DNA of 64,000 nucleotides. It comes from Pseudomonas sp. K2I15. Lineage in GTDB: Bacteria > Pseudomonadota > Gammaproteobacteria > Pseudomonadales > Pseudomonadaceae. The notes under the pieces were generated by a model that worked only from the letters and a program-made list of their open reading frames with translations, was not told the DNA's origin and ran no database searches. Positions 1 through 64,000 of this stretch are shown here, one piece after another. The translations under genes were made by a program, and so were the position numbers. Position 1 is the stretch's first letter; every line of letters begins with the position of its first letter. The stretch spans positions 1 to 64,000 of the forward strand of contig NZ_NIXO01000016.1 of the NCBI RefSeq assembly GCF_002204795.1, in the 5' to 3' direction.

Positions 1-80
1 GGCTTGCTCGCGAATGCGGTGTGTCAGTCGCCAGAAATATTGACTGATCTACCGCATTCGCGAGCAAGCCCGCTCCCACT
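1..80. repeat. REP pair (REPIN-like), left copy cut by window edge
   Basis: Two inverted copies of the Pseudomonas REP core face each other: positions 1-20 and 51-70 are exact reverse complements, joined by about 30 bases. The window starts inside the left copy, so its GTGGGAGC end is missing. It lies just past the stop of the serine acetyltransferase gene, the usual extragenic place for such elements. Confidence 0.9.
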
Positions 81-110
81 TTTGATCGGAGTGATCTTAA
101 GGGAGATGTT

Positions 111-1037
111 CTACTTTTGCGTCCCGTCATCATGCTGCAGATTCGCCTGGGTCAGGTTCGCCCCCGCCGGCACACTGCGCGTCAGCCACACGTTGCCGCC
201 AATGGTCGAACCCTTGCCGATCGTAATCCTCCCCAGAATCGTCGCCCCGGCGTAGATCACCACATCATCCTCGACAATCGGGTGCCGTGGATGGCCCTTC
301 TGCAACTGCCCATCCTCATCCGCCGGGAAGCGCTTGGCGCCAAGCGTCACGGCCTGATAGATACGCACCCGCTCGCCGATGATCGCCGTCTCGCCAATCA
401 CCACACCCGTCCCGTGGTCGATAAAGAAGCTCGGCCCGATCTGCGCACCCGGGTGAATATCGATCCCGGTCGCCGAATGAGCGATTTCCGCGCTGATGCG
501 CGCCAGCAACGGCAGGCCCGCACGATACAAGTGGTGAGCCAGGCGATGGTGAATCACCGCCAGAATCCCCGGGTAGCACAACAGCACTTCATCCACACTG
601 CGCGCCGCCGGGTCGCCGTGGTAGGCGGCGAGCACGTCGGTGTCCAGCAGGCCGCGCAACGTTGGCAACGCCAGGGCGAAATCCTGGATCAGGTGGATGG
701 CATGGGCGTCCACCTCACTGTCATCCTGGCCGCCTTGCCGCGCGGCATACCGCAGCTCCAGCCGCGCCTGGGCGAGCAACGCATTCAGCGCCACATCCAG
801 GGTGTGGCCGACGTAAAAATCTTCACTTTCTTCACGCAGGTCCACCGGGCCCAAACGCATGGGGAACAGCGCACCGCACAACGCCTCAAGAATCTGCGCC
901 ACGGCTTCCCGTGAAGGCAGCTCACGGCCGCCCTGCTCGCCGCTGACCCGACCGTTGCGGGTGCGCCACTGGTCCCGGGCGCTGCGCAGCTGGCTGACGA
1001 TGGTCTGTAATTGCCAATGACTGGAACGCTCACTCAC
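111..1037 (-). CDS. epsC: Serine O-acetyltransferase (EpsC/CysE family)
   Basis: The enzyme transfers acetyl from acetyl-CoA to L-serine to give O-acetylserine, the acceptor for sulfide in cysteine synthesis, in the cytoplasm. The 308-residue protein has an N-terminal helical domain and a C-terminal left-handed beta-helix with hexapeptide-like repeats and the family segment GIDIHPGAQIGPSFFIDHGTG. I chose a GTG start at 1037 because AGGAG lies eight bases upstream. An in-frame ATG at 1103 would add 22 residues that look unlike the family. The gene diverges from dcyD across a short shared promoter region. Proteins of this longer EpsC type in Pseudomonas commonly sit beside a cystine importer. 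The family is clear; whether this copy serves general cysteine synthesis or sulfur scavenging is inference. Confidence 0.9.
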   Translation of the reverse strand: MSERSSHWQLQTIVSQLRSARDQWRTRNGRVSGEQGGRELPSREAVAQILEALCGALFPMRLGPVDLREESEDFYVGHTLDVALNALLAQARLELRYAARQGGQDDSEVDAHAIHLIQDFALALPTLRGLLDTDVLAAYHGDPAARSVDEVLLCYPGILAVIHHRLAHHLYRAGLPLLARISAEIAHSATGIDIHPGAQIGPSFFIDHGTGVVIGETAIIGERVRIYQAVTLGAKRFPADEDGQLQKGHPRHPIVEDDVVIYAGATILGRITIGKGSTIGGNVWLTRSVPAGANLTQANLQHDDGTQK

Positions 1038-1203
1038 GGTCTTCACTCCTGACGAAATGCCCATCACTTTACGGCAAGGCACGTGAGCGGCCTTAAGAAC
1101 CAATAGTGCAATGCTAATAACCCACCGACATAAGCGATTGCCGGTTGCCCACGCAAAAGTGCCTGCCTATAGTCCCTGCATCTCTGACCACCCGTGCGTA
1201 GCC

Positions 1204-2196
1204 ATGATCAAACAACAGCTCGACCGCTTTAACCGTCTGGAACTGCTGGGCGGCGCCACCGCCCTGGAAAAACTCGAGCGGCTGTCGGCCTGGCTGGGCC
1301 GTGACATCTACGTCAAACGCGACGACACCACACCGCTGGCCATGGGTGGCAACAAGCTGCGCAAACTCGAATACCTCGCCGCCGATGCCCTCGCCCAAGG
1401 CGCCGACACCCTGGTGACCGCCGGCGCGATCCAGTCCAACCACGTGCGCCAAACCGCAGCCCTGGCCGCCAAGCTGGGCCTGGGCTGCGTCGCCCTGCTG
1501 GAAAACCCGACCGGCACCGAAGACCCCAACTACCTGGCCAACGGCAACCGCCTGTTGCTGGAACTGTTCGACGCCAAGGTTGAGCTGGTAGAGAACCTGG
1601 ACAACGTCGACGCCCAACTCGACGCCCTCGCCGACCGCCTGCGCAGCAACGGCAAGAAGCCCTACCTGGTGCCCATCGGCGGCTCCAACGCGCTGGGCGC
1701 CCTGGGCTATGTGCGCGCCGGGCTGGAGCTGGCCGGGCAGATTGAAGACAGCGGTATCAAGTTCTCCACCGTGGTGCTGGCCTCCGGCAGCGCCGGTACC
1801 CACAGCGGCCTGGCATTGGCGTTGAGCGAAGTGCTGCCCGACCTGCAGGTGATTGGCGTCACGGTGTCACGTACCGACGAAGCCCAGCGACCCAAGGTGC
1901 AAGGCCTGGCCGAACGCACCGCCGAATTGCTCGGCGTGCCGGTGCCGGACGCGTTCAAGGTGATCCTGTGGGATGAATACTTCGCCCCCCGTTATGGCGA
2001 GCCGAGTGCCGGCACGCTGGCGGCGATCAAGCTGGTGGCCAGCCAGGAAGGCCTGCTGCTGGACCCGGTCTACACGGGCAAGGCCATGGCCGGCTTGCTG
2101 GATGGCATTGGTCGCCAGCGCTTTGAAGACGGGCCGATCATCTTCCTGCATACCGGTGGCGCACCGGCGTTGTTTGCTTATGATTCGAGCTTTTGA
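1204..2196 (+). CDS. dcyD: D-cysteine desulfhydrase
   Basis: A PLP enzyme expected to break D-cysteine into pyruvate, ammonia and hydrogen sulfide. The 330-residue length matches E. coli DcyD (about 328). The N-terminal segment [20 protein letters not shown] carries the PLP lysine in the GGNKLRKLE motif of the ACC deaminase/D-cysteine desulfhydrase family. [10 protein letters not shown]-type residues follow ([14 protein letters not shown]), and the glycine-rich phosphate loop [10 protein letters not shown] lies near residue 200. The ATG at 1204 (MIKQQLDRF) fits the family start; an upstream in-frame start would add 31 unrelated residues. It precedes a fliY-yecS-yecC type cystine importer, the same association as in E. 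coli, so imported cystine or D-cysteine is the likely substrate source. Confidence 0.92.
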
Positions 2197-2217
2197 TATT
2201 CATAAAGGAAATATCAA
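2193..2217. other. Small perfect inverted repeat at the dcyD stop
   Basis: TTGATATT (2193-2200) and AATATCAA (2210-2217) are exact inverted arms around a nine-base loop. The left arm includes the dcyD TGA. An AT-rich stretch follows. It could be a weak transcript end or a protein-binding site; the sequence does not decide. Confidence 0.35.
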
Positions 2218-2325
2218 TCAGATTTTATATTATTTTCAAGTCTTAAAACCCGGCTTTATAGTCGCGCCGTAGGCGAATTTGCTGGCGATGCCCACAACTC
2301 GGTAAAACTTCACCACCGAGTTGAT

Positions 2326-2352
2326 GCATTCGCGAGCAAGCCCGCTCCCACA
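2326..2352 (-). repeat. Single REP copy
   Basis: The reverse-orientation REP core GCGAGCAAGCCCGCTCCCAC lies in the gap between dcyD and the cystine-binding protein gene. About 60 bases upstream a degenerate GCGAATTTGCTGGCGA could be a decayed partner. The rest of the 2197-2426 gap must hold the transporter promoter, but I see no clear boxes. Confidence 0.75.
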
Positions 2353-2426
2353 TACCGCGCTTTTAAGGCAGGATACGACTACCGCGTCACCTGCATCGCT
2401 CAACATAAAAAACACAGGGGCTCTTC

Positions 2427-3221
2427 ATGACTATTTCCGTATTGCGTCGCACGTTACTGGTTGGCACGTTGGGGCTGGCGCTTGGCGCCGGGTGGCTCGG
2501 TCAGGCAGTTGCCGGCGAGCAGTTGGCTAACATCAAGAAAGCCGGCGAAATCAAGATTGGCCTGGAAGGCACCTACCCGCCGTTCAGCTTCGTCGACGAA
2601 AGCGGCAAGCTCAGCGGTTTCGAGGTCGAGTTGTCTGAGGCGCTGGCCAAGAAGCTGGGCGTCAAGGTCAAGCTGCAAGCCACTCCGTGGGATGGCATCC
2701 TCGCCGCCCTGGAATCCAAGCGCCTGGACGCGGTCGTCAACCAGGTGACCATCTCCGACGCGCGCAAGGAAAAGTACGACTTCTCCAAGCCTTACACCGT
2801 TTCCGGGATCCAGGCGCTGACCCTGGCGAAAAACGTCGACACCATCAAGACCGCCGACGACCTGGCCGGCAAGAAAATCGGTGTGGGCCTGGGCACCAAC
2901 TACGAACAATGGCTTAAGGAAAACCAACCGAAGGCCATCGTCAAAACCTACAACGATGACCCTACCAAGTTCCAGGACCTGCGCATCGGCCGTGTCGACG
3001 CCATCCTGATCGACCGCCTGGCAGCGCTGGAATACGCCAAGAAAGCCAAGGACACCGCCGCCGCAGGTGCTGCTTTCTCCCGTCAGGAAGCCGGTATTGC
3101 CCTGCGCAAAGGCGAGCCTGAACTGCTGGCCGCGGTGAACAAGGCTCTCGACGAACTGCGCGCCGACGGTACCTTGAAGAAGCTGTCCGAGAAGTACTTC
3201 AACGCTGACGTTACTCAATAA
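2427..3221 (+). CDS. tcyJ: Cystine ABC transporter, periplasmic binding protein
   Basis: The periplasmic receptor that captures L-cystine (and related diamino acids) for the importer encoded downstream. The 264-residue protein has a signal peptide with a basic start (LRRTLL), a hydrophobic core and a likely cleavage after GQAVAG. The mature part is a family 3 solute-binding protein: IKIGLEGTYPPFSFVDESGK, then FEVELSEALAKKLG, then VVNQVTISDARKEKYDFSKP. Its stop overlaps the permease ATG by one base (TAATG), so the two are probably translationally coupled. The order receptor-permease-ATPase after dcyD matches E. coli fliY-yecS-yecC and PAO1 PA0314-PA0312, which supports cystine over a generic polar amino acid. 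Confidence 0.9.
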   Translation: MTISVLRRTLLVGTLGLALGAGWLGQAVAGEQLANIKKAGEIKIGLEGTYPPFSFVDESGKLSGFEVELSEALAKKLGVKVKLQATPWDGILAALESKRLDAVVNQVTISDARKEKYDFSKPYTVSGIQALTLAKNVDTIKTADDLAGKKIGVGLGTNYEQWLKENQPKAIVKTYNDDPTKFQDLRIGRVDAILIDRLAALEYAKKAKDTAAAGAAFSRQEAGIALRKGEPELLAAVNKALDELRADGTLKKLSEKYFNADVTQ

Positions 3222-3886
3222 TGGAAGCAGGTTTCCAACTCGCGCTGGACTCCGCGCCCTTTCTGCTCAAGGGCGCGTACTTCACAGTAATTCTTAGCCT
3301 TGGCGGGATGTTTTTCGGCTTGCTGCTGGGCTTCGGCCTGGCCTTGATGCGCCTGTCGCGCTTCAAGTTGTTGAGCTGGACCGCCCGAGTCTACGTGTCG
3401 TTCTTTCGCGGCACGCCCTTGCTGGTACAGCTGTTCCTGATCTACTACGGCTTGCCGCAAGTGGGCATCGAGCTGGATCCGATCCCGGCGGCCATGATCG
3501 GCTTCTCGCTGAACATGGCCGCTTACGCCTGTGAAATCCTGCGTGCCGCCATCGGTTCCATCGAGCGCGGCCAGTGGGAAGCTGCAGCCAGTATCGGCAT
3601 GACCCGTGCGCAAACCCTGCGCCGGGCCATCCTGCCGCAGGCCATGCGCACGGCCTTGCCGCCGTTGGGCAACAGCTTTATTTCCCTGGTCAAGGACACC
3701 GCGCTGGCAGCCACCATCCAGGTGCCGGAGCTGTTCCGCCAGGCGCAATTGGTCTCGGCCCGTACCTTCGAAATTTTCACCATGTACCTGTCCGCCGCCT
3801 TGATCTACTGGGTTCTTGCCAGCGTTCTGGCGCACGTGCAAAACCGCCTGGAAGCACGAGTCAACCGGCATGACCTGGAGTCTTGA
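3221..3886 (+). CDS. tcyL: Cystine ABC transporter, permease
   Basis: Inner-membrane subunit forming the channel of the cystine importer, presumably as a homodimer. The 221-residue length is usual for HisM/YecS permeases. Hydrophobic segments begin at about residues 15, 55, 90 and 185. The N-terminal part has FFRGTPLLVQLFLIYYGLP, diagnostic of polar amino-acid permeases. The EAA loop that docks with the ATPase is GQWEAAASIGMTRAQTLRRA followed by ILPQAMRTALPPLGN. It starts one base inside the tcyJ stop and is followed after three bases by the ATPase gene. Confidence 0.92.
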   Translation: MEAGFQLALDSAPFLLKGAYFTVILSLGGMFFGLLLGFGLALMRLSRFKLLSWTARVYVSFFRGTPLLVQLFLIYYGLPQVGIELDPIPAAMIGFSLNMAAYACEILRAAIGSIERGQWEAAASIGMTRAQTLRRAILPQAMRTALPPLGNSFISLVKDTALAATIQVPELFRQAQLVSARTFEIFTMYLSAALIYWVLASVLAHVQNRLEARVNRHDLES

Positions 3887-3889
3887 AGC

Positions 3890-4636
3890 ATGATCGTGGT
3901 TGAAAAACTGACCAAACAATTCAAGGGCCAGGTGGTGCTTAACGGGATCGACCTTGAGGTCAAGGCAGGCGAAGTCGTCGCCATCATCGGCCCCAGCGGT
4001 TCCGGCAAGACCACCTTCCTGCGCTGCCTGAATTTCCTCGAAGAACCCACCAGTGGCCGGATCAAGGTCGGTGACATCGAGATCGACAGCAGCCGCCCGC
4101 TCAACCAGCAGCAAAGCCTGGTGCGGCGCCTGCGCCAGCACGTGGGTTTTGTGTTCCAGAACTTCAACCTGTTCCCGCACCGCACCGCCCTGGAGAACGT
4201 CATCGAAGGCCCGATCGTGGTCAAGAAGATGCCCCGGGCCGCCGCAGATGCTCTCGGTCGCAAGCTATTGGCCAGGGTTGGCCTGGCGGGCAAGGAAGAC
4301 GCCTACCCACGGCGCCTGTCCGGTGGCCAGCAGCAACGGGTCGCGATTGCCCGGGCACTGGCGATGGAGCCGGAGGTGATCCTGTTCGATGAACCCACCT
4401 CGGCCCTGGACCCGGAGCTGGTAGGCGAAGTGCTGGCGACTATCCGCAGCCTGGCGGAAGAAAACCGCACCATGGTCATCGTGACCCACGAGATGAGTTT
4501 TGCGCGGGATGTGGCTAACCGGGTGATCTTCTTCGACAAGGGCGTAATCGTTGAACAAGGCGAAGCGAAGGCGCTGTTTGCCAATCCTCGGGAAGAACGT
4601 ACCCGGCAGTTTCTCAGCAAGTTCATCAACAACTAA
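3890..4636 (+). CDS. tcyN: Cystine ABC transporter, ATP-binding protein
   Basis: Cytoplasmic ATPase that powers the cystine importer. The 248-residue protein has Walker A GPSGSGKTT near residue 35, the Q-loop region FVFQNFNLFPHRTALENV, the ABC signature LSGGQQQRVAIARALA, Walker B VILFDEPTSALDPE and the switch histidine in VTHEMSFARDVANR. The start is three bases after the tcyL stop, so tcyJ-tcyL-tcyN is one operon. A hairpin followed by a T run lies about 40 bases downstream. Confidence 0.93.
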   Translation: MIVVEKLTKQFKGQVVLNGIDLEVKAGEVVAIIGPSGSGKTTFLRCLNFLEEPTSGRIKVGDIEIDSSRPLNQQQSLVRRLRQHVGFVFQNFNLFPHRTALENVIEGPIVVKKMPRAAADALGRKLLARVGLAGKEDAYPRRLSGGQQQRVAIARALAMEPEVILFDEPTSALDPELVGEVLATIRSLAEENRTMVIVTHEMSFARDVANRVIFFDKGVIVEQGEAKALFANPREERTRQFLSKFINN

Positions 4637-4673
4637 CTTGCCCCCATCGTTTGTAAGAAACTTCGCCTTATAG

Positions 4674-4710
4674 AGTTGCCGAAAGGCAACTCACCTCTTC
4701 AGTGTTTTTT
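4674..4710 (+). terminator. Probable terminator after the cystine importer
   Basis: AGTTGCC-GAAA-GGCAACT (4674-4691) is a perfect seven-pair stem with a GAAA tetraloop. A run of six T begins about 13 bases after it (4705-4710), a longer gap than in a classic intrinsic terminator. The rest of the 337-base gap 4637-4973 shows no repeat or RNA gene I recognise. Confidence 0.55.
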
Positions 4711-4973
4711 GGGAAAAGCCCTTTATTCATTGAGTAAAATTCACCTTGAAACTCGCACTTTCAGCGCCCCTCCAGTAAGACCCTTCTGAATAATCCATAA
4801 CGCCCCGTTTGCCCCGCCCAGCCTCTTGACGCCAACTAACCAAGCCTCTTATCTAACGCCCAGAGGATTGGATCCATTCTGGTTTTTCATTACATCGTTC
4901 CTTTCGGACTACGCCGCCTGCCCGCGACTAATGCCCGGAACGATTGCTGCTGGCTGCATCAAGGAGATTATTT

Positions 4974-5759
4974 ATGAAGCGTATTTCCATCCAGGCGCTG
5001 CTCACTGCCCCGACGTTGCCCCAGGCTCATCGAGAAGGCGTCAATGCCCTCGCCGCAACAAACTTGCAAGTCGATATCGCGCCCTACTGCGGCATGGACG
5101 AGGGCGACCTGATCGAGTTGTTCTGGAACAACTGCTTTGCCGCCTCCCGGCGCGTCACCGCCGGCAAAATCGGCCTGTACACCCGCCTGCGGGTGCCGGA
5201 AAGCTTTGTGCAAAACGGCCCGGCGCGGGTTCATTACCGGGTCATGCAGGTCGGCCACGGCCCGGCGCGTTCGGCCATCACCCGGGTGCAGGTCAAGACC
5301 GAGTACCCCGGCGGCATGCCCTCGCCACTGAGCGTTGATGAAAACCAGAACCTGGCCACCGTCGGCCTGCCCGAGACCATTCGCCGCCACGGCGTCAACA
5401 GCAGCCAGATCCGTCGCGGCGTGCCGCTGACCATCGAGCCGTACCTGAACATGGAGACCGATGACGAGATCACCCTGCGCTGGGGTGACGTGCGCCTGGA
5501 CCTGCCAAGAATCCAGGCCTGCGATGTCGGCAAGGCAGTGCAGGTGTGGGTGCCGTCGGCGATCATCGTCGAGGCCGGGGACGACCATCGCCTCGAAGTG
5601 ACCTACTGCATTCTCGACCGGGTCGGCAACAATTCACGCTGGGCGCCAGCCCGCACCCTACGCATCGCCGCGCTCGTTCCTCAGGAACCGACCAGCCCCG
5701 ACAAGGCCCCGCCGGTCTACCAACCCCGCCGCCCCGGTTCACCGTGTGAACCCGGGTGA
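4974..5759 (+). CDS. Conserved hypothetical protein, probably beta-rich
   Basis: I do not recognise a named family with certainty. The protein is 261 residues, starts at ATG 4974 behind AAGGAG, and has no signal peptide or membrane segment. It reads as two similar beta-sandwich-like halves: IAPYCGMDEGDLIELFWNN in the first half is echoed by IEPYLNMETDDEITLRWG in the second. Each is followed by a strand-rich tail (VHYRVMQVG and LEVTYCILDRVGN). Such repeated modules occur in P. fluorescens proteins of unknown role. The C-terminus is proline-rich. It stands alone between the cystine operon and the sfnB operon, on the same strand. Function is unknown, and a sulfur role is only suggested by location. 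Confidence 0.7.
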   Translation: MKRISIQALLTAPTLPQAHREGVNALAATNLQVDIAPYCGMDEGDLIELFWNNCFAASRRVTAGKIGLYTRLRVPESFVQNGPARVHYRVMQVGHGPARSAITRVQVKTEYPGGMPSPLSVDENQNLATVGLPETIRRHGVNSSQIRRGVPLTIEPYLNMETDDEITLRWGDVRLDLPRIQACDVGKAVQVWVPSAIIVEAGDDHRLEVTYCILDRVGNNSRWAPARTLRIAALVPQEPTSPDKAPPVYQPRRPGSPCEPG

Positions 5760-5881
5760 CAGACCTTCTATGCATATTCCTAAAAGTTAGTTTATTAAAA
5801 AATTTAACACGCTTAGGGTATATGCACCGGACCACCGGACATTCCTGATTTTTTTATCTTTTCAACGGATGTGAGGTAGGT

Positions 5882-5944
5882 ATGGTCAAAATTACCCCGG
5901 TGCGTAACGCCAGGGCATTGCGTGCAGCCAAGGAGCGGCGCTGA
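5882..5944 (+). CDS. Possible 20-residue leader peptide before sfnB
   Basis: ATG at 5882 follows GTGAGGTAGGT, a good ribosome site. The reading frame runs 20 codons (MVKITPVRNARALRAAKERR) and its TGA overlaps the sfnB ATG as TGATG. The sfnB ribosome site AAGGAG lies inside this small frame. This arrangement allows translational coupling. The peptide is basic (about one third Arg and Lys) and shows no cysteine or methionine run of the kind used in classic attenuation. It is supported only by the start signal and the exact overlap. Confidence 0.45.
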   Translation: MVKITPVRNARALRAAKERR

Positions 5945-7185
5945 TGTCTAACTTGGCACAAACACCCCCCCAGAGTGATCTGGACGTCGCCCCGCTGTTG
6001 TTGCCCGCCAAAGTGCTGCGCAATGACGCCGAGGCCCTGAGCGCAGCTCATGAGTTGGCACAGGTCGCGCGCCTGCAAGCGGCCAAGCGTGATCAACAAC
6101 GCAAACTGCCTTGGGCTGAAATCGAACACTTCACCCGCAGCGGCCTGGGCAGTATTTCCATTCCCCGTGTGTACGGCGGCCCGCAAGTGTCCTTCGTGAC
6201 CCTGGCCGAAGTGTTCGCGATCATCAGCGCGGCCGACCCGGCGCTGGGGCAAATCCCGCAGAACCATTTCGGCATCCTGCACGTGCTGCAAGGTGCGGCC
6301 AGCGAGCGCCAGAAAAAACAGCTGTTCCAGAGTGTGCTGGACGGTTGGCGCATCGGTAACGGCGGCCCGGAACGCGGCACCAAGAACACCCTGGACCTCA
6401 AGGCACGCATCACCGCCAAGGACGACGGCTACGTCATCAGCGGCCAGAAGTTCTACTCCACCGGCGCGCTGTTCGCCCACTGGGTGGCGGTCAAGGCGCT
6501 GAACGATGACGGCAAAGTCGTCATGGCGTTCGTGCGGCGTGGCACCGAAGGGCTGCGTATCGTCGATGACTGGTCCGGCTTTGGCCAACGCACCACGGCC
6601 AGTGGCACGGTACTGCTCGATCAGGTGGCGGTAGACGCCGAACTGGTGGTGGAGACCTGGCGCCTCGGCGAATCGCCGGGTATCCAGGGTGCGGTTTCGC
6701 AATTGATCCAGGCGGCCATCGACGCCGGCATCGCCCGTGGCGCAATCGACGACACCATCAGCTTTGTACGCGAACGCTCACGGCCATGGATCGACGCCAA
6801 GGTCGAACGGGCCAGCGATGACCTGTATGTGATCGCCGACATCGGCAAGCTGAAAATCGAACTGCACGCTGCCGAAGCGCTGTTGCGCAAGGCTGGCCAG
6901 GTGCTGGATCAAGTCAGTGCCGCGCCGATCACCGCGCAGTCCGCCGCACGTGCCTCGATTGCCGTGGCCGAAGCCAAAGTGCTGACCACCGAAATTTCAT
7001 TGCTCGCCAGCGAAAAGCTGTTCGAACTGGCCGGCAGCCGCGCGACCCTCGCCGAATTCAACCTCGACCGTCACTGGCGCAACGCCCGGGTGCACACCCT
7101 GCACGACCCGGTGCGCTGGAAGTATCACGCGGTGGGCGCCTATCACCTGAACGGCACTTTGCCTTCTCGTCACTCCTGGATTTAA
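5944..7185 (+). CDS. sfnB: SfnB-family sulfur acquisition oxidoreductase, copy 1
   Basis: A flavin enzyme of the acyl-CoA dehydrogenase fold, in the SfnB/DszC branch that oxidises organosulfur compounds when sulfate is scarce. The 413-residue protein shows the family segment ISAADPALGQIPQNHFG near residue 95, then GQKFYSTGALFAHWVAV, then VDDWSGFGQRTTASGTV, and ends with NARVHTLHDPVRWKYHAVG. These last two blocks are hallmarks of the SfnB group. It begins with ATG 5944 behind AAGGAG. A second homologue follows 41 bases later and a luciferase-type monooxygenase after that. The natural substrate (sulfones, sulfonates or thioethers) cannot be told from sequence. Confidence 0.88.
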   Translation: MSNLAQTPPQSDLDVAPLLLPAKVLRNDAEALSAAHELAQVARLQAAKRDQQRKLPWAEIEHFTRSGLGSISIPRVYGGPQVSFVTLAEVFAIISAADPALGQIPQNHFGILHVLQGAASERQKKQLFQSVLDGWRIGNGGPERGTKNTLDLKARITAKDDGYVISGQKFYSTGALFAHWVAVKALNDDGKVVMAFVRRGTEGLRIVDDWSGFGQRTTASGTVLLDQVAVDAELVVETWRLGESPGIQGAVSQLIQAAIDAGIARGAIDDTISFVRERSRPWIDAKVERASDDLYVIADIGKLKIELHAAEALLRKAGQVLDQVSAAPITAQSAARASIAVAEAKVLTTEISLLASEKLFELAGSRATLAEFNLDRHWRNARVHTLHDPVRWKYHAVGAYHLNGTLPSRHSWI

Positions 7186-7226
7186 CCGACCAGAACACTT
7201 TTTCTACAAGCTTCTGGAGAATACGC

Positions 7227-8420
7227 ATGACCCTTTCTCACCACGTCGCGGTTATCACCAGCGATGAACAAGCCCTCATTGTCGCCAGTGACCTGGCCGA
7301 AGACTTGCGCCGCGACAGCGCCCTGCGCGACCGCGAACGCCGCCTGCCCCTGCCTGAACTGGACGTGTTTTCGCGCTCCGGCCTGTGGGGCATCAGCGTA
7401 CCCAAGGAGTTCGGCGGCGCCGGCGTTTCCAACGTCACCCTGGCCAAGGTCACGGCACTGATTGCCCAGGCGGATGCATCCCTGGGCCAGATCCCGCAAA
7501 ACCATTTTTATGCCCTCGAAGTACTGCGCGTGAACGGCAGCCCGGCGCAGCAAAAGCGCCTGTACGCCGAAGTGCTCGCCGGCCAGCGCTTCGGCAATGC
7601 CCTGGCAGAACTGGGCACCAAGACTGCCCACGACCGCATCACCAAGATCACTCGCGACGGTGACGGCTTCCGTATCACCGGCCGCAAGTTCTATTCGACC
7701 GGTGCGATCTACGCCCAACGCATCCCTACTTCTGTGGTGGATGAAAACGGCGTCCAGCAACTGGCCTTTGTCACGCGTGACAGCCAGGGCCTGACCGTGA
7801 TCGACGACTGGAGCGGCTTCGGCCAGCGCACCACCGGCAGCGGTTCGGTGGTGTTCGATAACGTGTGGGTCGCGGCCCAGGACGTGATCCCGTTCCAGAG
7901 CGCCTTCGAACGCCCGACCACCGTCGGCCCTCTGGCGCAGATTCTTCACGCCGCCATCGACACCGGCATCGCCCGCGCCGCCTATGAAGATGCGCTGCAT
8001 TTTGTGCGCACCAAGACCCGGCCATGGATCGACGCCACCAGCGATAAGGCCACCGAAGATCCGCTGACCCTGAAAAGCTTCGGCCACTTGAGCATCCGCC
8101 TGCACGCCACCGAGGCATTGCTGGAACGCTCCGGTGAGTTCCTCGACCGCGCCCAGGCCGACAGCAATGCCGACACCGTGGCGGCCGCGTCCATCGCGGT
8201 CGCAGAAGTACGCGCCCTGAGCACCGAGATTTCCCTGGCTGCCGGCAGCACCTTGTTCGAACTCGCCGGCAGCCAGGCGAGCCTCGCCGAACACGGCCTG
8301 GACCGCCACTGGCGCAACGCCCGCGTGCACACCCTGCACGACCCGGTGCGCTGGAAGTACCACGCGGTCGGCAATTACTACCTCAACGATGAAAACCCGC
8401 CACTGCGGGGGACTATTTGA
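7227..8420 (+). CDS. sfnB: SfnB-family sulfur acquisition oxidoreductase, copy 2
   Basis: The second SfnB/DszC-like flavoenzyme, 397 residues, colinear with the gene before it. It shares the blocks LGQIPQNHFYAL, GRKFYSTGAIYA, DDWSGFGQRTTGSGSV and the C-terminal NARVHTLHDPVRWKYHAVG, so the two arose by duplication or by paired acquisition of paralogues. The N-terminal parts are more divergent, which suggests different substrates. The ATG at 7227 follows TCTGGAGAATACGC. The stop overlaps the next ATG as TGATG, so it is coupled to the luciferase-family gene, which may act on the same or the next intermediate. Confidence 0.88.
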   Translation: MTLSHHVAVITSDEQALIVASDLAEDLRRDSALRDRERRLPLPELDVFSRSGLWGISVPKEFGGAGVSNVTLAKVTALIAQADASLGQIPQNHFYALEVLRVNGSPAQQKRLYAEVLAGQRFGNALAELGTKTAHDRITKITRDGDGFRITGRKFYSTGAIYAQRIPTSVVDENGVQQLAFVTRDSQGLTVIDDWSGFGQRTTGSGSVVFDNVWVAAQDVIPFQSAFERPTTVGPLAQILHAAIDTGIARAAYEDALHFVRTKTRPWIDATSDKATEDPLTLKSFGHLSIRLHATEALLERSGEFLDRAQADSNADTVAAASIAVAEVRALSTEISLAAGSTLFELAGSQASLAEHGLDRHWRNARVHTLHDPVRWKYHAVGNYYLNDENPPLRGTI

Positions 8421-9772
8421 TGGCGAAGAAAAAAATCCTGCTCAATGCCTTCAACATGAACTGCATTGGGCACATCAACCATGGCCTGTGGACCCATCCA
8501 CGGGACAACTCGACCCAATACAAGACCATCGAATACTGGACCGACCTGGCGCAGTTGCTGGAGCGCGGGCTGTTCGACGGGCTGTTCATCGCCGACATAG
8601 TCGGCGTGTATGACGTCTACCAGAACTCGGTGGACGTGCCGCTCAAAGAGGCGATCCAACTGCCAGTCAACGACCCGTTGCTGCTGGTCTCGGCCATGGC
8701 TGCGGTCACCAAGAACCTCGGCTTCGGCCTCACCGCCAACCTCACCTACGAGCCGCCGTATCTGTTCGCCCGGCGCATGTCCACACTGGATCACCTGAGC
8801 CGCGGCCGGGTGGGCTGGAACATCGTCACCGGCTACCTCGACAGCGCCGCCAAGGCCATGGGCCTGACCGAGCAAGTCGAGCATGACCGGCGCTACGACC
8901 AGGCCGACGAATACCTGCAAGTGCTCTACAAGCTCTGGGAAGGCAGCTGGGAAAACGACGCGGTGATCAACGATCCGCAAGCGCGGGTGTATGCCCAGCC
9001 GGAGAAGGTGCACAAGGTCGAGCACAAGGGCGAGTTCTATCAGGTGGAGGGTTATCACCTGTGTGAGCCGTCTCCACAACGCACGCCGGTGCTGTTCCAG
9101 GCGGGCAGCTCGGACCGTGGCTTGCTGTTTGCCGGGCGCCACGCCGAGTGCGTGTTCATCAGCGGGCAGAACAAGGCGTCGACCAAAATCCAGGTGGACA
9201 AGGTACGCGCCAGCGCCGTGGAAGCCGGGCGCAACCCGGATGACATCAAGGTGTTCATGGGGCTGAACGTGATCGTCGGCGCCACCGAAGACGCCGCGTG
9301 GGCCAAGCACGCCGAGTACCTGAGCTACGCCAGTGCGGAAGCCGGCGTGGCGCATTTCTCGGCCTCCACGGCGATTGATTTTTCCCAATACGAACTGGAT
9401 GAACCGATCCAGTACGTGAAGAGCAACGCCATCCAGTCTGCGACCAAAAACCTGCAAAACAACGACTGGACCCGGCGCAAATTGCTTGAGCAACACGCCC
9501 TCGGCGGCCGCTATATCACCCTGGTGGGTTCGCCTGCACAGGTGGCTGACGAGCTGGAGTCATGGATCAGCGAAACCGGCCTGGATGGCTTCAACCTGAC
9601 GCGCATCGTCACCCCGGAAAGCTACGTCGACTTTATCGAACTGGTGGTGCCGGAGCTGCAGCGCCGGGGCTCGTACAAGACCGCGTATGAGACCGGAACG
9701 CTGCGGGAAAAAGTGTTCCACCGCTCAGCGCACTTACCTGAACAACACACCGGTTCCACCTACCGCCACTGA
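8420..9772 (+). CDS. FMNH2-dependent monooxygenase, NtaA/SnaA/DszA family
   Basis: A two-component luciferase-like monooxygenase, 450 residues. The family oxidises organosulfur or chelator substrates with reduced FMN from a separate reductase. Motifs include ILLNAFNMNCIGHINHGLW at the N-terminus, GLFDGLFIADIVGVYD, the conserved HLSRGRVGWNIVTGYLDSAA near residue 135 that lines the flavin site, and QAGSSDRGLLFAGRHAECVF. The usual annotation is NtaA/DmoA family LLM oxidoreductase. ATG at 8420 shares a base with the preceding stop. No flavin reductase gene lies in the operon, so reduced flavin must come from elsewhere. Desulfonation is inferred from the two sfnB neighbours; the exact substrate is unknown. 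Confidence 0.88.
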   Translation: MAKKKILLNAFNMNCIGHINHGLWTHPRDNSTQYKTIEYWTDLAQLLERGLFDGLFIADIVGVYDVYQNSVDVPLKEAIQLPVNDPLLLVSAMAAVTKNLGFGLTANLTYEPPYLFARRMSTLDHLSRGRVGWNIVTGYLDSAAKAMGLTEQVEHDRRYDQADEYLQVLYKLWEGSWENDAVINDPQARVYAQPEKVHKVEHKGEFYQVEGYHLCEPSPQRTPVLFQAGSSDRGLLFAGRHAECVFISGQNKASTKIQVDKVRASAVEAGRNPDDIKVFMGLNVIVGATEDAAWAKHAEYLSYASAEAGVAHFSASTAIDFSQYELDEPIQYVKSNAIQSATKNLQNNDWTRRKLLEQHALGGRYITLVGSPAQVADELESWISETGLDGFNLTRIVTPESYVDFIELVVPELQRRGSYKTAYETGTLREKVFHRSAHLPEQHTGSTYRH

Positions 9773-9776
9773 CCCC

Positions 9777-9876
9777 TGTAGGAGCGAGCTTGCTCGCGAA
9801 AATCGTTAACGATAACGCGGGGCCCCTGACACCCCGTGGCGCCCTCAAGTTTTTCGCGAGCAAGCTCGCTCCTACA
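9777..9876. repeat. REP pair (REPIN), GGAGCGAGC variant
   Basis: TGTAGGAGCGAGCTTGCTCGCGAA at the left end returns inverted at the right end, with about 50 bases between. It fills the space between the monooxygenase gene and metQ, so the following importer may have its own promoter or be read through the element. Confidence 0.9.
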
Positions 9877-9890
9877 ATTGGAAACCCATT

Positions 9891-10700
9891 ATGAAAAAAA
9901 CATTGCTCAGCCACCCAGTCAAAGCATTGGCCCTCGCCCTCGGGCTGTTCAGCTCGGCCGTATTCGCCGCTGACGCGCCGTTGAAAGTCGGCACCACCGC
10001 CGCCTTCGCGATTCCCCTGGAAGCCGCCGTCGAAGAGGCCAGCAAGCAGGGTTTGAAAGTTGAACTGATAGAGTTCACCGACTGGATCGCGCCCAACGTC
10101 AGCCTGGCCGCCGGCGATATCGACGTGAACTACTTCCAGCACATCCCGTTCCTGGAAAACGCCAAGGCCGCCGCAGGCTTTGACCTGGTGCCATTCGCCC
10201 CAGGGATCATCAATAACGTCGGCCTCTACTCGAAGAAGTACAAAAACTTCAACGACCTGCCCCAAGGCGCCACGGTCGCCATTGCCAACGACCCGATCAA
10301 CAGCGGTCGCGGCCTGCAGTTGCTGGCCAAGGCGGGCTTGATCACCCTCAAGCCGGGCGTGGGCTACAAGGCCACCGAAGAAGACATCGTCGCCAACCCG
10401 AAAAAGATCAAGATCCTGCAAGTGGAAGCCGTGCAACTGGTACGCGCCTATGACGACGCCGATCTGGTGCAGGGCTACCCAGCCTATATTCGCCTGTCCA
10501 AGACCTTCGATCCTGAGTCTGCATTGCTGTTCGACGGCATCGACCACAAGGAATACGTAATTCAGTTCGTGATCCAGCCGAAAAGCAAAACCGACCCGCG
10601 CCTGATCAAGTTCATCGACATCTACCAGCACTCGCCGGTAGTACGCGCCGCCCTGGATAAATCCCTCGGCAAGCTCTACCAAGTCGGCTGGGAAGGCTGA
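9891..10700 (+). CDS. metQ: MetQ/NlpA-family substrate-binding protein
   Basis: Binding protein of a methionine-type ABC importer. The 269-residue protein has a signal peptide ending near [11 protein letters not shown]. It has no lipobox cysteine, so it looks like a soluble periplasmic receptor, unlike E. coli MetQ, which is a lipoprotein. The mature part follows the NlpA family: [20 protein letters not shown], then [15 protein letters not shown], then [13 protein letters not shown]-like residues ([19 protein letters not shown]). metN begins two bases after the stop and metI overlaps metN, forming a complete importer. Given the sfnB neighbours the cargo may be methionine, its sulfoxide or another organosulfur compound. 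Confidence 0.88.
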
Positions 10701-10702
10701 TC

Positions 10703-11821
10703 ATGAGCGCCGCCACAGCACAACGACGCGAGTCGCAACCACCGCAGCTGGACGCGCAGCAGACCGAGCTGCATCCGGCGCTGAACCATGCCCATGTGCG
10801 TTTTATCAACCTGGGCAAGACCTATGACGGGCAACCAGTGCCTGCGCTGCAAGGTATCGACCTGGCGATCCAGCGCGGCGAGGTGTTCGGCATCATCGGC
10901 CGTAGCGGCGCCGGCAAGTCGTCGCTGATCCGTACCATCAACCGCCTGGAACAACCGAGCAGCGGCCGGGTGTTGATTGACCAGGTGGACATCGGCGACT
11001 TCGACGAAGACCGCCTGGTCGCGCTGCGTCGGCGCATCGGCATGATCTTCCAGCACTTCAACCTGCTGTCGGCCAAGACTGTGTGGCAGAACGTCGAACT
11101 GCCGCTGAGAGTCGCGGGCGTGCCCAAGGAGCAGCGCGAGAAAAAGGTTCGCGAGCTGCTGGAATTGGTCGGCTTGCAGGATAAGCACAAGGCCTACCCG
11201 GCGCAGCTGTCCGGCGGGCAGAAACAGCGGGTGGGCATTGCCCGTTCGCTGGTGCATGACCCACAAATTCTGTTGTGCGACGAGGCCACTTCGGCGCTCG
11301 ACCCGGAGACCACCCAATCGATCCTCGGCCTGCTGCGCGAGATCAACAAGCGCCTGGGCCTGACCATCGTTTTGATCACCCACGAAATGGCCGTGATTCG
11401 CGAGATTTGCGACCGCGTGGTGGTGCTGGAGCACGGCCATGTGGTCGAGCAAGGCCCGGTATGGGAAGTGTTCGGCAACCCGCAGCATGAGGTCAGCAAA
11501 ACCCTGCTGGCACCGCTGCAACATGGCCTGCCCGAAGAGCTGCAAAGCCGTTTGCACGCCACTCCTACATCAAAGGACGACGCAGTGGTGCTGCGTTTGC
11601 AATTGACCGGCAGTGCCGAAGACGAACCGGATTTGGCCGCGCTGTTCAGCGCCCTCGGTGGCCGCGTGCGCTTGCTGCAAGGCGGCGTGGAACGCATCCA
11701 GGGCCATGCCTTGGGGCAATTGCTGCTGGCGGTAAGTGGCTCGTCCCTGACCGCCGAAGAACTGCGTACCCGCGCCGGGCGCTGGGCACAACAGGTGGAG
11801 GTGCTGGGCTATGTGGTTTGA
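10703..11821 (+). CDS. metN: Methionine-type ABC transporter, ATP-binding protein
   Basis: ATPase of the MetNIQ-type importer, 372 residues. It carries an N-terminal extension of about 30 residues rich in Gln and Arg, Walker [12 protein letters not shown] near residue 70, [20 protein letters not shown], the signature [16 protein letters not shown], Walker [15 protein letters not shown] and [14 protein letters not shown]. The last 80 residues form the C-terminal NIL regulatory domain, which in E. coli MetN binds methionine and causes trans-inhibition. The length and the NIL domain fix the family. It overlaps metI by 11 bases. Confidence 0.92.
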
Positions 11822-12455
11822 TCGTTTATTGCAGGGCGCCATCGACACGCTGTTGATGGTCGGTGTGTCGTCGCTGATCGCGTTGCTGGTGGGGGTCCCG
11901 CTGGCGGTGTTCCTGGTGACCAGCGACAAGGGCGGCATCTATCAGGCGCCCGCGTTGAATCGGGCGCTGGGGGCGTTCGTTAACCTGTTTCGTTCGATTC
12001 CGTTTTTGATTCTGATGGTGGCGTTGATTCCGTTCACCCGGCTGATCGTCGGCACCACCTATGGCGTGTGGGCGGCAGTGGTGCCGCTCACCATTGCAGC
12101 CACGCCGTTTTTTGCGCGGATCGCCGAGGTCAGCTTGCGCGAAGTCGATCACGGCTTGATCGAGGCGGCGCAGGCCATGGGTTGCCGGCGCTGGCATATT
12201 ATCTGGCATGTGCTGTTGCCGGAGGCGCTGCCGGGGATTGTCGGGGGCTTCACGATTACCATCGTGACCATGATCAACTCCTCGGCCATGGCCGGGGCGA
12301 TTGGCGCCGGCGGGTTGGGGGACATTGCCTATCGCTATGGCTATCAGCGTTTTGATACGCAGATCATGCTCACGGTGATTGTGCTGCTGGTGATCCTGGT
12401 GGCGGTGATTCAGTTGGGCGGCGATCGGTTGGCCAGGGTTCTGAACAAGAGGTGA
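11811..12455 (+). CDS. metI: Methionine-type ABC transporter, permease
   Basis: Inner-membrane channel subunit of the importer, 214 residues with about five hydrophobic segments, the MetI norm. Landmarks are [19 protein letters not shown] near residue 60, the docking loop [20 protein letters not shown], then [20 protein letters not shown] and the conserved [20 protein letters not shown]. The ATG lies inside the end of metN, indicating translational coupling. The gene completes metQ-metN-metI. Confidence 0.92.
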
Positions 12456-12494
12456 GGTATAGTCGGGCCCTCTCAGCGCCCGGTATTGCCCGCC

Positions 12495-13121
12495 ATGAAA
12501 CTCGCCCCCGACGACCTCGACCAAATCACGTCCACCACCCTCGGCCACTACAACAAGGTGGCCGAGGATTTTCGTGAAGGCACCCGTGATCACGATGTAA
12601 GCCAGAACATTGATGCGTTGTTGCGGCATATCCAGGGCGACGCGCCGTTTACCGTGCTGGATTTCGGCTGCGGGCCGGGGCGGGATTTGCAGACGTTTAC
12701 CCGTATGGGCCACATCGCAGTGGGGCTCGACGGCTCTGAACGGTTTGCGCAGATGGCCCGGGAAGACAGCGGCTGTGAAGTGCTGCAGCAGGATTTTCTG
12801 AAGCTCGATTTACCCGCCGGACGTTTCGACGGGATCTTCGCCAATGCGGTGCTGTTTCATATTCCCAAGCAGGAGTTGCCGCGCATTCTCGGGCAGTTGC
12901 ATGGGGCGTTGAAGGTCGGTGGTGTGTTGTTCAGCTCAAACCCTCGGGGTGAAAACCAGGAGGGTTGGAACGGGCCGCGGTACGGCTCGTATCATGACTT
13001 GCAGGCTTGGCAAGAGTTGCTGACGGCGGCAGGGTTTGTGGAGTTGGAGCATTACTTCCGGCCAGCCGGGTTGCCTCGGGAACAGCAGCCGTGGCTGGCG
13101 AGTGTGTGGCGCAAAAGGTAG
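12495..13121 (+). CDS. Class I SAM-dependent methyltransferase
   Basis: A small cytoplasmic methyltransferase of 208 residues. Motif I is VLDFGCGPGRDLQTF near residue 55, followed by GLDGSERFAQMA, an acidic second motif region (CEVLQQDFLKLDLP), FDGIFANAVLFHIPKQELPR and VGGVLFSSNPRGEN. These fit the Methyltransf_11/25 group, whose substrates are very varied. The start ATG 12495 lacks a strong ribosome site; a TTG nine bases upstream is also possible. It lies 39 bases after metI on the same strand and may be the last gene of that operon. Its substrate is unknown. Confidence 0.85.
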   Translation: MKLAPDDLDQITSTTLGHYNKVAEDFREGTRDHDVSQNIDALLRHIQGDAPFTVLDFGCGPGRDLQTFTRMGHIAVGLDGSERFAQMAREDSGCEVLQQDFLKLDLPAGRFDGIFANAVLFHIPKQELPRILGQLHGALKVGGVLFSSNPRGENQEGWNGPRYGSYHDLQAWQELLTAAGFVELEHYFRPAGLPREQQPWLASVWRKR

Positions 13122-13143
13122 GTTTTTGTTGCCTGGGCTGACG

Positions 13144-13212
13144 CCTTCGCGAGCAAGCCCGCTCCCACAGGGGGAATGCATTCCAAAATGTGGGAGCGGG
13201 CTTGCTCGCGAA
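13144..13212. repeat. REP pair, closely spaced
   Basis: CTTCGCGAGCAAGCCCGCTC and its inverted copy lie only about 20 bases apart, between two convergent genes. A folded transcript would form a long hairpin and could serve as a transcript end for both sides. Confidence 0.9.
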
Positions 13213-13228
13213 TGTCTCACCGCCGCCA

Positions 13229-15400
13229 CTAATCCACCTGATACACCACAACCTGCGCGCCAGGCACAAAAGCCGTAATACTCCCCTCAGCAAAGTTCGC
13301 CACCAGCCGCGTCCCATCGGCAAACGTGGTCTGCTGCACCTGTTTATCTGCCGTCAACCAGCGAAAATCCGTCATCGCCTGAGTCGCCAGCCGCTCATGC
13401 AACGGGCGGAAGAACGCGTCCTGGCGTTGAATCAACGGCAAGCGCTGCTTCACCGTCGCAGCGCTCAAGTGATACAGCGGCGGCACGTTGTAGAGCAGCT
13501 GCGTCAGCTCGTTCTCAGCCCGCACGTTGCTCAGTTTCAGGCTATCGAACAGCCAGTGGTGCGTGGTGATGACCGAGCCATGGAACACCGCCTGATACAG
13601 CGGCAGGCGCATCGCCGGGTCGAAGTAGACCGTGCGAAACGGCTCCTTCAACGGCACCGATTTGAAGAACACCGCCGGCTGTTCCGGCGGGTACCAGGCG
13701 CCTACGTAGTAAGGCGACTGCTTGTCCTGGGTCATCTGCCGATCACCCCAGCCCAGCACCGGCGTTTGCATGCCGTGGGCAAACAGAATGCCTTGGGCGG
13801 TAATCGCGTTGCCGTCCTCGGAACCTGCCGGCAGCTTGAGCACGCTACTGATCCAGCGGGAGGCGTCGATATTGCCTTCGGCGTTTTGCGCCTGGGTCAT
13901 GCTGGCCCCCGTGCGATAGCTGTCGAACAGCATGCTGGTGGCATAAGCATCGAGGAACCAGGCGTTGAACCCGGACTTGGCCTGCACCGCCTTCACCCGC
14001 GCTTCCAGCAACGGCCGCACGCAGCGTGGGTCGGTGTAATGGCCGGACTGCTGGAAGCCGGTCTTGAGCTGGCCGCCCTTCAACACAATCGCGCACTCGC
14101 GGTAGGCCTTGCTGCCCAGGTGCGCGGTGGTCCAGTCGGGGTTTTCGGTGGCAGACAAGGCGGTTTCATAAGAGTCGTAGGGCGCCATCAAGTAGCCGGC
14201 ATCCACCCCGGCCTTGACTGCTTCAGGATGCCAAAGCCCGCCTTCCCAGCCTTCGCCCTGGGTCACCAGCAGGCGTTTGAGCCCCGTGTCTTTCAACGCG
14301 TTGGTGACCGATAAGGTGTTGCCCCAGGTCTCGGGCGTGGCGCTCAAAACACCGGCAAAAACCACGGCCAATTCGCGACGCAATGCGCCGTACCCGTCAG
14401 CGAGTTGGGTCATGTCCGGCTCAGTGGAAGGCTGCCAGCTCTGCCGGGCTTTTTTGTTGATTGCAGCGTTCAAGCCGCGCAGGAGCACGGTTTGCTCATA
14501 CGGTTGCTTGACCTGTCGAACCTGCGCCGCCTCTTTGTCCAACAAGCCATTCAGCTCAGCCGCCAACCCTTTGCCGCTGCGCAGCAGCTTGAGCAGTTGC
14601 GGCCAATCGCGCACATCGCCCGGGCCCAGCAGGTCGTTGCCCCACAGGTAGATATGGCTGGCACCCAGCAGCTTTTGCGCTTCCGGGGTTTGCCGCAATT
14701 TGTCCGCCAACGGTTCATAACGCCCCTGCTCCACCAGCCACTGGCGATAACGCTTGGCGCCGGCCAGCGGATCACTTTCGCCAAGGTGCAACAGCAGCGT
14801 CATCGGTGCAGAAGGGTCCAGCGTGGTGAACTCATGGGACGCGGACAACGCCAATCCTTTACCGTCGGCCTGCCAGTGCAAGCGATTGTTGTAAGGATTG
14901 GTCATCAGCCAATTGAGGGTAAACGCGCCATGATCGACACCCCACAGCGGCAGGCTGAGGTCCTGGGTGGTGTTGACGTCGCCCTGCTCCAGCAGGAAGT
15001 GTTGCCATACAACATTGCCCGCTGGTACGTAATGCCCTTCGGCAAGGGGCCAGATAAGGCCACTACCCATGGCGCTTGCGGGTTGCTGGAGGATCGCCAG
15101 TTCACCCGCCTCACGGGCGGTGATCGTCAGGGCGAGATCCCGTTGATCAAGGGTGGCACTCAGGCGGTAGGCGCCATCGTCCCATTCCCAGCGAGCCTGG
15201 CTGGCGCTTTGGGACAGCTGGTTGACCGCGTGCGCAGATACTCCGCTTGAAGCCTGCACGGCGGTCTTGTCGCTGGGGGTGACGTGGATCGCGAGGGTTG
15301 CAGGGTCGAGCTCAACCCGCCACAGGGCGTTCTCCAGCACCGTGCCCGCAAGGGCCACAGGTGACAGCAACAACGTACAAACCAGCAGGAAATAACGCAT
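13229..15400 (-). CDS. Secreted glycoside-hydrolase-like protein
   Basis: A 723-residue protein with a clear signal peptide (MRYFLLVCTLLLSPVALAG), so it acts outside the cytoplasm. The start at 15400 was chosen for that signal; an upstream in-frame start would add 22 residues. The first 200 residues are beta-rich (ENALWRVELDPATLAIHV). The middle and C-terminal parts contain barrel-like blocks such as RLLVTQGEGWEGGLWHPEA, AGYLMAPYDSYETA, FNAWFLDAYATSMLFDSY and VFHGSVITTHHWLFDS. Several Asp residues at strand ends (APYDSYE, WFLDAY) could be catalytic. It resembles Pseudomonas proteins annotated as glycoside hydrolases related to GH101/DUF5696, but I am not certain of the family. It is isolated, with convergent and divergent neighbours. 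Confidence 0.7.
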   Translation of the reverse strand: MRYFLLVCTLLLSPVALAGTVLENALWRVELDPATLAIHVTPSDKTAVQASSGVSAHAVNQLSQSASQARWEWDDGAYRLSATLDQRDLALTITAREAGELAILQQPASAMGSGLIWPLAEGHYVPAGNVVWQHFLLEQGDVNTTQDLSLPLWGVDHGAFTLNWLMTNPYNNRLHWQADGKGLALSASHEFTTLDPSAPMTLLLHLGESDPLAGAKRYRQWLVEQGRYEPLADKLRQTPEAQKLLGASHIYLWGNDLLGPGDVRDWPQLLKLLRSGKGLAAELNGLLDKEAAQVRQVKQPYEQTVLLRGLNAAINKKARQSWQPSTEPDMTQLADGYGALRRELAVVFAGVLSATPETWGNTLSVTNALKDTGLKRLLVTQGEGWEGGLWHPEAVKAGVDAGYLMAPYDSYETALSATENPDWTTAHLGSKAYRECAIVLKGGQLKTGFQQSGHYTDPRCVRPLLEARVKAVQAKSGFNAWFLDAYATSMLFDSYRTGASMTQAQNAEGNIDASRWISSVLKLPAGSEDGNAITAQGILFAHGMQTPVLGWGDRQMTQDKQSPYYVGAWYPPEQPAVFFKSVPLKEPFRTVYFDPAMRLPLYQAVFHGSVITTHHWLFDSLKLSNVRAENELTQLLYNVPPLYHLSAATVKQRLPLIQRQDAFFRPLHERLATQAMTDFRWLTADKQVQQTTFADGTRLVANFAEGSITAFVPGAQVVVYQVD

Positions 15401-15522
15401 GGCGCAGGCCTTTGCAAACAGGATCAGGCCCGGAGGGTAAAACAATTGATCGGGTGCATGGGGCAAACAAATGTTTCAGAGAACATTCCCACGTCCGTGT
15501 AGGAATGTCATCGCGGTGGCTG

Positions 15523-18500
15523 TCAGGCTTGTTCTTTCTTCGGCTCGCGAATCTTGTACCAGGCCACATAAAGCGCCGGCAGGAACAGCAGCGTCAGCAA
15601 GGTAGCGATGATGATCCCGCCAATCATCGCGTAGGCCATCGGCCCCCAGAACACTTCCCGGGCGATGGGGATCATGCCCAGGCTGGCCGCCGCCGCCGTC
15701 AGCAGGATTGGCCGGCGCCGGTGCTCGGTGGCTTCCACCACTGCGTCCCACGGCGTGTAGCCGTCGCGTTCGTAGGCGTCGATCTGCGTCACCAGAATCA
15801 CCGAGTTACGGATGATGATGCCGATCAACGCGAGAATCCCCAGGATCGCCACAAAACCCATGGGCGTGCCCGTGGGAATCAGCGCCAACACCACGCCAAT
15901 CAACCCTAGCGGCGCGACGCTGGCCACCAGGAACATCTTCTGCACGCTGTGCAACTGAATCATCAGGAAGGTCGCCATCAAAAACAGCATCAGCGGCACC
16001 ACCTTGGCAATCGGGCCCTGGGCCTTGCCGCTTTCTTCCACGGTACCGCCGGTAGCAACCTTGTAGCCCACCGGCAATGCGGCGCTGAACTTGTCGATCT
16101 CCGGCTTGAGCTGTTTCACCAGGTCGGTCGGCTGCATGTCGTCGCGCACCGCCGCCTTGATGGTGATGGTCGGCTTGCGATCGCGACGCCACACCAAAGG
16201 CTGTTCAAGCTCATAGCGCACGGTGGCAAATGCCAGCAGCGGAATCGAGGTGCCGTTGGGCGTGACGATCTGCAGGTTCTGCAAGGTCTCCGGCGTACCG
16301 CGTTCGGCGTCTTCGGCGCGGCCGACCACGTTGATCAGGTAGATATCGTCATGCACCTGGGTCACCGACGCGCCGCTGACCACGCTGTTCATCAACTGCG
16401 CCACGTCTTCCGACGACAGCCCCAGTTGCCGCGCCTTGTCCTGCGCGATGTCCACCCGCAGGACTTTGCCCGGCTCGTTCCAGTCGTAGATGATCTCGCC
16501 CATGTGGGTATTTTTATCGAGCATCGTCGCCAGTTCGATCGCATGTTTGCGCACCTGGTCGATGTCCTTGCCAGACACCCGGTACTGGATCGGACGCCCC
16601 ACCGGCGGCCCCATTTCCAGCGGCTGCACGAAGCTGCCCACGCCGACAAAATCATCTCGCAGGTGTTTTTGCAGGCGGGCAATCAACGCGCCGCGTTCTT
16701 CCAGGCCTTTGCTGACAATCACCAACTGCGCGTAGTACGGGTTCTCCAGTTGCTGGTCGAGCGGCAGGTAGAAACGGATCGCACCCTGGCCGATGTAGGT
16801 GCTCCAGCGAGCAATGTCCGGGTCGGACTTGATGATCGCCTCAAGGCGGTCGACGGCCTTGCGGGTTTCATTGATCGAGGCGTTTTGCGGCAGGTTGAGG
16901 TCGACGAGGATTTCCGGACGGTCCGAAGACGGGAAAAACTGGTTCTGCACGAACTGCATGGAAAACACCGAGGCCACGAACAGCAACACCGTAATGCCGA
17001 TGGCCCACCAGCGATTGCGCATCGCCCAGAGCATGCCGCCATTGAAGGCCCGGCCTACGCGGCCCGGCTCGGCGCTGTGGGGTTTTACCTTACTGCTGAG
17101 GATATGCACACCCAGCACCGGCGCAAACAATACGGCGACCACCCAAGAAACCAGCATCGCCACGGCAATCACCGCGAACAACGTAAAAGTGTACTCACCC
17201 GCCGAACTCGCGTTGAGGCCAATCGGCACAAAACCAGCCACCGTCACCAGCGTGCCGGTCAACATCGGGAACGCGGTGGAGGTGTAGGCGAAGGTTGCCG
17301 CCTGCTCCTTGGTTTCGCCTTTTTCCAGGCGCGTGATCATCATCTCCACGGTGATCATCGCGTCGTCCACCAACAGGCCGAGGGCGATGATCAAGGCGCC
17401 CAGCGACACCCGCTGCATGGTAATGCCGCTGTATTCCATGAACACAAACACCAGCGCCAGCACCAGTGGAATCGAGCACGCCACCACCAACCCGGCGCGC
17501 ACGCCAAGGCTGATAAAGCTCACCACCAGCACGATGATCACCGCTTCAAACAATGCGCTGGTGAAACCACCCACGGCCTCTTCCACCACTTCGGCCTGAT
17601 CGGAAACCTTGTGCACGCCCACACCTACCGGCAGGTCGGCGGTCAGCTCGTCCATGCGTTGGTGCAGGGCCTTGCCGAAGTCCTGGATGTTGCCGCCCTT
17701 CTGCATGGCGATGGCCAAGCCGATGGCGGGCTTGCCGTTGAAACGGAACATCGGCGTCGACGGGTCGACATAGCCACGGGTGATATCCGCGATATCCGCC
17801 AGCCGATAGAAACGGTCATTGAGCCGCAGGTTGACGTTGGCCAGGTCCTTCTCCGAGGCGAACTGCCCGGAGGTGCGCACCGAAATCCGCTCTGGCCCCG
17901 CCTCGATCACCCCGGCCGGGGTCACGGCGTTCTGCGATTGCAGGCTCTGCACCACTTGGCGCTGATCAATCCCCAAGGCCGCTAACTTGCGGGTGGAGAA
18001 ATTCAGGTAAATCACTTCGTCCTGCTGGCCGATCATCTCGACCTTGCCCAGCCCCGGCACCGAACGAATCTCGGCGCGCGCTTGCTCAACGTAATCGCGC
18101 AACTGGCGCATCGACAGGCCATCGGCGGTAAAGGCGTAGATAGAACCGAATACATCACCGAACTCGTCGTTGAACGCCGGCCCCTGCAAGCCTTGGGGGA
18201 AGCTGCCGCGGATGTCGTCGATCTTCTTGCGTACCTGGTACCAGATCTCCGGGATAGCCTTGGCGCTGGTGGTGTCCTTGAGGAACACAAACACCGTCGA
18301 CTCACCGGGCCGGGTGTAACTTTTCACGTAGTCGAGGGAGTCGAGCTCTTCGAGCTTTTTCTCGATGCGGTCAGTGACCTGCCTCAGGGTTTCTTCCTGG
18401 GTCGCACCGGGCCAGCGGGTCTGGATGATCATGGTCTTGATGGTGAACGAGGGGTCTTCCTCGCGGCCGAGGTTCATGTACGAGAACACGCCCATCAGCA

Positions 18501-18576
18501 GCGCGACGAACATCAGGTACCAGACGAAGGACTGATGCTTGAGGGCCCAGTCGGATAAGTTGAAGCTCCCTTTCAT
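15523..18576 (-). CDS. triC: RND efflux pump inner-membrane transporter (TriC-like)
   Basis: Proton-driven inner-membrane pump of the HAE1/AcrB superfamily, 1017 residues, slightly shorter than AcrB. The N-terminal helix is followed by REEDPSFTIKTMIIQTRWPG, typical of the MexK/TriC branch. The transmembrane proton-relay region reads GLLVDDAMITVEMMITRLEK (paired Asp near residue 407), and the second half has ILALIGIIIRNSVILVTQID and RRRPILLTAAAASLGMIPIA. It is the last gene of a three-gene operon with two adaptor genes; its ATG overlaps the second adaptor stop by four bases. Two adaptors plus one pump is the hallmark of P. aeruginosa TriABC, which exports triclosan with OpmH. The substrate here is unproven. 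Confidence 0.88.
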   Translation of the reverse strand: MKGSFNLSDWALKHQSFVWYLMFVALLMGVFSYMNLGREEDPSFTIKTMIIQTRWPGATQEETLRQVTDRIEKKLEELDSLDYVKSYTRPGESTVFVFLKDTTSAKAIPEIWYQVRKKIDDIRGSFPQGLQGPAFNDEFGDVFGSIYAFTADGLSMRQLRDYVEQARAEIRSVPGLGKVEMIGQQDEVIYLNFSTRKLAALGIDQRQVVQSLQSQNAVTPAGVIEAGPERISVRTSGQFASEKDLANVNLRLNDRFYRLADIADITRGYVDPSTPMFRFNGKPAIGLAIAMQKGGNIQDFGKALHQRMDELTADLPVGVGVHKVSDQAEVVEEAVGGFTSALFEAVIIVLVVSFISLGVRAGLVVACSIPLVLALVFVFMEYSGITMQRVSLGALIIALGLLVDDAMITVEMMITRLEKGETKEQAATFAYTSTAFPMLTGTLVTVAGFVPIGLNASSAGEYTFTLFAVIAVAMLVSWVVAVLFAPVLGVHILSSKVKPHSAEPGRVGRAFNGGMLWAMRNRWWAIGITVLLFVASVFSMQFVQNQFFPSSDRPEILVDLNLPQNASINETRKAVDRLEAIIKSDPDIARWSTYIGQGAIRFYLPLDQQLENPYYAQLVIVSKGLEERGALIARLQKHLRDDFVGVGSFVQPLEMGPPVGRPIQYRVSGKDIDQVRKHAIELATMLDKNTHMGEIIYDWNEPGKVLRVDIAQDKARQLGLSSEDVAQLMNSVVSGASVTQVHDDIYLINVVGRAEDAERGTPETLQNLQIVTPNGTSIPLLAFATVRYELEQPLVWRRDRKPTITIKAAVRDDMQPTDLVKQLKPEIDKFSAALPVGYKVATGGTVEESGKAQGPIAKVVPLMLFLMATFLMIQLHSVQKMFLVASVAPLGLIGVVLALIPTGTPMGFVAILGILALIGIIIRNSVILVTQIDAYERDGYTPWDAVVEATEHRRRPILLTAAAASLGMIPIAREVFWGPMAYAMIGGIIIATLLTLLFLPALYVAWYKIREPKKEQA

Positions 18577-19643
18577 CGCGGGCTGTCCTCGTCGATTTTG
18601 ACTTTTTGCCCGGGCTTCAGGCTGTTCACGCCGGCACTGACCACGCGCTCGCCGGGTTTGACGCCGGCGTTGAGCAAGGCGCTGTCGGCGTCACGGCTGA
18701 CGATGCTGACGTCACGCGGTTGCACGGTCTGGCTTTGGGTGTCGATGACCCAGATGCGCGTTTTACCGTCCGCTTCCTGCAAGGCAGTGAGGGGCAGCTC
18801 GATACGCGGGGCAATGGCTGAACTCAGGGTCACGCTGATGGCCGTGCCGAGGCGAAACGCGGGCGGCGTGTCGGCCAGGGTCAGGCGCGCGCGACGGGTA
18901 CGGGTGGCGCTTTGGGCCTGGGGTTCGATCTCACGCACGGTGGCGGTGGTGCTGACATTCGGGTCCATCTGCCCGGCGACCAGGAACACCACATCCGGCG
19001 GCAGGCGCTCGGCGAGGCCGGCGGGCAAATCAATCACCGCTTCCTTGATATCGGGCCGCGCCAGCGTCACCACTTGCTGCCCGGCGGCAACCACTTGGCC
19101 GGCCTCGGCATTCCAGGCGGTGACGATGCCCGCGTGGTCGGTGCGCAGCTCGCTGTAGTTGAGCTGGTCCTTGGCCTGGTTGACCGAGGCCTTGGCTTGA
19201 TCAAGGGAGGCCTGGGTGGTTTTCAGGTCGGTCTGGGCGATGTCCAATTGGGCCTGGGCGCCGACGCCACGGTTGAACAATTCCTGCTGACGGCGCGCAT
19301 TGGCCTGAGCGTTGATCCACTGCGCCTGGACGCGAGCCAGGTCGCCCTGGGCGGCGCGTAACTGGTTCTGTTGATCGGTGGGGTCGAGCACGGCCAGCAA
19401 CGCGCCCTGCTCCACTTCAGCGCCCACGTCGACCGCGCGCCGGGCGATGCGGCCGGGCACACGGAAACCCAGGTTGCTTTCATAGCGGGCCTGGATGGTA
19501 CCGGCGAAGCGGCCGAGGTTTTCCTGGTCTTCGGATTTCACCTCAATCGACAGCACCGGGCGCACAGGTTCCGGCGCCGGTTCTTCCTTGGAGCACGCCA
19601 TCAACAACAGGCTGGCGGCGAGCACAAACGTCAGCCGCTTCAT
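18573..19643 (-). CDS. triB: RND efflux periplasmic adaptor, second of pair (TriB-like)
   Basis: Membrane fusion protein linking the pump to an outer-membrane channel, 356 residues. It is a lipoprotein (lipobox LLLMACSKE at residue 17 or so). The barrel-sandwich half-motifs are GFRVPGRIARRAVDVGAEVE and ELRTDHAGIVTAWNAEAGQV, around a long hairpin of Ala- and Gln-rich helices (residues about 95-165). The start overlaps the triA stop by four bases and its end overlaps triC. The two adaptors are clearly different in sequence, which suggests a mixed trimer or hexamer as proposed for TriA and TriB. Confidence 0.87.
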   Translation of the reverse strand: MKRLTFVLAASLLLMACSKEEPAPEPVRPVLSIEVKSEDQENLGRFAGTIQARYESNLGFRVPGRIARRAVDVGAEVEQGALLAVLDPTDQQNQLRAAQGDLARVQAQWINAQANARRQQELFNRGVGAQAQLDIAQTDLKTTQASLDQAKASVNQAKDQLNYSELRTDHAGIVTAWNAEAGQVVAAGQQVVTLARPDIKEAVIDLPAGLAERLPPDVVFLVAGQMDPNVSTTATVREIEPQAQSATRTRRARLTLADTPPAFRLGTAISVTLSSAIAPRIELPLTALQEADGKTRIWVIDTQSQTVQPRDVSIVSRDADSALLNAGVKPGERVVSAGVNSLKPGQKVKIDEDSPR

Positions 19644-20743
19644 GGCTGCACTCCTTGGGCCTGGGCCTGATCCGGCGGCTGGGCGATTTCCACGATCATG
19701 CCGGGGTGCAGCAATTGCCCGCCGGCCACCACGACTTTTTCGCCACCCTTGAGGCCGTCGCTGATGATCACCTGGCCGGTGAGGTAGCGAGCCACCGTGA
19801 CCTTGTGCAACTGCGCCTTGCCGTCGTCGTCAATCAACCAAACCGCTGGCGCGCTGATGTCTTTGGTCAAGGCGGCCCACGGCAATTCGATGCTGGCCTT
19901 GGCCGGCCCATTGGCGGTGGCGCTGACCACCGAACCCAATTGCATGCCCTTGGGCAGCGCGTCGAGGGCGATTTTGACTTGCACCGTGCCGGTATTCGCG
20001 GCCACAGCCGGAGTGACTTCGCGCACCTTGCCCACGGCGGTAATCTGCGGGTTTTCCAGCAGGCTGACGGTGATCGGTTTGTCCGGTGGCGGCTCCACCA
20101 GCAACGATTCATAGACGTTGAACACCGCGTCGCGCTCGCCATCCCGGGCCAGGCTGAAGATCGGCATGGTGGCCTGCACCACCTGGCCCACCTCGGCCTG
20201 GCGGGCGGTGATGACGCCCGGCGCGTCAGCGATCAACGAGGTGTAACCCAACTGCTCACGGGCATTGGCCAACTGCGCCTGGGCGGCGGTCAGCGCGCTT
20301 TGGCTGCTGCGCAACGCGGCTTGGGCAGAGTCGTATTCGCTGCGGCTGGTGTAGCCCTTGGGCAGGAGTTTTTCCTGGCGCACAAACGCGGCGGCAGTCT
20401 GTTTGACCCGCGCCTGTTCGGCGACCACCTGGGCCTGGGCGGAATCGACATTGGTCTGCAAATCTTTCGGATCGAGCTTGGCCAGTACCTGCTTGGCGCT
20501 GACGCGGTCACCGACATCCACCATGCGCTGAATGATCTTGCCGCCAACGCGGAATGACAGGTCAGTCTGCACCCGCGCCTGGATATCGCCGGTCAAGGTC
20601 ACGGCAGCGGCAAAGTCGGTGGACTTCACCGTCTGCACAAACACCCGGGAATGTTCCTTGGGTTCGCCTTTTTCCTGGCCGCAACCGCTCAGCAGCGCCA
20701 GCAGGCCAAGGCCGATGATAAATGTCGAGGTGGGACCGCCCAT
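19640..20743 (-). CDS. triA: RND efflux periplasmic adaptor, first of pair (TriA-like)
   Basis: First gene of the triABC-type operon, 367 residues, another lipoprotein adaptor (lipobox LALLSGCGQE). It contains SFRVGGKIIQRMVDVGDRVS, a coiled-coil hairpin at about residues 95-160 (QAQVVAEQARVKQTAAAFVR), then SLIADAPGVITARQAEVGQV and a C-terminal membrane-proximal domain ending in GGQLLHPGMIVEIAQPP. The 122-base gap to the divergent ATPase gene must contain the promoter; I found no clear operator. Confidence 0.87.
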   Translation of the reverse strand: MGGPTSTFIIGLGLLALLSGCGQEKGEPKEHSRVFVQTVKSTDFAAAVTLTGDIQARVQTDLSFRVGGKIIQRMVDVGDRVSAKQVLAKLDPKDLQTNVDSAQAQVVAEQARVKQTAAAFVRQEKLLPKGYTSRSEYDSAQAALRSSQSALTAAQAQLANAREQLGYTSLIADAPGVITARQAEVGQVVQATMPIFSLARDGERDAVFNVYESLLVEPPPDKPITVSLLENPQITAVGKVREVTPAVAANTGTVQVKIALDALPKGMQLGSVVSATANGPAKASIELPWAALTKDISAPAVWLIDDDGKAQLHKVTVARYLTGQVIISDGLKGGEKVVVAGGQLLHPGMIVEIAQPPDQAQAQGVQP

Positions 20744-20865
20744 GCAGGCTCCTTTTGCGTGATGCCGCCGTGCCAGTGTCTATGCGACTGTGAGCTTAGA
20801 ACAGGGTTCCTTATCTGCATGGAGAATCCCATACTCCAAGGGTTCCCAAACCGATAATTTTTCTC

Positions 20866-22026
20866 ATGCTCAAGACCCTCGCGGTGGCCAATTACCGCTC
20901 GATCAACAAATTGGTGGTGCCGCTGGATCGGTTGAACCTGATCACCGGCCCCAATGGCAGCGGCAAGTCCAACCTGTACCGCGCCCTGCGGCTGTTGGCG
21001 GAGACGGCCCAAGGCGGCGTGATCAACGCACTGGCCCGTGAGGGCGGACTGGATTCGACCTTCTGGGCCGGGCCGGAAAACATCAGCCGGCGCATGCTCA
21101 GCGGTGAAGTCGCAGTGGAGCCTACCGTGAGGCAAGGCGCCAAGCGTTTGCGCCTGGGGTTTGCCGGGGAAGATTTCAGCTATGCGATTTCCCTTGGGCT
21201 GCCCGAGAAGACCTTATCGTTTTTCAGCCTGGACCCGCAGATCAAGAAGGAATGCATCTGGGCCGGCCATGTGTACCGTCCGGCGAGCCTGTTGGTGCAG
21301 CGTTCCGGCCCGATGGTGCGCGCCCGCGATGGCCGCGCCTGGGATGTACTGGCCCAGCACACGCCGAACTACCACAGCCTGTTCGATCAGGTCGGCAGCC
21401 TGCGGGGTTCGCCGGAAGTGCTGCTGCTGCGCGAGAGCATTCGCGGCTGGCGCTTTTATGATCACTTTCGCAGCGACGTCGACGCCCCGGTGCGCCAGCC
21501 GCAACTGGGCACGCGTACGCCGGTGTTGCATCACGACGGGCGGGATCTGGCGGCGGCGTTGCAGACCATCCGCGAGATCGGCGACCCCGAGGCACTGCAA
21601 CGGGCGATCAGCGATGCGTTTCCCGGCGCGCGGTTGAATATCGAGCCGTTGCAGGGCGGACGCTTTGCCATCGAGTTTTATCAGGAAGGGTTGTTGCGGC
21701 CATTGTCGGCGGCGGAGTTGTCGGATGGGACCCTGCGCTATTTGCTGCTGGTGGCGGCGCTGCTGACGCCGAGGCCACCGACGATGATGGTGCTGAACGA
21801 GCCGGAAACCAGCTTGCACCCGGACCTGTTGCCGGCATTGGCGCGGTTGATCATTCAGGTGTCGCAGCAGTGTCAGGTGTGGGTGGTGTCCCATGCCAGC
21901 CGCTTGATTGCGGCGTTGCAGCAAGATGAAGGGTGTAATTCGATTGTGCTGGAGAAGGTGATGGGGCAGACCCAGGTGGTGGGGCAGCGGGTGCTGGATG
22001 AGCCGGCGTGGCATTGGCCTAGTTAG
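20866..22026 (+). CDS. AAA family ATPase, RecF/OLD-like, standalone
   Basis: A 386-residue ATPase with the ABC/SMC-type head split over the chain. Walker A is TGPNGSGKSNLYRALRLLAE near residue 28. A middle region follows, then ELSDGTLRYLLLVAALLTPR (signature-like), Walker B TMMVLNEPETSLHPDLLPAL and the H-loop VWVVSHASRLIAALQ. This is the AAA_21/AAA_15 pattern found in OLD nucleases, Septu and similar systems. Here there is no nuclease domain and no partner gene downstream: a REP pair and an unrelated convergent gene follow. It is found as a single gene in many pseudomonads, so it may be housekeeping. Its role is unknown. Confidence 0.85.
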   Translation: MLKTLAVANYRSINKLVVPLDRLNLITGPNGSGKSNLYRALRLLAETAQGGVINALAREGGLDSTFWAGPENISRRMLSGEVAVEPTVRQGAKRLRLGFAGEDFSYAISLGLPEKTLSFFSLDPQIKKECIWAGHVYRPASLLVQRSGPMVRARDGRAWDVLAQHTPNYHSLFDQVGSLRGSPEVLLLRESIRGWRFYDHFRSDVDAPVRQPQLGTRTPVLHHDGRDLAAALQTIREIGDPEALQRAISDAFPGARLNIEPLQGGRFAIEFYQEGLLRPLSAAELSDGTLRYLLLVAALLTPRPPTMMVLNEPETSLHPDLLPALARLIIQVSQQCQVWVVSHASRLIAALQQDEGCNSIVLEKVMGQTQVVGQRVLDEPAWHWPS

Positions 22027-22045
22027 GCGGCGCCTGTGAGGGCCT

Positions 22046-22129
22046 CTTCGCGAGCAAGCCCGCTCCCACATTCGACCGAGTTCCACCTTTGGAATGCGGG
22101 AAAATGTGGGAGCGGGCTTGCTCGCGAAG
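22046..22129. repeat. REP pair between convergent genes
   Basis: CTTCGCGAGCAAGCCCGCTC at the left and its inverted copy at the right, with about 35 bases between. It separates the ATPase gene from the convergent amino-acid transporter operon. Confidence 0.9.
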
Positions 22130-22160
22130 ACGGTCGATCAGCCACCCAATAGCTAACTGA

Positions 22161-23036
22161 TCAACCCTGCCACTTCCCGCCCTCAACAATCACACTTTCA
22201 GGCTTGGTGTCATCGCTCAGTTCCTTACGCACATACTGGTCATACAGCTTGAGCAAATACTTCTCCTCGCCCAGCTTGGCCAACTCGGCATTCACCCAGT
22301 CACGCAGTTCGATGTTGCCCTTCTTCACCGCCGGCGCAATCGGCGCTTCATCGCCCAGTTTCTGCTCCAGCACACGGTAGCCCGGGTTCTGCTTGGCCCA
22401 GCTGAACAGCACCAGATTGTCCTGCGCATACGCATCACCACGGCCAGCCGACAGCGCTTGCAGCGACTCGGAGTTTTTCTCGAACTTCAGCAGTTTCCAG
22501 TCCGGGTGGTTCTTGGTCAGCCAGATATCAGCCGTGGTTCCGGTGGTGACGATGGTGGTGCGGGTCGCCAGGTCGTCCAGGTTTTTCACCGGGCTGCCGT
22601 TCGCCACCAGTGCCTGCACCGCCACTTTCAGGTTTGGGTTGGTGAAGTCCACCGCTTCCTTACGCTCAGGCGTCACGGTCATGTTGGCGAGGATCAGGTC
22701 GACCTTGTCGCTTTGCAGGAACGGAATGCGGCTCGCCGGCTCTACGGCGACGAATTCAACCTTGTTCTCGTCGCCCAACAGGTCCTTGGCAAAACGACGG
22801 CCAATGTCGGTATCGAAGCCAACGTAGCGACCCGACTCATCCACAAAACCAAACGGTGGCTTGTCGGTAAATACGCCGACGATCAGCTTGTCCCGCGCCT
22901 TGATCTTGTCGATGTAGCTCACCGCAGCCGGTGCCGGGGTAGCAGCGGCAGCCGTCTTGGCGGGCTCTTCGGATTTATTGCAGCCGGCCAGCAACGCGAG
23001 GCCGAACAGGGGGAATAACAACTTGGCAGTTTTCAT
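22161..23036 (-). CDS. Amino-acid ABC transporter, substrate-binding lipoprotein
   Basis: A 291-residue family 3 solute-binding protein with a lipobox (FGLALLAGCNKSEE) and a short Ala/Pro linker, so it is membrane-anchored. The ligand-binding core has IVGVFTDKPPFGFVDESGR, FDTDIGRRFAKDLLGD, VDLILANMTVTPERKEAVDF and VTTGTTADIWLTKNHPDWK. This pattern is close to the cysteine/aspartate receptor group (CjaA, PEB1). The ligand cannot be set from sequence, but cysteine is plausible given the surrounding genes. It is the last gene of a four-gene operon; its ATG overlaps the ATPase stop by four bases. Confidence 0.87.
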   Translation of the reverse strand: MKTAKLLFPLFGLALLAGCNKSEEPAKTAAAATPAPAAVSYIDKIKARDKLIVGVFTDKPPFGFVDESGRYVGFDTDIGRRFAKDLLGDENKVEFVAVEPASRIPFLQSDKVDLILANMTVTPERKEAVDFTNPNLKVAVQALVANGSPVKNLDDLATRTTIVTTGTTADIWLTKNHPDWKLLKFEKNSESLQALSAGRGDAYAQDNLVLFSWAKQNPGYRVLEQKLGDEAPIAPAVKKGNIELRDWVNAELAKLGEEKYLLKLYDQYVRKELSDDTKPESVIVEGGKWQG

Positions 23037-23809
23037 GACAGCTCCAGTTCCTTGGTCTTTTTGGGCAGTGTTGAAACGAAGGAGAACTTCTCCAGGAACT
23101 GCTGCGCGCGTGCGGTTTGCGGGTTCGTAAAGAATGCCTCGGGGGTGTTTTGTTCGAGGATGCGGCCGGCCTCCATGAACACCACGCGGTCGGCGACGGC
23201 GCGGGCGAAGGCCATTTCATGGGTGACGATCAGCAAGGTCATGCCGTCCCGGGCCAGGCCCTGGATCACCTCCAGCACTTCCTTGACCATTTCCGGGTCG
23301 AGGGCGGCGGTGACTTCGTCAAACAGCATGACCTGCGGGTTCATGCACAACGAACGGACGATGGCGATGCGTTGCTGCTGGCCGCCCGAGAGTTGGCGCG
23401 GGTAGGCGTCGCGTTTGTCCGACAAGCCCACCCGCTCCAGCAGTTTTTCAGCCTGGGCACGGGCTTCGCGGGGGTCGCGTTTTTGCACTTTCAGCGGGCC
23501 CAGCAAGATGTTGTCGAGCACGCTCATGTGCGGGAAAAGGTGGTAACTCTGGAACACCATGCCCACGTCCTGACGCACCTGGCGCCAGTCGGTGGCCTTG
23601 CCCAGCAGCTCCTTGCCCGCAAAGCGCAGGCTACCGCTGTGGGCCACTTCCAGGCCATTGAGGCAGCGCAGCAAGGTGCTTTTACCGCAACCGCTGGGGC
23701 CGAGGATCACCACCACCTCGCCGCTTTGCACGCTCAAGTCGATGCCCTTGAGCACCTGCTGGTCGCCGAAAAACTTGTTGAAACCCTGAAACTCGATCAA
23801 TGCGCTCAT
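23033..23809 (-). CDS. Amino-acid ABC transporter, ATP-binding protein
   Basis: ATPase of the polar amino-acid importer, 258 residues. Walker A is GPSGCGKSTLLRCLNGLE near residue 36, then MVFQSYHLFPHMSVLDNI, the signature LSGGQQQRIAIVRSLC, Walker B VMLFDEVTAALDPEMV and THEMAFARAVADRV. The glutamate in DEV (instead of the common DEP) is a small deviation; the catalytic Glu is kept. Both ends overlap their neighbours by four bases (permease before, receptor after), so expression is tightly coupled. Confidence 0.9.
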   Translation of the reverse strand: MSALIEFQGFNKFFGDQQVLKGIDLSVQSGEVVVILGPSGCGKSTLLRCLNGLEVAHSGSLRFAGKELLGKATDWRQVRQDVGMVFQSYHLFPHMSVLDNILLGPLKVQKRDPREARAQAEKLLERVGLSDKRDAYPRQLSGGQQQRIAIVRSLCMNPQVMLFDEVTAALDPEMVKEVLEVIQGLARDGMTLLIVTHEMAFARAVADRVVFMEAGRILEQNTPEAFFTNPQTARAQQFLEKFSFVSTLPKKTKELELS

Positions 23810-24465
23810 GCTTGGGCCCAGCGCCGTTCCAGCACCTTGGAGGCGGCCGACAACGGGTAGCAGATAAAGAAGAAAAACAGGAACAGCGCGCCGTAGATCA
23901 ACACTGACTCATAGGTGCGCTCGATGATTTGCTGGCCGACCTTGATCACGTCCACCACGCCGATCAGCACCGCCAGCGAACTGGTCTTGATGATGCGCGT
24001 GTAGACGTTGATGGTCGGCGGGGTCATGCGTTTCAGGGCTTGGGGCAGCAGCACGTAGCCGTACAGTTGCGGGTCTGACAGGCCAATCGACAGGCCGGCT
24101 TCGCGCTGGCCGCGCGGCAACGAGTGCAAGGCGCCGCGCACCACTTCGCCGACTTCACTGGCGCCCCACAACGACAACACCAACACCGCGCACCAGAAGC
24201 TTGGGATGCTCAGGCCAAAGAAAATCGGCAGGCCGAAGAACAGCAGGTACAGCCACACCAGCACCGGGATCGCGCGGAACAGCTCCAGGTAAATCCGCAG
24301 CACCAGGTTGATCGCTTTTGAATTCAGCGTGCGCAACACGCCGTACAACACGCCACCGACGGTGCTGAAGGCGATGCTCAAAAATGAGATCGACAGGGTT
24401 TGCGCAGCGCCCTTGCCCAATTGCGGCAACGACACCCAGAGTAATTCAAGACCCGAACTGGCCAT
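23806..24465 (-). CDS. Amino-acid ABC transporter, permease 2
   Basis: Inner-membrane permease of 219 residues. I start it at ATG 24465 because AAAGGAGG lies six bases upstream; a longer frame begins six codons earlier. It has LELFRAIPVLVWLYLLFFGL near residue 65, the docking loop GQREAGLSIGLSDPQLYGYV and LPQALKRMTPPTINVYTRII. It overlaps the upstream permease gene by 20 bases. The two permeases are different and probably form a heterodimer, as in HisQ-HisM. Confidence 0.88.
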   Translation of the reverse strand: MASSGLELLWVSLPQLGKGAAQTLSISFLSIAFSTVGGVLYGVLRTLNSKAINLVLRIYLELFRAIPVLVWLYLLFFGLPIFFGLSIPSFWCAVLVLSLWGASEVGEVVRGALHSLPRGQREAGLSIGLSDPQLYGYVLLPQALKRMTPPTINVYTRIIKTSSLAVLIGVVDVIKVGQQIIERTYESVLIYGALFLFFFFICYPLSAASKVLERRWAQA

Positions 24466-25111
24466 GCTGGAGCCTCCTTTCAAGGCGGCTGAGCAGCAGC
24501 GACAGCGGCAGGAATAACAGCACGCAGATCAGCGTCAGCACCGCGAGCATTTCGTAGGTTTTGTAGTAGAGGGCGATGTAGCTTTTGGTGGTGTAGAGAA
24601 TCTCTGGCACCGCCACCGCCGACACGATCGTGGTTTCCTTGAGCAGGAAAATAAAGTTCGCAAACAGCGCCGGCAGGCTGAGGATCCCGGCCTGGGGCAG
24701 GATCACGTAACGCAGCAGCTGCCAGTGGGACAGGCCGATGGACTTGCCCGACTCGATTTGTGCGAGCGGTACCGCCTCGACGCCGGCGCGCAGCACTTCA
24801 GTCAGATACGCGCCGCCGAGAAAGGTCATGGTGATGATCGCCGCCCAGAACCCGGAGATATTCAGCCCCAGGGCCGGCAACGCGAAGTAGACGAAAAACA
24901 GTTGGATCAGCAGCGGCGTGTTGCGCGCCAACTCGACGTACAGCGCCACCAGGCGACAGACGTAAGGCGTGCGAAACACCAGCAGCGCGGCATTGATCAA
25001 GGCCACCAGCATTGAGGTGCCTATGGCGATCAGGCCGACTTGCAAGGTCACGCCCACGGCCTTGAGAAACGCCGGCAGCGTGCTGAGGATAAATGCGTAA
25101 TCGAAGGTCAT
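24446..25111 (-). CDS. Amino-acid ABC transporter, permease 1
   Basis: First gene of the importer operon, 221 residues with four or five membrane segments. Diagnostic segments are ELARNTPLLIQLFFVYFALP near residue 63, the docking loop IESGKSIGLSHWQLLRYVIL and LPALFANFIFLLKETTIVSA. The start lies 281 bases from the possible small frame at 25393; an AT-rich stretch at about 25190-25260 upstream probably contains the promoter (for example GATATC and TAAATACC runs), but I cannot place boxes with confidence. Confidence 0.88.
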   Translation of the reverse strand: MTFDYAFILSTLPAFLKAVGVTLQVGLIAIGTSMLVALINAALLVFRTPYVCRLVALYVELARNTPLLIQLFFVYFALPALGLNISGFWAAIITMTFLGGAYLTEVLRAGVEAVPLAQIESGKSIGLSHWQLLRYVILPQAGILSLPALFANFIFLLKETTIVSAVAVPEILYTTKSYIALYYKTYEMLAVLTLICVLLFLPLSLLLSRLERRLQHGQFGS

Positions 25112-25392
25112 CTGAAATCCCTGACGCCACAGGGGTAATGCGGCGTTGGTGCGGTACGGTTCAGCGCGGGTAACGCTGAGTAGCGCCGACTTTAAAGGTA
25201 TAAAAAGTAAAATTTAAATACCGAAATAGCATATTGATATCACCCAAATAGATAACTTGAGGATTCGCGGTGCCGGCGGATGACAGCTACTGTTCTGCGG
25301 CAAGTAGGAACATTCTGTTTATCGGTGCTGCACTACAGGGATGGGCGGCGCAAGGTCAGACTGAAGGCCAATCACAAGCGAGGGAATGACAG

Positions 25393-25479
25393 ATGGCAGA
25401 GGCAAAACCGATCGATCCGCAGGAATTGGTGAAGTGGCTGGTGGCACTGCGCAGGGCCATAAATAGCCGAAATATCTGA
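25393..25479 (+). CDS. Possible 28-residue small protein
   Basis: ATG 25393 follows GCGAGGGAATGACAG, a fair ribosome site, and runs 28 codons to TGA. The peptide begins MAEAKPIDPQELVKWLVAL and ends with RRAINSRNI. It has an amphipathic helix-like middle and a basic tail, and reads more like a real protein start than random frame. It lies in the otherwise empty 470-base gap between the amino-acid importer and the orphan metQ. It may be a true small gene or the surviving start of a lost one. No family is recognised. Confidence 0.35.
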   Translation: MAEAKPIDPQELVKWLVALRRAINSRNI

Positions 25480-25514
25480 CCTGACACAGTCCCACAGTTT
25501 TGACCGCACTCCGG

Positions 25515-25553
25515 CAATAAAAAACGCCGACGCTGTGTAAGCCGTCGGCGTTT
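25515..25553 (-). terminator. Intrinsic terminator of the orphan metQ gene
   Basis: AAACGCCGACG (25522-25532) pairs exactly with CGTCGGCGTTT (25543-25553). On the minus strand the stem is followed by TTTTTTATT. It lies 29 bases past the stop of the metQ-like gene. Confidence 0.88.
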
Positions 25554-25581
25554 AAACCTTGAAGGAGGTTTTGGGGCTCGA

Positions 25582-26364
25582 TCAGAACGCCGGCACGACG
25601 GCGCCGTTGTATTTCTTCTCGATGAAGGCTTTCACTTCAGGGCTGGTCAGGGCTTTGGCCAGCTTCTGGATCGCGTCGCTGTTCTTGTTGTCCGGGCGGG
25701 CAACCAGGAAGTTCACGTACGGCGACTTGGCGTCTTCGATGATCAGCGCGTCCTTGGCTGGGTTCAAGCCAGCTTCCAGGGCGTAGTTGGTGTTGATCAG
25801 GTCCAGGTCAACCTGGTCCAGTACGCGTGGCAGCAGAGCCGATTCCAGCTCTTTGAATTTCAGGTTTTTCGGGTTGCTGGCGATGTCTTTCGGCGTGGCC
25901 AGGGCGTTGGTTGGATCTTTCAGGGTGATCACGCCAGCCTTTTGCAGCAGCAGCAGGGCACGGCCGGAGTTGCTGCCTTCGTTCGGGATGGCCACGGTGG
26001 CGCCATCTTTGAGCTCAGAGATATTTTTGATCTTCTTCGAGTAGCCACCGAAGGGTTCAACGTGCACACCGACCACGGTGACCAGGTTGGTGCCTTTCCC
26101 CTTGTTGAAGTTTTCCAGGTACGGCAGGGTCTGGAAGTAGTTGGCGTCCAGACGCTTCTCGGCCACCTGTACGTTCGGCTGTACGTAGTCGGTGAAGACT
26201 TTGATTTCCAGGTCCACGCCTTCTTTGGCCAGGGTCGGCTTGACCAGCTCAAGGATCTCGGCGTGCGGGATCGGGGTAGCGGCTACCACCAGTTTCTCGT
26301 TGGCCTGGGCGAAGCTTGCAGTCAGGGCAGCCGCCAGTGCGGTAAACAACAGAACCTTTTTCAT
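25582..26364 (-). CDS. MetQ/NlpA-family substrate-binding protein, orphan
   Basis: A 260-residue periplasmic binding protein with a standard signal peptide (MKKVLLFTALAAALTASFAQ, cut before NEK). It has no lipobox. Family blocks are VVAATPIPHAEILELVKP, VEIKVFTDYVQPN-like residues (LEIKVFTDYVQPNVQVAEK), DANYFQTLPYLENFNKG and IPNEGSNSGRALLLLQKAGV. No metN or metI lies beside it, and it has its own terminator, so it is a single-gene transcription unit that must use an importer encoded elsewhere. The metN-metI pair at 10.7-12.5 kb is one candidate. It differs clearly from the metQ at 9.9 kb. Confidence 0.9.
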   Translation of the reverse strand: MKKVLLFTALAAALTASFAQANEKLVVAATPIPHAEILELVKPTLAKEGVDLEIKVFTDYVQPNVQVAEKRLDANYFQTLPYLENFNKGKGTNLVTVVGVHVEPFGGYSKKIKNISELKDGATVAIPNEGSNSGRALLLLQKAGVITLKDPTNALATPKDIASNPKNLKFKELESALLPRVLDQVDLDLINTNYALEAGLNPAKDALIIEDAKSPYVNFLVARPDNKNSDAIQKLAKALTSPEVKAFIEKKYNGAVVPAF

Positions 26365-26511
26365 GCAGTGTCCTTATCGAAAATCCGGGTCGTCTGTGAC
26401 GGCCGCTTTTTAGTGGATGCCAGCGAAGTGCTATCGCGGCGTGGAGCGGACGATACCGAGGTTTTTTATTCCAGAACAATACTTTTTATTCACTTTGATA
26501 TTCCATTTTTC

Positions 26512-27438
26512 TCATGCAGACGCCAACCCTTCCAGTAGACGCTTCAGCGCGCTGCGCTCGGCCTCGGTGCCGCTGCTGAGGATCTGCCGCGCCTGGTGTT
26601 CGATCTGCGCCACCGAAGGCAGCGGCAGGTTCAAATGCTCCGGCAAAATCTCGTCGCCACTGCTGACCAGCAGGGCAAAGTGAATCACGTTCTCCAACTC
26701 CCGGGTGTTCCCCGGCCAGGTGTGATGCTCCAGCACGCGCTGGGCTTCGTCGCTGATCAGTGGCACCGGCAGGTCGAGGCGCTGGCTGTAGATGCCGAGG
26801 AAATACTCGGCCAATGACAGGATGTCGCCCACCCGCTCGCGCAGTGCCGGCAGCTCCAGTTGGCCTTCGCTGAGGTAATGAAACAAGCGCTCGTGAAACT
26901 TGCCGGCCGTTACAGCCTGGGCGAGGTCGATGCTGGTGGCCGCCACTAGCCGCACATCCACCGGGCTCGGCTGATGGGCGCCGACGCGGGTGACTTCGTG
27001 GTTTTCCAACGCCGCCAGCAACTTGACCTGGATCGGCAACGGCAAATCGCCGATTTCATCCAGGTACAACGTGCCGCCGTTGGCCGAGCCGAACCAGCCG
27101 GCACGGCTGCTGGCCGCGCCGCTGTGGGCGCCTGCGGCATAGCCGAACAATTCGGCGTCTGCGTAAGTCGGGCTGATGGCGCCGCAATTGACCGAGACAA
27201 ACAAACCGGGGCGGTCACTGCCACGGTGGATATGGCGCGCGAGCAATTCCTTGCCGCTGCCGGTTTCACCACGGATCAGCACGGGCAAGGCGCGGGGGGC
27301 GAGGTTTTCGAGGTCTTCACGCAGTTGGCGCGAACGCGGGTCGACAAACACCAGTGCCTTGGCACGGATGCTCAGGGGGCTTTTTTCGGCGTCAGGGAAG
27401 GTTAACAGGGGCTGACCGAAGGTTTCATGCAGGCTCAT
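26512..27438 (-). CDS. Sigma-54 activator, SfnR-like, without a visible DNA-binding domain
   Basis: A 308-residue bacterial enhancer-binding protein made almost only of the AAA+ domain. Walker A is GETGSGKELLARHIHRGS near residue 57. The sigma-54 contact loop reads GAHSGA instead of GAFTGA. Walker B is GGTLYLDEIGDLPLPIQVK, sensor I is VRLVAATSIDLA, the arginine-finger region is FHERLFHYLSEG, and sensor II is HTWPGNTRELENVIHFAL. There is no N-terminal receiver or GAF domain. The chain stops at SALKRLLEGLASA, where a Fis-type helix-turn-helix would normally begin. The start at 27438 (MSLHETFGQ) fits better than a longer frame six codons upstream. It resembles the SfnR group that switches on sulfone and sulfonate genes, so the sfnB genes are possible targets. 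That link is inference. Confidence 0.82.
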   Translation of the reverse strand: MSLHETFGQPLLTFPDAEKSPLSIRAKALVFVDPRSRQLREDLENLAPRALPVLIRGETGSGKELLARHIHRGSDRPGLFVSVNCGAISPTYADAELFGYAAGAHSGAASSRAGWFGSANGGTLYLDEIGDLPLPIQVKLLAALENHEVTRVGAHQPSPVDVRLVAATSIDLAQAVTAGKFHERLFHYLSEGQLELPALRERVGDILSLAEYFLGIYSQRLDLPVPLISDEAQRVLEHHTWPGNTRELENVIHFALLVSSGDEILPEHLNLPLPSVAQIEHQARQILSSGTEAERSALKRLLEGLASA

Positions 27439-27486
27439 GGCAGACTCCCGCCCCATCCACGAAGGGGAAGGGGCGTTTAAAAAATT

Positions 27487-28068
27487 TTATGCACGGCGCC
27501 GGGAGTGATGTTCCAGGCGATTTTGCAGGCGATAGAGGTAAGCGAAGCCCTGTTCCCAGCGTTGATGGCCGGACTTCACATTGATGTGCCCGGCCCCCGC
27601 GAGAATCCCCGCTTCGGCGCCCCAGTGACGCGCCAGTTCCAGGGCACGCGTGGTGCTGACGGCGCTGTCGTTGTCGGAGCTGACAACCTGGCTTGGGAAC
27701 GGCAACAGGTCGCTGGGGATTGGCGCGAAATTACGCAGGGCGGGGGCGCAGGCGGGGCGTTCGACATCTGCCGGGGCCACCAGCAAAGCGCCGCGTACCT
27801 GACGCAAAAACTGCACCGGTGCGGTGGCAGCCCAATGGGCAACGGTGATGCAGCCCAGGCTATGGGCAATCAGAATCACCGGGGTGCTGTCGGCGGCAAT
27901 GGCTTCGGCCAGTGCTGCCACCCAGTCTTCGCGGCGCGGGGTGAGCCAGTCGGCCTGCTCCACGCGCGCACTGTTGGGCAGGCTGTTCTGCCAATGACTT
28001 TGCCAATGATCTTCTGGCGATCCTTGCCAGCCCGGCACGATCAGATAACGAATCGACTCGCTGTGCAT
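27487..28068 (-). CDS. RBBP9/YdeN-family alpha/beta hydrolase
   Basis: A 193-residue serine hydrolase. The N-terminus YLIVPGWQGSPEDHWQSHWQ is the family's opening block. The nucleophile elbow is IAHSLGCITVAHWA (Ser near residue 72), the acid is in VVSSDNDSAVS, and the catalytic His is in GAGHINVKSG near the end. The physiological substrate of this family is mostly unknown. It lies upstream of the sigma-54 activator gene with a 48-base gap on the same strand, so they may be co-transcribed. Confidence 0.88.
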   Translation of the reverse strand: MHSESIRYLIVPGWQGSPEDHWQSHWQNSLPNSARVEQADWLTPRREDWVAALAEAIAADSTPVILIAHSLGCITVAHWAATAPVQFLRQVRGALLVAPADVERPACAPALRNFAPIPSDLLPFPSQVVSSDNDSAVSTTRALELARHWGAEAGILAGAGHINVKSGHQRWEQGFAYLYRLQNRLEHHSRRRA

Positions 28069-28176
28069 GGGTGTGCCCTCCTGCAGCGTTTAACGTTGTG
28101 GGTCAGTATAGGCACGAGGTATATATTCGTTAAGGAATAAGAAGCTATTTATTAATAACCAAAAACAAGCACCGTT

Positions 28177-28307
28177 CGTTCCCACGCTCTGCGTGGGAAT
28201 GCCGCCTTGGACGCTCCGCGTCCTGTGCTGTCGGTTTAAGGCTCGAACTCGATGCAATGGTGACGCGGAGCGTCACGGGAGGCATTCCCACGCAGAGTGC
28301 GGGAACG
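28177..28307. repeat. Long nested inverted repeat (CGTTCCCACGC type)
   Basis: CGTTCCCACGCTCTGCGTGG at the left is matched, with a few changes, by the reverse complement at 28283-28307. Inside, GGACGCTCCGCGTCC (28209-28223) and GACGCGGAGCGTCAC (28262-28276) pair with each other and also with themselves. The whole element could fold into one branched stem. It is unrelated to the REP core seen elsewhere here. Repeats with these words are widespread in P. fluorescens genomes. Confidence 0.8.
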
Positions 28308-28314
28308 ATCAGGC

Positions 28315-28354
28315 AAAAAAAAGGCCGCACCCTGCCAAGGAGACGGCCAAAAAA
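28315..28354 (-). terminator. Terminator of the tonB-exbB-exbD operon
   Basis: GGCCG (28323-28327) pairs with CGGCC (28344-28348). On the minus strand the stem is followed by a run of eight T. It lies about 20 bases past the exbD stop. Confidence 0.75.
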
Positions 28355-28372
28355 TTGTCGAGGCATTTGAAA

Positions 28373-28774
28373 CTAACGTGCGGTGATCACCGACAGCTTG
28401 GTAATCCCCGCGCGCTCGATAGACGCCATGGCTCGCGCCACTTCGCCGTAGTTCACTCCATCGTCAGCCTGCAGTTGCACCCGCACATCCGGGTCCTTGG
28501 CCTTGGCCGACTGCAAGTTGAATTCCAGCAAATCCGGCTGGATTTCATCCTTGTTGATAAACAGTTTGCCGGCAGCATCAATGCTCACCACCAGCGGGTC
28601 TTTCTGCTCCACCGGGGCCACGGCCTCGGTCTTGGGCAGGTTGATCGGAATCGCGTTAGTCAACAGCGGCGCGGTGACGATAAACACCACCAGCAGCACC
28701 AGCATCACGTCCACCAGCGGCGTGACGTTGATCTCGCTCAGTACCTCATCACTGTCTTGCGTGGAGAAGGCCAT
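28373..28774 (-). CDS. exbD: TonB-system inner-membrane protein ExbD
   Basis: A 133-residue component of the proton channel that energises TonB. One transmembrane helix near the N-terminus carries the essential aspartate in INVTPLVDVMLVLLVVF, and a periplasmic domain follows (PINLPKTEAVAPVEQKDP, then LVVSIDAAGKLFINKDEIQ). The length and layout are normal. It begins one base after exbB ends and is the last gene of the operon. In PAO1 the same order is tonB2-exbB1-exbD1. Confidence 0.93.
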   Translation of the reverse strand: MAFSTQDSDEVLSEINVTPLVDVMLVLLVVFIVTAPLLTNAIPINLPKTEAVAPVEQKDPLVVSIDAAGKLFINKDEIQPDLLEFNLQSAKAKDPDVRVQLQADDGVNYGEVARAMASIERAGITKLSVITAR

Positions 28775-28775
28775 C

Positions 28776-29498
28776 TCAGGACGCCTCCTTCACTTTTTGC
28801 GCGCCGCCCTGGGCACCGGCCTTGTTCAGCGTCGGATGCAGCAGCACGCGGAAGGAGTTCTTCTGCGCCAGGCTGTAGAAGTCGTGGGCGAAGTCATCGA
28901 GGTCGGCGGCGGTGAGCTTCAGGCGACGCAGGAAGTAGTTGTAGACCAGCACCGCCGGCACCGCGACGGCGATACCCACACCGGTGGCGACCAGTGCGGC
29001 ACCGATCGGGCCGGCCACGGTTTCGAGGCTGGCGGAACCGGCGGCGCTGATGCCTTTCAGGGCTTCCATGATGCCCCACACCGTGCCGAACAAGCCGATA
29101 AACGGCGAGGTGCTGCCGATACTGGCGACCACGGCCAGGCCGGTTTCCAGGGAGCGACGCTCACGCACAATTTGCTGGCGCAGGGCACGTTCGAGGCGGT
29201 CCTGGTGGTTGATCGCCTGGCTCAAGTCAGCAGCGTGTGGCGCCTCACCGACCTGGATCGCGGCATAGCCGGCCTGGGCCACACGGGCAGCAGCGCCTGG
29301 CCTGGTTTCAGCGAGTTCTGCGGCCGAATCAAGACTCGATGCCGCCCAGAATTGCTTGTGGAATTTGCGATCCTGGGACTTGAGGCGGCCGAACTGTACG
29401 CCCTTAAGCAAGGCCAGGCCCCAGGTGGCGACCGAAAAGACCACCAGCAGCCAGATCACCGCGCTTTCGATGGATTCAGTAGGAGATGCTAATGCCAT
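28776..29498 (-). CDS. exbB: TonB-system inner-membrane protein ExbB
   Basis: A 240-residue MotA/TolQ/ExbB family protein forming the pentameric channel. Three membrane segments are visible: near residues 14-35 (AVIWLLVVFSVATWGLALLK), 130-155 (STSPFIGLFGTVWGIMEALK) and 165-195 (GPIGAALVATGVGIAVAVPA). The start at ATG 29498 has GAGGG upstream; an earlier in-frame start adds 17 residues without a ribosome site. It lies 54 bases after tonB. Confidence 0.93.
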   Translation of the reverse strand: MALASPTESIESAVIWLLVVFSVATWGLALLKGVQFGRLKSQDRKFHKQFWAASSLDSAAELAETRPGAAARVAQAGYAAIQVGEAPHAADLSQAINHQDRLERALRQQIVRERRSLETGLAVVASIGSTSPFIGLFGTVWGIMEALKGISAAGSASLETVAGPIGAALVATGVGIAVAVPAVLVYNYFLRRLKLTAADLDDFAHDFYSLAQKNSFRVLLHPTLNKAGAQGGAQKVKEAS

Positions 29499-29552
29499 GA
29501 TGTTTTCCCTCTGTGCAGGTCGCGATGTGTCCAACACACCGCCTCCCAATAA

Positions 29553-30365
29553 TTAATGAATCTTGAAATCGATCGGTACGCTGACCCAGCCGTCCTGGGC
29601 CACATCGCCTTGCTTGGCCGGTACAAAACTCCAGCGCTTCACGGCAGCCAGTGCGGCTTCGTCGAGTTGCTGGCGACCACTGCTTTTCTGAATCTGGATC
29701 TCACCCGGCTTGCCGGTGGCCAATACATGCACCCGCAACAACACCGTGCCTTCCCAACCCCGGCGCTGGGCCAGTGACGGGTATTCGGGCGCCGGGTTCT
29801 TCAGGTACGCGGCGTTGGCCGAGGCCGGAGTTACCGGCGCGGGCGGTGCCGGTTTTGCAGGCGCTGGAGCCGGTGGCGCAGGCACTGGCGGCGCGGGCGG
29901 CTGCTCGACTACCGGCTTCGGTGCGGGCTTGGGCTCAGGCTTTGGTACTGGCTTGGGTTTCGGAATTTTTTTCGGCGCCGGCTTGGCGGCCAACTCATCG
30001 ACCACCGGTGGCGGGGGCTCGACTACAGGGGGCGGCGGCGGTGGCGGTACGGGTGGCGGTGGCTCCACAACCGGCGGTGCCGGCTGGGAAAATTCGATCG
30101 TCATCGGCGGAATTTCCGGCGGCACAATCGGCAGCACCGGGGTTGGCTTCTGGCTGACCCAATAGATCACCGCACCATGCAAGGCCAGCGCGAGAATCCC
30201 CAACAGGATCGCTTCACGCCGACTCAACACACCCTTGGGGGTTTTCTGCGTACGCAACTGCCCCAACGGCGCGCGATGCGGCCGGCCAAGGTCGACCAAC
30301 TCACCACCCGGTGCCTGGCGCCACTGCGCCTCTTGTGCACTGGCGGCGGTCTGGACATTGCCCAT
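29553..30365 (-). CDS. tonB: Energy transducer TonB
   Basis: A 270-residue TonB with a cytoplasmic N-terminal extension of about 45 residues before the membrane anchor (EAILLGILALALHGAVIYW). A proline-rich periplasmic spacer follows (runs of PPPPVPPPPPPPVVEPP and PKPVPKPEPKP). The C-terminal domain has NPAPEYPSLAQRRGWEGTVL and ends AQDGWVSVPIDFKIH. The cytoplasmic extension is typical of some Pseudomonas TonB proteins. It is the first gene of tonB-exbB-exbD and probably drives one set of outer-membrane receptors. Confidence 0.93.
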   Translation of the reverse strand: MGNVQTAASAQEAQWRQAPGGELVDLGRPHRAPLGQLRTQKTPKGVLSRREAILLGILALALHGAVIYWVSQKPTPVLPIVPPEIPPMTIEFSQPAPPVVEPPPPVPPPPPPPVVEPPPPVVDELAAKPAPKKIPKPKPVPKPEPKPAPKPVVEQPPAPPVPAPPAPAPAKPAPPAPVTPASANAAYLKNPAPEYPSLAQRRGWEGTVLLRVHVLATGKPGEIQIQKSSGRQQLDEAALAAVKRWSFVPAKQGDVAQDGWVSVPIDFKIH

Positions 30366-30666
30366 TGATTAACTCCCCTGCGGTCTTAAGCAAAAAACCG
30401 ACGGGCCTGCCTTGGCGGCCGTCGAGGGCTGAATCATCGGGGTCAGACGCTTATCTCTTAAAGTAATCTTTAAAGTTATACATAGATCCAAATTGAATAA
30501 CCAAAGCATCCGGATTCGCCGAAGCCACGGCCTGCGCGGCCTGGCGCCGAGGGGCGAAATCTCAATGCTTTTAAGGCATACAAAATATTCACTGAAGGCA
30601 TCGATTTGCCGCCCATTGGCAGACTGCACATACTCCGTGACCCGACGCGTAAGCAGGACGCTCTTC
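30366..30666. other. Divergent promoter region of tonB and the MFS gene
   Basis: This 301-base stretch lies between two divergent genes. It has an AT-rich part (about 30450-30510, with TTAAAGTAATCTTTAAAG, a near-palindrome) that could hold promoters and an operator. I could not identify a convincing Fur box. No coding frame here is supported. Confidence 0.4.
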
Positions 30667-31875
30667 ATGATTGACCCTCAACACGCTTCACATCGCGCCA
30701 TTCCACTCGCCGGCTGGGGCTTGCTGGTAGTGCTGGGCCTGAACCTGCGGCCCATCCTCAGTTCCATCAGCCCGTTGCTGGGGGAGATTCGCCTGGCCAC
30801 CGGCCTGAGTTTCCAGAGCAGCGCCCTGCTCACCAGCCTGCCGGTGATCTGCATGGGCCTGGTGGCATTGGTAGGTGTGCGCCTGGAAGCAAAGCTGGGC
30901 GAACGTCGCGGGATTGCCCTGGGTTTGATGATGATTCTGCTGGCGTGCCTCGCGCGCTGGCTGTTTGGCCAGGCGCCGGCGCTGCTGGCCACGGCATTGT
31001 TCGGCGGCGCAGGGGTGGCGCTGATCCAGGCATTGGTGCCAGCGATGATCAAGCGCCAGTTTCACCAGCGGGTACCGTTGGCGATGGGGGTTTACTCGGC
31101 GTCGCTGATGGGCGGCGGTGGCTTGGCGGCGCTGCTCAGTCCGCTCGTGGCAGGGCATTTTCAGCACTGGCAGGCCGGGCTCGGGATCTGGCTGCTACCA
31201 GCCTTGGGGGCGTTGCTGCTGTGGGCCTGGCTGCCATTGGGCGCAGCGAAAAACCCGCAGGTGACGGCGCCGTTCCAGGGCCTGCGCAATCGCCGCGCAT
31301 GGTTGTTGGCGCTGTATTTCGGCCTGGTGAATTGCGGCTACATGAGCATGGTCGCGTGGTTACCGGCCTACTATCAGCAGCTGGGTTGGGACGTGCTGCC
31401 CAGTGGTTCGCTGTTGGCGTTCATGACGATCTTCCAGGTGATCGCCGCGCTGTTGATGCCCGCGCTGGCGCAACGTGGCATTGATCGTCGCCCGCTGCTG
31501 AGCATCAGCCTGCTGGCCCAGACCGTGGGTTATATCGGCCTGATGACGGCGCCGCTGCAATTCCCGCACCTGTGGGTGGCGCTGATCGGTTTCGGCCTGG
31601 GAGCGTGTTTTGCCCTGAGCCTGCTGCTGACCCTGGATCACCGCCGCGACCCTCGGGAAGCCGGCCAACTGGCCGCGTTCGTCCAGGGCGTAGGCTTTTT
31701 GATCAACGCCATCTCGCCATGGCTGACCGGTTGGCTGCGAGAGCTGACCGGCAGTTTCGTCAGCGCCTGGATGGTGCTGACGCTGACGGTGGTGGCGATG
31801 CTGATACTCACGCGGGTATTCAGCCCGGCGACTTATCGCACCCGCTCTATAGATATGCAATTTGAGTCTAGATAA
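30667..31875 (+). CDS. MFS transporter, CynX/NimT-like
   Basis: A 402-residue major facilitator with about twelve hydrophobic segments. The first block GWGLLVVLGLNLRPILSSIS and then SPLLGEIRLATGLSFQSSA are characteristic of the CynX/NimT family (cyanate or 2-nitroimidazole transporters). It starts at ATG 30667 behind AGCAGGACG; a longer frame to 30493 adds residues with no membrane character. The LysR regulator downstream on the same strand may control it. The substrate is unknown. Confidence 0.88.
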   Translation: MIDPQHASHRAIPLAGWGLLVVLGLNLRPILSSISPLLGEIRLATGLSFQSSALLTSLPVICMGLVALVGVRLEAKLGERRGIALGLMMILLACLARWLFGQAPALLATALFGGAGVALIQALVPAMIKRQFHQRVPLAMGVYSASLMGGGGLAALLSPLVAGHFQHWQAGLGIWLLPALGALLLWAWLPLGAAKNPQVTAPFQGLRNRRAWLLALYFGLVNCGYMSMVAWLPAYYQQLGWDVLPSGSLLAFMTIFQVIAALLMPALAQRGIDRRPLLSISLLAQTVGYIGLMTAPLQFPHLWVALIGFGLGACFALSLLLTLDHRRDPREAGQLAAFVQGVGFLINAISPWLTGWLRELTGSFVSAWMVLTLTVVAMLILTRVFSPATYRTRSIDMQFESR

Positions 31876-31949
31876 AACAATAAAGCTTCGTTGACGGAAT
31901 AAGCAACGCTATTAAAATCCCGGTTCCCTCCAGGACGCCGGGAAGCCCC

Positions 31950-32882
31950 ATGGACCTTCGCCAACTGCGCTACTTCATTGCTCTGAACGAGTACCGCAGT
32001 TTCGTGCGTGCCGCCGACGCCATGGGCATTACCCAGCCGGCGTTCAGCCGTAGCATCCAGAGCCTGGAACAAGAGTTCGGCTGCGTACTGGTGGACCGCG
32101 CGCACAAGGACCTGCGCCCTACCCCCGAAGGTCAGGTGGTGTTGCAACACGCGTTGTCATTGGTACAGGGGGCGGCGCGGCTGAGCCATGAAGTCACCCG
32201 CATGACCAAGCTCGACGCCGGCGAATTGCGCTTTGGCTGCGATGCAGTGGCGGCGGTGAACCTGGTACCCGAAGCGATCGCACAGTTTGTCGGCGCTCAT
32301 CCCAGGGTGCGCAGCGGTTTGCAGGTAGATAATTGGGAAAAGCTCGGCCGCAGTTTGAGCCGCGAGGAGATCGAATTTTTCATCGCCGATGTGCGCCACT
32401 TCGAGGCCGATCCGAATTTCCAGACCCAGGCCCTGACACCCCGGCGCAACGTGTTTTTTTGCCGCGCCGGGCATCCGCTACTGGCCAAGGACAGCCTCTC
32501 CACCAACGACTTGTTTGACTACCCGCTGGCGACGCCGCTGATAGCGCCAGGGGTGCGCAAGCTGCTGGCCAACCTGAGCGGGCGTATCGACTTTTCTCCC
32601 GCTATTGAGCTGGAGCAGTTTGCGGCGCTGGCGGCCATCGTGCGTCAGTCCAGTGCAATTGGGCTGGGAGCAGAGGAAGCGTTCGCCGAAGGTTTTGCCC
32701 GTGGCGAACTGACGGTTCTGCACTGGCGCAATGTGCCCCACAGCCTCGACAGCTTGAACAACCGCTGCGGGATCATCAGCCGCACCGGGTTTCGCTTGTC
32801 GCCGGCGGCCAAGGCGATGATCGAAACCCTGGTAGCGGTTGATGGCCCCTCTGTAGGAGCGAGCTTGCTCGCGAAAAACTAA
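31950..32882 (+). CDS. LysR-family transcriptional regulator with a REP-encoded tail
   Basis: A 310-residue LysR regulator. The N-terminal winged helix-turn-helix reads LRQLRYFIALNEYRSFVRAA then ITQPAFSRSIQSLEQEFGC. The effector domain runs from about residue 90 (LRFGCDAVAAVNLVPEAIAQ). The last nine residues, VGASLLAKN, are encoded by the left half of a REP pair, so the original stop was lost or the element inserted at the end. The gene overlaps the convergent desaturase gene by four bases inside that element. The target may be the MFS gene just upstream, but that is only a guess from position. Confidence 0.9.
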   Translation: MDLRQLRYFIALNEYRSFVRAADAMGITQPAFSRSIQSLEQEFGCVLVDRAHKDLRPTPEGQVVLQHALSLVQGAARLSHEVTRMTKLDAGELRFGCDAVAAVNLVPEAIAQFVGAHPRVRSGLQVDNWEKLGRSLSREEIEFFIADVRHFEADPNFQTQALTPRRNVFFCRAGHPLLAKDSLSTNDLFDYPLATPLIAPGVRKLLANLSGRIDFSPAIELEQFAALAAIVRQSSAIGLGAEEAFAEGFARGELTVLHWRNVPHSLDSLNNRCGIISRTGFRLSPAAKAMIETLVAVDGPSVGASLLAKN

Positions 32883-32951
32883 AGCGCGCCGCGTTCCTCC
32901 AACCTGCCCGCGTTATCGTTGACGCCCTTCGCGAGCAAGCTTGCTCCTACA
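32852..32951. repeat. REP pair read as coding sequence from both sides
   Basis: TGTAGGAGCGAGCTTGCTCG at the left and the inverted AGCAAGCTTGCTCCTACA at the right. The left half encodes the end of the LysR protein on the plus strand. The whole element encodes the last 23 residues of the desaturase on the minus strand. The two stops overlap near 32880. Confidence 0.9.
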
Positions 32952-33979
32952 GGTTTATATCGGTTCGCCCGGGAAAACGTACCAAAGTCATTGAAGCGCA
33001 CGCCCATTTCGGCCATCACCTTGTGCGCTGCCTTCACCGTCATCTGCCGAATATAAAACGGTTCCTTGACCACGAAATGATGAATCCCGTGGGTGCTGCC
33101 GAAGTTGAAGCAAAACGCCTGCAACGGCCACAACCACCAAGGGTTGAGCACCTGGGTTTGCTGGATCACATTGCCCGGTTCAATGTCGCCGTAGTAGTGC
33201 ATGTTGGAGCTGACAAAGTGCAGGCAGAAGGTGCGCAGCACGTTGGGGGCGATGATCACCACGGCGGCGATGTCGATGACGTGCATCACCGCCAGCGTGT
33301 TGGCAGACCAGTCGATCGGCGCGCCCAGCAGGCTGGCGATGCCATTGGCCGCATGGAAGCAGAGGAACACGTACCACGCGCCCCAATGCAGCAGCGCCAG
33401 CGGTGCGTAGACCAACGCCGTGCGCCTGAGAATGCTCAATTTGTGCTTCCAGGACGGCGCCCGCAGCACCCGGATCAGCGCCGACATGATGTTGTCGCCG
33501 ATCATCAGCAACCGTGCGAGGCCCCACGGTTCACCGTTGGTGATTGCACGCTCTTCGATGTCGGTTTCGCTGCCGGACACCTTGTGGTGATTGAGGTGAA
33601 TATGGCGCCGCACCCAAGGGTTGATGGTGCTTGGCCGCGCCAGCCACACCAGGCCCATCATCAGGTTGTGGGGCAGGCGCTGCTTGCGAAAGTACATGCT
33701 GTGGATCAGGTCGTGTTCCAGCTCGTGGGTCAGTGATGCCAGGAACGCGTTGAGCAGCAGGCACACCCACCACGCCATGTGCCCGGTGATATAGAGCGCC
33801 GCCGAGCCCACCATGCCCACCAGGGCAAAGGCCAGGATGCCCGCGCCCAACGCGTCCTGATGCAGTAGCCAGGGGTGGCGCCGGCGCAATAACAGCCCCT
33901 CGGCCAGCACCACTTCACGAATATGCGCTGAACGCTGTTGCGCGTTCATCTGCCGGGGGCTTGCAGAAGTACCGTCCAT
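32879..33979 (-). CDS. Membrane fatty acid desaturase
   Basis: A 366-residue integral-membrane di-iron enzyme. Its three histidine clusters are HELEHDLIH (near residue 90), HIHLNHH (near 126) and HGIHHF (near 305). Hydrophobic pairs lie around residues 45-90 and 190-260. The spacing fits fatty acid desaturases or related hydroxylases that act on acyl chains at the inner membrane. The start at ATG 33979 (MDGTSASPRQ) has GAGGATGG upstream. The last 23 residues come from a REP pair and are probably dispensable. An AraC regulator diverges 101 bases away and may control it. The chain position of the desaturation is unknown. Confidence 0.85.
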   Translation of the reverse strand: MDGTSASPRQMNAQQRSAHIREVVLAEGLLLRRRHPWLLHQDALGAGILAFALVGMVGSAALYITGHMAWWVCLLLNAFLASLTHELEHDLIHSMYFRKQRLPHNLMMGLVWLARPSTINPWVRRHIHLNHHKVSGSETDIEERAITNGEPWGLARLLMIGDNIMSALIRVLRAPSWKHKLSILRRTALVYAPLALLHWGAWYVFLCFHAANGIASLLGAPIDWSANTLAVMHVIDIAAVVIIAPNVLRTFCLHFVSSNMHYYGDIEPGNVIQQTQVLNPWWLWPLQAFCFNFGSTHGIHHFVVKEPFYIRQMTVKAAHKVMAEMGVRFNDFGTFSRANRYKPVGASLLAKGVNDNAGRLEERGAL

Positions 33980-34080
33980 GCTTCCATCCTCTGTCTTATT
34001 GATGCGTACATCCTGCCCTATGCGATCTGGCGGGACGCTAGCCCCACACGCCAACCTGTTGACCGCAAGCGCCAATCAAC

Positions 34081-35085
34081 ATGACCGAACCAACCTCCCT
34101 CGCCAGCTGGACCCGCGCCCTGCGCAAGCAGCTCGACGCCCTGGACCTCGACAGCGCCGCGCTGTGCGCCCAGGCCGGGCTCGACCCGCAGCAGATGGAC
34201 GACCCCAACGCGCGCTACCCGCTGTCGGCCACCACGCGCCTGTGGGAACTGGCGGTGCAGGCCAGCGGCGATCCGGCGATTGGCTTGCGGGTGTCGCGGT
34301 TTGTCAGCCCCACCACCTTTCATGCCCTGGGTTACGCGCTGGTGGCCAGCGGCAGCCTGCGGGAAGTGTTCGAGCGGATCGTGCGGTATCACCAGGTGGT
34401 CAGCGACGCCCTGAGCCTGGAGCTTAGCCGGGAGGGCGAACGTTACCGCTTTCGCCTGCAACAACCCGCCGGCACGCCCGCGCCGGCGTTTGAAGCGATT
34501 GATGCGTTCGCGGCGATTTACGTGCGCACTTGCCGTAATCGGCTGGGCCGGGAATATGCGCCGCTGGCGGTGTATCTGAGGCGGCCCGAACCGGCTGATC
34601 CCAAGCCGTGGCATACGGTGTTTCGTGCGCCGGTGTTTTTCGCCGCCGAGGAAGACCGTTTGGAATTCGCCGCCCAGGACTTTGACAGCCATCTGGACGA
34701 TGCCAACCCGGAGTTGGCCGAACACAATGAAACCGTACTCAAGCGCACCTTGGCACAACTGCGACCGCTGACCTGGGAGCGCAAGGTGCGTTCGGCCATT
34801 GAAGCGCAGTTACCCGACGGGGAGCCGAGCGCCGAGCGGATCGCCCAGGCGTTGCATTTGAGTTTGCGCAGCTTGCAGCGGCACCTGGCGGACGAGGGCT
34901 GCCGGTTTGATGCACTGCTGAATGAATGCAGGGAGAACCTCGCGCTGCTGCATCTGCGCGATCCTGAGTGTTCGCTGGCGGAGATCAGTCATTTGTTGGG
35001 GTTTGCCGATACCAGCAGTTTTAACCGGGCGTTCAAGCGCTGGACCGGGATCACGCCGGGGCAGTTTCGGGATGGGTTGAGGTAG
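34081..35085 (+). CDS. AraC-family transcriptional regulator
   Basis: A 334-residue regulator of the OruR/ArgR-like AraC type. The N-terminal half is the arabinose-binding-like domain (YPLSATTRLWELAVQASGDP, IGLRVSRFVSPTTFHALGYA). The C-terminal 100 residues form the double helix-turn-helix: AQALHLSLRSLQRHLADEGC and then LAEISHLLGFADTSSFNRAF, KRWTGITPGQFR. It is divergent from the desaturase gene, the usual arrangement for a local regulator. Effector unknown. Confidence 0.9.
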   Translation: MTEPTSLASWTRALRKQLDALDLDSAALCAQAGLDPQQMDDPNARYPLSATTRLWELAVQASGDPAIGLRVSRFVSPTTFHALGYALVASGSLREVFERIVRYHQVVSDALSLELSREGERYRFRLQQPAGTPAPAFEAIDAFAAIYVRTCRNRLGREYAPLAVYLRRPEPADPKPWHTVFRAPVFFAAEEDRLEFAAQDFDSHLDDANPELAEHNETVLKRTLAQLRPLTWERKVRSAIEAQLPDGEPSAERIAQALHLSLRSLQRHLADEGCRFDALLNECRENLALLHLRDPECSLAEISHLLGFADTSSFNRAFKRWTGITPGQFRDGLR

Positions 35086-35112
35086 TTGGGGGTGTGGTGG
35101 CTGTGAGGACCT

Positions 35113-35196
35113 CTTCGCGAGCAAGCCCGCTCCCACATTTGACCGAGTACATCCTTTGGAATGCGGTCGAATGTGGGAGCGGGCTTGCTCGCGAAA
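35113..35196. repeat. REP pair between convergent genes
   Basis: CTTCGCGAGCAAGCCCGCTC and its inverted copy, with about 35 bases between, at the junction of the AraC gene and the receiver gene. Confidence 0.9.
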
Positions 35197-35229
35197 GCGA
35201 AGGTTCAAACACTACAAATACCGGATCAA

Positions 35230-35595
35230 TCAGCGCCCCCGATCCCGCCGCAACACCTTCTTCACCCGCGCCACCAACGCCCGGGCTTCAAATGGCTTGA
35301 GCAAATAATCATCCTCGTGCAATTCCAACCCACGCAGCCGATCCTCAATCCCGTCGGGCGTGGTCAAAAACAGCATCGGCGTTTCGCCTTTCAACCGAAT
35401 CGCCTGCTGCAACTTCCAGGCATTGAGCCCCGGCAGCATCACGTCCAGGATCACCAGATCGTATTCGTTGCTTTCCACAAAGCGCAGGGCCGCCATGCCA
35501 TTGGCCGCCACCTCCACCGTGTAGCTGGCCTCCTCAAGACTGCGGCCCATCGCCTCGGCCGCCTCTGACTCGTGTTCCACTAGCAGGACGCGCAT
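35230..35595 (-). CDS. Single-domain response regulator
   Basis: A 121-residue protein that is only a receiver domain. The acidic start is LLVEHESEAAEA, the phosphorylation Asp is in YDLVILDVMLPGLNAWK (near residue 51), the Thr is in MLFLTTPDGIED, and the Lys is in DDYLLKPFEARAL. No output domain follows before the stop. The frame is open far upstream but that part overlaps the Crp/Fnr gene in another frame and is not coding. It lies 38 bases after the Crp/Fnr gene on the same strand; the two may form one unit. No sensor kinase lies nearby. Confidence 0.87.
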   Translation of the reverse strand: MRVLLVEHESEAAEAMGRSLEEASYTVEVAANGMAALRFVESNEYDLVILDVMLPGLNAWKLQQAIRLKGETPMLFLTTPDGIEDRLRGLELHEDDYLLKPFEARALVARVKKVLRRDRGR

Positions 35596-35633
35596 AACAC
35601 ACCTCGAATAATCGTGAACGCAGGCTACCACCC

Positions 35634-36320
35634 TCAGGCGTGCGCCGCCTCGCGCAAACGCTGCGGGTCGAGGATTTCGATCTCGCCATAGCCCAGCCGC
35701 ACGATGCCCTGGCCTTGCAGGTCCTTGAGCAACGCGTTGGTGGTCTGGCGCGACAGGCTCAGCATCGCGGCCAGGTCTTCCTGGGGCAGTTGCAGCACCT
35801 GCCGCGCCTGCTCGATGTCGCCGTAGCCTTCGGCGATCATCAACAAGCGGTGCGCCACCCGCACCGACGCCGGCATCAGGCTCAGTTGCTCGATATTGAT
35901 AAAGGTCAGGCGCAGCTTCTGGCTCATCAACAGGGCCATGTCGCGCCAGTAACGCGGCGCGTCTTCGAGGATCTGCAGCAACGCCGGTTGCGGCACCTGC
36001 AACAGCGTACACGGCCCGACGGCACAGGCGTCGTGGGTGCGGGGCAACCCGTCGAACAGGGAAATCTCGCCGAACCAATACGGCAATTCCGCCAGGCTCA
36101 ACACCGCTTCCTTGCCCTGCTCGTTCACCGCGCTGATGCGCAGGGAGCCTTCCAGCACCGCGTACAACCCACACGGCGGGTCGCCGCGCTTGAACAGGTA
36201 CTGCCCCGCTGTCAGCTGCCGCAACCGGGCGCTGGCCAGCAAGCTATTCTGTAAATCAGCAGGCAGATGGCTGTACCAGTGACCGGTGGCCAGCCGTGGG
36301 TGCCATTTCGCAGCATCCAT
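35634..36320 (-). CDS. Crp/Fnr-family transcriptional regulator
   Basis: A 228-residue regulator with a cyclic-nucleotide-binding-like beta barrel (LFKRGDPPCGLYAVLEGSLR, then WFGEISLFDGLPRTHDACAV) and a C-terminal winged helix-turn-helix (LPQEDLAAMLSLSRQTTNAL). No N-terminal cysteine cluster for an iron-sulfur centre is present, so it is not an Fnr-type oxygen sensor. The cAMP-contact arginine of Crp is not obvious either; RTHDA replaces the Crp RSA motif. Ligand and targets are unknown. Confidence 0.88.
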   Translation of the reverse strand: MDAAKWHPRLATGHWYSHLPADLQNSLLASARLRQLTAGQYLFKRGDPPCGLYAVLEGSLRISAVNEQGKEAVLSLAELPYWFGEISLFDGLPRTHDACAVGPCTLLQVPQPALLQILEDAPRYWRDMALLMSQKLRLTFINIEQLSLMPASVRVAHRLLMIAEGYGDIEQARQVLQLPQEDLAAMLSLSRQTTNALLKDLQGQGIVRLGYGEIEILDPQRLREAAHA

Positions 36321-36403
36321 GAGAACTCCGAAGATTGTCGGCCAACTGACAGTGTGTCGCAGGCCTACAGGGCATGATCAAACATCCTACAGGAGGAATA
36401 ACA

Positions 36404-36928
36404 ATGAAAAGCCTCGTCGACCATCTCAGTCAATACGCCGCTTACCACCGCGACCCACGCAATATCGCCAGCCACTTTATCGGCATCCCGCTGATTGTGG
36501 TGGCGGTGGCCGTGCTGCTGTCACGCCCCGAATGGACGGTGGCCGGGCTGTGGCTGTCGCCAGCGGTGCTGCTGGCGCTGTTCTCAGCCGTGTTCTATCT
36601 GCGTCTGGAATTGGCACTCGGTGTGCTGATGACCGTGCTGATGGGCCTGTCGGTGTGGATCGGGCATGTGCTGGCGGCGCAAAGCACGCTGGTGTGGCTG
36701 AGCAGCGGCATTGGCATGTTCGTGGTGGGCTGGGTGATCCAGTTTGTGGGGCATTACTACGAGGGCAAGAAACCGGCGTTTGTCGATGACGTGTCCGGGT
36801 TGATCGTAGGGCCGTTGTTTGTAGTGGCGGAGTTGGCGTTTCTGGTGGGGCTGCGGCATGACCTCAAGCGGCAGATTGAAGAGCGCGCGGGGCCGGTGGC
36901 CGTGCGGCACAAGAACGCCACGGCCTGA
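36404..36928 (+). CDS. Mpo1-like (DUF962) membrane protein
   Basis: A 174-residue membrane protein of the Mpo1/YGL010w family. In yeast Mpo1 is an iron-dependent dioxygenase that removes one carbon from 2-hydroxy fatty acids. The start ATG 36404 follows AGGAGGAATAACA. The family signature is seen at both ends: LSQYAAYHRDPRNIASHFIG with the conserved histidines near residues 15 and 24, and VIQFVGHYYEGKKPAFVDD near residue 115. Four or five hydrophobic segments lie between and after. In Pseudomonas such genes are common singletons; a role in lipid breakdown is inference. Confidence 0.85.
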   Translation: MKSLVDHLSQYAAYHRDPRNIASHFIGIPLIVVAVAVLLSRPEWTVAGLWLSPAVLLALFSAVFYLRLELALGVLMTVLMGLSVWIGHVLAAQSTLVWLSSGIGMFVVGWVIQFVGHYYEGKKPAFVDDVSGLIVGPLFVVAELAFLVGLRHDLKRQIEERAGPVAVRHKNATA

Positions 36929-36947
36929 GCAACACTGGAGATCCAAA

Positions 36948-37037
36948 TGTGGGAGCGGGCTTGCTCGCGAAAGCGGAGTGTCAGTCACCGGATGTACCGA
37001 CTGAACCACCGCATTCGCGAGCAAGCTCGCTCCCACA
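36948..37037. repeat. REP pair
   Basis: TGTGGGAGCGGGCTTGCTCG at the left and inverted GCGAGCAAGCTCGCTCCCAC at the right. It lies between the Mpo1-like gene and the end of cysA, convergent genes. Confidence 0.9.
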
Positions 37038-37054
37038 TGGGTTTTGCGGCGCTC

Positions 37055-38035
37055 TTAGGCTTTTTGCCAGACCTTGGGCTTGAAGAACAACGTTTCGCCC
37101 CGCGCCAAACCGGTCAGGCTGTCGTGATCCTTCACCACTTCGGCCTCGATCAGTTCGCTCTGGCCTTCGACCTTCAGGGTCACCCGGGTGGTCGCACCGA
37201 GCGGGCGAATATCGCGCACCTCAGCCGCGTGGTGGTCTTCCAGCTCATGGCGCGACAGCGACACTTCGTGGGGACGGAACAGCACGTGCTTGTCCTCACC
37301 CAGGTGCAGGCGGTTGGAGTCACCGAGGAAGTGATAAACGAAATCGCTGGCCGGGTTTTCGTAGACTTCGCCCGGTGAGCCGATCTGCTCGATCACGCCC
37401 TTGTTCATCACCACGATGCGGTCCGCCACTTCCATGGCTTCTTCCTGGTCGTGGGTCACAAACACTGAGGTCAGGTTGATGTCTTCGTGCAGGCGCGCCA
37501 GCCAGCGGCGCAGCTCTTTACGGACCTTGGCGTCCAGTGCCCCGAACGGCTCATCCAGCAGCAGCACTTTAGGCTCTACCGCCAAGGCGCGAGCCAGGGC
37601 GATACGCTGGCGCTGGCCGCCGGAGAGTTGTTCCGGGTAGCGATCAGACAGCCAATCGAGCTGCACCATGTTCAGCAGTTCGTGGACTTTTACCGCGATC
37701 TGGCTCTCGTTCGGGCGCTGGTTTTTCGGCTTCATGCGCAGGCCGAACGCGACGTTGTCGAACACGGTCATGTGGCGGAACAGCGCGTAGTGCTGGAACA
37801 CAAAACCGACGTTGCGATCACGCACGTCGTGGCCTGAGACGTCTTCACCGTGGAACACGATGCTGCCAGCATCCGGGGTTTCCAGGCCTGCGATGATGCG
37901 CAGCAAGGTGGTCTTGCCGCAGCCGGAAGGGCCAAGCAACGCCACCAGCTCGCCACTCTGGATGTCCAGATTGATGCTGTTCAGGGCCTTGAAGGCGTTG
38001 AAATTCTTGCTGACATTACGGACTTCGATCGACAT
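37055..38035 (-). CDS. cysA: Sulfate/thiosulfate ABC transporter, ATP-binding protein
   Basis: ATPase of the sulfate importer, 326 residues. Walker A is [18 protein letters not shown] near residue 35, then [20 protein letters not shown], the signature [16 protein letters not shown], Walker [16 protein letters not shown] and [18 protein letters not shown]-terminal TOBE-like regulatory domain follows (residues about 240-326). It is the last gene of sbp-cysT-cysW-cysA, three bases after cysW. The same block in the same order occurs in PAO1 (PA0280-PA0283). It is expected to respond to CysB and low sulfate. Confidence 0.95.
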
Positions 38036-38038
38036 GAC

Positions 38039-38911
38039 TTATTCCTCACCGCTTGCTGCGCGCAGGCGGTTAATACGGTTCTCGCTCCACTGCTTGAGCA
38101 GCAGGATGAAGAGCGCCAGGATCAGCAACAGGCTCGCGACGGCAAACGCGGCGACGTGGTTGTATTCGTTGTAGAGGATCTCGACGTGCAGCGGCAAGGT
38201 GTTGGTCACGCCGCGAATGTGCCCGGACACCACCGACACCGCACCGAACTCACCCATGGCCCGCGCGGTACACAGCACCACGCCGTAGATCAGGCCCCAC
38301 TTGATGTTCGGCACGGTGACGTGCCAGAACATCTGCCAGCCGTTGGCGCCCAGCAGGCGCGCGGCCTCTTCTTCCTGGGTGCCTTGTTCCTGCATCAACG
38401 GGATCAGCTCACGGGCCACGAACGGCACGGTGACGAAGATCGTCGCCAGCACGATGCCCGGCAGGGCGAACACGATCTGGATGTCATGGTCTTGCAGCCA
38501 TGGGCCGAAGAAGCCCTGGGCGCCGAACATCAGCACGTAGACCAGGCCGGCGATCACTGGCGATACCGAGAACGGCAGGTCGATCAGGGTCACCAGGATA
38601 CTTTTGCCACGGAACGAGTACTTGCTCACGCACCAGGCGGCGCTGACGCCGAATACCACGTTGAGCGGTACCGAAATCGCCACGGCGATCACCGTGAGTT
38701 TCAGCGCCGACAACGCATCGGGCTCAAGGATCGCGGTGAAGAACGCACCCAGGCCATTTTTCAGGCCCTGGGACACCACGATAAACAGCGGCAGCAGCAG
38801 AAACAGCGCGAACACCAGCCAGCCAAGGCTGATCAGGATGCGTCGGGACACCGCACTGCCACGACGGGCAGCGTTGGCCGAGGACGCGGCGGAAATAGAC
38901 GATTGGGACAT
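38039..38911 (-). CDS. cysW: Sulfate ABC transporter, permease CysW
   Basis: A 290-residue inner-membrane permease with six hydrophobic segments. Family blocks are [20 protein letters not shown] at the start, the docking loop [20 protein letters not shown] and the conserved [19 protein letters not shown]. It pairs with CysT to form the sulfate channel. It is 13 bases after cysT and three bases before cysA. Confidence 0.95.
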
Positions 38912-38924
38912 GTTCCGCGCCTCC

Positions 38925-39743
38925 TTATGGGGTTTCGATACGGCGCTGCAACAAGTTGATCAGCAGCAACAGGACAAAGGAAACCACCAGCATCAGCACA
39001 CCGATGGACGTGGCGCCGTGGTAGTCGTACTGGTCGAGCTTGACCATGATCAGCAGTGGCAGGATCTCGGTTTTCATCGGCATGTTGCCGGCGATGAAGA
39101 TCACCGAACCGTACTCACCCACACCTCGGGCGAAGGCCAATGCAAAGCCGGTCAACCAGGCCGGCAGCAGCGCGGGCACCAGGATGTAGCGGAACACTTG
39201 CAAGGGCTTGGCACCCAGGCAGGCGGCGGCTTCTTCGATTTCCCGGGGGATATCGGCCAACACCGGCTGCACGGTACGCACCACGAATGGCAGCGTGACG
39301 AAGGTCAGTGCCAGGGTGATGCCAAGCGGGGTGTAGGCGATCTTGAAGCCCAGGTCTGCGGCGAACTGGCCTACCAGGCCGGTCGGCGTGTACAGCGCAG
39401 TAAGCGCGATACCCGCTACGGCGGTGGGCAAGGCGAACGGCAGGTCGATCATCGCATCGATAATCTTGCGGCCTGGGAAGGTGTAGCGCACCAGCACCCA
39501 GGCCAGCAGGGTACCAATCACGCCGTTGATGATCGCGGCATACAACGCAGTGCCGAAGCTCAGTTTCAACGCCGCCAGCACACGGGGTGCGGAGATGATG
39601 TTCCAGAACTGATCCCAGGTGAGTTGAGCGGCATGTACAAACATCGCCGCAAGGGGGATGAGTACGATCAGGCTGAGGTACACCACGGTGTAGCCCAGCG
39701 TCAGCCCGAAGCCGGGTATGACGGGGGAAATACGACGCGACAT
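38925..39743 (-). CDS. cysT: Sulfate ABC transporter, permease CysT (CysU)
   Basis: A 272-residue permease, partner of CysW. Blocks include [39 protein letters not shown], the docking loop [20 protein letters not shown] and [20 protein letters not shown]. It is separated from sbp by a REP pair of about 100 bases, which may fold in the transcript and lower expression of the membrane subunits relative to the abundant binding protein; that effect is known for REP elements in other operons and is inferred here. Confidence 0.95.
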
Positions 39744-39806
39744 AAGAGTCCTTGGTTAGCGGAACGGACATGCAAAACCCGCAAACGAATGCGGGCTCCT
39801 GATCCC

Positions 39807-39906
39807 TGTAGGAGCGGGCTTGCCCGCGAAGAACGTCAACGATGACGCAGCGCTATCTGGTTACCCGCGTCGCCCATACGTTTTTCGCGAGCAAGCTCGC
39901 TCCTAC
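39807..39906. repeat. REP pair inside the sulfate operon, starting at the sbp stop
   Basis: TGTAGGAGCGGGCTTGCCCG at the left and inverted CGCGAGCAAGCTCGCTCCTA at the right. On the minus strand the element begins with the TAG that is the sbp stop codon, so it abuts the coding sequence exactly. It lies between sbp and cysT. Confidence 0.9.
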
Positions 39907-40913
39907 TGGGCCGAGTAGATCTGGTCGAACACGCCACCGTCATTGAAAAATTTCGGTTGGGCAGTTTTCCAGCCGCCGAAGTCTTTGTCGATAGTCACCA
40001 GGTCCAGTTTCGGGAACTGCTGGGCGTATTTGGCGGCAACTTTTGCATCGCGCGGGCGGTAGAAGTTCTTCGCCGCAATCTCCTGGCCAGCCGGGCTGTA
40101 CAGGTGCTTGAGGTATTCGGTTGCGATCTCGGTGTTGCCCTTTTTCTCGGCGTTCTTGTCGACCACGGCCACTGGCGGCTCGGCGAGGATCGACAGCGAA
40201 GGTACAACGATGTCGAACTTGTCGGCGCCGCCGTCTTCTTTCAGGGCCAGGAAGGCTTCGTTTTCCCAGGCCAGCAACACGTCACCCTGACCGTTGTTGA
40301 CGAAGGTGATGGTCGAACCGCGAGCGCCGGTGTCGAGGATCGGTACGTGCTTGAACAGTTCTTTCACGTATTCCTGGGCCTTGGCTTCGCTGCCACCGGC
40401 TTTCAGGCCATAGGCCCAGGCGGCGAGGAAGTTCCAGCGGGCACCGCCGGAGGTTTTCGGGTTCGGGGTGATCACGGAAACGTCTTTCTTGATCAGGTCG
40501 CCCCAATCCTTGATGCCTTTAGGGTTGCCCTTGCGCACCAGGAACACGATGGTCGAGGTGTACGGGGTGCTGGCGTCCGGCAGGCGGGTTTGCCAGTTTT
40601 CCGGCAGGGTCTTGCCCAGTTTTGCGATTTCGTCGATGTCGCCGGCCAGAGCCAGGGTCACGACGTCGGCACGCAGGCCGTCGATTACCGCGCGGCCTTG
40701 CTTGCCCGAACCACCGTGGGATTGCTGGATCTTGACGTTGTCGCCCGGGTGCGACTGCTTCCAGAAGCTGGTGAATTCAGCGTTGTAGTCCTGGTAGAGC
40801 TCGCGGGTCGGGTCGTAAGACACGTTGAGCAGTTCGTAATCCTTGGCAACAGCGGAACCGGCAAACACGGCACTGGCCAGTGCTGCCAGGGCATAACGGC
40901 GAATCGACGACAT
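39903..40913 (-). CDS. sbp: Sulfate-binding periplasmic protein
   Basis: A 336-residue periplasmic receptor for sulfate. The signal peptide is [19 protein letters not shown]. Mature landmarks are [20 protein letters not shown], then [40 protein letters not shown] and the C-terminal [20 protein letters not shown]. These match CysP/Sbp and include residues that bind sulfate through main-chain amides. It follows oscA by 76 bases. Both are typically induced by sulfate starvation under CysB. Confidence 0.95.
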
Positions 40914-40989
40914 AGAAGGCTCCTGAAATTCTGGGGTGTTGGCTTTTTTCTTATAGTTGCGGGTCTTGCAATCGAATCGCCGATCTTGC

Positions 40990-41172
40990 TTAGCTCGGCT
41001 TGTTGCCCGGGTTCTGCAAACGGAATTTTTCTTTGCGTTCGATCTGTACTACCTGGGCGTTGTGCACAGTGATTTCCACCGCACCAAACCGCAGATCGCG
41101 CAGGGCGCTCTGGATCTCGCGCAAAATGGCTGCTTCGTCCTGGCCGTCAACGCTGCGTAGAGATGCGCTCAT
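40990..41172 (-). CDS. oscA: Sulfur starvation response protein OscA
   Basis: A 60-residue protein of the DUF2292/YezD family. The core reads [20 protein letters not shown] then [17 protein letters not shown]. OscA was described in P. corrugata as needed for organosulfur use and chromate resistance; it sits upstream of sbp in many pseudomonads, as here. I start it at ATG 41172 behind AGGAGCACGACC. A longer frame adds 14 residues without support. The molecular activity is not known; the small size suggests a regulator or a nucleic-acid binder. Confidence 0.9.
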
Positions 41173-41371
41173 GGTCGTGCTCCTGAAATGAGAAGTGCCT
41201 CGCAGTGGCGGCACTGCTTGCGGCGTGAGGGCGATAGTAGATAAGCGCGGATATTCTTAAAAATACTATTTAAGAATGTTTATATAACCAGAAAGAATTT
41301 TCTGCTGGGACGTGGGGTTGCGCGGGGTTTTGCGGGGCGACCCGTGAAATAAAGCCGTGTGGAGATCCAAA

Positions 41372-41460
41372 TGTGGGAGCGGGCTTGCTCACGAAGGCGG
41401 TGGGTCAGTGACAGATTTGCTGACTGACACACCGCCTTCGCGAGCAAGCCCGCTCCCACA
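41372..41460. repeat. REP pair in the gap upstream of oscA
   Basis: TGTGGGAGCGGGCTTGCTCA at the left (one change from the core) and inverted CGCGAGCAAGCCCGCTCCCA at the right. The 322-base gap 41173-41494 also holds the oscA promoter: an AT-rich run near 41245-41285 (TTCTTAAAAATACTATTTAA) suits a CysB-type site, though I cannot define one. Confidence 0.9.
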
Positions 41461-41494
41461 TTTTGGCCCTGTTTCAAATCAGGACAGGCGGTGG

Positions 41495-43405
41495 TTAACG
41501 AATTGTCGGCGCTCTCGCCCAATCCAGCTCACTGGCCGGCATCGGCCGGCCAAACCAGTATCCCTGGCCCAGGTCACAACACTGTTCCAACAGAAACCGC
41601 GCCTGCTCAAGCTGCTCGATGCCCTCGGCATGCACCTGCATGCCCATGCTCTGCGCCAGCGCAATCACCACCCGCACAATCGCCGCGTCGTCTTCATCCC
41701 ACGGCAACCCGGCGACAAACCCCTGATCGATCTTGAGCTTCTGCACCGGCAAGCGCTTGAGGCGCAACAACGATGAATAACCGGTGCCAAAGTCATCAAT
41801 CGCCAGGCGCAAGCCGAGTTCCCGCAGGCGGTGCATTTGCTCAAGGGCGACTTCCGGGTCTTCCATCACCGCGCTTTCGGTCACTTCCAACTCCAGAAAC
41901 GCCGGATCCAGCCCCGTGTCGTGCAGCACCTTGGCCACTTGCTCGTACAGCTCACGTCGGGCAAACAGGCGGCTGGACACATTCACCGCAAGAAACGTGA
42001 GCGGCGCGCCGTCCGCCAGCCATTGGCACATCTGGCGGCAGGCCTGGTCCATGACCCAGGCGTCGATATCGGCAATCAGCCCGGTGCGCTCGGCAATCGG
42101 GATGAACTCCCCCGGCGGCACCAGCCCGCGCTCCGGGTGCTGCCAGCGCACCAGGGCTTCGACGCCGATCAGGCGGCTGTTTTGCAGGTCGTGCACCGGC
42201 TGGTAATACACCCGCAGCTCTTGCTGATCCAGGGCGCGGCGCAGTTCGCCGGCCATTTCCACGCGGTGCTGGGCGTGGGCGGTGAGTTCTTCGGTGTACA
42301 AGGCGTAGCCTTCGCGGCCGGCGCTCTTGGCCTTGAACAGCGCAGAATCGGCGTTGCGCAGCAGTTGCTCGGCGCTCAGGGCATCGCTGGGGAACAGGCT
42401 GATACCAATGCTGGCGCTGATAAACAGTTGATGGCCATCGAAAATGAACGGCTCCTTCATCGCATCAATAATTCTTTGCGCCAGGGCGGCGGCCTGCACC
42501 AGATGTGGACAACTTTCCGCCAGCACCGCGAATTCGTCGCCGCCCAGGCGCGCCAGGGTCACGCCGGGGCCGAACAGGCCTTGCAGGCGCTCGCCCACGG
42601 CCTTGAGCAACTGGTCGCCGACGTTATGGCCGAGGCTGTCGTTGATGATCTTGAAGTGATCGAGGTCGAGCAGCAGCAAGGCGCAGCCGCGTTTATGGAT
42701 CTGCGCCGAGGCCAGGGCCTGTTCGGCGCGGTCGGTAAACAGCAGGCGGTTGGGCAGGTCGGTCAGCGGGTCGTGGTGGGCCAGGTGCGCCAACTCGTGC
42801 TCGGAGTGCTTGATGGCGCTGATGTCGGAGAACACCGCGACGTAGTGGCTGATCGGGCCCTGCTCATCCCGAATCACCCGGATGGTCTGCCACTGGGGGT
42901 AGATTTCGCCGCCTTTACGGCGGTTCCAGATTTCGCCGCTCCATTCGCCGTCGCGTTCCAGGGCCTGGAACATTTGCTGATAGAAGCTGGCCGAGTGCCG
43001 TCCGGACTTGAACAGGCTCGGCTGGCGGCCCATGACGTCTTCGCACTGGTAGCCGGTGATTTCGATAAAGGCCCGGTTGACGTGAACAATCAGCCCCTGC
43101 GCGTCGGTGACCAACACGCCTTCACGGGTGCAGTCGAACACGGCAGCGGCCTGGCGCAGGCGCTCGCGGTTCTGCTCATGGGGCTGCTGGGCCAGCCGCG
43201 CCCGGGCAAAACCGGCACACAGCAAAAAAATCACCAAGGCACTCAGGCCCGTCCAGACATACCCGCGCAGGGTCAACCAGTGAATCAATTGCGCCGGTTC
43301 GTCGGAAAGTTTGGTCAACACGTGCTGGCTGAGCTGTATCCACACAATGGAAACCAGCAGGTACAACAGCCCCGCGCGCAGGGCACCTCGGTATGAAAAC
43401 AGCAT
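41495..43405 (-). CDS. PAS-GGDEF-EAL cyclic-di-GMP enzyme
   Basis: A 636-residue inner-membrane signalling protein. Two hydrophobic segments lie at residues 10-30 and 50-70. A PAS domain follows (about 85-200; NRAFIEITGYQCEDVMGRQP), then a GGDEF domain with an intact active site (LARLGGDEFAVLAE near 285), then an EAL domain with EALVRWQHPE near 420 and IDDFGTGYSSLLRLKRLPVQ. Both enzyme motifs are intact, so it could make or break c-di-GMP; proteins of this kind are usually phosphodiesterases with GTP-sensing GGDEF. In PAO1 the gene between oscA and desA is PA0285 (pipA), a phosphodiesterase, and this is its positional equivalent. Confidence 0.92.
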   Translation of the reverse strand: MLFSYRGALRAGLLYLLVSIVWIQLSQHVLTKLSDEPAQLIHWLTLRGYVWTGLSALVIFLLCAGFARARLAQQPHEQNRERLRQAAAVFDCTREGVLVTDAQGLIVHVNRAFIEITGYQCEDVMGRQPSLFKSGRHSASFYQQMFQALERDGEWSGEIWNRRKGGEIYPQWQTIRVIRDEQGPISHYVAVFSDISAIKHSEHELAHLAHHDPLTDLPNRLLFTDRAEQALASAQIHKRGCALLLLDLDHFKIINDSLGHNVGDQLLKAVGERLQGLFGPGVTLARLGGDEFAVLAESCPHLVQAAALAQRIIDAMKEPFIFDGHQLFISASIGISLFPSDALSAEQLLRNADSALFKAKSAGREGYALYTEELTAHAQHRVEMAGELRRALDQQELRVYYQPVHDLQNSRLIGVEALVRWQHPERGLVPPGEFIPIAERTGLIADIDAWVMDQACRQMCQWLADGAPLTFLAVNVSSRLFARRELYEQVAKVLHDTGLDPAFLELEVTESAVMEDPEVALEQMHRLRELGLRLAIDDFGTGYSSLLRLKRLPVQKLKIDQGFVAGLPWDEDDAAIVRVVIALAQSMGMQVHAEGIEQLEQARFLLEQCCDLGQGYWFGRPMPASELDWARAPTIR

Positions 43406-43570
43406 ATGGTCAGTAATCCTTACTAAAAACCAGAATCGCCCTACAAAGGATCCGGATTATAGAATAGGAAACACCTTGTAAGTCTTATCTGAAACGGTCA
43501 CTGGTTTTATCCGCAAAGGGAGTGATAATGCGGATGCTGTTTTTTTCTTTATCTGAGGGCCATACAGCCT

Positions 43571-44755
43571 ATGTGGTACAACGGTTTTCTTGACTTGTCG
43601 GCCTGGCAACTGGTTGCAGTCACCCTGTTGATGACCCACGTGACCATTGTCGGGGTCACGGTCTATCTGCACCGCTATTCAGCCCACCGCTCCCTGGAGC
43701 TCAATGCTGGCCTGAAACACTTCTTCCGCTTCTGGCTGTGGCTCACCACGGCGCAGAACACTCGTGAGTGGACGGCTATCCACCGCAAACACCACGCCAA
43801 GTGCGAAACCGTCGACGATCCCCACAGCCCGGTGATCAAGGGCCTGTCTACCGTCCTGCGCAAAGGCGCCGAGCTGTACCGCGCCGAGGCCGAGAACCCC
43901 GAGACCCTGCGTATCTACGGCAAGAACTGCCCGGAAGACTGGATCGAGCGCAACCTGTACACCCGCTTCCCGCTGCTGGGTGTGGCGATCATGGGCGTGA
44001 TCGACCTGCTGCTGTTTGGCACCATCGGCATCACCATCTGGGCCATCCAGATGATGTGGATCCCGTTCTGGGCCGCCGGCGTGATCAACGGCCTGGGCCA
44101 TGCCATCGGCTATCGCAACTTCGAATGCCGCGACGCGGCGACCAACCTGATTCCCTGGGGCATCATCGTTGGCGGCGAAGAGCTGCATAACAACCACCAC
44201 ACCTACCCCAACTCCGCCAAGCTGTCGGTGAAGAAGTGGGAGTTCGACCTGGGCTGGGCCTGGATCAAAGTGTTCAGCTTCCTGCGCCTGGCCAAGGTGC
44301 AGCGGGTCGCGCCGATCGCCCATCGGGTCGAAGGCAAGGGCAACCTGGACATGGACACCGCCATGGCGATCCTCAACAACCGCTTCCAGATCATGGCCCA
44401 GTACCGCAAGTTGGTGATTGGCCCGCTGGTCAAGCAGGAACTGGAGAAGGTCGATCACTCGGTGCGCCATCAATTCCATCGCGCCAAGCGCCTGTTGTCG
44501 CGGGAAACCAGCCTGCTGGATGACCGTCACCACGTGCGCATCCAAAGCATGCTGGAACACAGCCAGGCCCTGAAAGTGATCTACGAGAAGCGCCTGGCGC
44601 TGCAACAGATCTGGCTGAAAACCAGCACCAATGGGCACGACATGCTGGCCGCGATCAAGGAATGGGTACACGAGGCCGAGGCCAGCGGGATTCAATCCCT
44701 GCGGGACTTTGCCCATCAGTTGAAGACCTATTCGCTGCGGCCTGCCGCGGTCTGA
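43571..44755 (+). CDS. desA: Phospholipid/acyl-CoA desaturase DesA
   Basis: A 394-residue membrane desaturase. The histidine boxes are HRYSAHR (residues 34-40), HRKHH (71-75) and ELHNNHH near residue 210. These coordinate the di-iron centre. A long C-terminal extension of about 120 residues is helical (KLVIGPLVKQELEKVDHSVR), as in P. aeruginosa DesA, which desaturates acyl chains of phospholipids at position 9. Location after oscA and the EAL gene matches PA0286. It is divergent from the EAL gene over 165 bases; cold or oxygen control is known for PAO1 desA but not visible here. Confidence 0.93.
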   Translation: MWYNGFLDLSAWQLVAVTLLMTHVTIVGVTVYLHRYSAHRSLELNAGLKHFFRFWLWLTTAQNTREWTAIHRKHHAKCETVDDPHSPVIKGLSTVLRKGAELYRAEAENPETLRIYGKNCPEDWIERNLYTRFPLLGVAIMGVIDLLLFGTIGITIWAIQMMWIPFWAAGVINGLGHAIGYRNFECRDAATNLIPWGIIVGGEELHNNHHTYPNSAKLSVKKWEFDLGWAWIKVFSFLRLAKVQRVAPIAHRVEGKGNLDMDTAMAILNNRFQIMAQYRKLVIGPLVKQELEKVDHSVRHQFHRAKRLLSRETSLLDDRHHVRIQSMLEHSQALKVIYEKRLALQQIWLKTSTNGHDMLAAIKEWVHEAEASGIQSLRDFAHQLKTYSLRPAAV

Positions 44756-44759
44756 TTAT

Positions 44760-44859
44760 TGTAGGACCGAGCTTGCTCGCGAAGGGCCCAAATACACCGC
44801 GTGCATCCAGACAGCACGCGTTATCGTTGACGCCCTTCGCGAGCAAGATCGCTCCTACA
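44760..44859. repeat. REP pair, GGAGCGAGC variant
   Basis: TGTAGGACCGAGCTTGCTCG at the left and inverted GCGAGCAAGATCGCTCCTAC at the right, each with one change from the core, so the pair is slightly decayed. It follows the desA stop. Confidence 0.88.
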
Positions 44860-45011
44860 TGTTTCTGGCGCCATTTCTTGGTCGCCTCAAATCGACACCA
44901 ATAACTGAACTTCGCTGCAAATCGCCCCTCTCAAACAACACTTCGCCATCCCGGCGGCCCTTGTTGTGACCGTTGCCCAACCCCGCGGCACGCCCAGAGA
45001 GAGTTGTGCCG

Positions 45012-46010
45012 ATGGTCCAGGAAAAGACCTTCACCGACACCCCCGTCCATGACCAGCCACGACCGGCAGCCGCCGCTACGTTGCTGGCGCTGATGCATGC
45101 CCAGGGCGAAGTGGAACGCTTGAGTGAACGCGAGCAACTGCTGAGTTCGCTGCTGGTCAGCGTGAATGCCGTGCTTTGGGCCATGGAGTGGGACACCCGC
45201 CGCGTGCTGTATGTCAGCCCGGCCTATGAGCGGGTTTTCGGACGTACGGCGGGCATGCTGCTGACCGACCATCGGGAATGGAGCAACAGCATTCACCCCG
45301 AAGACCTCGACTACGCCGAGCACAGCCTGGCCCAAGTGCTGCACAGCGGCGCCGTGGAAGACCGCGAGTACCGCATCATCACCGCCGACGGGCAGATCCG
45401 CTGGCTCAGCGACAAGTGCTATATCAACCAGCAGGCCGAGCCAGGCCAGCCGGTGATCGTGGTGGGCATGGCCGAAGACATCACCGACAAGAAGCAGCTG
45501 GAACTGGAGCTGCACCGCCTGGCCACCACCGACGTGCTGACCCGCAGCAGCAACCGCCGGCACTTCTTCGAGTGCGCCCACCACGAGTTCGAGCGCGCGT
45601 GCCTGCAGGGCACGCCGTTGGCGTTCCTGTTGCTGGATATCGATGACTTCAAAGTGATCAACGACACCTACGGCCACCTGGAGGGCGATCAGGTGTTGCA
45701 GCGTATCGCCGAGAGCGGTCGAGGGGTTTTGCGCCGTGGCGACCTGTTCGGACGCATTGGCGGCGAAGAATTCGCCGCAGTACTGCCCGGTTGCGCGCCG
45801 GAGATGGCAATGCAGGTGGCTGAACGGCTGGGGCACGAGATTGCGCAACTGAGTTTCAGCCATCACGGTGAGAGCTACGCAGTCACCGTCAGCCAGGGCC
45901 TGGCCAGCCTGACCGCCGAAGATGCCAACGTGGACAGCCTGTTCGCCCGCGCCGACGCCGCGATGTACGAGGCCAAACGCCAAGGCAAAAACCGCGTGCT
46001 CACGGGCTGA
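45012..46010 (+). CDS. PAS-GGDEF diguanylate cyclase
   Basis: A 332-residue soluble sensor enzyme. A PAS fold spans about residues 40-165 (LWAMEWDTRRVLYVSPAYER then DREYRIITADGQIRWLSD) with the linker MAEDITDKKQLELELHRL. The GGDEF domain follows, with the active-site variant GGEEF (LFGRIGGEEFAAVLPG), which is catalytically competent. The start ATG 45012 was chosen over a TTG 13 codons earlier because of AGAGAG upstream. The layout matches PAO1 PA0290, also a diguanylate cyclase near desA. It ends two bases before the convergent HDOD gene. Confidence 0.9.
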   Translation: MVQEKTFTDTPVHDQPRPAAAATLLALMHAQGEVERLSEREQLLSSLLVSVNAVLWAMEWDTRRVLYVSPAYERVFGRTAGMLLTDHREWSNSIHPEDLDYAEHSLAQVLHSGAVEDREYRIITADGQIRWLSDKCYINQQAEPGQPVIVVGMAEDITDKKQLELELHRLATTDVLTRSSNRRHFFECAHHEFERACLQGTPLAFLLLDIDDFKVINDTYGHLEGDQVLQRIAESGRGVLRRGDLFGRIGGEEFAAVLPGCAPEMAMQVAERLGHEIAQLSFSHHGESYAVTVSQGLASLTAEDANVDSLFARADAAMYEAKRQGKNRVLTG

Positions 46011-46012
46011 CG

Positions 46013-47221
46013 CTACACCTTGCGCATACGCGCCAATTCCGGAAAACCCACCTTGAGCAAGCGCGCCGTCTTGCCTTTAGCCAACGCCTCGACGCCTTCA
46101 TGTTCGGTCAAGCGCGCCAGTTGCGCCGCCAGGTTCACCACCAGCGCTTCCCGGGAATACACCCCGCCCTCCAGCGAATAAATCGCCGCGATCAACTGGC
46201 GCAACTCCAGCGGCAAGCGCCAGCGTGTGCGCAATGCCGAGCCATAGGCCGCGCCGAAGGTGTAGAGGGACTCGCCAATCGCTTCGTCATCCAACTCGCC
46301 GCCGCCCTGTAGCCAGTCTTGCAAACAGCGCAACAAGGCCAGGTCGCCCAGGCGATGGAGGATGCCGGCGCTGTAGCAGCGCTCGTGATCCAGGTCGAGC
46401 ATGCGCGCCAAACTGCGGGCGTAATCGGCGGTACGCTGGGACAACTGCCAGTAACGCTCGGCGTAATCCTTAAGGCTCGGGTCGGTCAGCACCACGTTGT
46501 GTTTGAGGGCGAGCCCCAGGATCAGGTTCATGCTTTGCCCGGCCGCCAGCTTGTGCAGGGCCATGGCCAATGTGTGCACCGGCGAGCCGTGATGGCCGGC
46601 GCTGTTGGCGGCGGCGATCAGCACAGCGGTGATTTGCGGGTCCATGCGCACCTGTTCTTCCAGGCGCTTGAGGTCCAGGCCTTCCGGTTCCAGGCTGTGC
46701 TGCACCGCAGCCTTCACGTCGACCCGCAGCGGCGCACCGTCGGACGCTTCGCGGCGCCGCTCCAGAAACACCGGCAAGGTCATGCCTGGCGCCAGGGCCG
46801 GGACTTCGCAGTACACCGTTTCACCTTCGTTCAGCAGCAAGTCTTGCAGGCGCTGGGTCAGGCTTTCCATGTTCAGGGGTTTGGTCAGGTACGCCGTCGG
46901 CGCCAGGGGCAAGGCTTCGCGTACGCTGGCGCTGTCGTTGCGGGTGCTCAGCAGGATAAACGGCAACAACGGCGAACGCCGTTGCTGGCGCACGCTGTGC
47001 AACAGGCTCAGGCCATCGACGCCGGGCAGCTCCCAGTCGGCGATGATCAGGTCATAGGGTTTCTCTCGCAGCAGCTCGGCGGCACGCTGGCCATCGGCAC
47101 ACACATCCAGCCGTGCATCACAGCGCACATTCAGCAACACCTGCTTGAGCAAATCCCGGGACCAGGGGTCGGCCTCGGCAATCAACACACGGGGTACAGC
47201 CGGTAAATCAACAGCAGTCAT
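46013..47221 (-). CDS. Receiver-HDOD signalling protein
   Basis: A 402-residue cytoplasmic response regulator. The receiver domain covers residues 10-130 (VLIAEADPWSRDLLKQVLLN, phosphorylation Asp in LIIADWELPGVDG, Lys in AYLTKPLNME). An HDOD domain follows (about 160-380; LKRLEEQVRMDPQITAVLIA, then AGILHRLGDLALLRCLQDWL). HDOD domains lack the HD-phosphohydrolase metal ligands and act as regulators. It is convergent with the diguanylate cyclase with a two-base gap, so the two have no shared terminator space. No kinase is linked. Confidence 0.88.
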   Translation of the reverse strand: MTAVDLPAVPRVLIAEADPWSRDLLKQVLLNVRCDARLDVCADGQRAAELLREKPYDLIIADWELPGVDGLSLLHSVRQQRRSPLLPFILLSTRNDSASVREALPLAPTAYLTKPLNMESLTQRLQDLLLNEGETVYCEVPALAPGMTLPVFLERRREASDGAPLRVDVKAAVQHSLEPEGLDLKRLEEQVRMDPQITAVLIAAANSAGHHGSPVHTLAMALHKLAAGQSMNLILGLALKHNVVLTDPSLKDYAERYWQLSQRTADYARSLARMLDLDHERCYSAGILHRLGDLALLRCLQDWLQGGGELDDEAIGESLYTFGAAYGSALRTRWRLPLELRQLIAAIYSLEGGVYSREALVVNLAAQLARLTEHEGVEALAKGKTARLLKVGFPELARMRKV

Positions 47222-47310
47222 CCAGCACGCTCCATCGGCAATACCAGCACCTTAGACAAAGGAGCCGCGGGCGTACAATGAACAACCGCTGAATACCGTT
47301 CATCGGGCAC

Positions 47311-47337
47311 AAAAAAACCCGCCTGGGCGGGTTTTTT
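47311..47337 (-). terminator. Intrinsic terminator after gabT
   Basis: AAACCCGCC-TG-GGCGGGTTT with A runs and T runs on both sides works in either direction. On the minus strand it ends the gabT transcript, 22 bases past the stop. Confidence 0.92.
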
Positions 47338-47358
47338 GTCGATCAGGTCAACGTTCGA

Positions 47359-48636
47359 TCACAGCTCGGAGAAGCACTCTTCGATGATCGCCAGGCCCTT
47401 GTCCAACTGCTCGTCGGGCGAGGTCAGCGGAACCAGCACGCGCAACACATTGCCGTAGGTGCCGCAAGACAGCAGGATCAAGCCCTTGTCGCGAGCCTTG
47501 GCCACCACGGATGCAACAGCAGCAGCGTTCGGCTTGTGGCTGTCGCCATCTTCGAACAGTTCGACCGCAATCATCGCGCCCAAGGCACGCACTTCACCGA
47601 TCACCGGGTACTTGGCCTGGATAGCTTTCAGGCCGGTTACCAGGCGCTCGCCGACAGCCTTGCAGCGGTCCAGCAGGTGCTCTTCTTCGAACACTTCCAT
47701 GACGGCCAGGGCCGCAGCGCAAGCGATCGGGCTACCGGCGTAAGTGCCGCCCAGGCCGCCTGGAGCGATGGCGTCCATGTATTCCGCCTTGCCGCACACA
47801 CCGGCCAGCGGGAAGCCGCCCGCGATGGATTTGGCGAAGGTGGTCAAGTCGGCAGCAACGCCCATCTGTTCCATGGCGAAGAAGGTGCCGGTACGGCCAG
47901 CGCCGGTTTGCACTTCGTCGGCGATCAGCAGGATGCCGTGCTTGTCGCACAGTTCGCGCAGGCGCTTCATGAAGGATTTAGGCGCGACGTAGAAACCGCC
48001 CTCGCCCTGCACTGGCTCGATGATGATGGCAGCGATATCACGCGGCTCGGCATCATTTTTGAAGATGCGTTCGATGCTGGCGATGGAATCGTCATCGCTC
48101 ACACCGTGCAGTTCGTTCGGGAACAGCGCACGGAACACGCCGCCTGGCATCAGGCCCATGCCCGCCGAGTACGGCACGACTTTACCGGTCAGGCCCAGGG
48201 TCATCATGGTGCGACCGTGGTACGCGCCGGTGAAGGCGATCACGCCAGCACGGCCAGTGGCGGCACGAGCGATTTTCACGGCGTTTTCTACCGCTTCGGA
48301 ACCGGTGGTGACCAGCAAGGTTTTCTTGGTGAAATCACCTGGCACCTTGGCGTTGATCTTTTCGCACACTTCAACATACGGCTCGTACGCCAGCACCTGG
48401 AAGCAAGTGTGGGTCAGCTTGTTGAGTTGCTCGGTCACGGCCGCGATGATTTTCGGGTGCACGTGACCGGTGTTCAGCACGGCGATACCGCCGGCGAAGT
48501 CGATGAACTCGCGACCTTCAACGTCGGTCACGGTGGCGTTCTTCGCCGACTCGGCGAAGATCGGGTGAATCTGGCCAACACCGCGTGGTACAGCGGCTTC
48601 GCGGCGTTTCATCAGGGATGCGTTGGTCTTGCTCAT
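47359..48636 (-). CDS. gabT: 4-aminobutyrate-2-oxoglutarate transaminase
   Basis: A PLP transaminase of 425 residues that moves the amino group of GABA to 2-oxoglutarate, giving succinate semialdehyde and glutamate. Landmarks are the N-terminal RGVGQIHPIFAESAKNATVT, TTGSEAVENAVKIARAATGR, GAYHGRTMMTLGLTGKV, LLIADEVQTGAGRTGTFFAM (the Asp that contacts PLP) and DLTTFAKSIAGGFPLAGVCG with the Schiff-base lysine. The start ATG 48636 has GAGGAC upstream. It follows gabD on the same strand after 182 bases. Confidence 0.95.
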   Translation of the reverse strand: MSKTNASLMKRREAAVPRGVGQIHPIFAESAKNATVTDVEGREFIDFAGGIAVLNTGHVHPKIIAAVTEQLNKLTHTCFQVLAYEPYVEVCEKINAKVPGDFTKKTLLVTTGSEAVENAVKIARAATGRAGVIAFTGAYHGRTMMTLGLTGKVVPYSAGMGLMPGGVFRALFPNELHGVSDDDSIASIERIFKNDAEPRDIAAIIIEPVQGEGGFYVAPKSFMKRLRELCDKHGILLIADEVQTGAGRTGTFFAMEQMGVAADLTTFAKSIAGGFPLAGVCGKAEYMDAIAPGGLGGTYAGSPIACAAALAVMEVFEEEHLLDRCKAVGERLVTGLKAIQAKYPVIGEVRALGAMIAVELFEDGDSHKPNAAAVASVVAKARDKGLILLSCGTYGNVLRVLVPLTSPDEQLDKGLAIIEECFSEL

Positions 48637-48818
48637 AAAGTCCTCATTCGCCACTCATCGGGTGGCGCGGTCCAAGGAATACGTGGCGGGGAGGCAACTA
48701 CGGCAGCATGCGATGATCGACTGCCACAGCTTTCCCGGCCACTACGAATAACGGTGTGAAGCACACAAAGGGACAGCGCTCTCGTGCCCTTTGCGTTTGC
48801 AACAATCCTTTACCCGGC

Positions 48819-50261
48819 TTAGATGCCCAGGCAGAGGTATTTGATTTCCAGGTAATCCTCGATCCCGTACTTGGAGCCTTCACGGCCCAGGCCCGACGCC
48901 TTGATGCCGCCGAACGGCGCCACTTCGTTGGAGATCAACCCGGTGTTGACGCCAACCATGCCGTATTCCAGGGCTTCAGCCACACGGAACACACGGCCCA
49001 GGTCGCGGGCATAGAAGTAGGAAGCCAGGCCGAACTCGGTGTCGTTGGACATCGCGATCACTTCAGCTTCGTCTTTGAAGCGGAACAGCGGCGCCAATGG
49101 GCCGAAGGTTTCTTCCTTGGCCACGGCGGCATTCTTCGGCACGTTGACCAGGATGGTCGGCTCGAAGAAGTTGCCTTCCATCACCTTGCCACCCGCCAGC
49201 AGGGTTGCGCCTTTGCTCAGGGCATCAGCGATGTGCTCCTGAACCTTGGCCACGGCCTTCTCGTCGATCAGCGGGCCAGTGGTGGTGCCTTCTTCCAGAC
49301 CGTTGCCGATCTTCAGCTTGGCCACGGCCACTTTCAGCTTCTCGGCGAACGCGTCGTATACCGAATCCTGGATGTACAGACGGTTGGCGCAGACGCAGGT
49401 CTGGCCGTTGTTGCGGTACTTGGAGATGATCGCGCCTTCGACGGCCTTATCCAGGTCTGCGTCGTCAAACACGATGAACGGCGCGTTGCCGCCCAGTTCC
49501 AGAGAGACCTTCTTGATGTCCTTGGCGCATTCGGCCATCAGCTGGCGACCGATTTCGGTGGAACCGGTGAAGGACAATTTACGCACGATCGGGTTGCTGG
49601 TCAGCTCGCTGCCGATATCACCGGCGCTGCCGGAGACCACGCTGAACACGCCTTTAGGAATGCCGGCACGCTGGGCCAGTTCAGCCAGGGCGAACGCCGA
49701 GAACGGGGTTTGCGACGCAGGCTTGAGCACCATGGTGCAACCGGCGGCCAGGGCCGGGCCGGCTTTACGGGTGATCATCGCAGCCGGGAAGTTCCACGGC
49801 GTGATGGCGGCGGTAACACCGATCGGTTGTTTGATCACGATCAGGCGCTTGTCCGGCTGGTGGCCGGGAATCACATCACCGTAGACACGCTTGGCTTCTT
49901 CGGCGAACCACTCGATGAACGAAGCGGCGTAAACGATTTCGCCCTTGGCTTCGGCCAGCGGCTTGCCTTGTTCCAGGGTCATCAGGCGAGCCAGGTCTTC
50001 CTGGTTCTCGATGATCAGCTCGAACCAGCGACGCAGCTTGTTGGCGCGGTCCTTGGCGGTGAGTGCACGCCAGGCCGGCAGGGCCTTGTCAGCTGCTTCA
50101 ATGGCACGACGGGTTTCGGCCGCGCCCATTTTTGGCACGGTACCGAGGATTTCGCCGGTGGCGGGGTTATTGACCTTGATCGTTTGACCGTTGTCCGCAT
50201 CGACCCAAGCGCCATCAATGAAGGCTTGCTGGCGGAACAACTGGGTGTCTTTGAGCTGCAT
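48819..50261 (-). CDS. gabD: Succinate-semialdehyde dehydrogenase (NADP+)
   Basis: A 480-residue aldehyde dehydrogenase that oxidises succinate semialdehyde to succinate, so GABA enters the TCA cycle. Motifs are PWNFPAAMITRKAGPALAAG (substrate/cofactor tunnel), FTGSTEIGRQLMAECA, LELGGNAPFIVFDDADLDKA (general base Glu) and NNGQTCVCANRLYIQDSV (catalytic Cys near residue 286). It ends KYGIEDYLEIKYLCLGI, as in GabD. The start ATG 50261 is behind TAAGGAAAG. A hairpin at 48766-48793 (CAAAGGG/CCCTTTG) lies after the stop but lacks a T run, so gabT may be partly read from the gabD promoter. Confidence 0.95.
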   Translation of the reverse strand: MQLKDTQLFRQQAFIDGAWVDADNGQTIKVNNPATGEILGTVPKMGAAETRRAIEAADKALPAWRALTAKDRANKLRRWFELIIENQEDLARLMTLEQGKPLAEAKGEIVYAASFIEWFAEEAKRVYGDVIPGHQPDKRLIVIKQPIGVTAAITPWNFPAAMITRKAGPALAAGCTMVLKPASQTPFSAFALAELAQRAGIPKGVFSVVSGSAGDIGSELTSNPIVRKLSFTGSTEIGRQLMAECAKDIKKVSLELGGNAPFIVFDDADLDKAVEGAIISKYRNNGQTCVCANRLYIQDSVYDAFAEKLKVAVAKLKIGNGLEEGTTTGPLIDEKAVAKVQEHIADALSKGATLLAGGKVMEGNFFEPTILVNVPKNAAVAKEETFGPLAPLFRFKDEAEVIAMSNDTEFGLASYFYARDLGRVFRVAEALEYGMVGVNTGLISNEVAPFGGIKASGLGREGSKYGIEDYLEIKYLCLGI

Positions 50262-50415
50262 GTCGGCTTTCCTTAACAGCACCGCGCACGCGCGGAGCGA
50301 ATTAGAGTTGTTGAAAGGCGCCTTGAGGGCTGCCGTCAGGGAAATCATTCACTGGGCTGAAGCACGTAAATAGCGCACGAAAAGACAAATGTGCGGTTCA
50401 GCACCCAGACAAGAG

Positions 50416-50433
50416 CGTTTGAAATCTCAAACG
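50416..50433. promoter_or_regulatory. Perfect palindrome upstream of gabD
   Basis: CGTTTGA-AATC-TCAAACG is a seven-base exact inverted repeat with a four-base spacer, 155 bases before the gabD start. It lies in a 395-base gap (50262-50656) that holds the gabD promoter and the tRNA promoter. The shape suits a dimeric repressor. Nearby GTTC-GAAAAAAA-GAAC (about 50469-50484) is a second, looser dyad. No regulator is identified. Confidence 0.45.
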
Positions 50434-50656
50434 AATCCTAGGATCAATGGGGGTACAGGGCAATAGTCTGTTCGAAAAAAAGAACGAAAACGGCGCATTT
50501 GCTCCATTTTTCTGATCAGCGTATTTCAGGCGAGTTCCACCGCATTGCGTCGAGACGCCCGGCACAGGGCATCAGCGGCGCGTATTCCTACCGGCAGGCG
50601 GCCAAAAAGCGGCATGGACGCCCAAGGTCGACATGGGTATGATGTCGCCCGCACAA

Positions 50657-50733
50657 GCATCCGTAGCTCAGCTGGATAGAGTACTGCCCTCCGAAGGCAG
50701 GGGTCGTGGGTTCGAATCCCGCCGGGTGCACCA
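50657..50733 (+). tRNA. tRNA-Arg (anticodon CCG)
   Basis: A 77-base cloverleaf. The acceptor stem is GCATCCG with CGGGTGC (one G-T pair), the anticodon arm is CTGCC-CTCCGAA-GGCAG with anticodon CCG, which reads CGG, and the T arm contains GGTTCGAATCC. CCA is encoded. A terminator follows at once. The tRNA marks the left edge of an island of defence genes; tRNA genes are common integration sites. Confidence 0.97.
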
Positions 50734-50743
50734 GATACAGATG

Positions 50744-50778
50744 AAAAAGCCCCAGGTCGAAAGGCCTGGGGCTTTTTT
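50744..50778 (+). terminator. Intrinsic terminator of tRNA-Arg
   Basis: AAAAAGCCCCAGG (50744-50756) pairs with CCTGGGGCTTTTT (50765-50777), ending in a run of six T. It begins 11 bases past the tRNA CCA end. Confidence 0.95.
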
Positions 50779-50826
50779 GTGGATAGAAATATTGCAATTG
50801 TGACTCGCCGGCTGATCGCCTATACC

Positions 50827-52032
50827 ATGCGCGGGCTAGTATTTTCTGACGATCAATACGCAGGCGATGAAAAGCGCGCCGCTCGACGACCGCCGGTGAA
50901 GGTCGAAGGAATTGCCATAAGCATCGAATCGATTACGATCAATGGATTTAAAAGTGTCACGAACCTGACACTGGAACGCTTATCGCCATTCACTGCACTG
51001 GCCGGCTCGAACGGCGCAGGGAAAAGCAATATTACCGATGCTCTCGCTTTCTTTGGCGCCATCGTAAAACGAGGCGCCTCTACTGCGATTCGCGACTTTG
51101 GTGGCTTTCAACAAATCCACTGTTTCAAACATCGCAAACAAAAAAGAACAACCATCTCTTTCGAGATAAAAATTCAGATTGAACATGAAAATTTTGAGTA
51201 CGCCCTCAAAATAGTTGAAATTGATAAAGCGCCTCAGGTGGTCGAAAACCTGAAAATCAACGGCACTCAATACATTGATCGCAAGCAGAATGGCGAAACA
51301 AAAGTAACGTTGACGGATTACTCGCCACTCCAGTCCTTCTTGGAATACCCCCAAGACATGACCGCGCTTATGTTATTAAGCAATTCTGCGCTGTATAAGT
51401 TTCTCACCAATATTCGCGTTTATCGCATTGATCCAATTGCCGCCAAAGAACCGGACAACTCGACTGCAGATGCAACAATGCTGGATAGCCATGGCAGAAA
51501 CGTTGCAACCATGCTGTCTATTCTGGAGAAGGATAAGCACTTCCGCACTCAGGTTCTGGAGTGGATAGAGCTGATTGTTCCCGGCATGGAAAATGTCTCA
51601 ACTGAAAAACAACGATTGGATAGCACCACTGTCATCACCTTCAAGGAAGAAGGGACAAGAACGCATTTCCCCGCGCGCTTAATTTCGGATGGCACTATTT
51701 ACGCTTTATGCATAATGACTGCCGTGTTAAGTCGGACCTCGCAAGCCGGTTTAACTATTATCGAAGAGCCTGAACGGGGCATCCACCCAAAAGCGATTGG
51801 CGAGTTGGTTGCGCTCATGCGTGACAACGCCACCGTAGACCATCCGGTCTTTATTACTACCCACAGTGAATCAGTCGTGCGCAACCTTAACCCTGAAGAG
51901 CTCTGGCTAGTCAATAAGCTAGAAGGCCGGACGAACGTCAAGTGTGCTGCCGAATCAAGAGTCGATAAAAAACAAATCCCTCTTGATACCGCCTGGCTGA
52001 CCAATCTGTTTGACGGAGGTCTACCATGGTGA
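50827..52032 (+). CDS. OLD-like AAA ATPase of a putative two-gene defence system
   Basis: A 401-residue ATPase if it starts at ATG 50827. The family-like part begins at about residue 30 with [20 protein letters not shown], and GTG 50896 could be the true start. Walker A is [20 protein letters not shown], a signature-like [20 protein letters not shown] lies near residue 300, Walker B is [20 protein letters not shown], and the H-loop is [19 protein letters not shown]. The gene is clearly more AT-rich than its neighbours, so it was probably acquired. Its stop lies seven bases inside a second frame with TOPRIM-like features. ATPase-plus-TOPRIM pairs such as PARIS and related systems sense phage proteins, but I cannot assign this pair to a named type. 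Confidence 0.85.
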
Positions 52033-52588
52033 GGGTAGGTTTTATTGTAGAAGGCGACTGCGAACGGATCGTAGTTGAATCTTCGAAGTTTAAAAATTAT
52101 TGGGTGATGCGGGGTACGAACTCGTCACACCGGTAATCGACGCAAAAGGCGGAGGTAACCTTCTACCCCAAAATATCGAGGCGTTCACTCAGGTCCTTGA
52201 AACACGGGGCGTAGAAAAAATCTATGTGCTTACCGACTTGGAGGACGATGACTCAGTTGATGTCGTCCGTAACCGTATACAGAACCGAAAACTGGAAACT
52301 GTCTTTGTAGCCGTGAAGGCTCTTGAAGCATGGGTCCTTGCAGACACTCAAGCAATGAGTCAATGGCTGAAGCAAGGGTACAACGAACCCCAACCAGAAA
52401 TGACGACCGACAAGCCTTATGATCGTCTCAAAGAAATCGCCAGAGAATTGGGCACCTCGGGGCCTGGTAACAAGCCAGCCTTTGCTAAAAAAATGATCAA
52501 GCATTTTGGATTCAGTGTGGCGCGTGCAGCCGAACACCCAGCATGCCCAAGCGCTCGCGAGCTGGTTGAATACTTCCAGGCACCCTGA
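52026..52588 (+). pseudogene. TOPRIM-like (DUF4276-type) partner, frameshifted
   Basis: The gene starts at ATG 52026, overlapping the ATPase end by seven bases, with [19 protein letters not shown]. This frame stops at 52136. From about 52097 the protein continues in another frame (LGDAGYELVTPVIDAKGGGN) to TGA 52588. The frames meet at five A (52092-52096); one extra A would restore one frame of about 187 residues. The VEG-x-x-E motif and VLTDLEDDDSVD match the acidic residues of TOPRIM folds. It is either a natural loss of function, an assembly error in the A run, or a slippage site. No good ribosomal slippery heptamer is present. The function would be the effector of the ATPase beside it. 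Confidence 0.75.
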
Positions 52589-52626
52589 TACCAGTGCACA
52601 CGTAACGTTGGTAAACCGAACTGAGT

Positions 52627-53832
52627 TCAGTTGTTCGGTTCGAACTCTCCGGGAATTCCGGAGAGTTGCCTCAACGCTGCCATCAAACACCGATACCCCA
52701 CATGTTCCTGCTCCAACCTCACCCCGCCCCCCAGCCGATTGTCCCGCAGCTCATTAAACACCGAGCGCTCCTCAGACGTGAGGTAAGGCAAGTCATGGAC
52801 GACCTGACGATCCTCCTGCCCCCAGAATTGTGCGTGGGCATCAAGGGTGCTGCGATCCATCAACAATGACTCGACATGCCCAAACCGGCGGCGCAACTGG
52901 TCAAGAATCGCAAACCCATGTGTATCAATATCGCCCCAGTAGTAAATCATACAACTCGATAGCCAACTCGCTTGCCCTAGAGCTTCCCAGCCATAGCCCT
53001 TACCGAACACCACAATGGAGCCCGGCACGCGTGGGAAGGCTAGAAAGTTGGTTTCGTTCTCGGTCACAAAGATCCGCCTGACGGCAATATTCAACTGAGC
53101 AAAACTGGCCGAATCAAGAGTGACATCAGGCAAGGTGGGGCCAGGCATCACGGCCAAGCGCTCATCCAGCACGCGAAAGCGGATCCCGGTGGGCTTATCA
53201 AGAAAACCATAACGGACAGAGAACTGTGTGACGCCTTTGTACTGCCGGGCGATAGCCTGCTCGGGCAGCACTTGGTCGAACAGCTCACTTAGTACTGCCT
53301 TGTGCCCTTCGATGAATTTGCTGCGAATGCCAGGTATGTCCACCTGTCGAAGGTAGATACCTGGCCGCGGATGTTCCGCCATCCAAGTCACCACATCCAG
53401 AAGCCCTGCCCAATCCCGCTCCAGTGCGATGGCCTGCAATGGCTGGCCCCTCAGCCAGTCGACAAGCAAGGGTTGACGCTGTCGGGTCAGTTCAAGCAGA
53501 ACCTTGAAGTGCTGCGCCTCTCCCTCTTTGCCAATCAACGCAATAGCCTCTTCCAGCGAATCCACCCAGATGGACGTGGGCAAGCGTTGCGGCCCGACAA
53601 CCCTATGATTGACCTCCCGCCATTGGATCCGAATGCCGTCGACAGCACTGAGCTGCGCCACCCAGGTCCTGACCCTATCGAAGTTCTCACTCAGTTGCAC
53701 AGTATCCGGCCCTTTCAATATCAAGCGCCGTGGCTCCCAGGCCTCCTCGGTCACCAGAGGGCGCAGCAGATCGCCTCGTTGCCAGAGCCGCAATAATTGT
53801 TGTGTGAGATCCGCCTGCGAGGTCCATTTCAT
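52627..53832 (-). CDS. jetD: Wadjet protein JetD (DUF3322/DUF2220, TOPRIM nuclease)
   Basis: The nuclease subunit of a type I Wadjet system, 401 residues. In Wadjet, JetD resembles topoisomerase VI subunit A and cuts circular DNA after it is extruded by the SMC-like complex. Here an N-terminal helical arm ([20 protein letters not shown]) leads to a C-terminal TOPRIM domain: the Glu is in [18 protein letters not shown] near residue 257 and the DxD in [19 protein letters not shown] near 299. These residues are intact. Its ATG overlaps the jetC stop by four bases. It is the last gene of the operon and is convergent with the TOPRIM-like gene at 52.6 kb. Confidence 0.92.
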
Positions 53833-56800
53833 GACGATAAATCAGGTCGGTTCAACTGATATTCCTCAATGGAAAGATTGCGCAACCGGGACGCCTTGCC
53901 ACCGTCGTTCTGCACAAAGCCCACACTGGAAACAAAAGGTTCGATGATGTGGATTTTCTGCAAAGGGGTGACGATCAGCAGCTGCAGGTTGAGCTGCTCG
54001 AACAGCCGCAAACCATACTCCGCTGAATCATCGGAGCCGCGTCCAAACGCTTCATCGATCAACACGAACCGAAACGATCGCGAACGCACCGCGCCCCACT
54101 CCAAACCAAACTGATAGGCCAAGCTCGCCGCCAAAATGGTGTAGGCCAGTTTTTCTTTTTGCCCGCCGGACTTGCCACCGGAATCCGAGTAATGCTCGTG
54201 CTCGCGATCGTCCTCGCGCCAGCGCTCGCTGGCGGCAAACAGGAACCAGTTGCGCACATCGGTGACTTTGCTGGTCCATCGCCGGTCTTGCTCGGACAAT
54301 CCTTCCCGCCCACGAAAACGGTCAACGATGGTTTTGACCTGCAGAAACTTGTTTTCCGAATACTGGGCATCCTCGGATCCCGTCAATGCGCCCTCGGTAC
54401 AGGCACGCAATTGCATCTGGAAATCTCGAATATCCGCATCCGGGCTCAGCTGGGACTCCAGCACGATGTAGCGACCTGGGTTGTAGTCGATCTGCCCCAG
54501 GGATTCATTGATACGGCCAATCCGCTCCTTGATGGTTTCGCGCTCCCGAGCCAATTGCCCGTTGAAGTTCGCGATCTCATTGATCGTGTTGACGTTGAGC
54601 AACTCCTTGAAGCGTTGTTCAAAACGCGGCAGATCGTCACGATTTAGTTGGTCCAACAGGTTGCGGTACTCATCGACGGCATTGAGATCGGCATCGAATT
54701 CGCTGGTCTCCAGCTTGTAGGCGTCCTTGAATGCCACCATCGCCCGAATGATCTTGTCCCGCAGCCGTTCCAACACCTTGGCCTCTGCGTCCATTTTTCC
54801 TTGCAGGCCTTCGCGCACTTCTCGCTCGGCGTTATCGCAGGACTCAACAGTAAGCAGCCGCTCGCCCAGAATTTGGGTGCGCAGTGTCTCCAATTGACCC
54901 CGGACCAACTCGTCAATATCTATTAACAAGCTGCTGGCTTCTGTGCGCAGCATAGTTGCGGCTTCATGTTTCGCCGCAACATTACCCAACTCCGTGTCCA
55001 GCCTAGACAGCTCATCCTCTGTCACTTTGAGGGCGTCTTGCACCGTTTGAAGTTGCTTCGCCAGTTGCAGCAAGGTGTCACTGGCGGCCTCCAGTTGTGC
55101 TTTTTCATCCTGTAATCGTGCCACGAGGGTCGCGCATTCGGCCCAATCGATCTCTCGGTATTCGGTAAATTCATTGAGCGCGGCCAGCGACTCCAGTTGC
55201 TGGCGCAAATAAGTACGCTGCTTTTCGGCACTCGCAATGCTTGATCCAATATCAGCCAGTTGCACTTCAAGACAGTCTTTTACCGCCTCAAGCGCAGCGA
55301 TTTTTTCAGCGTTGCTCCAGCCCAGAACATAACGGCCGCGGTCGTCCAGGCGATGCCGGTCATCCTTCTCATGGCGCTCGCCAGCGCCTTTGACCTGGCC
55401 CGACAGGGACAAGGCACGTACCTCTCGACGAAACTGTTCCGGCGTCTCGCAGCAGGCGTAGTTAAAACGATAAGCCAGCTCGCGAACCAACCAAGGATAT
55501 AACGTTGAATCGGGTTTGACGCTGAGTTTTGCCACCAGCGATTGCGGGTGCAAATCCGGGGTCTCAACTTGACGGGCCGAACGCACCCGAAAATACACCA
55601 GGCGCCCCGCCAGGTGAGTTCGATCAACCCAGGCAGCAACCTGAGCGTAGTTTTCGTCCGGCACAAGCAGCGCCAGGCCGAAGTTGTGCAGCACCCGTTC
55701 AATAGCGCCTTCCCAAGGGCGATGTTCCTCACGTACTTGAAGCAGCTCACCGACAAACGGCATGAATTCTTCACCCAGCCCTGTCGCCAGGCACAGCGCA
55801 GCCCGCAACTTGATCTGCGCATCTGGAATATTGCTGCGGCGTGCCCTAAGGCTGGAGATTTCCCCAGAAAGTGCATCATGCTCACGCCGCCCCACACGCA
55901 ACGAAACGCCCCATTCAGTAACCTGGTTTTGCAAGTCTGCTTCCTGGGTACCGGACTGGTCGCGGCGGGCATGCAATAGTTGTCCTAGCCGGATAAATCC
56001 CGCTTCATCATCAACGGGCGACTCGCCAATAGCCGCAAGAAGCTGTACATGACGTTGCGCCCGGTGCTGACGACGCTCCCGCTCAATGTTCTGTTTGCGA
56101 ATTTCGTTCGCCAATTGCTCCAGACGATCACCGCCCTGCTCGGCCACCGCCCGCCTGAGGGAGTCTACGTCCAGCCTCTGGCGATCACGTTGCTCGACCT
56201 GATGCTCCTTTTGAGAAGACAAGCGCTGTTGATCATTGGCCAGTAGCTGCAAACGTCGGTCCAGCAACCCGATTTTAAGCTCCGAGAACCATGGTTTAAG
56301 TGCTTCACGGCAATCGCGCAACCCGTCCTGTTCACCACGCAGGCCTTGGTGCTTGTCGCAGTCAGCCACTAGCGGCTCCAGCAGCAGGCGCTGTTGCTTG
56401 GCCTTGAGCACCGCCTCATGAGCTCGGTTCAAATCATCGAAATGTGCAATCAACGCCGCGATACGAGTAGCGGCATCGAACGGTTCAAGCATATGGCTAC
56501 GAACAAATTCGGTCAGGTTACCCACAGACTTCATCGAAACCGTTTGATGAAACAGCTCCAGCGCCTGTTCGTTATCAATCCCCAGGCGCCGCCGAAACCA
56601 GGCACCGTACTTGGAAAAACTATCCTGGATATCCGCACCGTCGTTACGCAGTCGCTTTCGCAGTTGCGCAATGTCGGTGCCGAAGTCAGCAAAGTCCGTG
56701 GTAATACAAAGCTCACGCTCGGCGCCCACATAAAAACGCTCTGGCTGCCCCTGCCCGTCCTTCATCCAGAATACCTGGGCCAAGGTCACTGTCTGGTCAT

Positions 56801-57191
56801 AGCCTGCGTTGTGAAAGACCCCCAGAATTACCGAATAGCTATTGTGATCGCGCAGCGCGACCGGCTTGGCAGCTCCGGTGACCTCGCTGCGTTCGGACTT
56901 GAAATGCCCCAACACATAGGAGCGCAGGCTTCGCTCCTTATTTTCAGCTCCGGCGGCTTTGTTATAGGCAATCCGCTGGGTGGGCACCAGCAACGTGGTA
57001 ATTGCATCCACCAAGGTCGATTTGCCGGACCCAATATCCCCCGTCAGCAGGCTATTTTTCCCATCGGGCAACAGCGTCCAGACCCGCTGATCGAAGGTCC
57101 CCCAGTTGAATACCTCAAGGCGCTTGAGGCGAAAACCTGACAGGCTGTCATCGCCGATGAAATCCAATTCCGCAAGCAACGACTCACTCAT
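53829..57191 (-). CDS. jetC: Wadjet protein JetC (SMC/MukB-like ATPase)
   Basis: The motor subunit, 1120 residues, that extrudes DNA loops. The head is split as in SMC proteins: Walker [19 protein letters not shown] at 51-68, then a very long coiled-coil region (residues about 280-930, rich in Glu, Gln and Leu, with a hinge-like centre near 470-640), then the signature [20 protein letters not shown] near residue 1005 and Walker [21 protein letters not shown] near 1043. All catalytic residues are present. Junctions with jetB and jetD are both four-base overlaps, which favours a fixed ratio of subunits. Confidence 0.95.
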
Positions 57192-57853
57192 TGTTCAATC
57201 TCCTTCCCGCCATCAGGACCTGACTCGCTTTCTCCCGAAAGACGCATCTGGTATTCCCCAAGCCGTTTATCGAAGTCAGACAACCATTGCGCATCCACAA
57301 ACGCCTTGAGGATGCGCCGCACTTCATAACTCACAGGGCCGGCGGCGCTCTTGAGACGGCGTAAAAAGCCCAGTTCAACAATCTTGGTGAGGTGTGTATC
57401 AATCTGATCAACCAGTCGGGCTTCGTTACTGCTGTCGGGCAAAAACACGCGAATCAATTCGACGATTTCATCACGGGTCAGCACCAGCCGCGTTTCGCCT
57501 CCCGTGGCATCGAACTCCGCCAGTTTTTTGCGCAGCAACGCCAAGAGCAGGCTGACCGGAAATGACAGTGGCCGACGAGCAATAAGCCGTGGCATACGAA
57601 CCTGCGGTTCATCCTCGCCTGACTCATCACGACTGCGCAGGAAAGCGTAGCCCTCGGCCTCGTCGAGCATCAACTCCAGACCCAGCACTGTCACGTAACC
57701 GCGGACCTGAGTCTGCCAGTTGAGTAACGTCCCCCATAGGCGCTCATCACCTTCGCGATAAATCACCCCCTTAAGCAGCAAAATCAGCAGCGTCGACAAG
57801 TCTGCTGCGGTAACGTCCATAACCATGTCCGGCGCATGTTGTTCTTCGTTCAT
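57188..57853 (-). CDS. jetB: Wadjet protein JetB (DUF4194, kleisin-associated)
   Basis: The MukE-like subunit of the complex, 221 residues, built of winged helices. Family segments include [20 protein letters not shown] near the start, [20 protein letters not shown] and [20 protein letters not shown]. It starts at ATG 57853 overlapping the jetA stop (ATGA); the longer frame upstream lies inside jetA in another phase and is not coding. It ends in the same kind of overlap with jetC. Confidence 0.93.
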
Positions 57854-59304
57854 CCTTGCCTCACAAAAATAACGCGCGCCAGCCGTGCCTGCTTCTGCAC
57901 GGGATGGCCGTCGCTGGACGTAGCCGTCCACACAATCGGCTCGTTTTGGCTGTCATCGACGACGGTGGTAAATGTTTCACTGCCCAAGTGAAGATAAGCC
58001 ACCAACTCAGCCAACCCCTGCTGCAACGGTTGCAACCGGGTCAACTCGCACAATGTGATTTGCGAGCGGGCCTGCAGTGCCTGGTGGATATGAGCTGCGA
58101 GCCGGGCAAGGTCAACCATCCGCTCGTTGTACAAGGCACTCACGTCGAGATCATCGTCGCCGACTTGCACGCTCATGCCGGCGAAGTCGGACTTCAGGGT
58201 CAACGTGTGCAGGGGCCGCTCCATGGGCAACTCGATACGGGCTGCAACATCAGCCATGTCCATGAAATTGCCCGCGGGTGGGTGCTCACGAGCTCCCAGA
58301 GCCTTGGCCTCCACCCCTCGCAGAATGTCCATGATCCGTCGGTTTTCGAGCCATACCCGATCATCCAGAAAACGCCGCAATTGCTGGGAAAGTTGCGCGA
58401 CCATGCGCTGGGTATGTTCACCCGCCTCAAGCCAGTCGTAATGCACACGACGAGTGCGAATATCCGGTTTCAACTCCATCACCGGGGCCAGGGCCAGCAC
58501 ATGATCAAGCATCCGTGTCAGCTCTTCCTGACGGCTGGTCGACATCAAGAACCCCCAGAATGCCCTGAAACTGCGTCCCTGATCGGAGTCGGAAATGGCA
58601 TCGCGCTCACCCATGATTTGTTCCAGCAGCGCGCCCTTGGCGCCCTCCCATAAGGCGATTCGCTCACGCACACGCCGATCCAGCAGGCGAAAGTTATGTT
58701 CAACCTCTCGAAAGTCGGCGAGTAACTCCCGCGACAACTGAGCAAATTGCTGGAAGCGATCTTTCAGGGCCGTATCGTCCAGCAGAGGTACATCGCCACC
58801 CAGAATCTGTGCGATTTCCGCGTCCAGCTCATCCCGGCGCTTGCGCAACTCGGCCACACGCTTGGCCGGATCCGTCTCACTGCCCTCGCTCATCTGCTTA
58901 AGCAACTCGAATAACGTCAGCAACCTGGACTCGGTACCGACGAACCCCCGCTCGACGAGGGTGGCTAACCAGGCAATAGCTTTCTCGGTAGACGGCGTCA
59001 GGTCGAACTGCGGCTCATCGTCGTCCTGACGGTAGAACTTGCGCAGCCAGCCCTTTTCCGGGCTGGCCCACTCATTGAGGTAGTGCAACGCCGGCCTCGG
59101 AAAAGCATCGTCGTCCAGCCGCCTGCGCAAGGCGAACAACTCGTCTTCCAGCGCCTCTGCAAGGTCAGCGGCAGCAATGATTCGCACGTTGGGTGCAACG
59201 AACACGCGGTGCAAGAAACTTGCAACCAGCGGGCCGTGGTCCGAGCGCAATAGACGCCATGCAGGATGATGCGTTCGCAGGCTTTCAAGGGTGGCGTAAT
59301 CCAT
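57850..59304 (-). CDS. jetA: Wadjet protein JetA (DUF3375, kleisin-like)
   Basis: First gene of the Wadjet operon, 484 residues. JetA is the MukF-like kleisin that bridges the ATPase heads. The N-terminus MDYATLESLRTHHPAWRLLR is typical of DUF3375, followed by ADLAEALEDELFALRRRLDD. A helical middle (residues about 160-260) and the C-terminal RITLCELTRLQPLQQG-like segment (QITLCELTRLQPLQQGLAEL) follow. ATG 59304 and the adjacent GTG 59307 are both possible starts; neither has a strong ribosome site. The operon promoter should lie in 59305-59461. Confidence 0.93.
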   Translation of the reverse strand: MDYATLESLRTHHPAWRLLRSDHGPLVASFLHRVFVAPNVRIIAAADLAEALEDELFALRRRLDDDAFPRPALHYLNEWASPEKGWLRKFYRQDDDEPQFDLTPSTEKAIAWLATLVERGFVGTESRLLTLFELLKQMSEGSETDPAKRVAELRKRRDELDAEIAQILGGDVPLLDDTALKDRFQQFAQLSRELLADFREVEHNFRLLDRRVRERIALWEGAKGALLEQIMGERDAISDSDQGRSFRAFWGFLMSTSRQEELTRMLDHVLALAPVMELKPDIRTRRVHYDWLEAGEHTQRMVAQLSQQLRRFLDDRVWLENRRIMDILRGVEAKALGAREHPPAGNFMDMADVAARIELPMERPLHTLTLKSDFAGMSVQVGDDDLDVSALYNERMVDLARLAAHIHQALQARSQITLCELTRLQPLQQGLAELVAYLHLGSETFTTVVDDSQNEPIVWTATSSDGHPVQKQARLARVIFVRQG

Positions 59305-59381
59305 CACGTACCGATTGCAGAGTTAACGAACTCAAAACAATGGCGCCAAGTCCGGGGATTTTCCACTCCTAAATTGACGCA

Positions 59382-59397
59382 CTAGCCGAACGGCTAG
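59382..59397. promoter_or_regulatory. Perfect palindrome upstream of the Wadjet operon
   Basis: CTAGCCG-AA-CGGCTAG is a seven-base exact inverted repeat, 78 bases before jetA. It is in the 157-base space between jetA and the anti-sigma gene. It may be an operator for the operon or a scar of island insertion. The stretch around it reads like non-coding DNA in all frames. Confidence 0.45.
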
Positions 59398-59461
59398 GTT
59401 GTTGCAAAAAGCGTCCGTCAAAAGCCCCAAATCAAGACTCGATGTTTTTGAACAGGACGTT

Positions 59462-60064
59462 TCAGTGATGCGACTGCAACACCTCCAACCGCGCCGGCAA
59501 GTCTTCCTTGGGAAAGCGCTTGTGCAACTCCAGCAGCTTCTCATCCGCCGCCTTCGCCTCTCCCGCCTGCCGCAACCGCAGGATTTCCTGTAACCCTTGC
59601 TCCAACGGCGGCAGCACAACAGCCGCGCGCTTGCTCATCTTCGCCACCGGCTCATCCGCCAGCGAACCCGCAACTTCTGCCTGCACCTGCGGTACGCTAT
59701 CGGCCTGCGGCGCCATGGAAAACCTTGCCATCGGCGCCGCTGCCGGGGCCGGACGGGCCAGTTCCTGCGGGGCGGCAGCGTAAGTGCCTGTGGATAACTC
59801 CGGCTGCGGCACAGGCGAGCGCACCACCAAGCCAATCATCAGGGCCACACCCGCCACGGTGGCAAATGCCATCTGCCAGCGCGGCCGTTGGCATGCCTGC
59901 AACCAGCGCTGCCACAGGCTGGGCTGGCGCACCGGCGCTTCACGGTGGGCGGTGGCCAGGATGAAGGCGTCCAGGGAAGCAGGCGGCTCACCGCTGGCGT
60001 GTTGACGGAAATGCTCGATCAGCAGGTCGTCGTTTGAATCCTGGGTATGTCGGGAATCAGTCAT
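59462..60064 (-). CDS. Putative anti-sigma factor (membrane protein)
   Basis: A 200-residue protein with one transmembrane helix near residues 66-85 (WQMAFATVAGVALMIGLVVR). The cytoplasmic part is short and has no zinc-binding His-Cys-Cys motif. The periplasmic part is Ala/Pro-rich and ends in a helical repeat-like segment (EILRLRQAGEAKAADEKLLE). It begins inside the sigma factor gene by a four-base overlap, the typical arrangement of sigma and anti-sigma pairs. That arrangement is the main reason for the call. Confidence 0.7.
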   Translation of the reverse strand: MTDSRHTQDSNDDLLIEHFRQHASGEPPASLDAFILATAHREAPVRQPSLWQRWLQACQRPRWQMAFATVAGVALMIGLVVRSPVPQPELSTGTYAAAPQELARPAPAAAPMARFSMAPQADSVPQVQAEVAGSLADEPVAKMSKRAAVVLPPLEQGLQEILRLRQAGEAKAADEKLLELHKRFPKEDLPARLEVLQSHH

Positions 60065-60621
60065 GCGGGTACCTCCTCGGCCAGCAGTCGGCGCAGTTTC
60101 TGCTGGGCGTAACGCAAGCGGCTTTTTACCGTTTCCAGTGGGGCGCCGGTGAGCGCGGCGATTTGTGGCACTTCCAGGTCGCCGTGCAGGCGCAGCAGGA
60201 ACACTTCGCGCTGATCTTCGGGCAAGCCTTGCAGTGCGGTGTCCAGGCGGGCCTGGTCGCGGCTCAGGCTCAGCAGTTGCTCGGGCCCGGCGCTGTCGTC
60301 GGGCTGGCCGTGAAGCTGCTCATCGTAGCTGTCGTGCAGCGGGTTGTGGATGCCGTGCTTGCGCCAGTGGTCGATCAGGCGGTTGCGGGCAATCTGGAAC
60401 AACCAGGTGCGAAAACTCGCCCGCCCCTGTGGCTCGCTGGTGCTGCGGATCAGGCTGAGCCAGGTATCCTGGAACACTTCCTCGGCCAGTTCGGCCTTGT
60501 TGCTCAAGGACACGAGGAAACGGTACAGGCCCTGTCGATGCCGCGCATACAGGGCCTCGAACGCCGCACCGTCGCCGCTGCGGTAGCGGGACAGCAGCGC
60601 TTCGTCGCTGGGTGAATCCAT
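60061..60621 (-). CDS. ECF-type RNA polymerase sigma factor
   Basis: A 186-residue extracytoplasmic-function sigma factor. Region 2 is FEALYARHRQGLYRFLVSLS then EEVFQDTWLSLIRS (binds the -10 element). Region 4 is LPEDQREVFLLRLHGDLEVP then IAALTGAPLETVKSRLRYAQ (binds the -35 element). I start it at ATG 60621 with AAGGAG 11 bases upstream; a GTG four codons earlier is also possible. Operon order is VWA lipoprotein, sigma, anti-sigma, with a 26-base gap and a four-base overlap. The stimulus is unknown. Confidence 0.92.
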   Translation of the reverse strand: MDSPSDEALLSRYRSGDGAAFEALYARHRQGLYRFLVSLSNKAELAEEVFQDTWLSLIRSTSEPQGRASFRTWLFQIARNRLIDHWRKHGIHNPLHDSYDEQLHGQPDDSAGPEQLLSLSRDQARLDTALQGLPEDQREVFLLRLHGDLEVPQIAALTGAPLETVKSRLRYAQQKLRRLLAEEVPA

Positions 60622-60647
60622 CAGGTGGCGCACTCCTTTGAGGTGGA

Positions 60648-62297
60648 TCAGTGTTTGGCCGGGGCCTGGAGGCTCTGGGCCAATTCGACCAGTTGCACAA
60701 ACTCACCGCGCAAACCGAAGGGGTCGTCGCCCCGCGCGGAGCGGGCCAGTGCGGCCGTGTCCTTTAAACGCATGCTGCCAGTGTAGCGGCCATCACCCTT
60801 GAGTTGCTGGGCGAAGGCGGCCACGGCGGCAGAGAAGCGCAGGTCGGCGCTGGGCTTGGTGCTCTGCTCGCTGCTGATCGGGTGTTCGATCAGCCGGCTA
60901 TTGCCGCCTTCCGCTGGCTTGTAGCGTACCCGCAGCATGGCCAATTCAGCGGTTTTACCCTCGGCCTTGGCCGGCGATGCGTAGCGCAGTGGCTCCAGCC
61001 AACCTTGCTCGCCTTTCGGGACAATTTCATACAACGCTGTCACCGTGTGCCCTGCACCTATCTCTGCGGCGTCGACCTTGTCGTTGTTGAAATCCTCACG
61101 CTTCAGGGCGCGGTTTTCATAGCCCAGCAGTCGGTATTCGCTGACCTGCGCCGGGTTGAATTCCACTTGCAGTTTCACATCCCGGGCCACCACCGCGAGG
61201 GTCGAGCTGAGCTGGTCCACCAGCACTTTGCGGGCTTCGCGCAGGTTGTCAATGTAGGCGTAGTTGCCGTCACCGGCGTCGGCCAGTTGTTCCATCAGGT
61301 GTTCGTTGTAGTTATCCACACCAAAGCCCAGGGTGGTCAGGGACACGCCGCTTTTGCGCTGGTCGACGGCCATTTGCTTGAGGCTGTCGAAGTCACTGAC
61401 CCCCACATTGAAGTCACCGTCGGTGGCCAGCAGGATGCGGTTGATGCCCTTGTCGATAAACCCTTCGCGGGCCATTTGGTAGGCCATTTCGATGCCCGAG
61501 GCGCCTGCGGTAGAGCCGCCGGCGGTGAGCTGGTCGATGGCGTTGCGGATCGCCGTTTTGTCCCGGCCCGACGTGGGCTTGAGCACCACCCGCGATTCGC
61601 CGGCGTAGACCACCAGCGACACCCGGTCCTGGTCGCGCAATTGGTCTACCAGCAATTTCAGGGTGCTCTTGACCAGCGGCAGGCCTTCGCGACGGTTCAT
61701 CGAGCCGGACACGTCCACCAGGAACACCAGGTTGGCCGGAGCCAGATCCGCCACGGCGCGGTCCGAGGCCTTGATGCCGATGCGCAGCAATCGGGTGTGG
61801 GGGTTCCAGGGTGACGGTGCCACTTCGGTGGTCACACCAAAGGGCGAGCCATCGGTGGGCAAGGCATAGTCGTAGGGGAAGTAATTGACCATCTCCTCAA
61901 GTCGCACAGCACCTTCGGGCGGCAGGCTGCCTTGATTGAGGAAACGTCGTACGTTGGCATAGCTGCCGGTATCAACGTCGACACTGAAGGTTGAGACCGG
62001 GGTTTCGGCAACACTGCGGATCGGGTTGTCAGGGAGGTTCTGATATTGCTCCCGGTACTCCGTGGCGACCGTATCGTTCATGACCAACCGCGAAGCCATT
62101 GGTACAGGGGCGACCATCCGTTTGACCATGGCACCCTGGACGTGGGCGGGTTCGCTTTGCAGCTCTGCAGTAGGCGCAACCTCGGCAGGCTTGGCCACAT
62201 CACGGGATGAAGAAAGCCCACACCCGGCAAGCGCCACCAGCAGGGTCAAGGCAAAGCCTTGGGCGGCAGGGCGCAAAAGCAGAAGAGGACGGGACAT
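60648..62297 (-). CDS. VWA-domain lipoprotein (YfbK-like, DUF3520)
   Basis: A 549-residue lipoprotein with lipobox LLVALAGCGLSSS. A family N-terminal part (FSVDVDTGSYANVRRFLNQG, EEMVNYFPYDYALPTDGSPF) precedes a von Willebrand A domain with an intact MIDAS (LVFLVDVSGSMNRREGLPLV near residue 190, and TDGDFNVGVSD). The C-terminal DUF3520 part follows (ELAMLRVRYKPAEGGNSRLI). The MIDAS binds metal and ligands, so it may bind a protein partner at the envelope. It is the first gene of the operon with the sigma and anti-sigma genes and may take part in that signal. Confidence 0.9.
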   Translation of the reverse strand: MSRPLLLLRPAAQGFALTLLVALAGCGLSSSRDVAKPAEVAPTAELQSEPAHVQGAMVKRMVAPVPMASRLVMNDTVATEYREQYQNLPDNPIRSVAETPVSTFSVDVDTGSYANVRRFLNQGSLPPEGAVRLEEMVNYFPYDYALPTDGSPFGVTTEVAPSPWNPHTRLLRIGIKASDRAVADLAPANLVFLVDVSGSMNRREGLPLVKSTLKLLVDQLRDQDRVSLVVYAGESRVVLKPTSGRDKTAIRNAIDQLTAGGSTAGASGIEMAYQMAREGFIDKGINRILLATDGDFNVGVSDFDSLKQMAVDQRKSGVSLTTLGFGVDNYNEHLMEQLADAGDGNYAYIDNLREARKVLVDQLSSTLAVVARDVKLQVEFNPAQVSEYRLLGYENRALKREDFNNDKVDAAEIGAGHTVTALYEIVPKGEQGWLEPLRYASPAKAEGKTAELAMLRVRYKPAEGGNSRLIEHPISSEQSTKPSADLRFSAAVAAFAQQLKGDGRYTGSMRLKDTAALARSARGDDPFGLRGEFVQLVELAQSLQAPAKH

Positions 62298-62371
62298 GGG
62301 CTGAACCTCGTGAATGAATGATCCGTTCACAAGGTCAGACGCAAAGGGCTGGCGATTCGGGTTAAAGAAAC

Positions 62372-62953
62372 TCAGCGAGATGGAATGTCGCGCAAGTCAT
62401 CGACAATAAAGCGGCTCAACACACCCGTGTAAAAAGGCTCGACGCTGGTGTTGCCGGTGTTGCTGACGATCCCACCGATCGTCTTGTATTGCTGCCATTG
62501 GCCGAACAAGCCCGCGGGAACGAGGTCGTCTCGGTCCTTGGCGAAGTGCAATACCTCGGCACCGGCCTTCTTGACCTTGACCAGGTAGTTGAAATCAACA
62601 CTGGTCAGAACCGTGTTGTCGTCAACAAGCACGCTGGCGATCCCGCCCTTGGAGTCCTGGAAATGGCGGACGTAGACGAGTTTCACATCCAGCAGGTAGT
62701 CGGCGCTTTCCTTGCTGGTAGCGTAGCGCTTGGCAGTGAGCAGACGGTTGACCAGGTCGACGCCCAGTTGCTCACGGACTTTTTCGTCCGGCAGAAAGCG
62801 GTCGTTTTTGCCCACCACTTCAACGTCGAAGGTGTCTAGCCAATAGGTAGCGGTGCTGGGGATCTGAACCGGGCCGGGGGAAATGTAGTAAGCAGGCTTG
62901 GAGGCGCAGCCCGCCAGAAAGCTGAATGCCAGGAGTAAAGCAAAAACGCGCAT
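62372..62953 (-). CDS. Hypothetical lipoprotein
   Basis: A 193-residue lipoprotein (MRVFALLLAFSFLAGCASK). The mature part begins PAYYISPGPVQIPSTATYWL and looks like a single mixed alpha/beta domain with strands such as YLLDVKLVYVRHFQDSKGGI. No family is recognised with confidence. It may relate to proteins that assemble at the outer membrane. It is 74 bases from the VWA gene on the same strand. Confidence 0.7.
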   Translation of the reverse strand: MRVFALLLAFSFLAGCASKPAYYISPGPVQIPSTATYWLDTFDVEVVGKNDRFLPDEKVREQLGVDLVNRLLTAKRYATSKESADYLLDVKLVYVRHFQDSKGGIASVLVDDNTVLTSVDFNYLVKVKKAGAEVLHFAKDRDDLVPAGLFGQWQQYKTIGGIVSNTGNTSVEPFYTGVLSRFIVDDLRDIPSR

Positions 62954-63027
62954 GTCTGAATTCTTCCTTGAATGATGTCACTTTGATATCATCTTACGGC
63001 GTTGCCGACGCCTTTTCGAGCCCTGTT

Positions 63028-63252
63028 TTAATTTGACGCAATAGCCCCGGCAGCCAGAAAGGCGATCCCCGCATACCAGCCCCAAAGGAACGGCCTGGCC
63101 TGGCGATCTTTTCTGGCATAAACGTACACATAGCAGGGGATAAACAGGCACAGCAGCGCATGCACCAGCGAGTTTTTAACGGCCACACAAAAAATGGCCA
63201 GCTGCATCAAAATCGCCAGGCCCAGTCCAATCATTACCAACGTCATTACCAC
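63028..63252 (-). CDS. Small membrane protein
   Basis: A 74-residue protein with two hydrophobic segments (VMIGLGLAILMQLAIFCVAV and GWYAGIAFLAAGAIA). Between them lies SLVHALLCLFIPCYVYVYAR, which is also partly hydrophobic. GTG 63252 has AGGAGA six bases upstream, better placed than the ATG two codons later. It precedes the lipoprotein gene and follows the RDD gene, so the three may be one unit. Function unknown. Confidence 0.65.
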   Translation of the reverse strand: MVMTLVMIGLGLAILMQLAIFCVAVKNSLVHALLCLFIPCYVYVYARKDRQARPFLWGWYAGIAFLAAGAIASN

Positions 63253-63277
63253 GGTACGTCTCCTGCGCAGGCGCGTA

Positions 63278-63721
63278 TTACTTCGAATTGATCACGATGG
63301 TCCTGGCCAACATATCGCCAAGGCGCCGACGAAAACCAAAGAGCACAAATACGCCGTCCAGGATGCTGAAGAGCCCCTTGGGCACATTTCGCAACGCTGA
63401 TTGAAGAACGGTGCAGGAGGGTCCGTAAGGGAAGCCAACCACTGACATTTTGAGCAGACGCTTGCCCAGGCTTTGACCATTGGGAAGCGCATCGCAAAAC
63501 AGGAAATACGCGAGCGCAAGCAAGGTCAGAAAGTACTCGACGCCCTGAAACAAACTCAGGCTAAACGCAGAGCTGTACCGAACGGACAGATGCATCAGAA
63601 CGCTTTTCAAAAACAGAAGAAAAAACACAAACACCATGTCCACAAGGTATCCGGCCAGCCGCTTTCCGGGGCTCGCCAGATCATAAGCGGGTGTTGAAAT
63701 GCTCGGTTCTACAAGACTCAT
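63278..63721 (-). CDS. RDD-family membrane protein
   Basis: A 147-residue membrane protein of the RDD family. SPGKRLAGYLVDMVFVFFLL carries the Arg-Asp motif in the first helix, and a second pair of helices has FFLTLLALAYFLFCDALPNG-like residues (VEYFLTLLALAYFLFCDALP) followed by GQSLGKRLLKMSVVG. RDD proteins have been linked to ion exchange in other bacteria; the role here is unknown. The start ATG 63721 (MSLVEPSIS) suits the family; a longer frame adds 29 residues that overlap other coding-like sequence. Confidence 0.82.
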   Translation of the reverse strand: MSLVEPSISTPAYDLASPGKRLAGYLVDMVFVFFLLFLKSVLMHLSVRYSSAFSLSLFQGVEYFLTLLALAYFLFCDALPNGQSLGKRLLKMSVVGFPYGPSCTVLQSALRNVPKGLFSILDGVFVLFGFRRRLGDMLARTIVINSK

Positions 63722-63780
63722 GATTTCATTTTTCCATCTGCAAAATAGGGGGGCGACCCGATACCCATCAATTTGGACCA

Positions 63781-64000
63781 TCAACCCGCCGACACGACCA
63801 ATACCCACGCCAGCACCGGCCAGCGGGTGATCTTCAGCTCACCCGCTGTATCCGCCGCCAGCGTAAATACTTGATTACCGATAACAACCTTTACAGTCGC
63901 GTCAGGCTGCAACTTATGTCGCCGCCGCTACGGTCGCCACAGGGATACGCTCGTTGGGCGTGGTCACGTCATACACATGCTGCTCACAGCCCTTTCCGAT
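63781..64000 (-). pseudogene. 3' end of an unidentified gene, possibly frameshifted
   Basis: On the minus strand the window opens with GKGCEQHVYDVTTPNERIPV and stops at TAA 63914-63916. A second frame then reads HKLQPDATVKVVIGNQVFTL and runs to TGA 63781. Both parts look protein-like and together could be one chain broken by a frameshift. Alternatively the first is a complete C-terminus and the second is chance. No family is recognised; the rest lies beyond the window. Confidence 0.35.

Follow-up and report, generated by a model that had tools for sequence, protein, structure and literature searches.

The question raised by this locus was whether a run of four genes in Pseudomonas sp. K2I15 is a complete Wadjet operon and, if so, whether it would make the strain a poor host for plasmids. 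The window (the whole stretch of DNA analyzed, 64,000 nucleotides) had been described in an earlier note as carrying an intact jetA-jetB-jetC-jetD operon of type I on its minus strand. The four genes are as follows.

57850-59304, minus strand: jetA, 484 amino acids counted from ATG; DUF3375, kleisin-like subunit
57188-57853, minus strand: jetB, 221 amino acids counted from ATG; DUF4194, KITE-like subunit with a short N-terminal tail
53829-57191, minus strand: jetC, 1120 amino acids; SMC/MukB-like ATPase
52627-53832, minus strand: jetD, 401 amino acids; DUF3322 plus TOPRIM (JetD_C) nuclease

The open frames reproduced exactly the coordinates given in that note, 52627-59304, and the length of 1120 residues that it gave for the SMC/MukB-like ATPase was borne out by the frame. 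Each of the three junctions is a 4-base overlap (53829-53832, 57188-57191, and 57850-57853) reading ATGA on the coding strand, also as described.

Profile searches of the kind suggested in the note were performed with Pfam and PADLOC. The best PADLOC models for all four proteins were those of type I Wadjet, each matching over nearly the full length: JetA1 for JetA (1.3e-215), JetB1 for JetB (4.2e-94), JetC1 for JetC (E=0, 1600 bits), and JetD1 for JetD (1.5e-145). On JetD, the type II and III JetD models reached 1.4e-4 at best. All of the expected Pfam families matched, with DUF3375 found in JetA (2.1e-147), DUF4194 in JetB (1.3e-46), and both DUF3322 (8.1e-53) and JetD_C (9.2e-53) in JetD. 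JetB also matched MksE (1.5e-16), and JetC matched AAA_29 and SbcC_Walker_B, the two ends of an SMC ATPase. NCBIfam gave no match for JetA, JetB, or JetD, and its single match to JetC fell far under the cut-off. Chance matching is excluded because of the profile E-values. At the level of sequence, these results confirmed the assignment of the four genes as type I Wadjet jetABCD, in the type I order given by both the open frames and the PADLOC models. The operon is an ordinary, intact member of a known system and leaves the general view of Wadjet unchanged.

The preferred reading, which we hold to be very probably correct, is that an intact type I Wadjet arrived as accessory DNA, sits in a variable pocket of the chromosome, and acts as an SMC motor plus nuclease. 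Identity, gene order, motifs, and purifying selection are read from the sequences; complex formation, extrusion, cutting, and plasmid loss would follow by analogy with characterized systems, whose mechanism is summarized in the passages available of PMC10586767. By that analogy, JetA, JetB, and JetC would assemble into a MukBEF-like SMC motor made of two side-by-side units, and this motor would load on DNA and extrude it. When a small circle had been fully extruded, the two motor units would meet and the JetD TOPRIM nuclease would be released. JetD would then cut the circle, and the long chromosome and linear DNA would escape.

Catalytic motifs and the JetB tail

The earlier note had also called the Walker A, signature, and Walker B motifs of JetC and the Glu and DxD of JetD intact, and all of them were located in the frames and alignments. 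For comparison, named bacterial genomes were scanned with three aligned JetC proteins, and the best 80 of 530 confirmed public loci were used. In JetC of the window, Walker A lies at residues 51-59, the signature begins at 1008, and Walker B occupies 1042-1049. Lys57, Ser-Gly-Gly 1008-1010, Asp1046, and Glu1047 were kept in 83/83 aligned rows (the public loci plus the window, L062, and L088). The acidic TOPRIM residues of JetD are E258, D301, and D303, the last two supplied by the motif GDID; all three were present in 78 of 80 rows, and the other two rows have gaps at those positions.

Searches with phmmer against solved chains placed JetC closest to 8dk2 (3.5e-57), followed by 8as8 (1.2e-53). 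JetA matched solved JetA at 7.8e-22 at best (8dk1), and JetB matched solved JetB chains at 4.2e-05 at best (8dk1). For JetD, the matches were MksG 8b7f (4.9e-20), JetD 7til (1e-14), and the mutant chain JetD(E248A) 8q72 (9.2e-12), and E258 aligned with the residue mutated in that chain. We take 8as8, 8bfn, and 8q72 to be the type I JetABCD of Escherichia coli GF4-3; 8dk1, 8dk2, 8dk3, and 7til to be the Wadjet of P. aeruginosa PA14; and MksG 8b7f to belong to Corynebacterium glutamicum MksBEFG.

The species of MksG is also given in PMC10123090, where, in the passages available, its authors term MksBEFG a type I Wadjet. MksG was the solved nuclease closest to JetD of the window, but the host is distant, and the C. 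glutamicum operon is chromosomal and adjoins adhA (in the same passages) rather than sitting in a variable pocket. The E. coli complex has the same four subunits, with an SMC ATPase and a TOPRIM nuclease carrying the Glu mutated in 8q72, but is distant in sequence (JetD 9.2e-12, JetB 1e-4). Likewise, the PA14 system shares the four subunits and supplies the best solved match to JetC, yet is distant in JetD (1e-14) and JetB (4.2e-05); its JetD is classed as type I in the available text of PMC10586767. Conserved acidic residues hold the metal in JetD and MksG, according to the portions seen of PMC10586767 and PMC10123090.

The only mechanistic difference from the characterized complex that can be pointed to lies in the JetB tail. 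The match to E. coli GF4-3 JetB begins at residue 56 of that protein versus residue 26 of the JetB studied here, which makes the present tail shorter by about 30 residues. By eye, JetB of the window has no N-terminal IFDR motif. The pattern [ILV]F[DE]R was found in 0/80 JetB rows of the relatives (the L148 row is without its N-terminus), and the shorter pattern [ILVM]FD was found in one of the 80, as IFD. We know of no definition of type I Wadjet that requires the JetB IFDR motif. In the characterized system, JetD is reported to contact JetABC at sites that include an IFDR motif at the JetB N-terminus; the motif was taken from passages of the review PMC10586767 and not from the JetB sequence itself. 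Because JetB of the window is without IFDR, JetD may dock by a different contact in this JetB branch. JetB encoded on plasmid pBJ86, which belongs to another branch, has LFD in its tail. A likeness of that protein to PA14 JetB was considered and dropped, since its best solved match was only 3.9e-07 despite the LFD. The operon thus offers a clean natural type I Wadjet in Pseudomonas whose JetB tail departs from that reported for the characterized complex.

Distribution and selection

All four genes were present in order in 69 of the 80 public loci (best 80 of 530), three of them with 2.0-4.5 kb between jetA and jetB. Among the 11 loci without the full set, seven lie near a contig end (L117, L118, L148, L159, L168, L170, and perhaps L129, where 5.2 kb precede jetB). 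L172 gave no jetA match and contains runs of N, and L179 has only a jetA fragment and no jetB. L121 and L123 have jetB plus jetC with no jetA match in the approximately 9.4 kb upstream of jetB, which contain no masked bases; in L121, a jetD match was likewise absent.

The nearest operon found was that of Pseudomonas sp. IPO3778 (L100), with JetC 91% identical and the same gene order. Against it, dN/dS was 0.070 for JetA, 0.108 for JetB, 0.072 for JetC, and 0.141 for JetD. The comparison with P. cedrina DSM 17516 (L142), whose JetC is 87% identical and whose gene order is the same, gave 0.046-0.132, and that with L062 gave 0.052-0.078 for JetA to JetC; both sets are rough because dS is high (1.3-2.2), and JetD is saturated in the latter. 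The low dN/dS against L100 says that jetABCD has been under purifying selection and, as far as the sequences can tell, maintained.

Within the genus, JetC matches at E<=0.001 occurred in 14 of 298 genomes, own included, and beside the strain's own protein the only near-full-length relatives were in G040 (84%) and G221 (57%). JetA matches were found in 17 of 398 genomes, own included, a sample that overlaps the 298.

Several relatives depart from a compact operon. The operon with the 57% JetC relative (L088, 9303-19071, in G221) is interrupted by a 356-amino-acid frame between jetA and jetB, which by eye looks DUF1016-like, and by a 500-amino-acid frame between jetB and jetC, which by eye looks like an AlbA-like ATP-binding protein. 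Candidatus Accumulibacter regalis (L115, 4890-8426) has a 1178-amino-acid frame between jetA and jetB, with a SIR2-like start by eye, and the jetA/jetB gaps of L130 and L171 are 2.7 and 2.0 kb. G394 has two distant JetA matches at separate places (G394:C1).

The tRNA-Arg(CCG) pocket, HEC-01, and the jetA leader

The operon fills most of a pocket of approximately 8.7 kb (50733-59462), in which and around which the following features were placed.

beyond tRNA-Arg(CCG): aldehyde-dehydrogenase-like gene, named by eye, no profile
50657-50733, plus strand: tRNA-Arg(CCG), from ARAGORN; one edge of the pocket, positioned by comparison with relatives
50896-52032, plus strand: HEC-01A, ATPase of the AAA_15/AAA_21 kind; PADLOC 1.2e-179, Pfam AAA_21 and AAA_15; start codon uncertain, guessed from the sequence
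52026-52588, plus strand: HEC-01B (DUF4276), frame-broken; PADLOC 6.1e-76 on 52100-52588, model positions 28-186 of 188
59462-60064: anti-sigma-like gene, named by eye, no profile; the other edge of the pocket

Matches to the anti-sigma protein, many of them weak, occurred in 110 of 199 genomes (own included). Pockets were compared in 40 of the 109 other genomes with a match, mostly the best-scoring ones. The tRNA lay within the stretch compared in 35 of the 40; 10 of these pockets were empty (56-68 bases), four held 372-420 bases, and 21 held 1.2-14.8 kb. The pockets of G040 and G048 were bounded later, at approximately 16.4 and 16.5 kb, and three of the 40 were unbounded. The region between tRNA-Arg(CCG) and the anti-sigma-like gene is a variable site.

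The six genes in the window's pocket include no integrase by Pfam. The pockets of the relatives yielded 150 proteins (156 by a simple open-frame rule minus the six Wadjet and HEC-01 proteins of G040), and no Pfam family matched more than four of them at E<=1e-5. The commonest, among the 25 of 114 families listed, were MFS transporters, PixA, and integrases (four each), then LysR, LysE, and SIR2_2 (three each). With PADLOC (E<=1e-20), none of the 25 of 143 families listed matched more than two proteins. Ten larger pocket proteins (nine of 15 in G048 and one of G040) gave three PADLOC matches at E<=1e-20, to methyltransferase, ThsA-like, and helicase models. The pocket proteins are spread over many families, none of them frequent, and these listings leave a dedicated defense island possible but not shown. 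In G030, a terminator like that beside the tRNA is seen by eye at both ends of a 1.2-kb insert (L048, 14594-15794), possibly a mark left by the entry of pieces into the pocket.

Wadjet is known from variable sites near RNA genes in P. aeruginosa, core defense hotspot 2 and the PAPI-2 islands, according to passages of PMC10250203 and PMC12629846. In the window, too, accessory DNA occupies a variable part of the chromosome close to an RNA gene; the setting differs in that those sites are described for P. aeruginosa, and the tRNA-Arg(CCG) site is absent from the passages on them. A literature search, partly on excerpts, found no paper about the tRNA-Arg(CCG)/anti-sigma pocket, and none was found that treats Wadjet and HEC-01 together.

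HEC-01 is a candidate defense pair that lies tail to tail with Wadjet and is separate from it. Its second frame, beginning at 52026, stops at 52134-52136, and the remainder is open in another frame (52100-52588). HEC-01B is unbroken in L100, unlike in the window, and also in L062; the break may be real or an assembly error. HEC-01A was found at E<=1e-60 in six of 398 genomes, own included. It occurred together with JetA in G000 and G040. In the four other HEC-01A genomes (G080, G172, G306, and G385), JetA was not matched at E<=0.001, and in the remaining 15 JetA genomes, HEC-01A was not matched at 1e-60.

In L100 and G040, the pocket is likewise occupied by HEC-01 and Wadjet, in the orientation seen in the window. 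Between the window and L100, the flanking genes are 92-99% identical. Their dS is low (sigma 0.12, dehydrogenase 0.14, anti-sigma 0.29) compared with 0.40-0.65 for the six pocket genes. One reading of this contrast is that HEC-01 plus Wadjet was exchanged as one piece between flanks of common descent; another is slower change at silent sites in the flanking genes. The pairing is not fixed, because Wadjet occurs without a HEC-01 match in two loci: L142, unlike L100, has neither a HEC-01 match nor a pocket marker in the 23-kb stretch compared, and in L101, Wadjet lies approximately 1 kb from tRNA-Arg(CCG), and neither HEC-01 nor the anti-sigma protein was matched.

The region upstream of jetA was examined in an alignment of five upstream regions, which defined one further feature.

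59300-59400, minus strand: conserved jetA leader

Approximately 95 bases before jetA are alike in the window, L100, L062, and L142, and more weakly so in L101; the similarity extends to L142 although that locus is without pocket markers. The leader contains a 16-base palindrome (59382-59397). Its pattern had a single exact match in the strain's genome and one further site with one mismatch; sites with two mismatches look like chance, since a reversed control pattern occurred at 137 places versus 19. A structured RNA leader was rejected: the 101-base leader folded no better than its shuffles (z -0.13), no Rfam family matched at E<=1, and the palindrome arms are incompletely kept in L142 and L101. 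A consensus scan of 59280-59480 found no sigma-70-like promoter. Because support for an RNA fold is absent, we prefer a DNA operator or promoter element as the possible role of the leader.

These features could be combined into a bolder proposal, in which HEC-01 plus Wadjet would be inherited as a unit of two systems that enters and leaves the tRNA-Arg(CCG) pocket whole. The unit would have a dedicated jetA leader and operator, and its JetB branch would recruit JetD to the motor with no IFDR contact. We consider that whole combination unlikely.

Alternative readings and the plasmid question

An operon with a MukB-like JetC and a JetB that also matches MksE might instead serve chromosome organization, as an MksBEF/MukBEF-type condensin, and not defense. 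The earlier note had named a MukBEF-type condensin lacking a nuclease partner as one outcome that would overturn its claim; instead, a complete jetD overlaps jetC. The genome also has a better MksE match elsewhere, on contig C50 (5.0e-41 versus 3.1e-16). Few genomes of the genus have a close JetC relative (of the 14 of 298 noted above, only three, own included, reach at least 57% identity across nearly the whole protein), and the site of the operon is a variable pocket. The condensin reading was rejected on the presence of jetD and of another MksE gene in the genome, and we regard it as highly improbable. A different doubt is that the Wadjet operon, for all its intact appearance, might be silent or inactive here. 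The frame-broken HEC-01B next to it, the broken state of a related Wadjet in G179, and the promoter scan without a match would fit such silence; the four open frames, the intact motifs, and dN/dS of 0.05-0.14 against L100, L142, and L062 where dS could be estimated (high, at 1.3-2.2, for the last two, and saturated for JetD against L062) argue against it and make it unlikely. The G179 remnant (G179:C5:103909-105851) has a jetA with an internal stop and a jetC match over residues 168-381 only.

The main natural target might also be other circular DNA, such as circularized phage or integrative element genomes, and not plasmids. Sharing a pocket with the candidate anti-phage pair HEC-01 would suit this idea, but no evidence of phage restriction was found, and the characterized relatives act on plasmids as reported in the passages available of PMC10586767 and PMC10123090; we give it a small chance. 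The earlier note had suggested that this strain may be a poor plasmid host, which is plausible by analogy with characterized systems. In the available portions of published reports, knockouts of other Wadjet systems disagree. In Clostridium cellulovorans, conjugation rose by about five orders of magnitude when jetABCD was lost (PMC12287153); in Cupriavidus necator H16, losing a type III Wadjet left both electroporation and plasmid stability as they were under the tested conditions (PMC12645576). With three genomes carrying the system in one pocket, and close copies rare in the genus samples searched, it would be practical to study plasmid uptake and JetD recruitment in native strains.

The strain's own genome gave no match to Rep_3 or RPA, both searched with a positive control, which are too few families to call the strain plasmid-free. 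JetD relatives (E<=1e-5) occurred in 12 of 72,556 plasmid records, and 10 of the 12 plasmids exceed 100 kb. Those sizes, taken without a baseline of plasmid sizes, fit the size limit reported in the available part of PMC10586767. One plasmid, pBJ86 of P. aeruginosa (L180, NZ_CP133756.1, 522 kb), carries a four-gene Wadjet operon.
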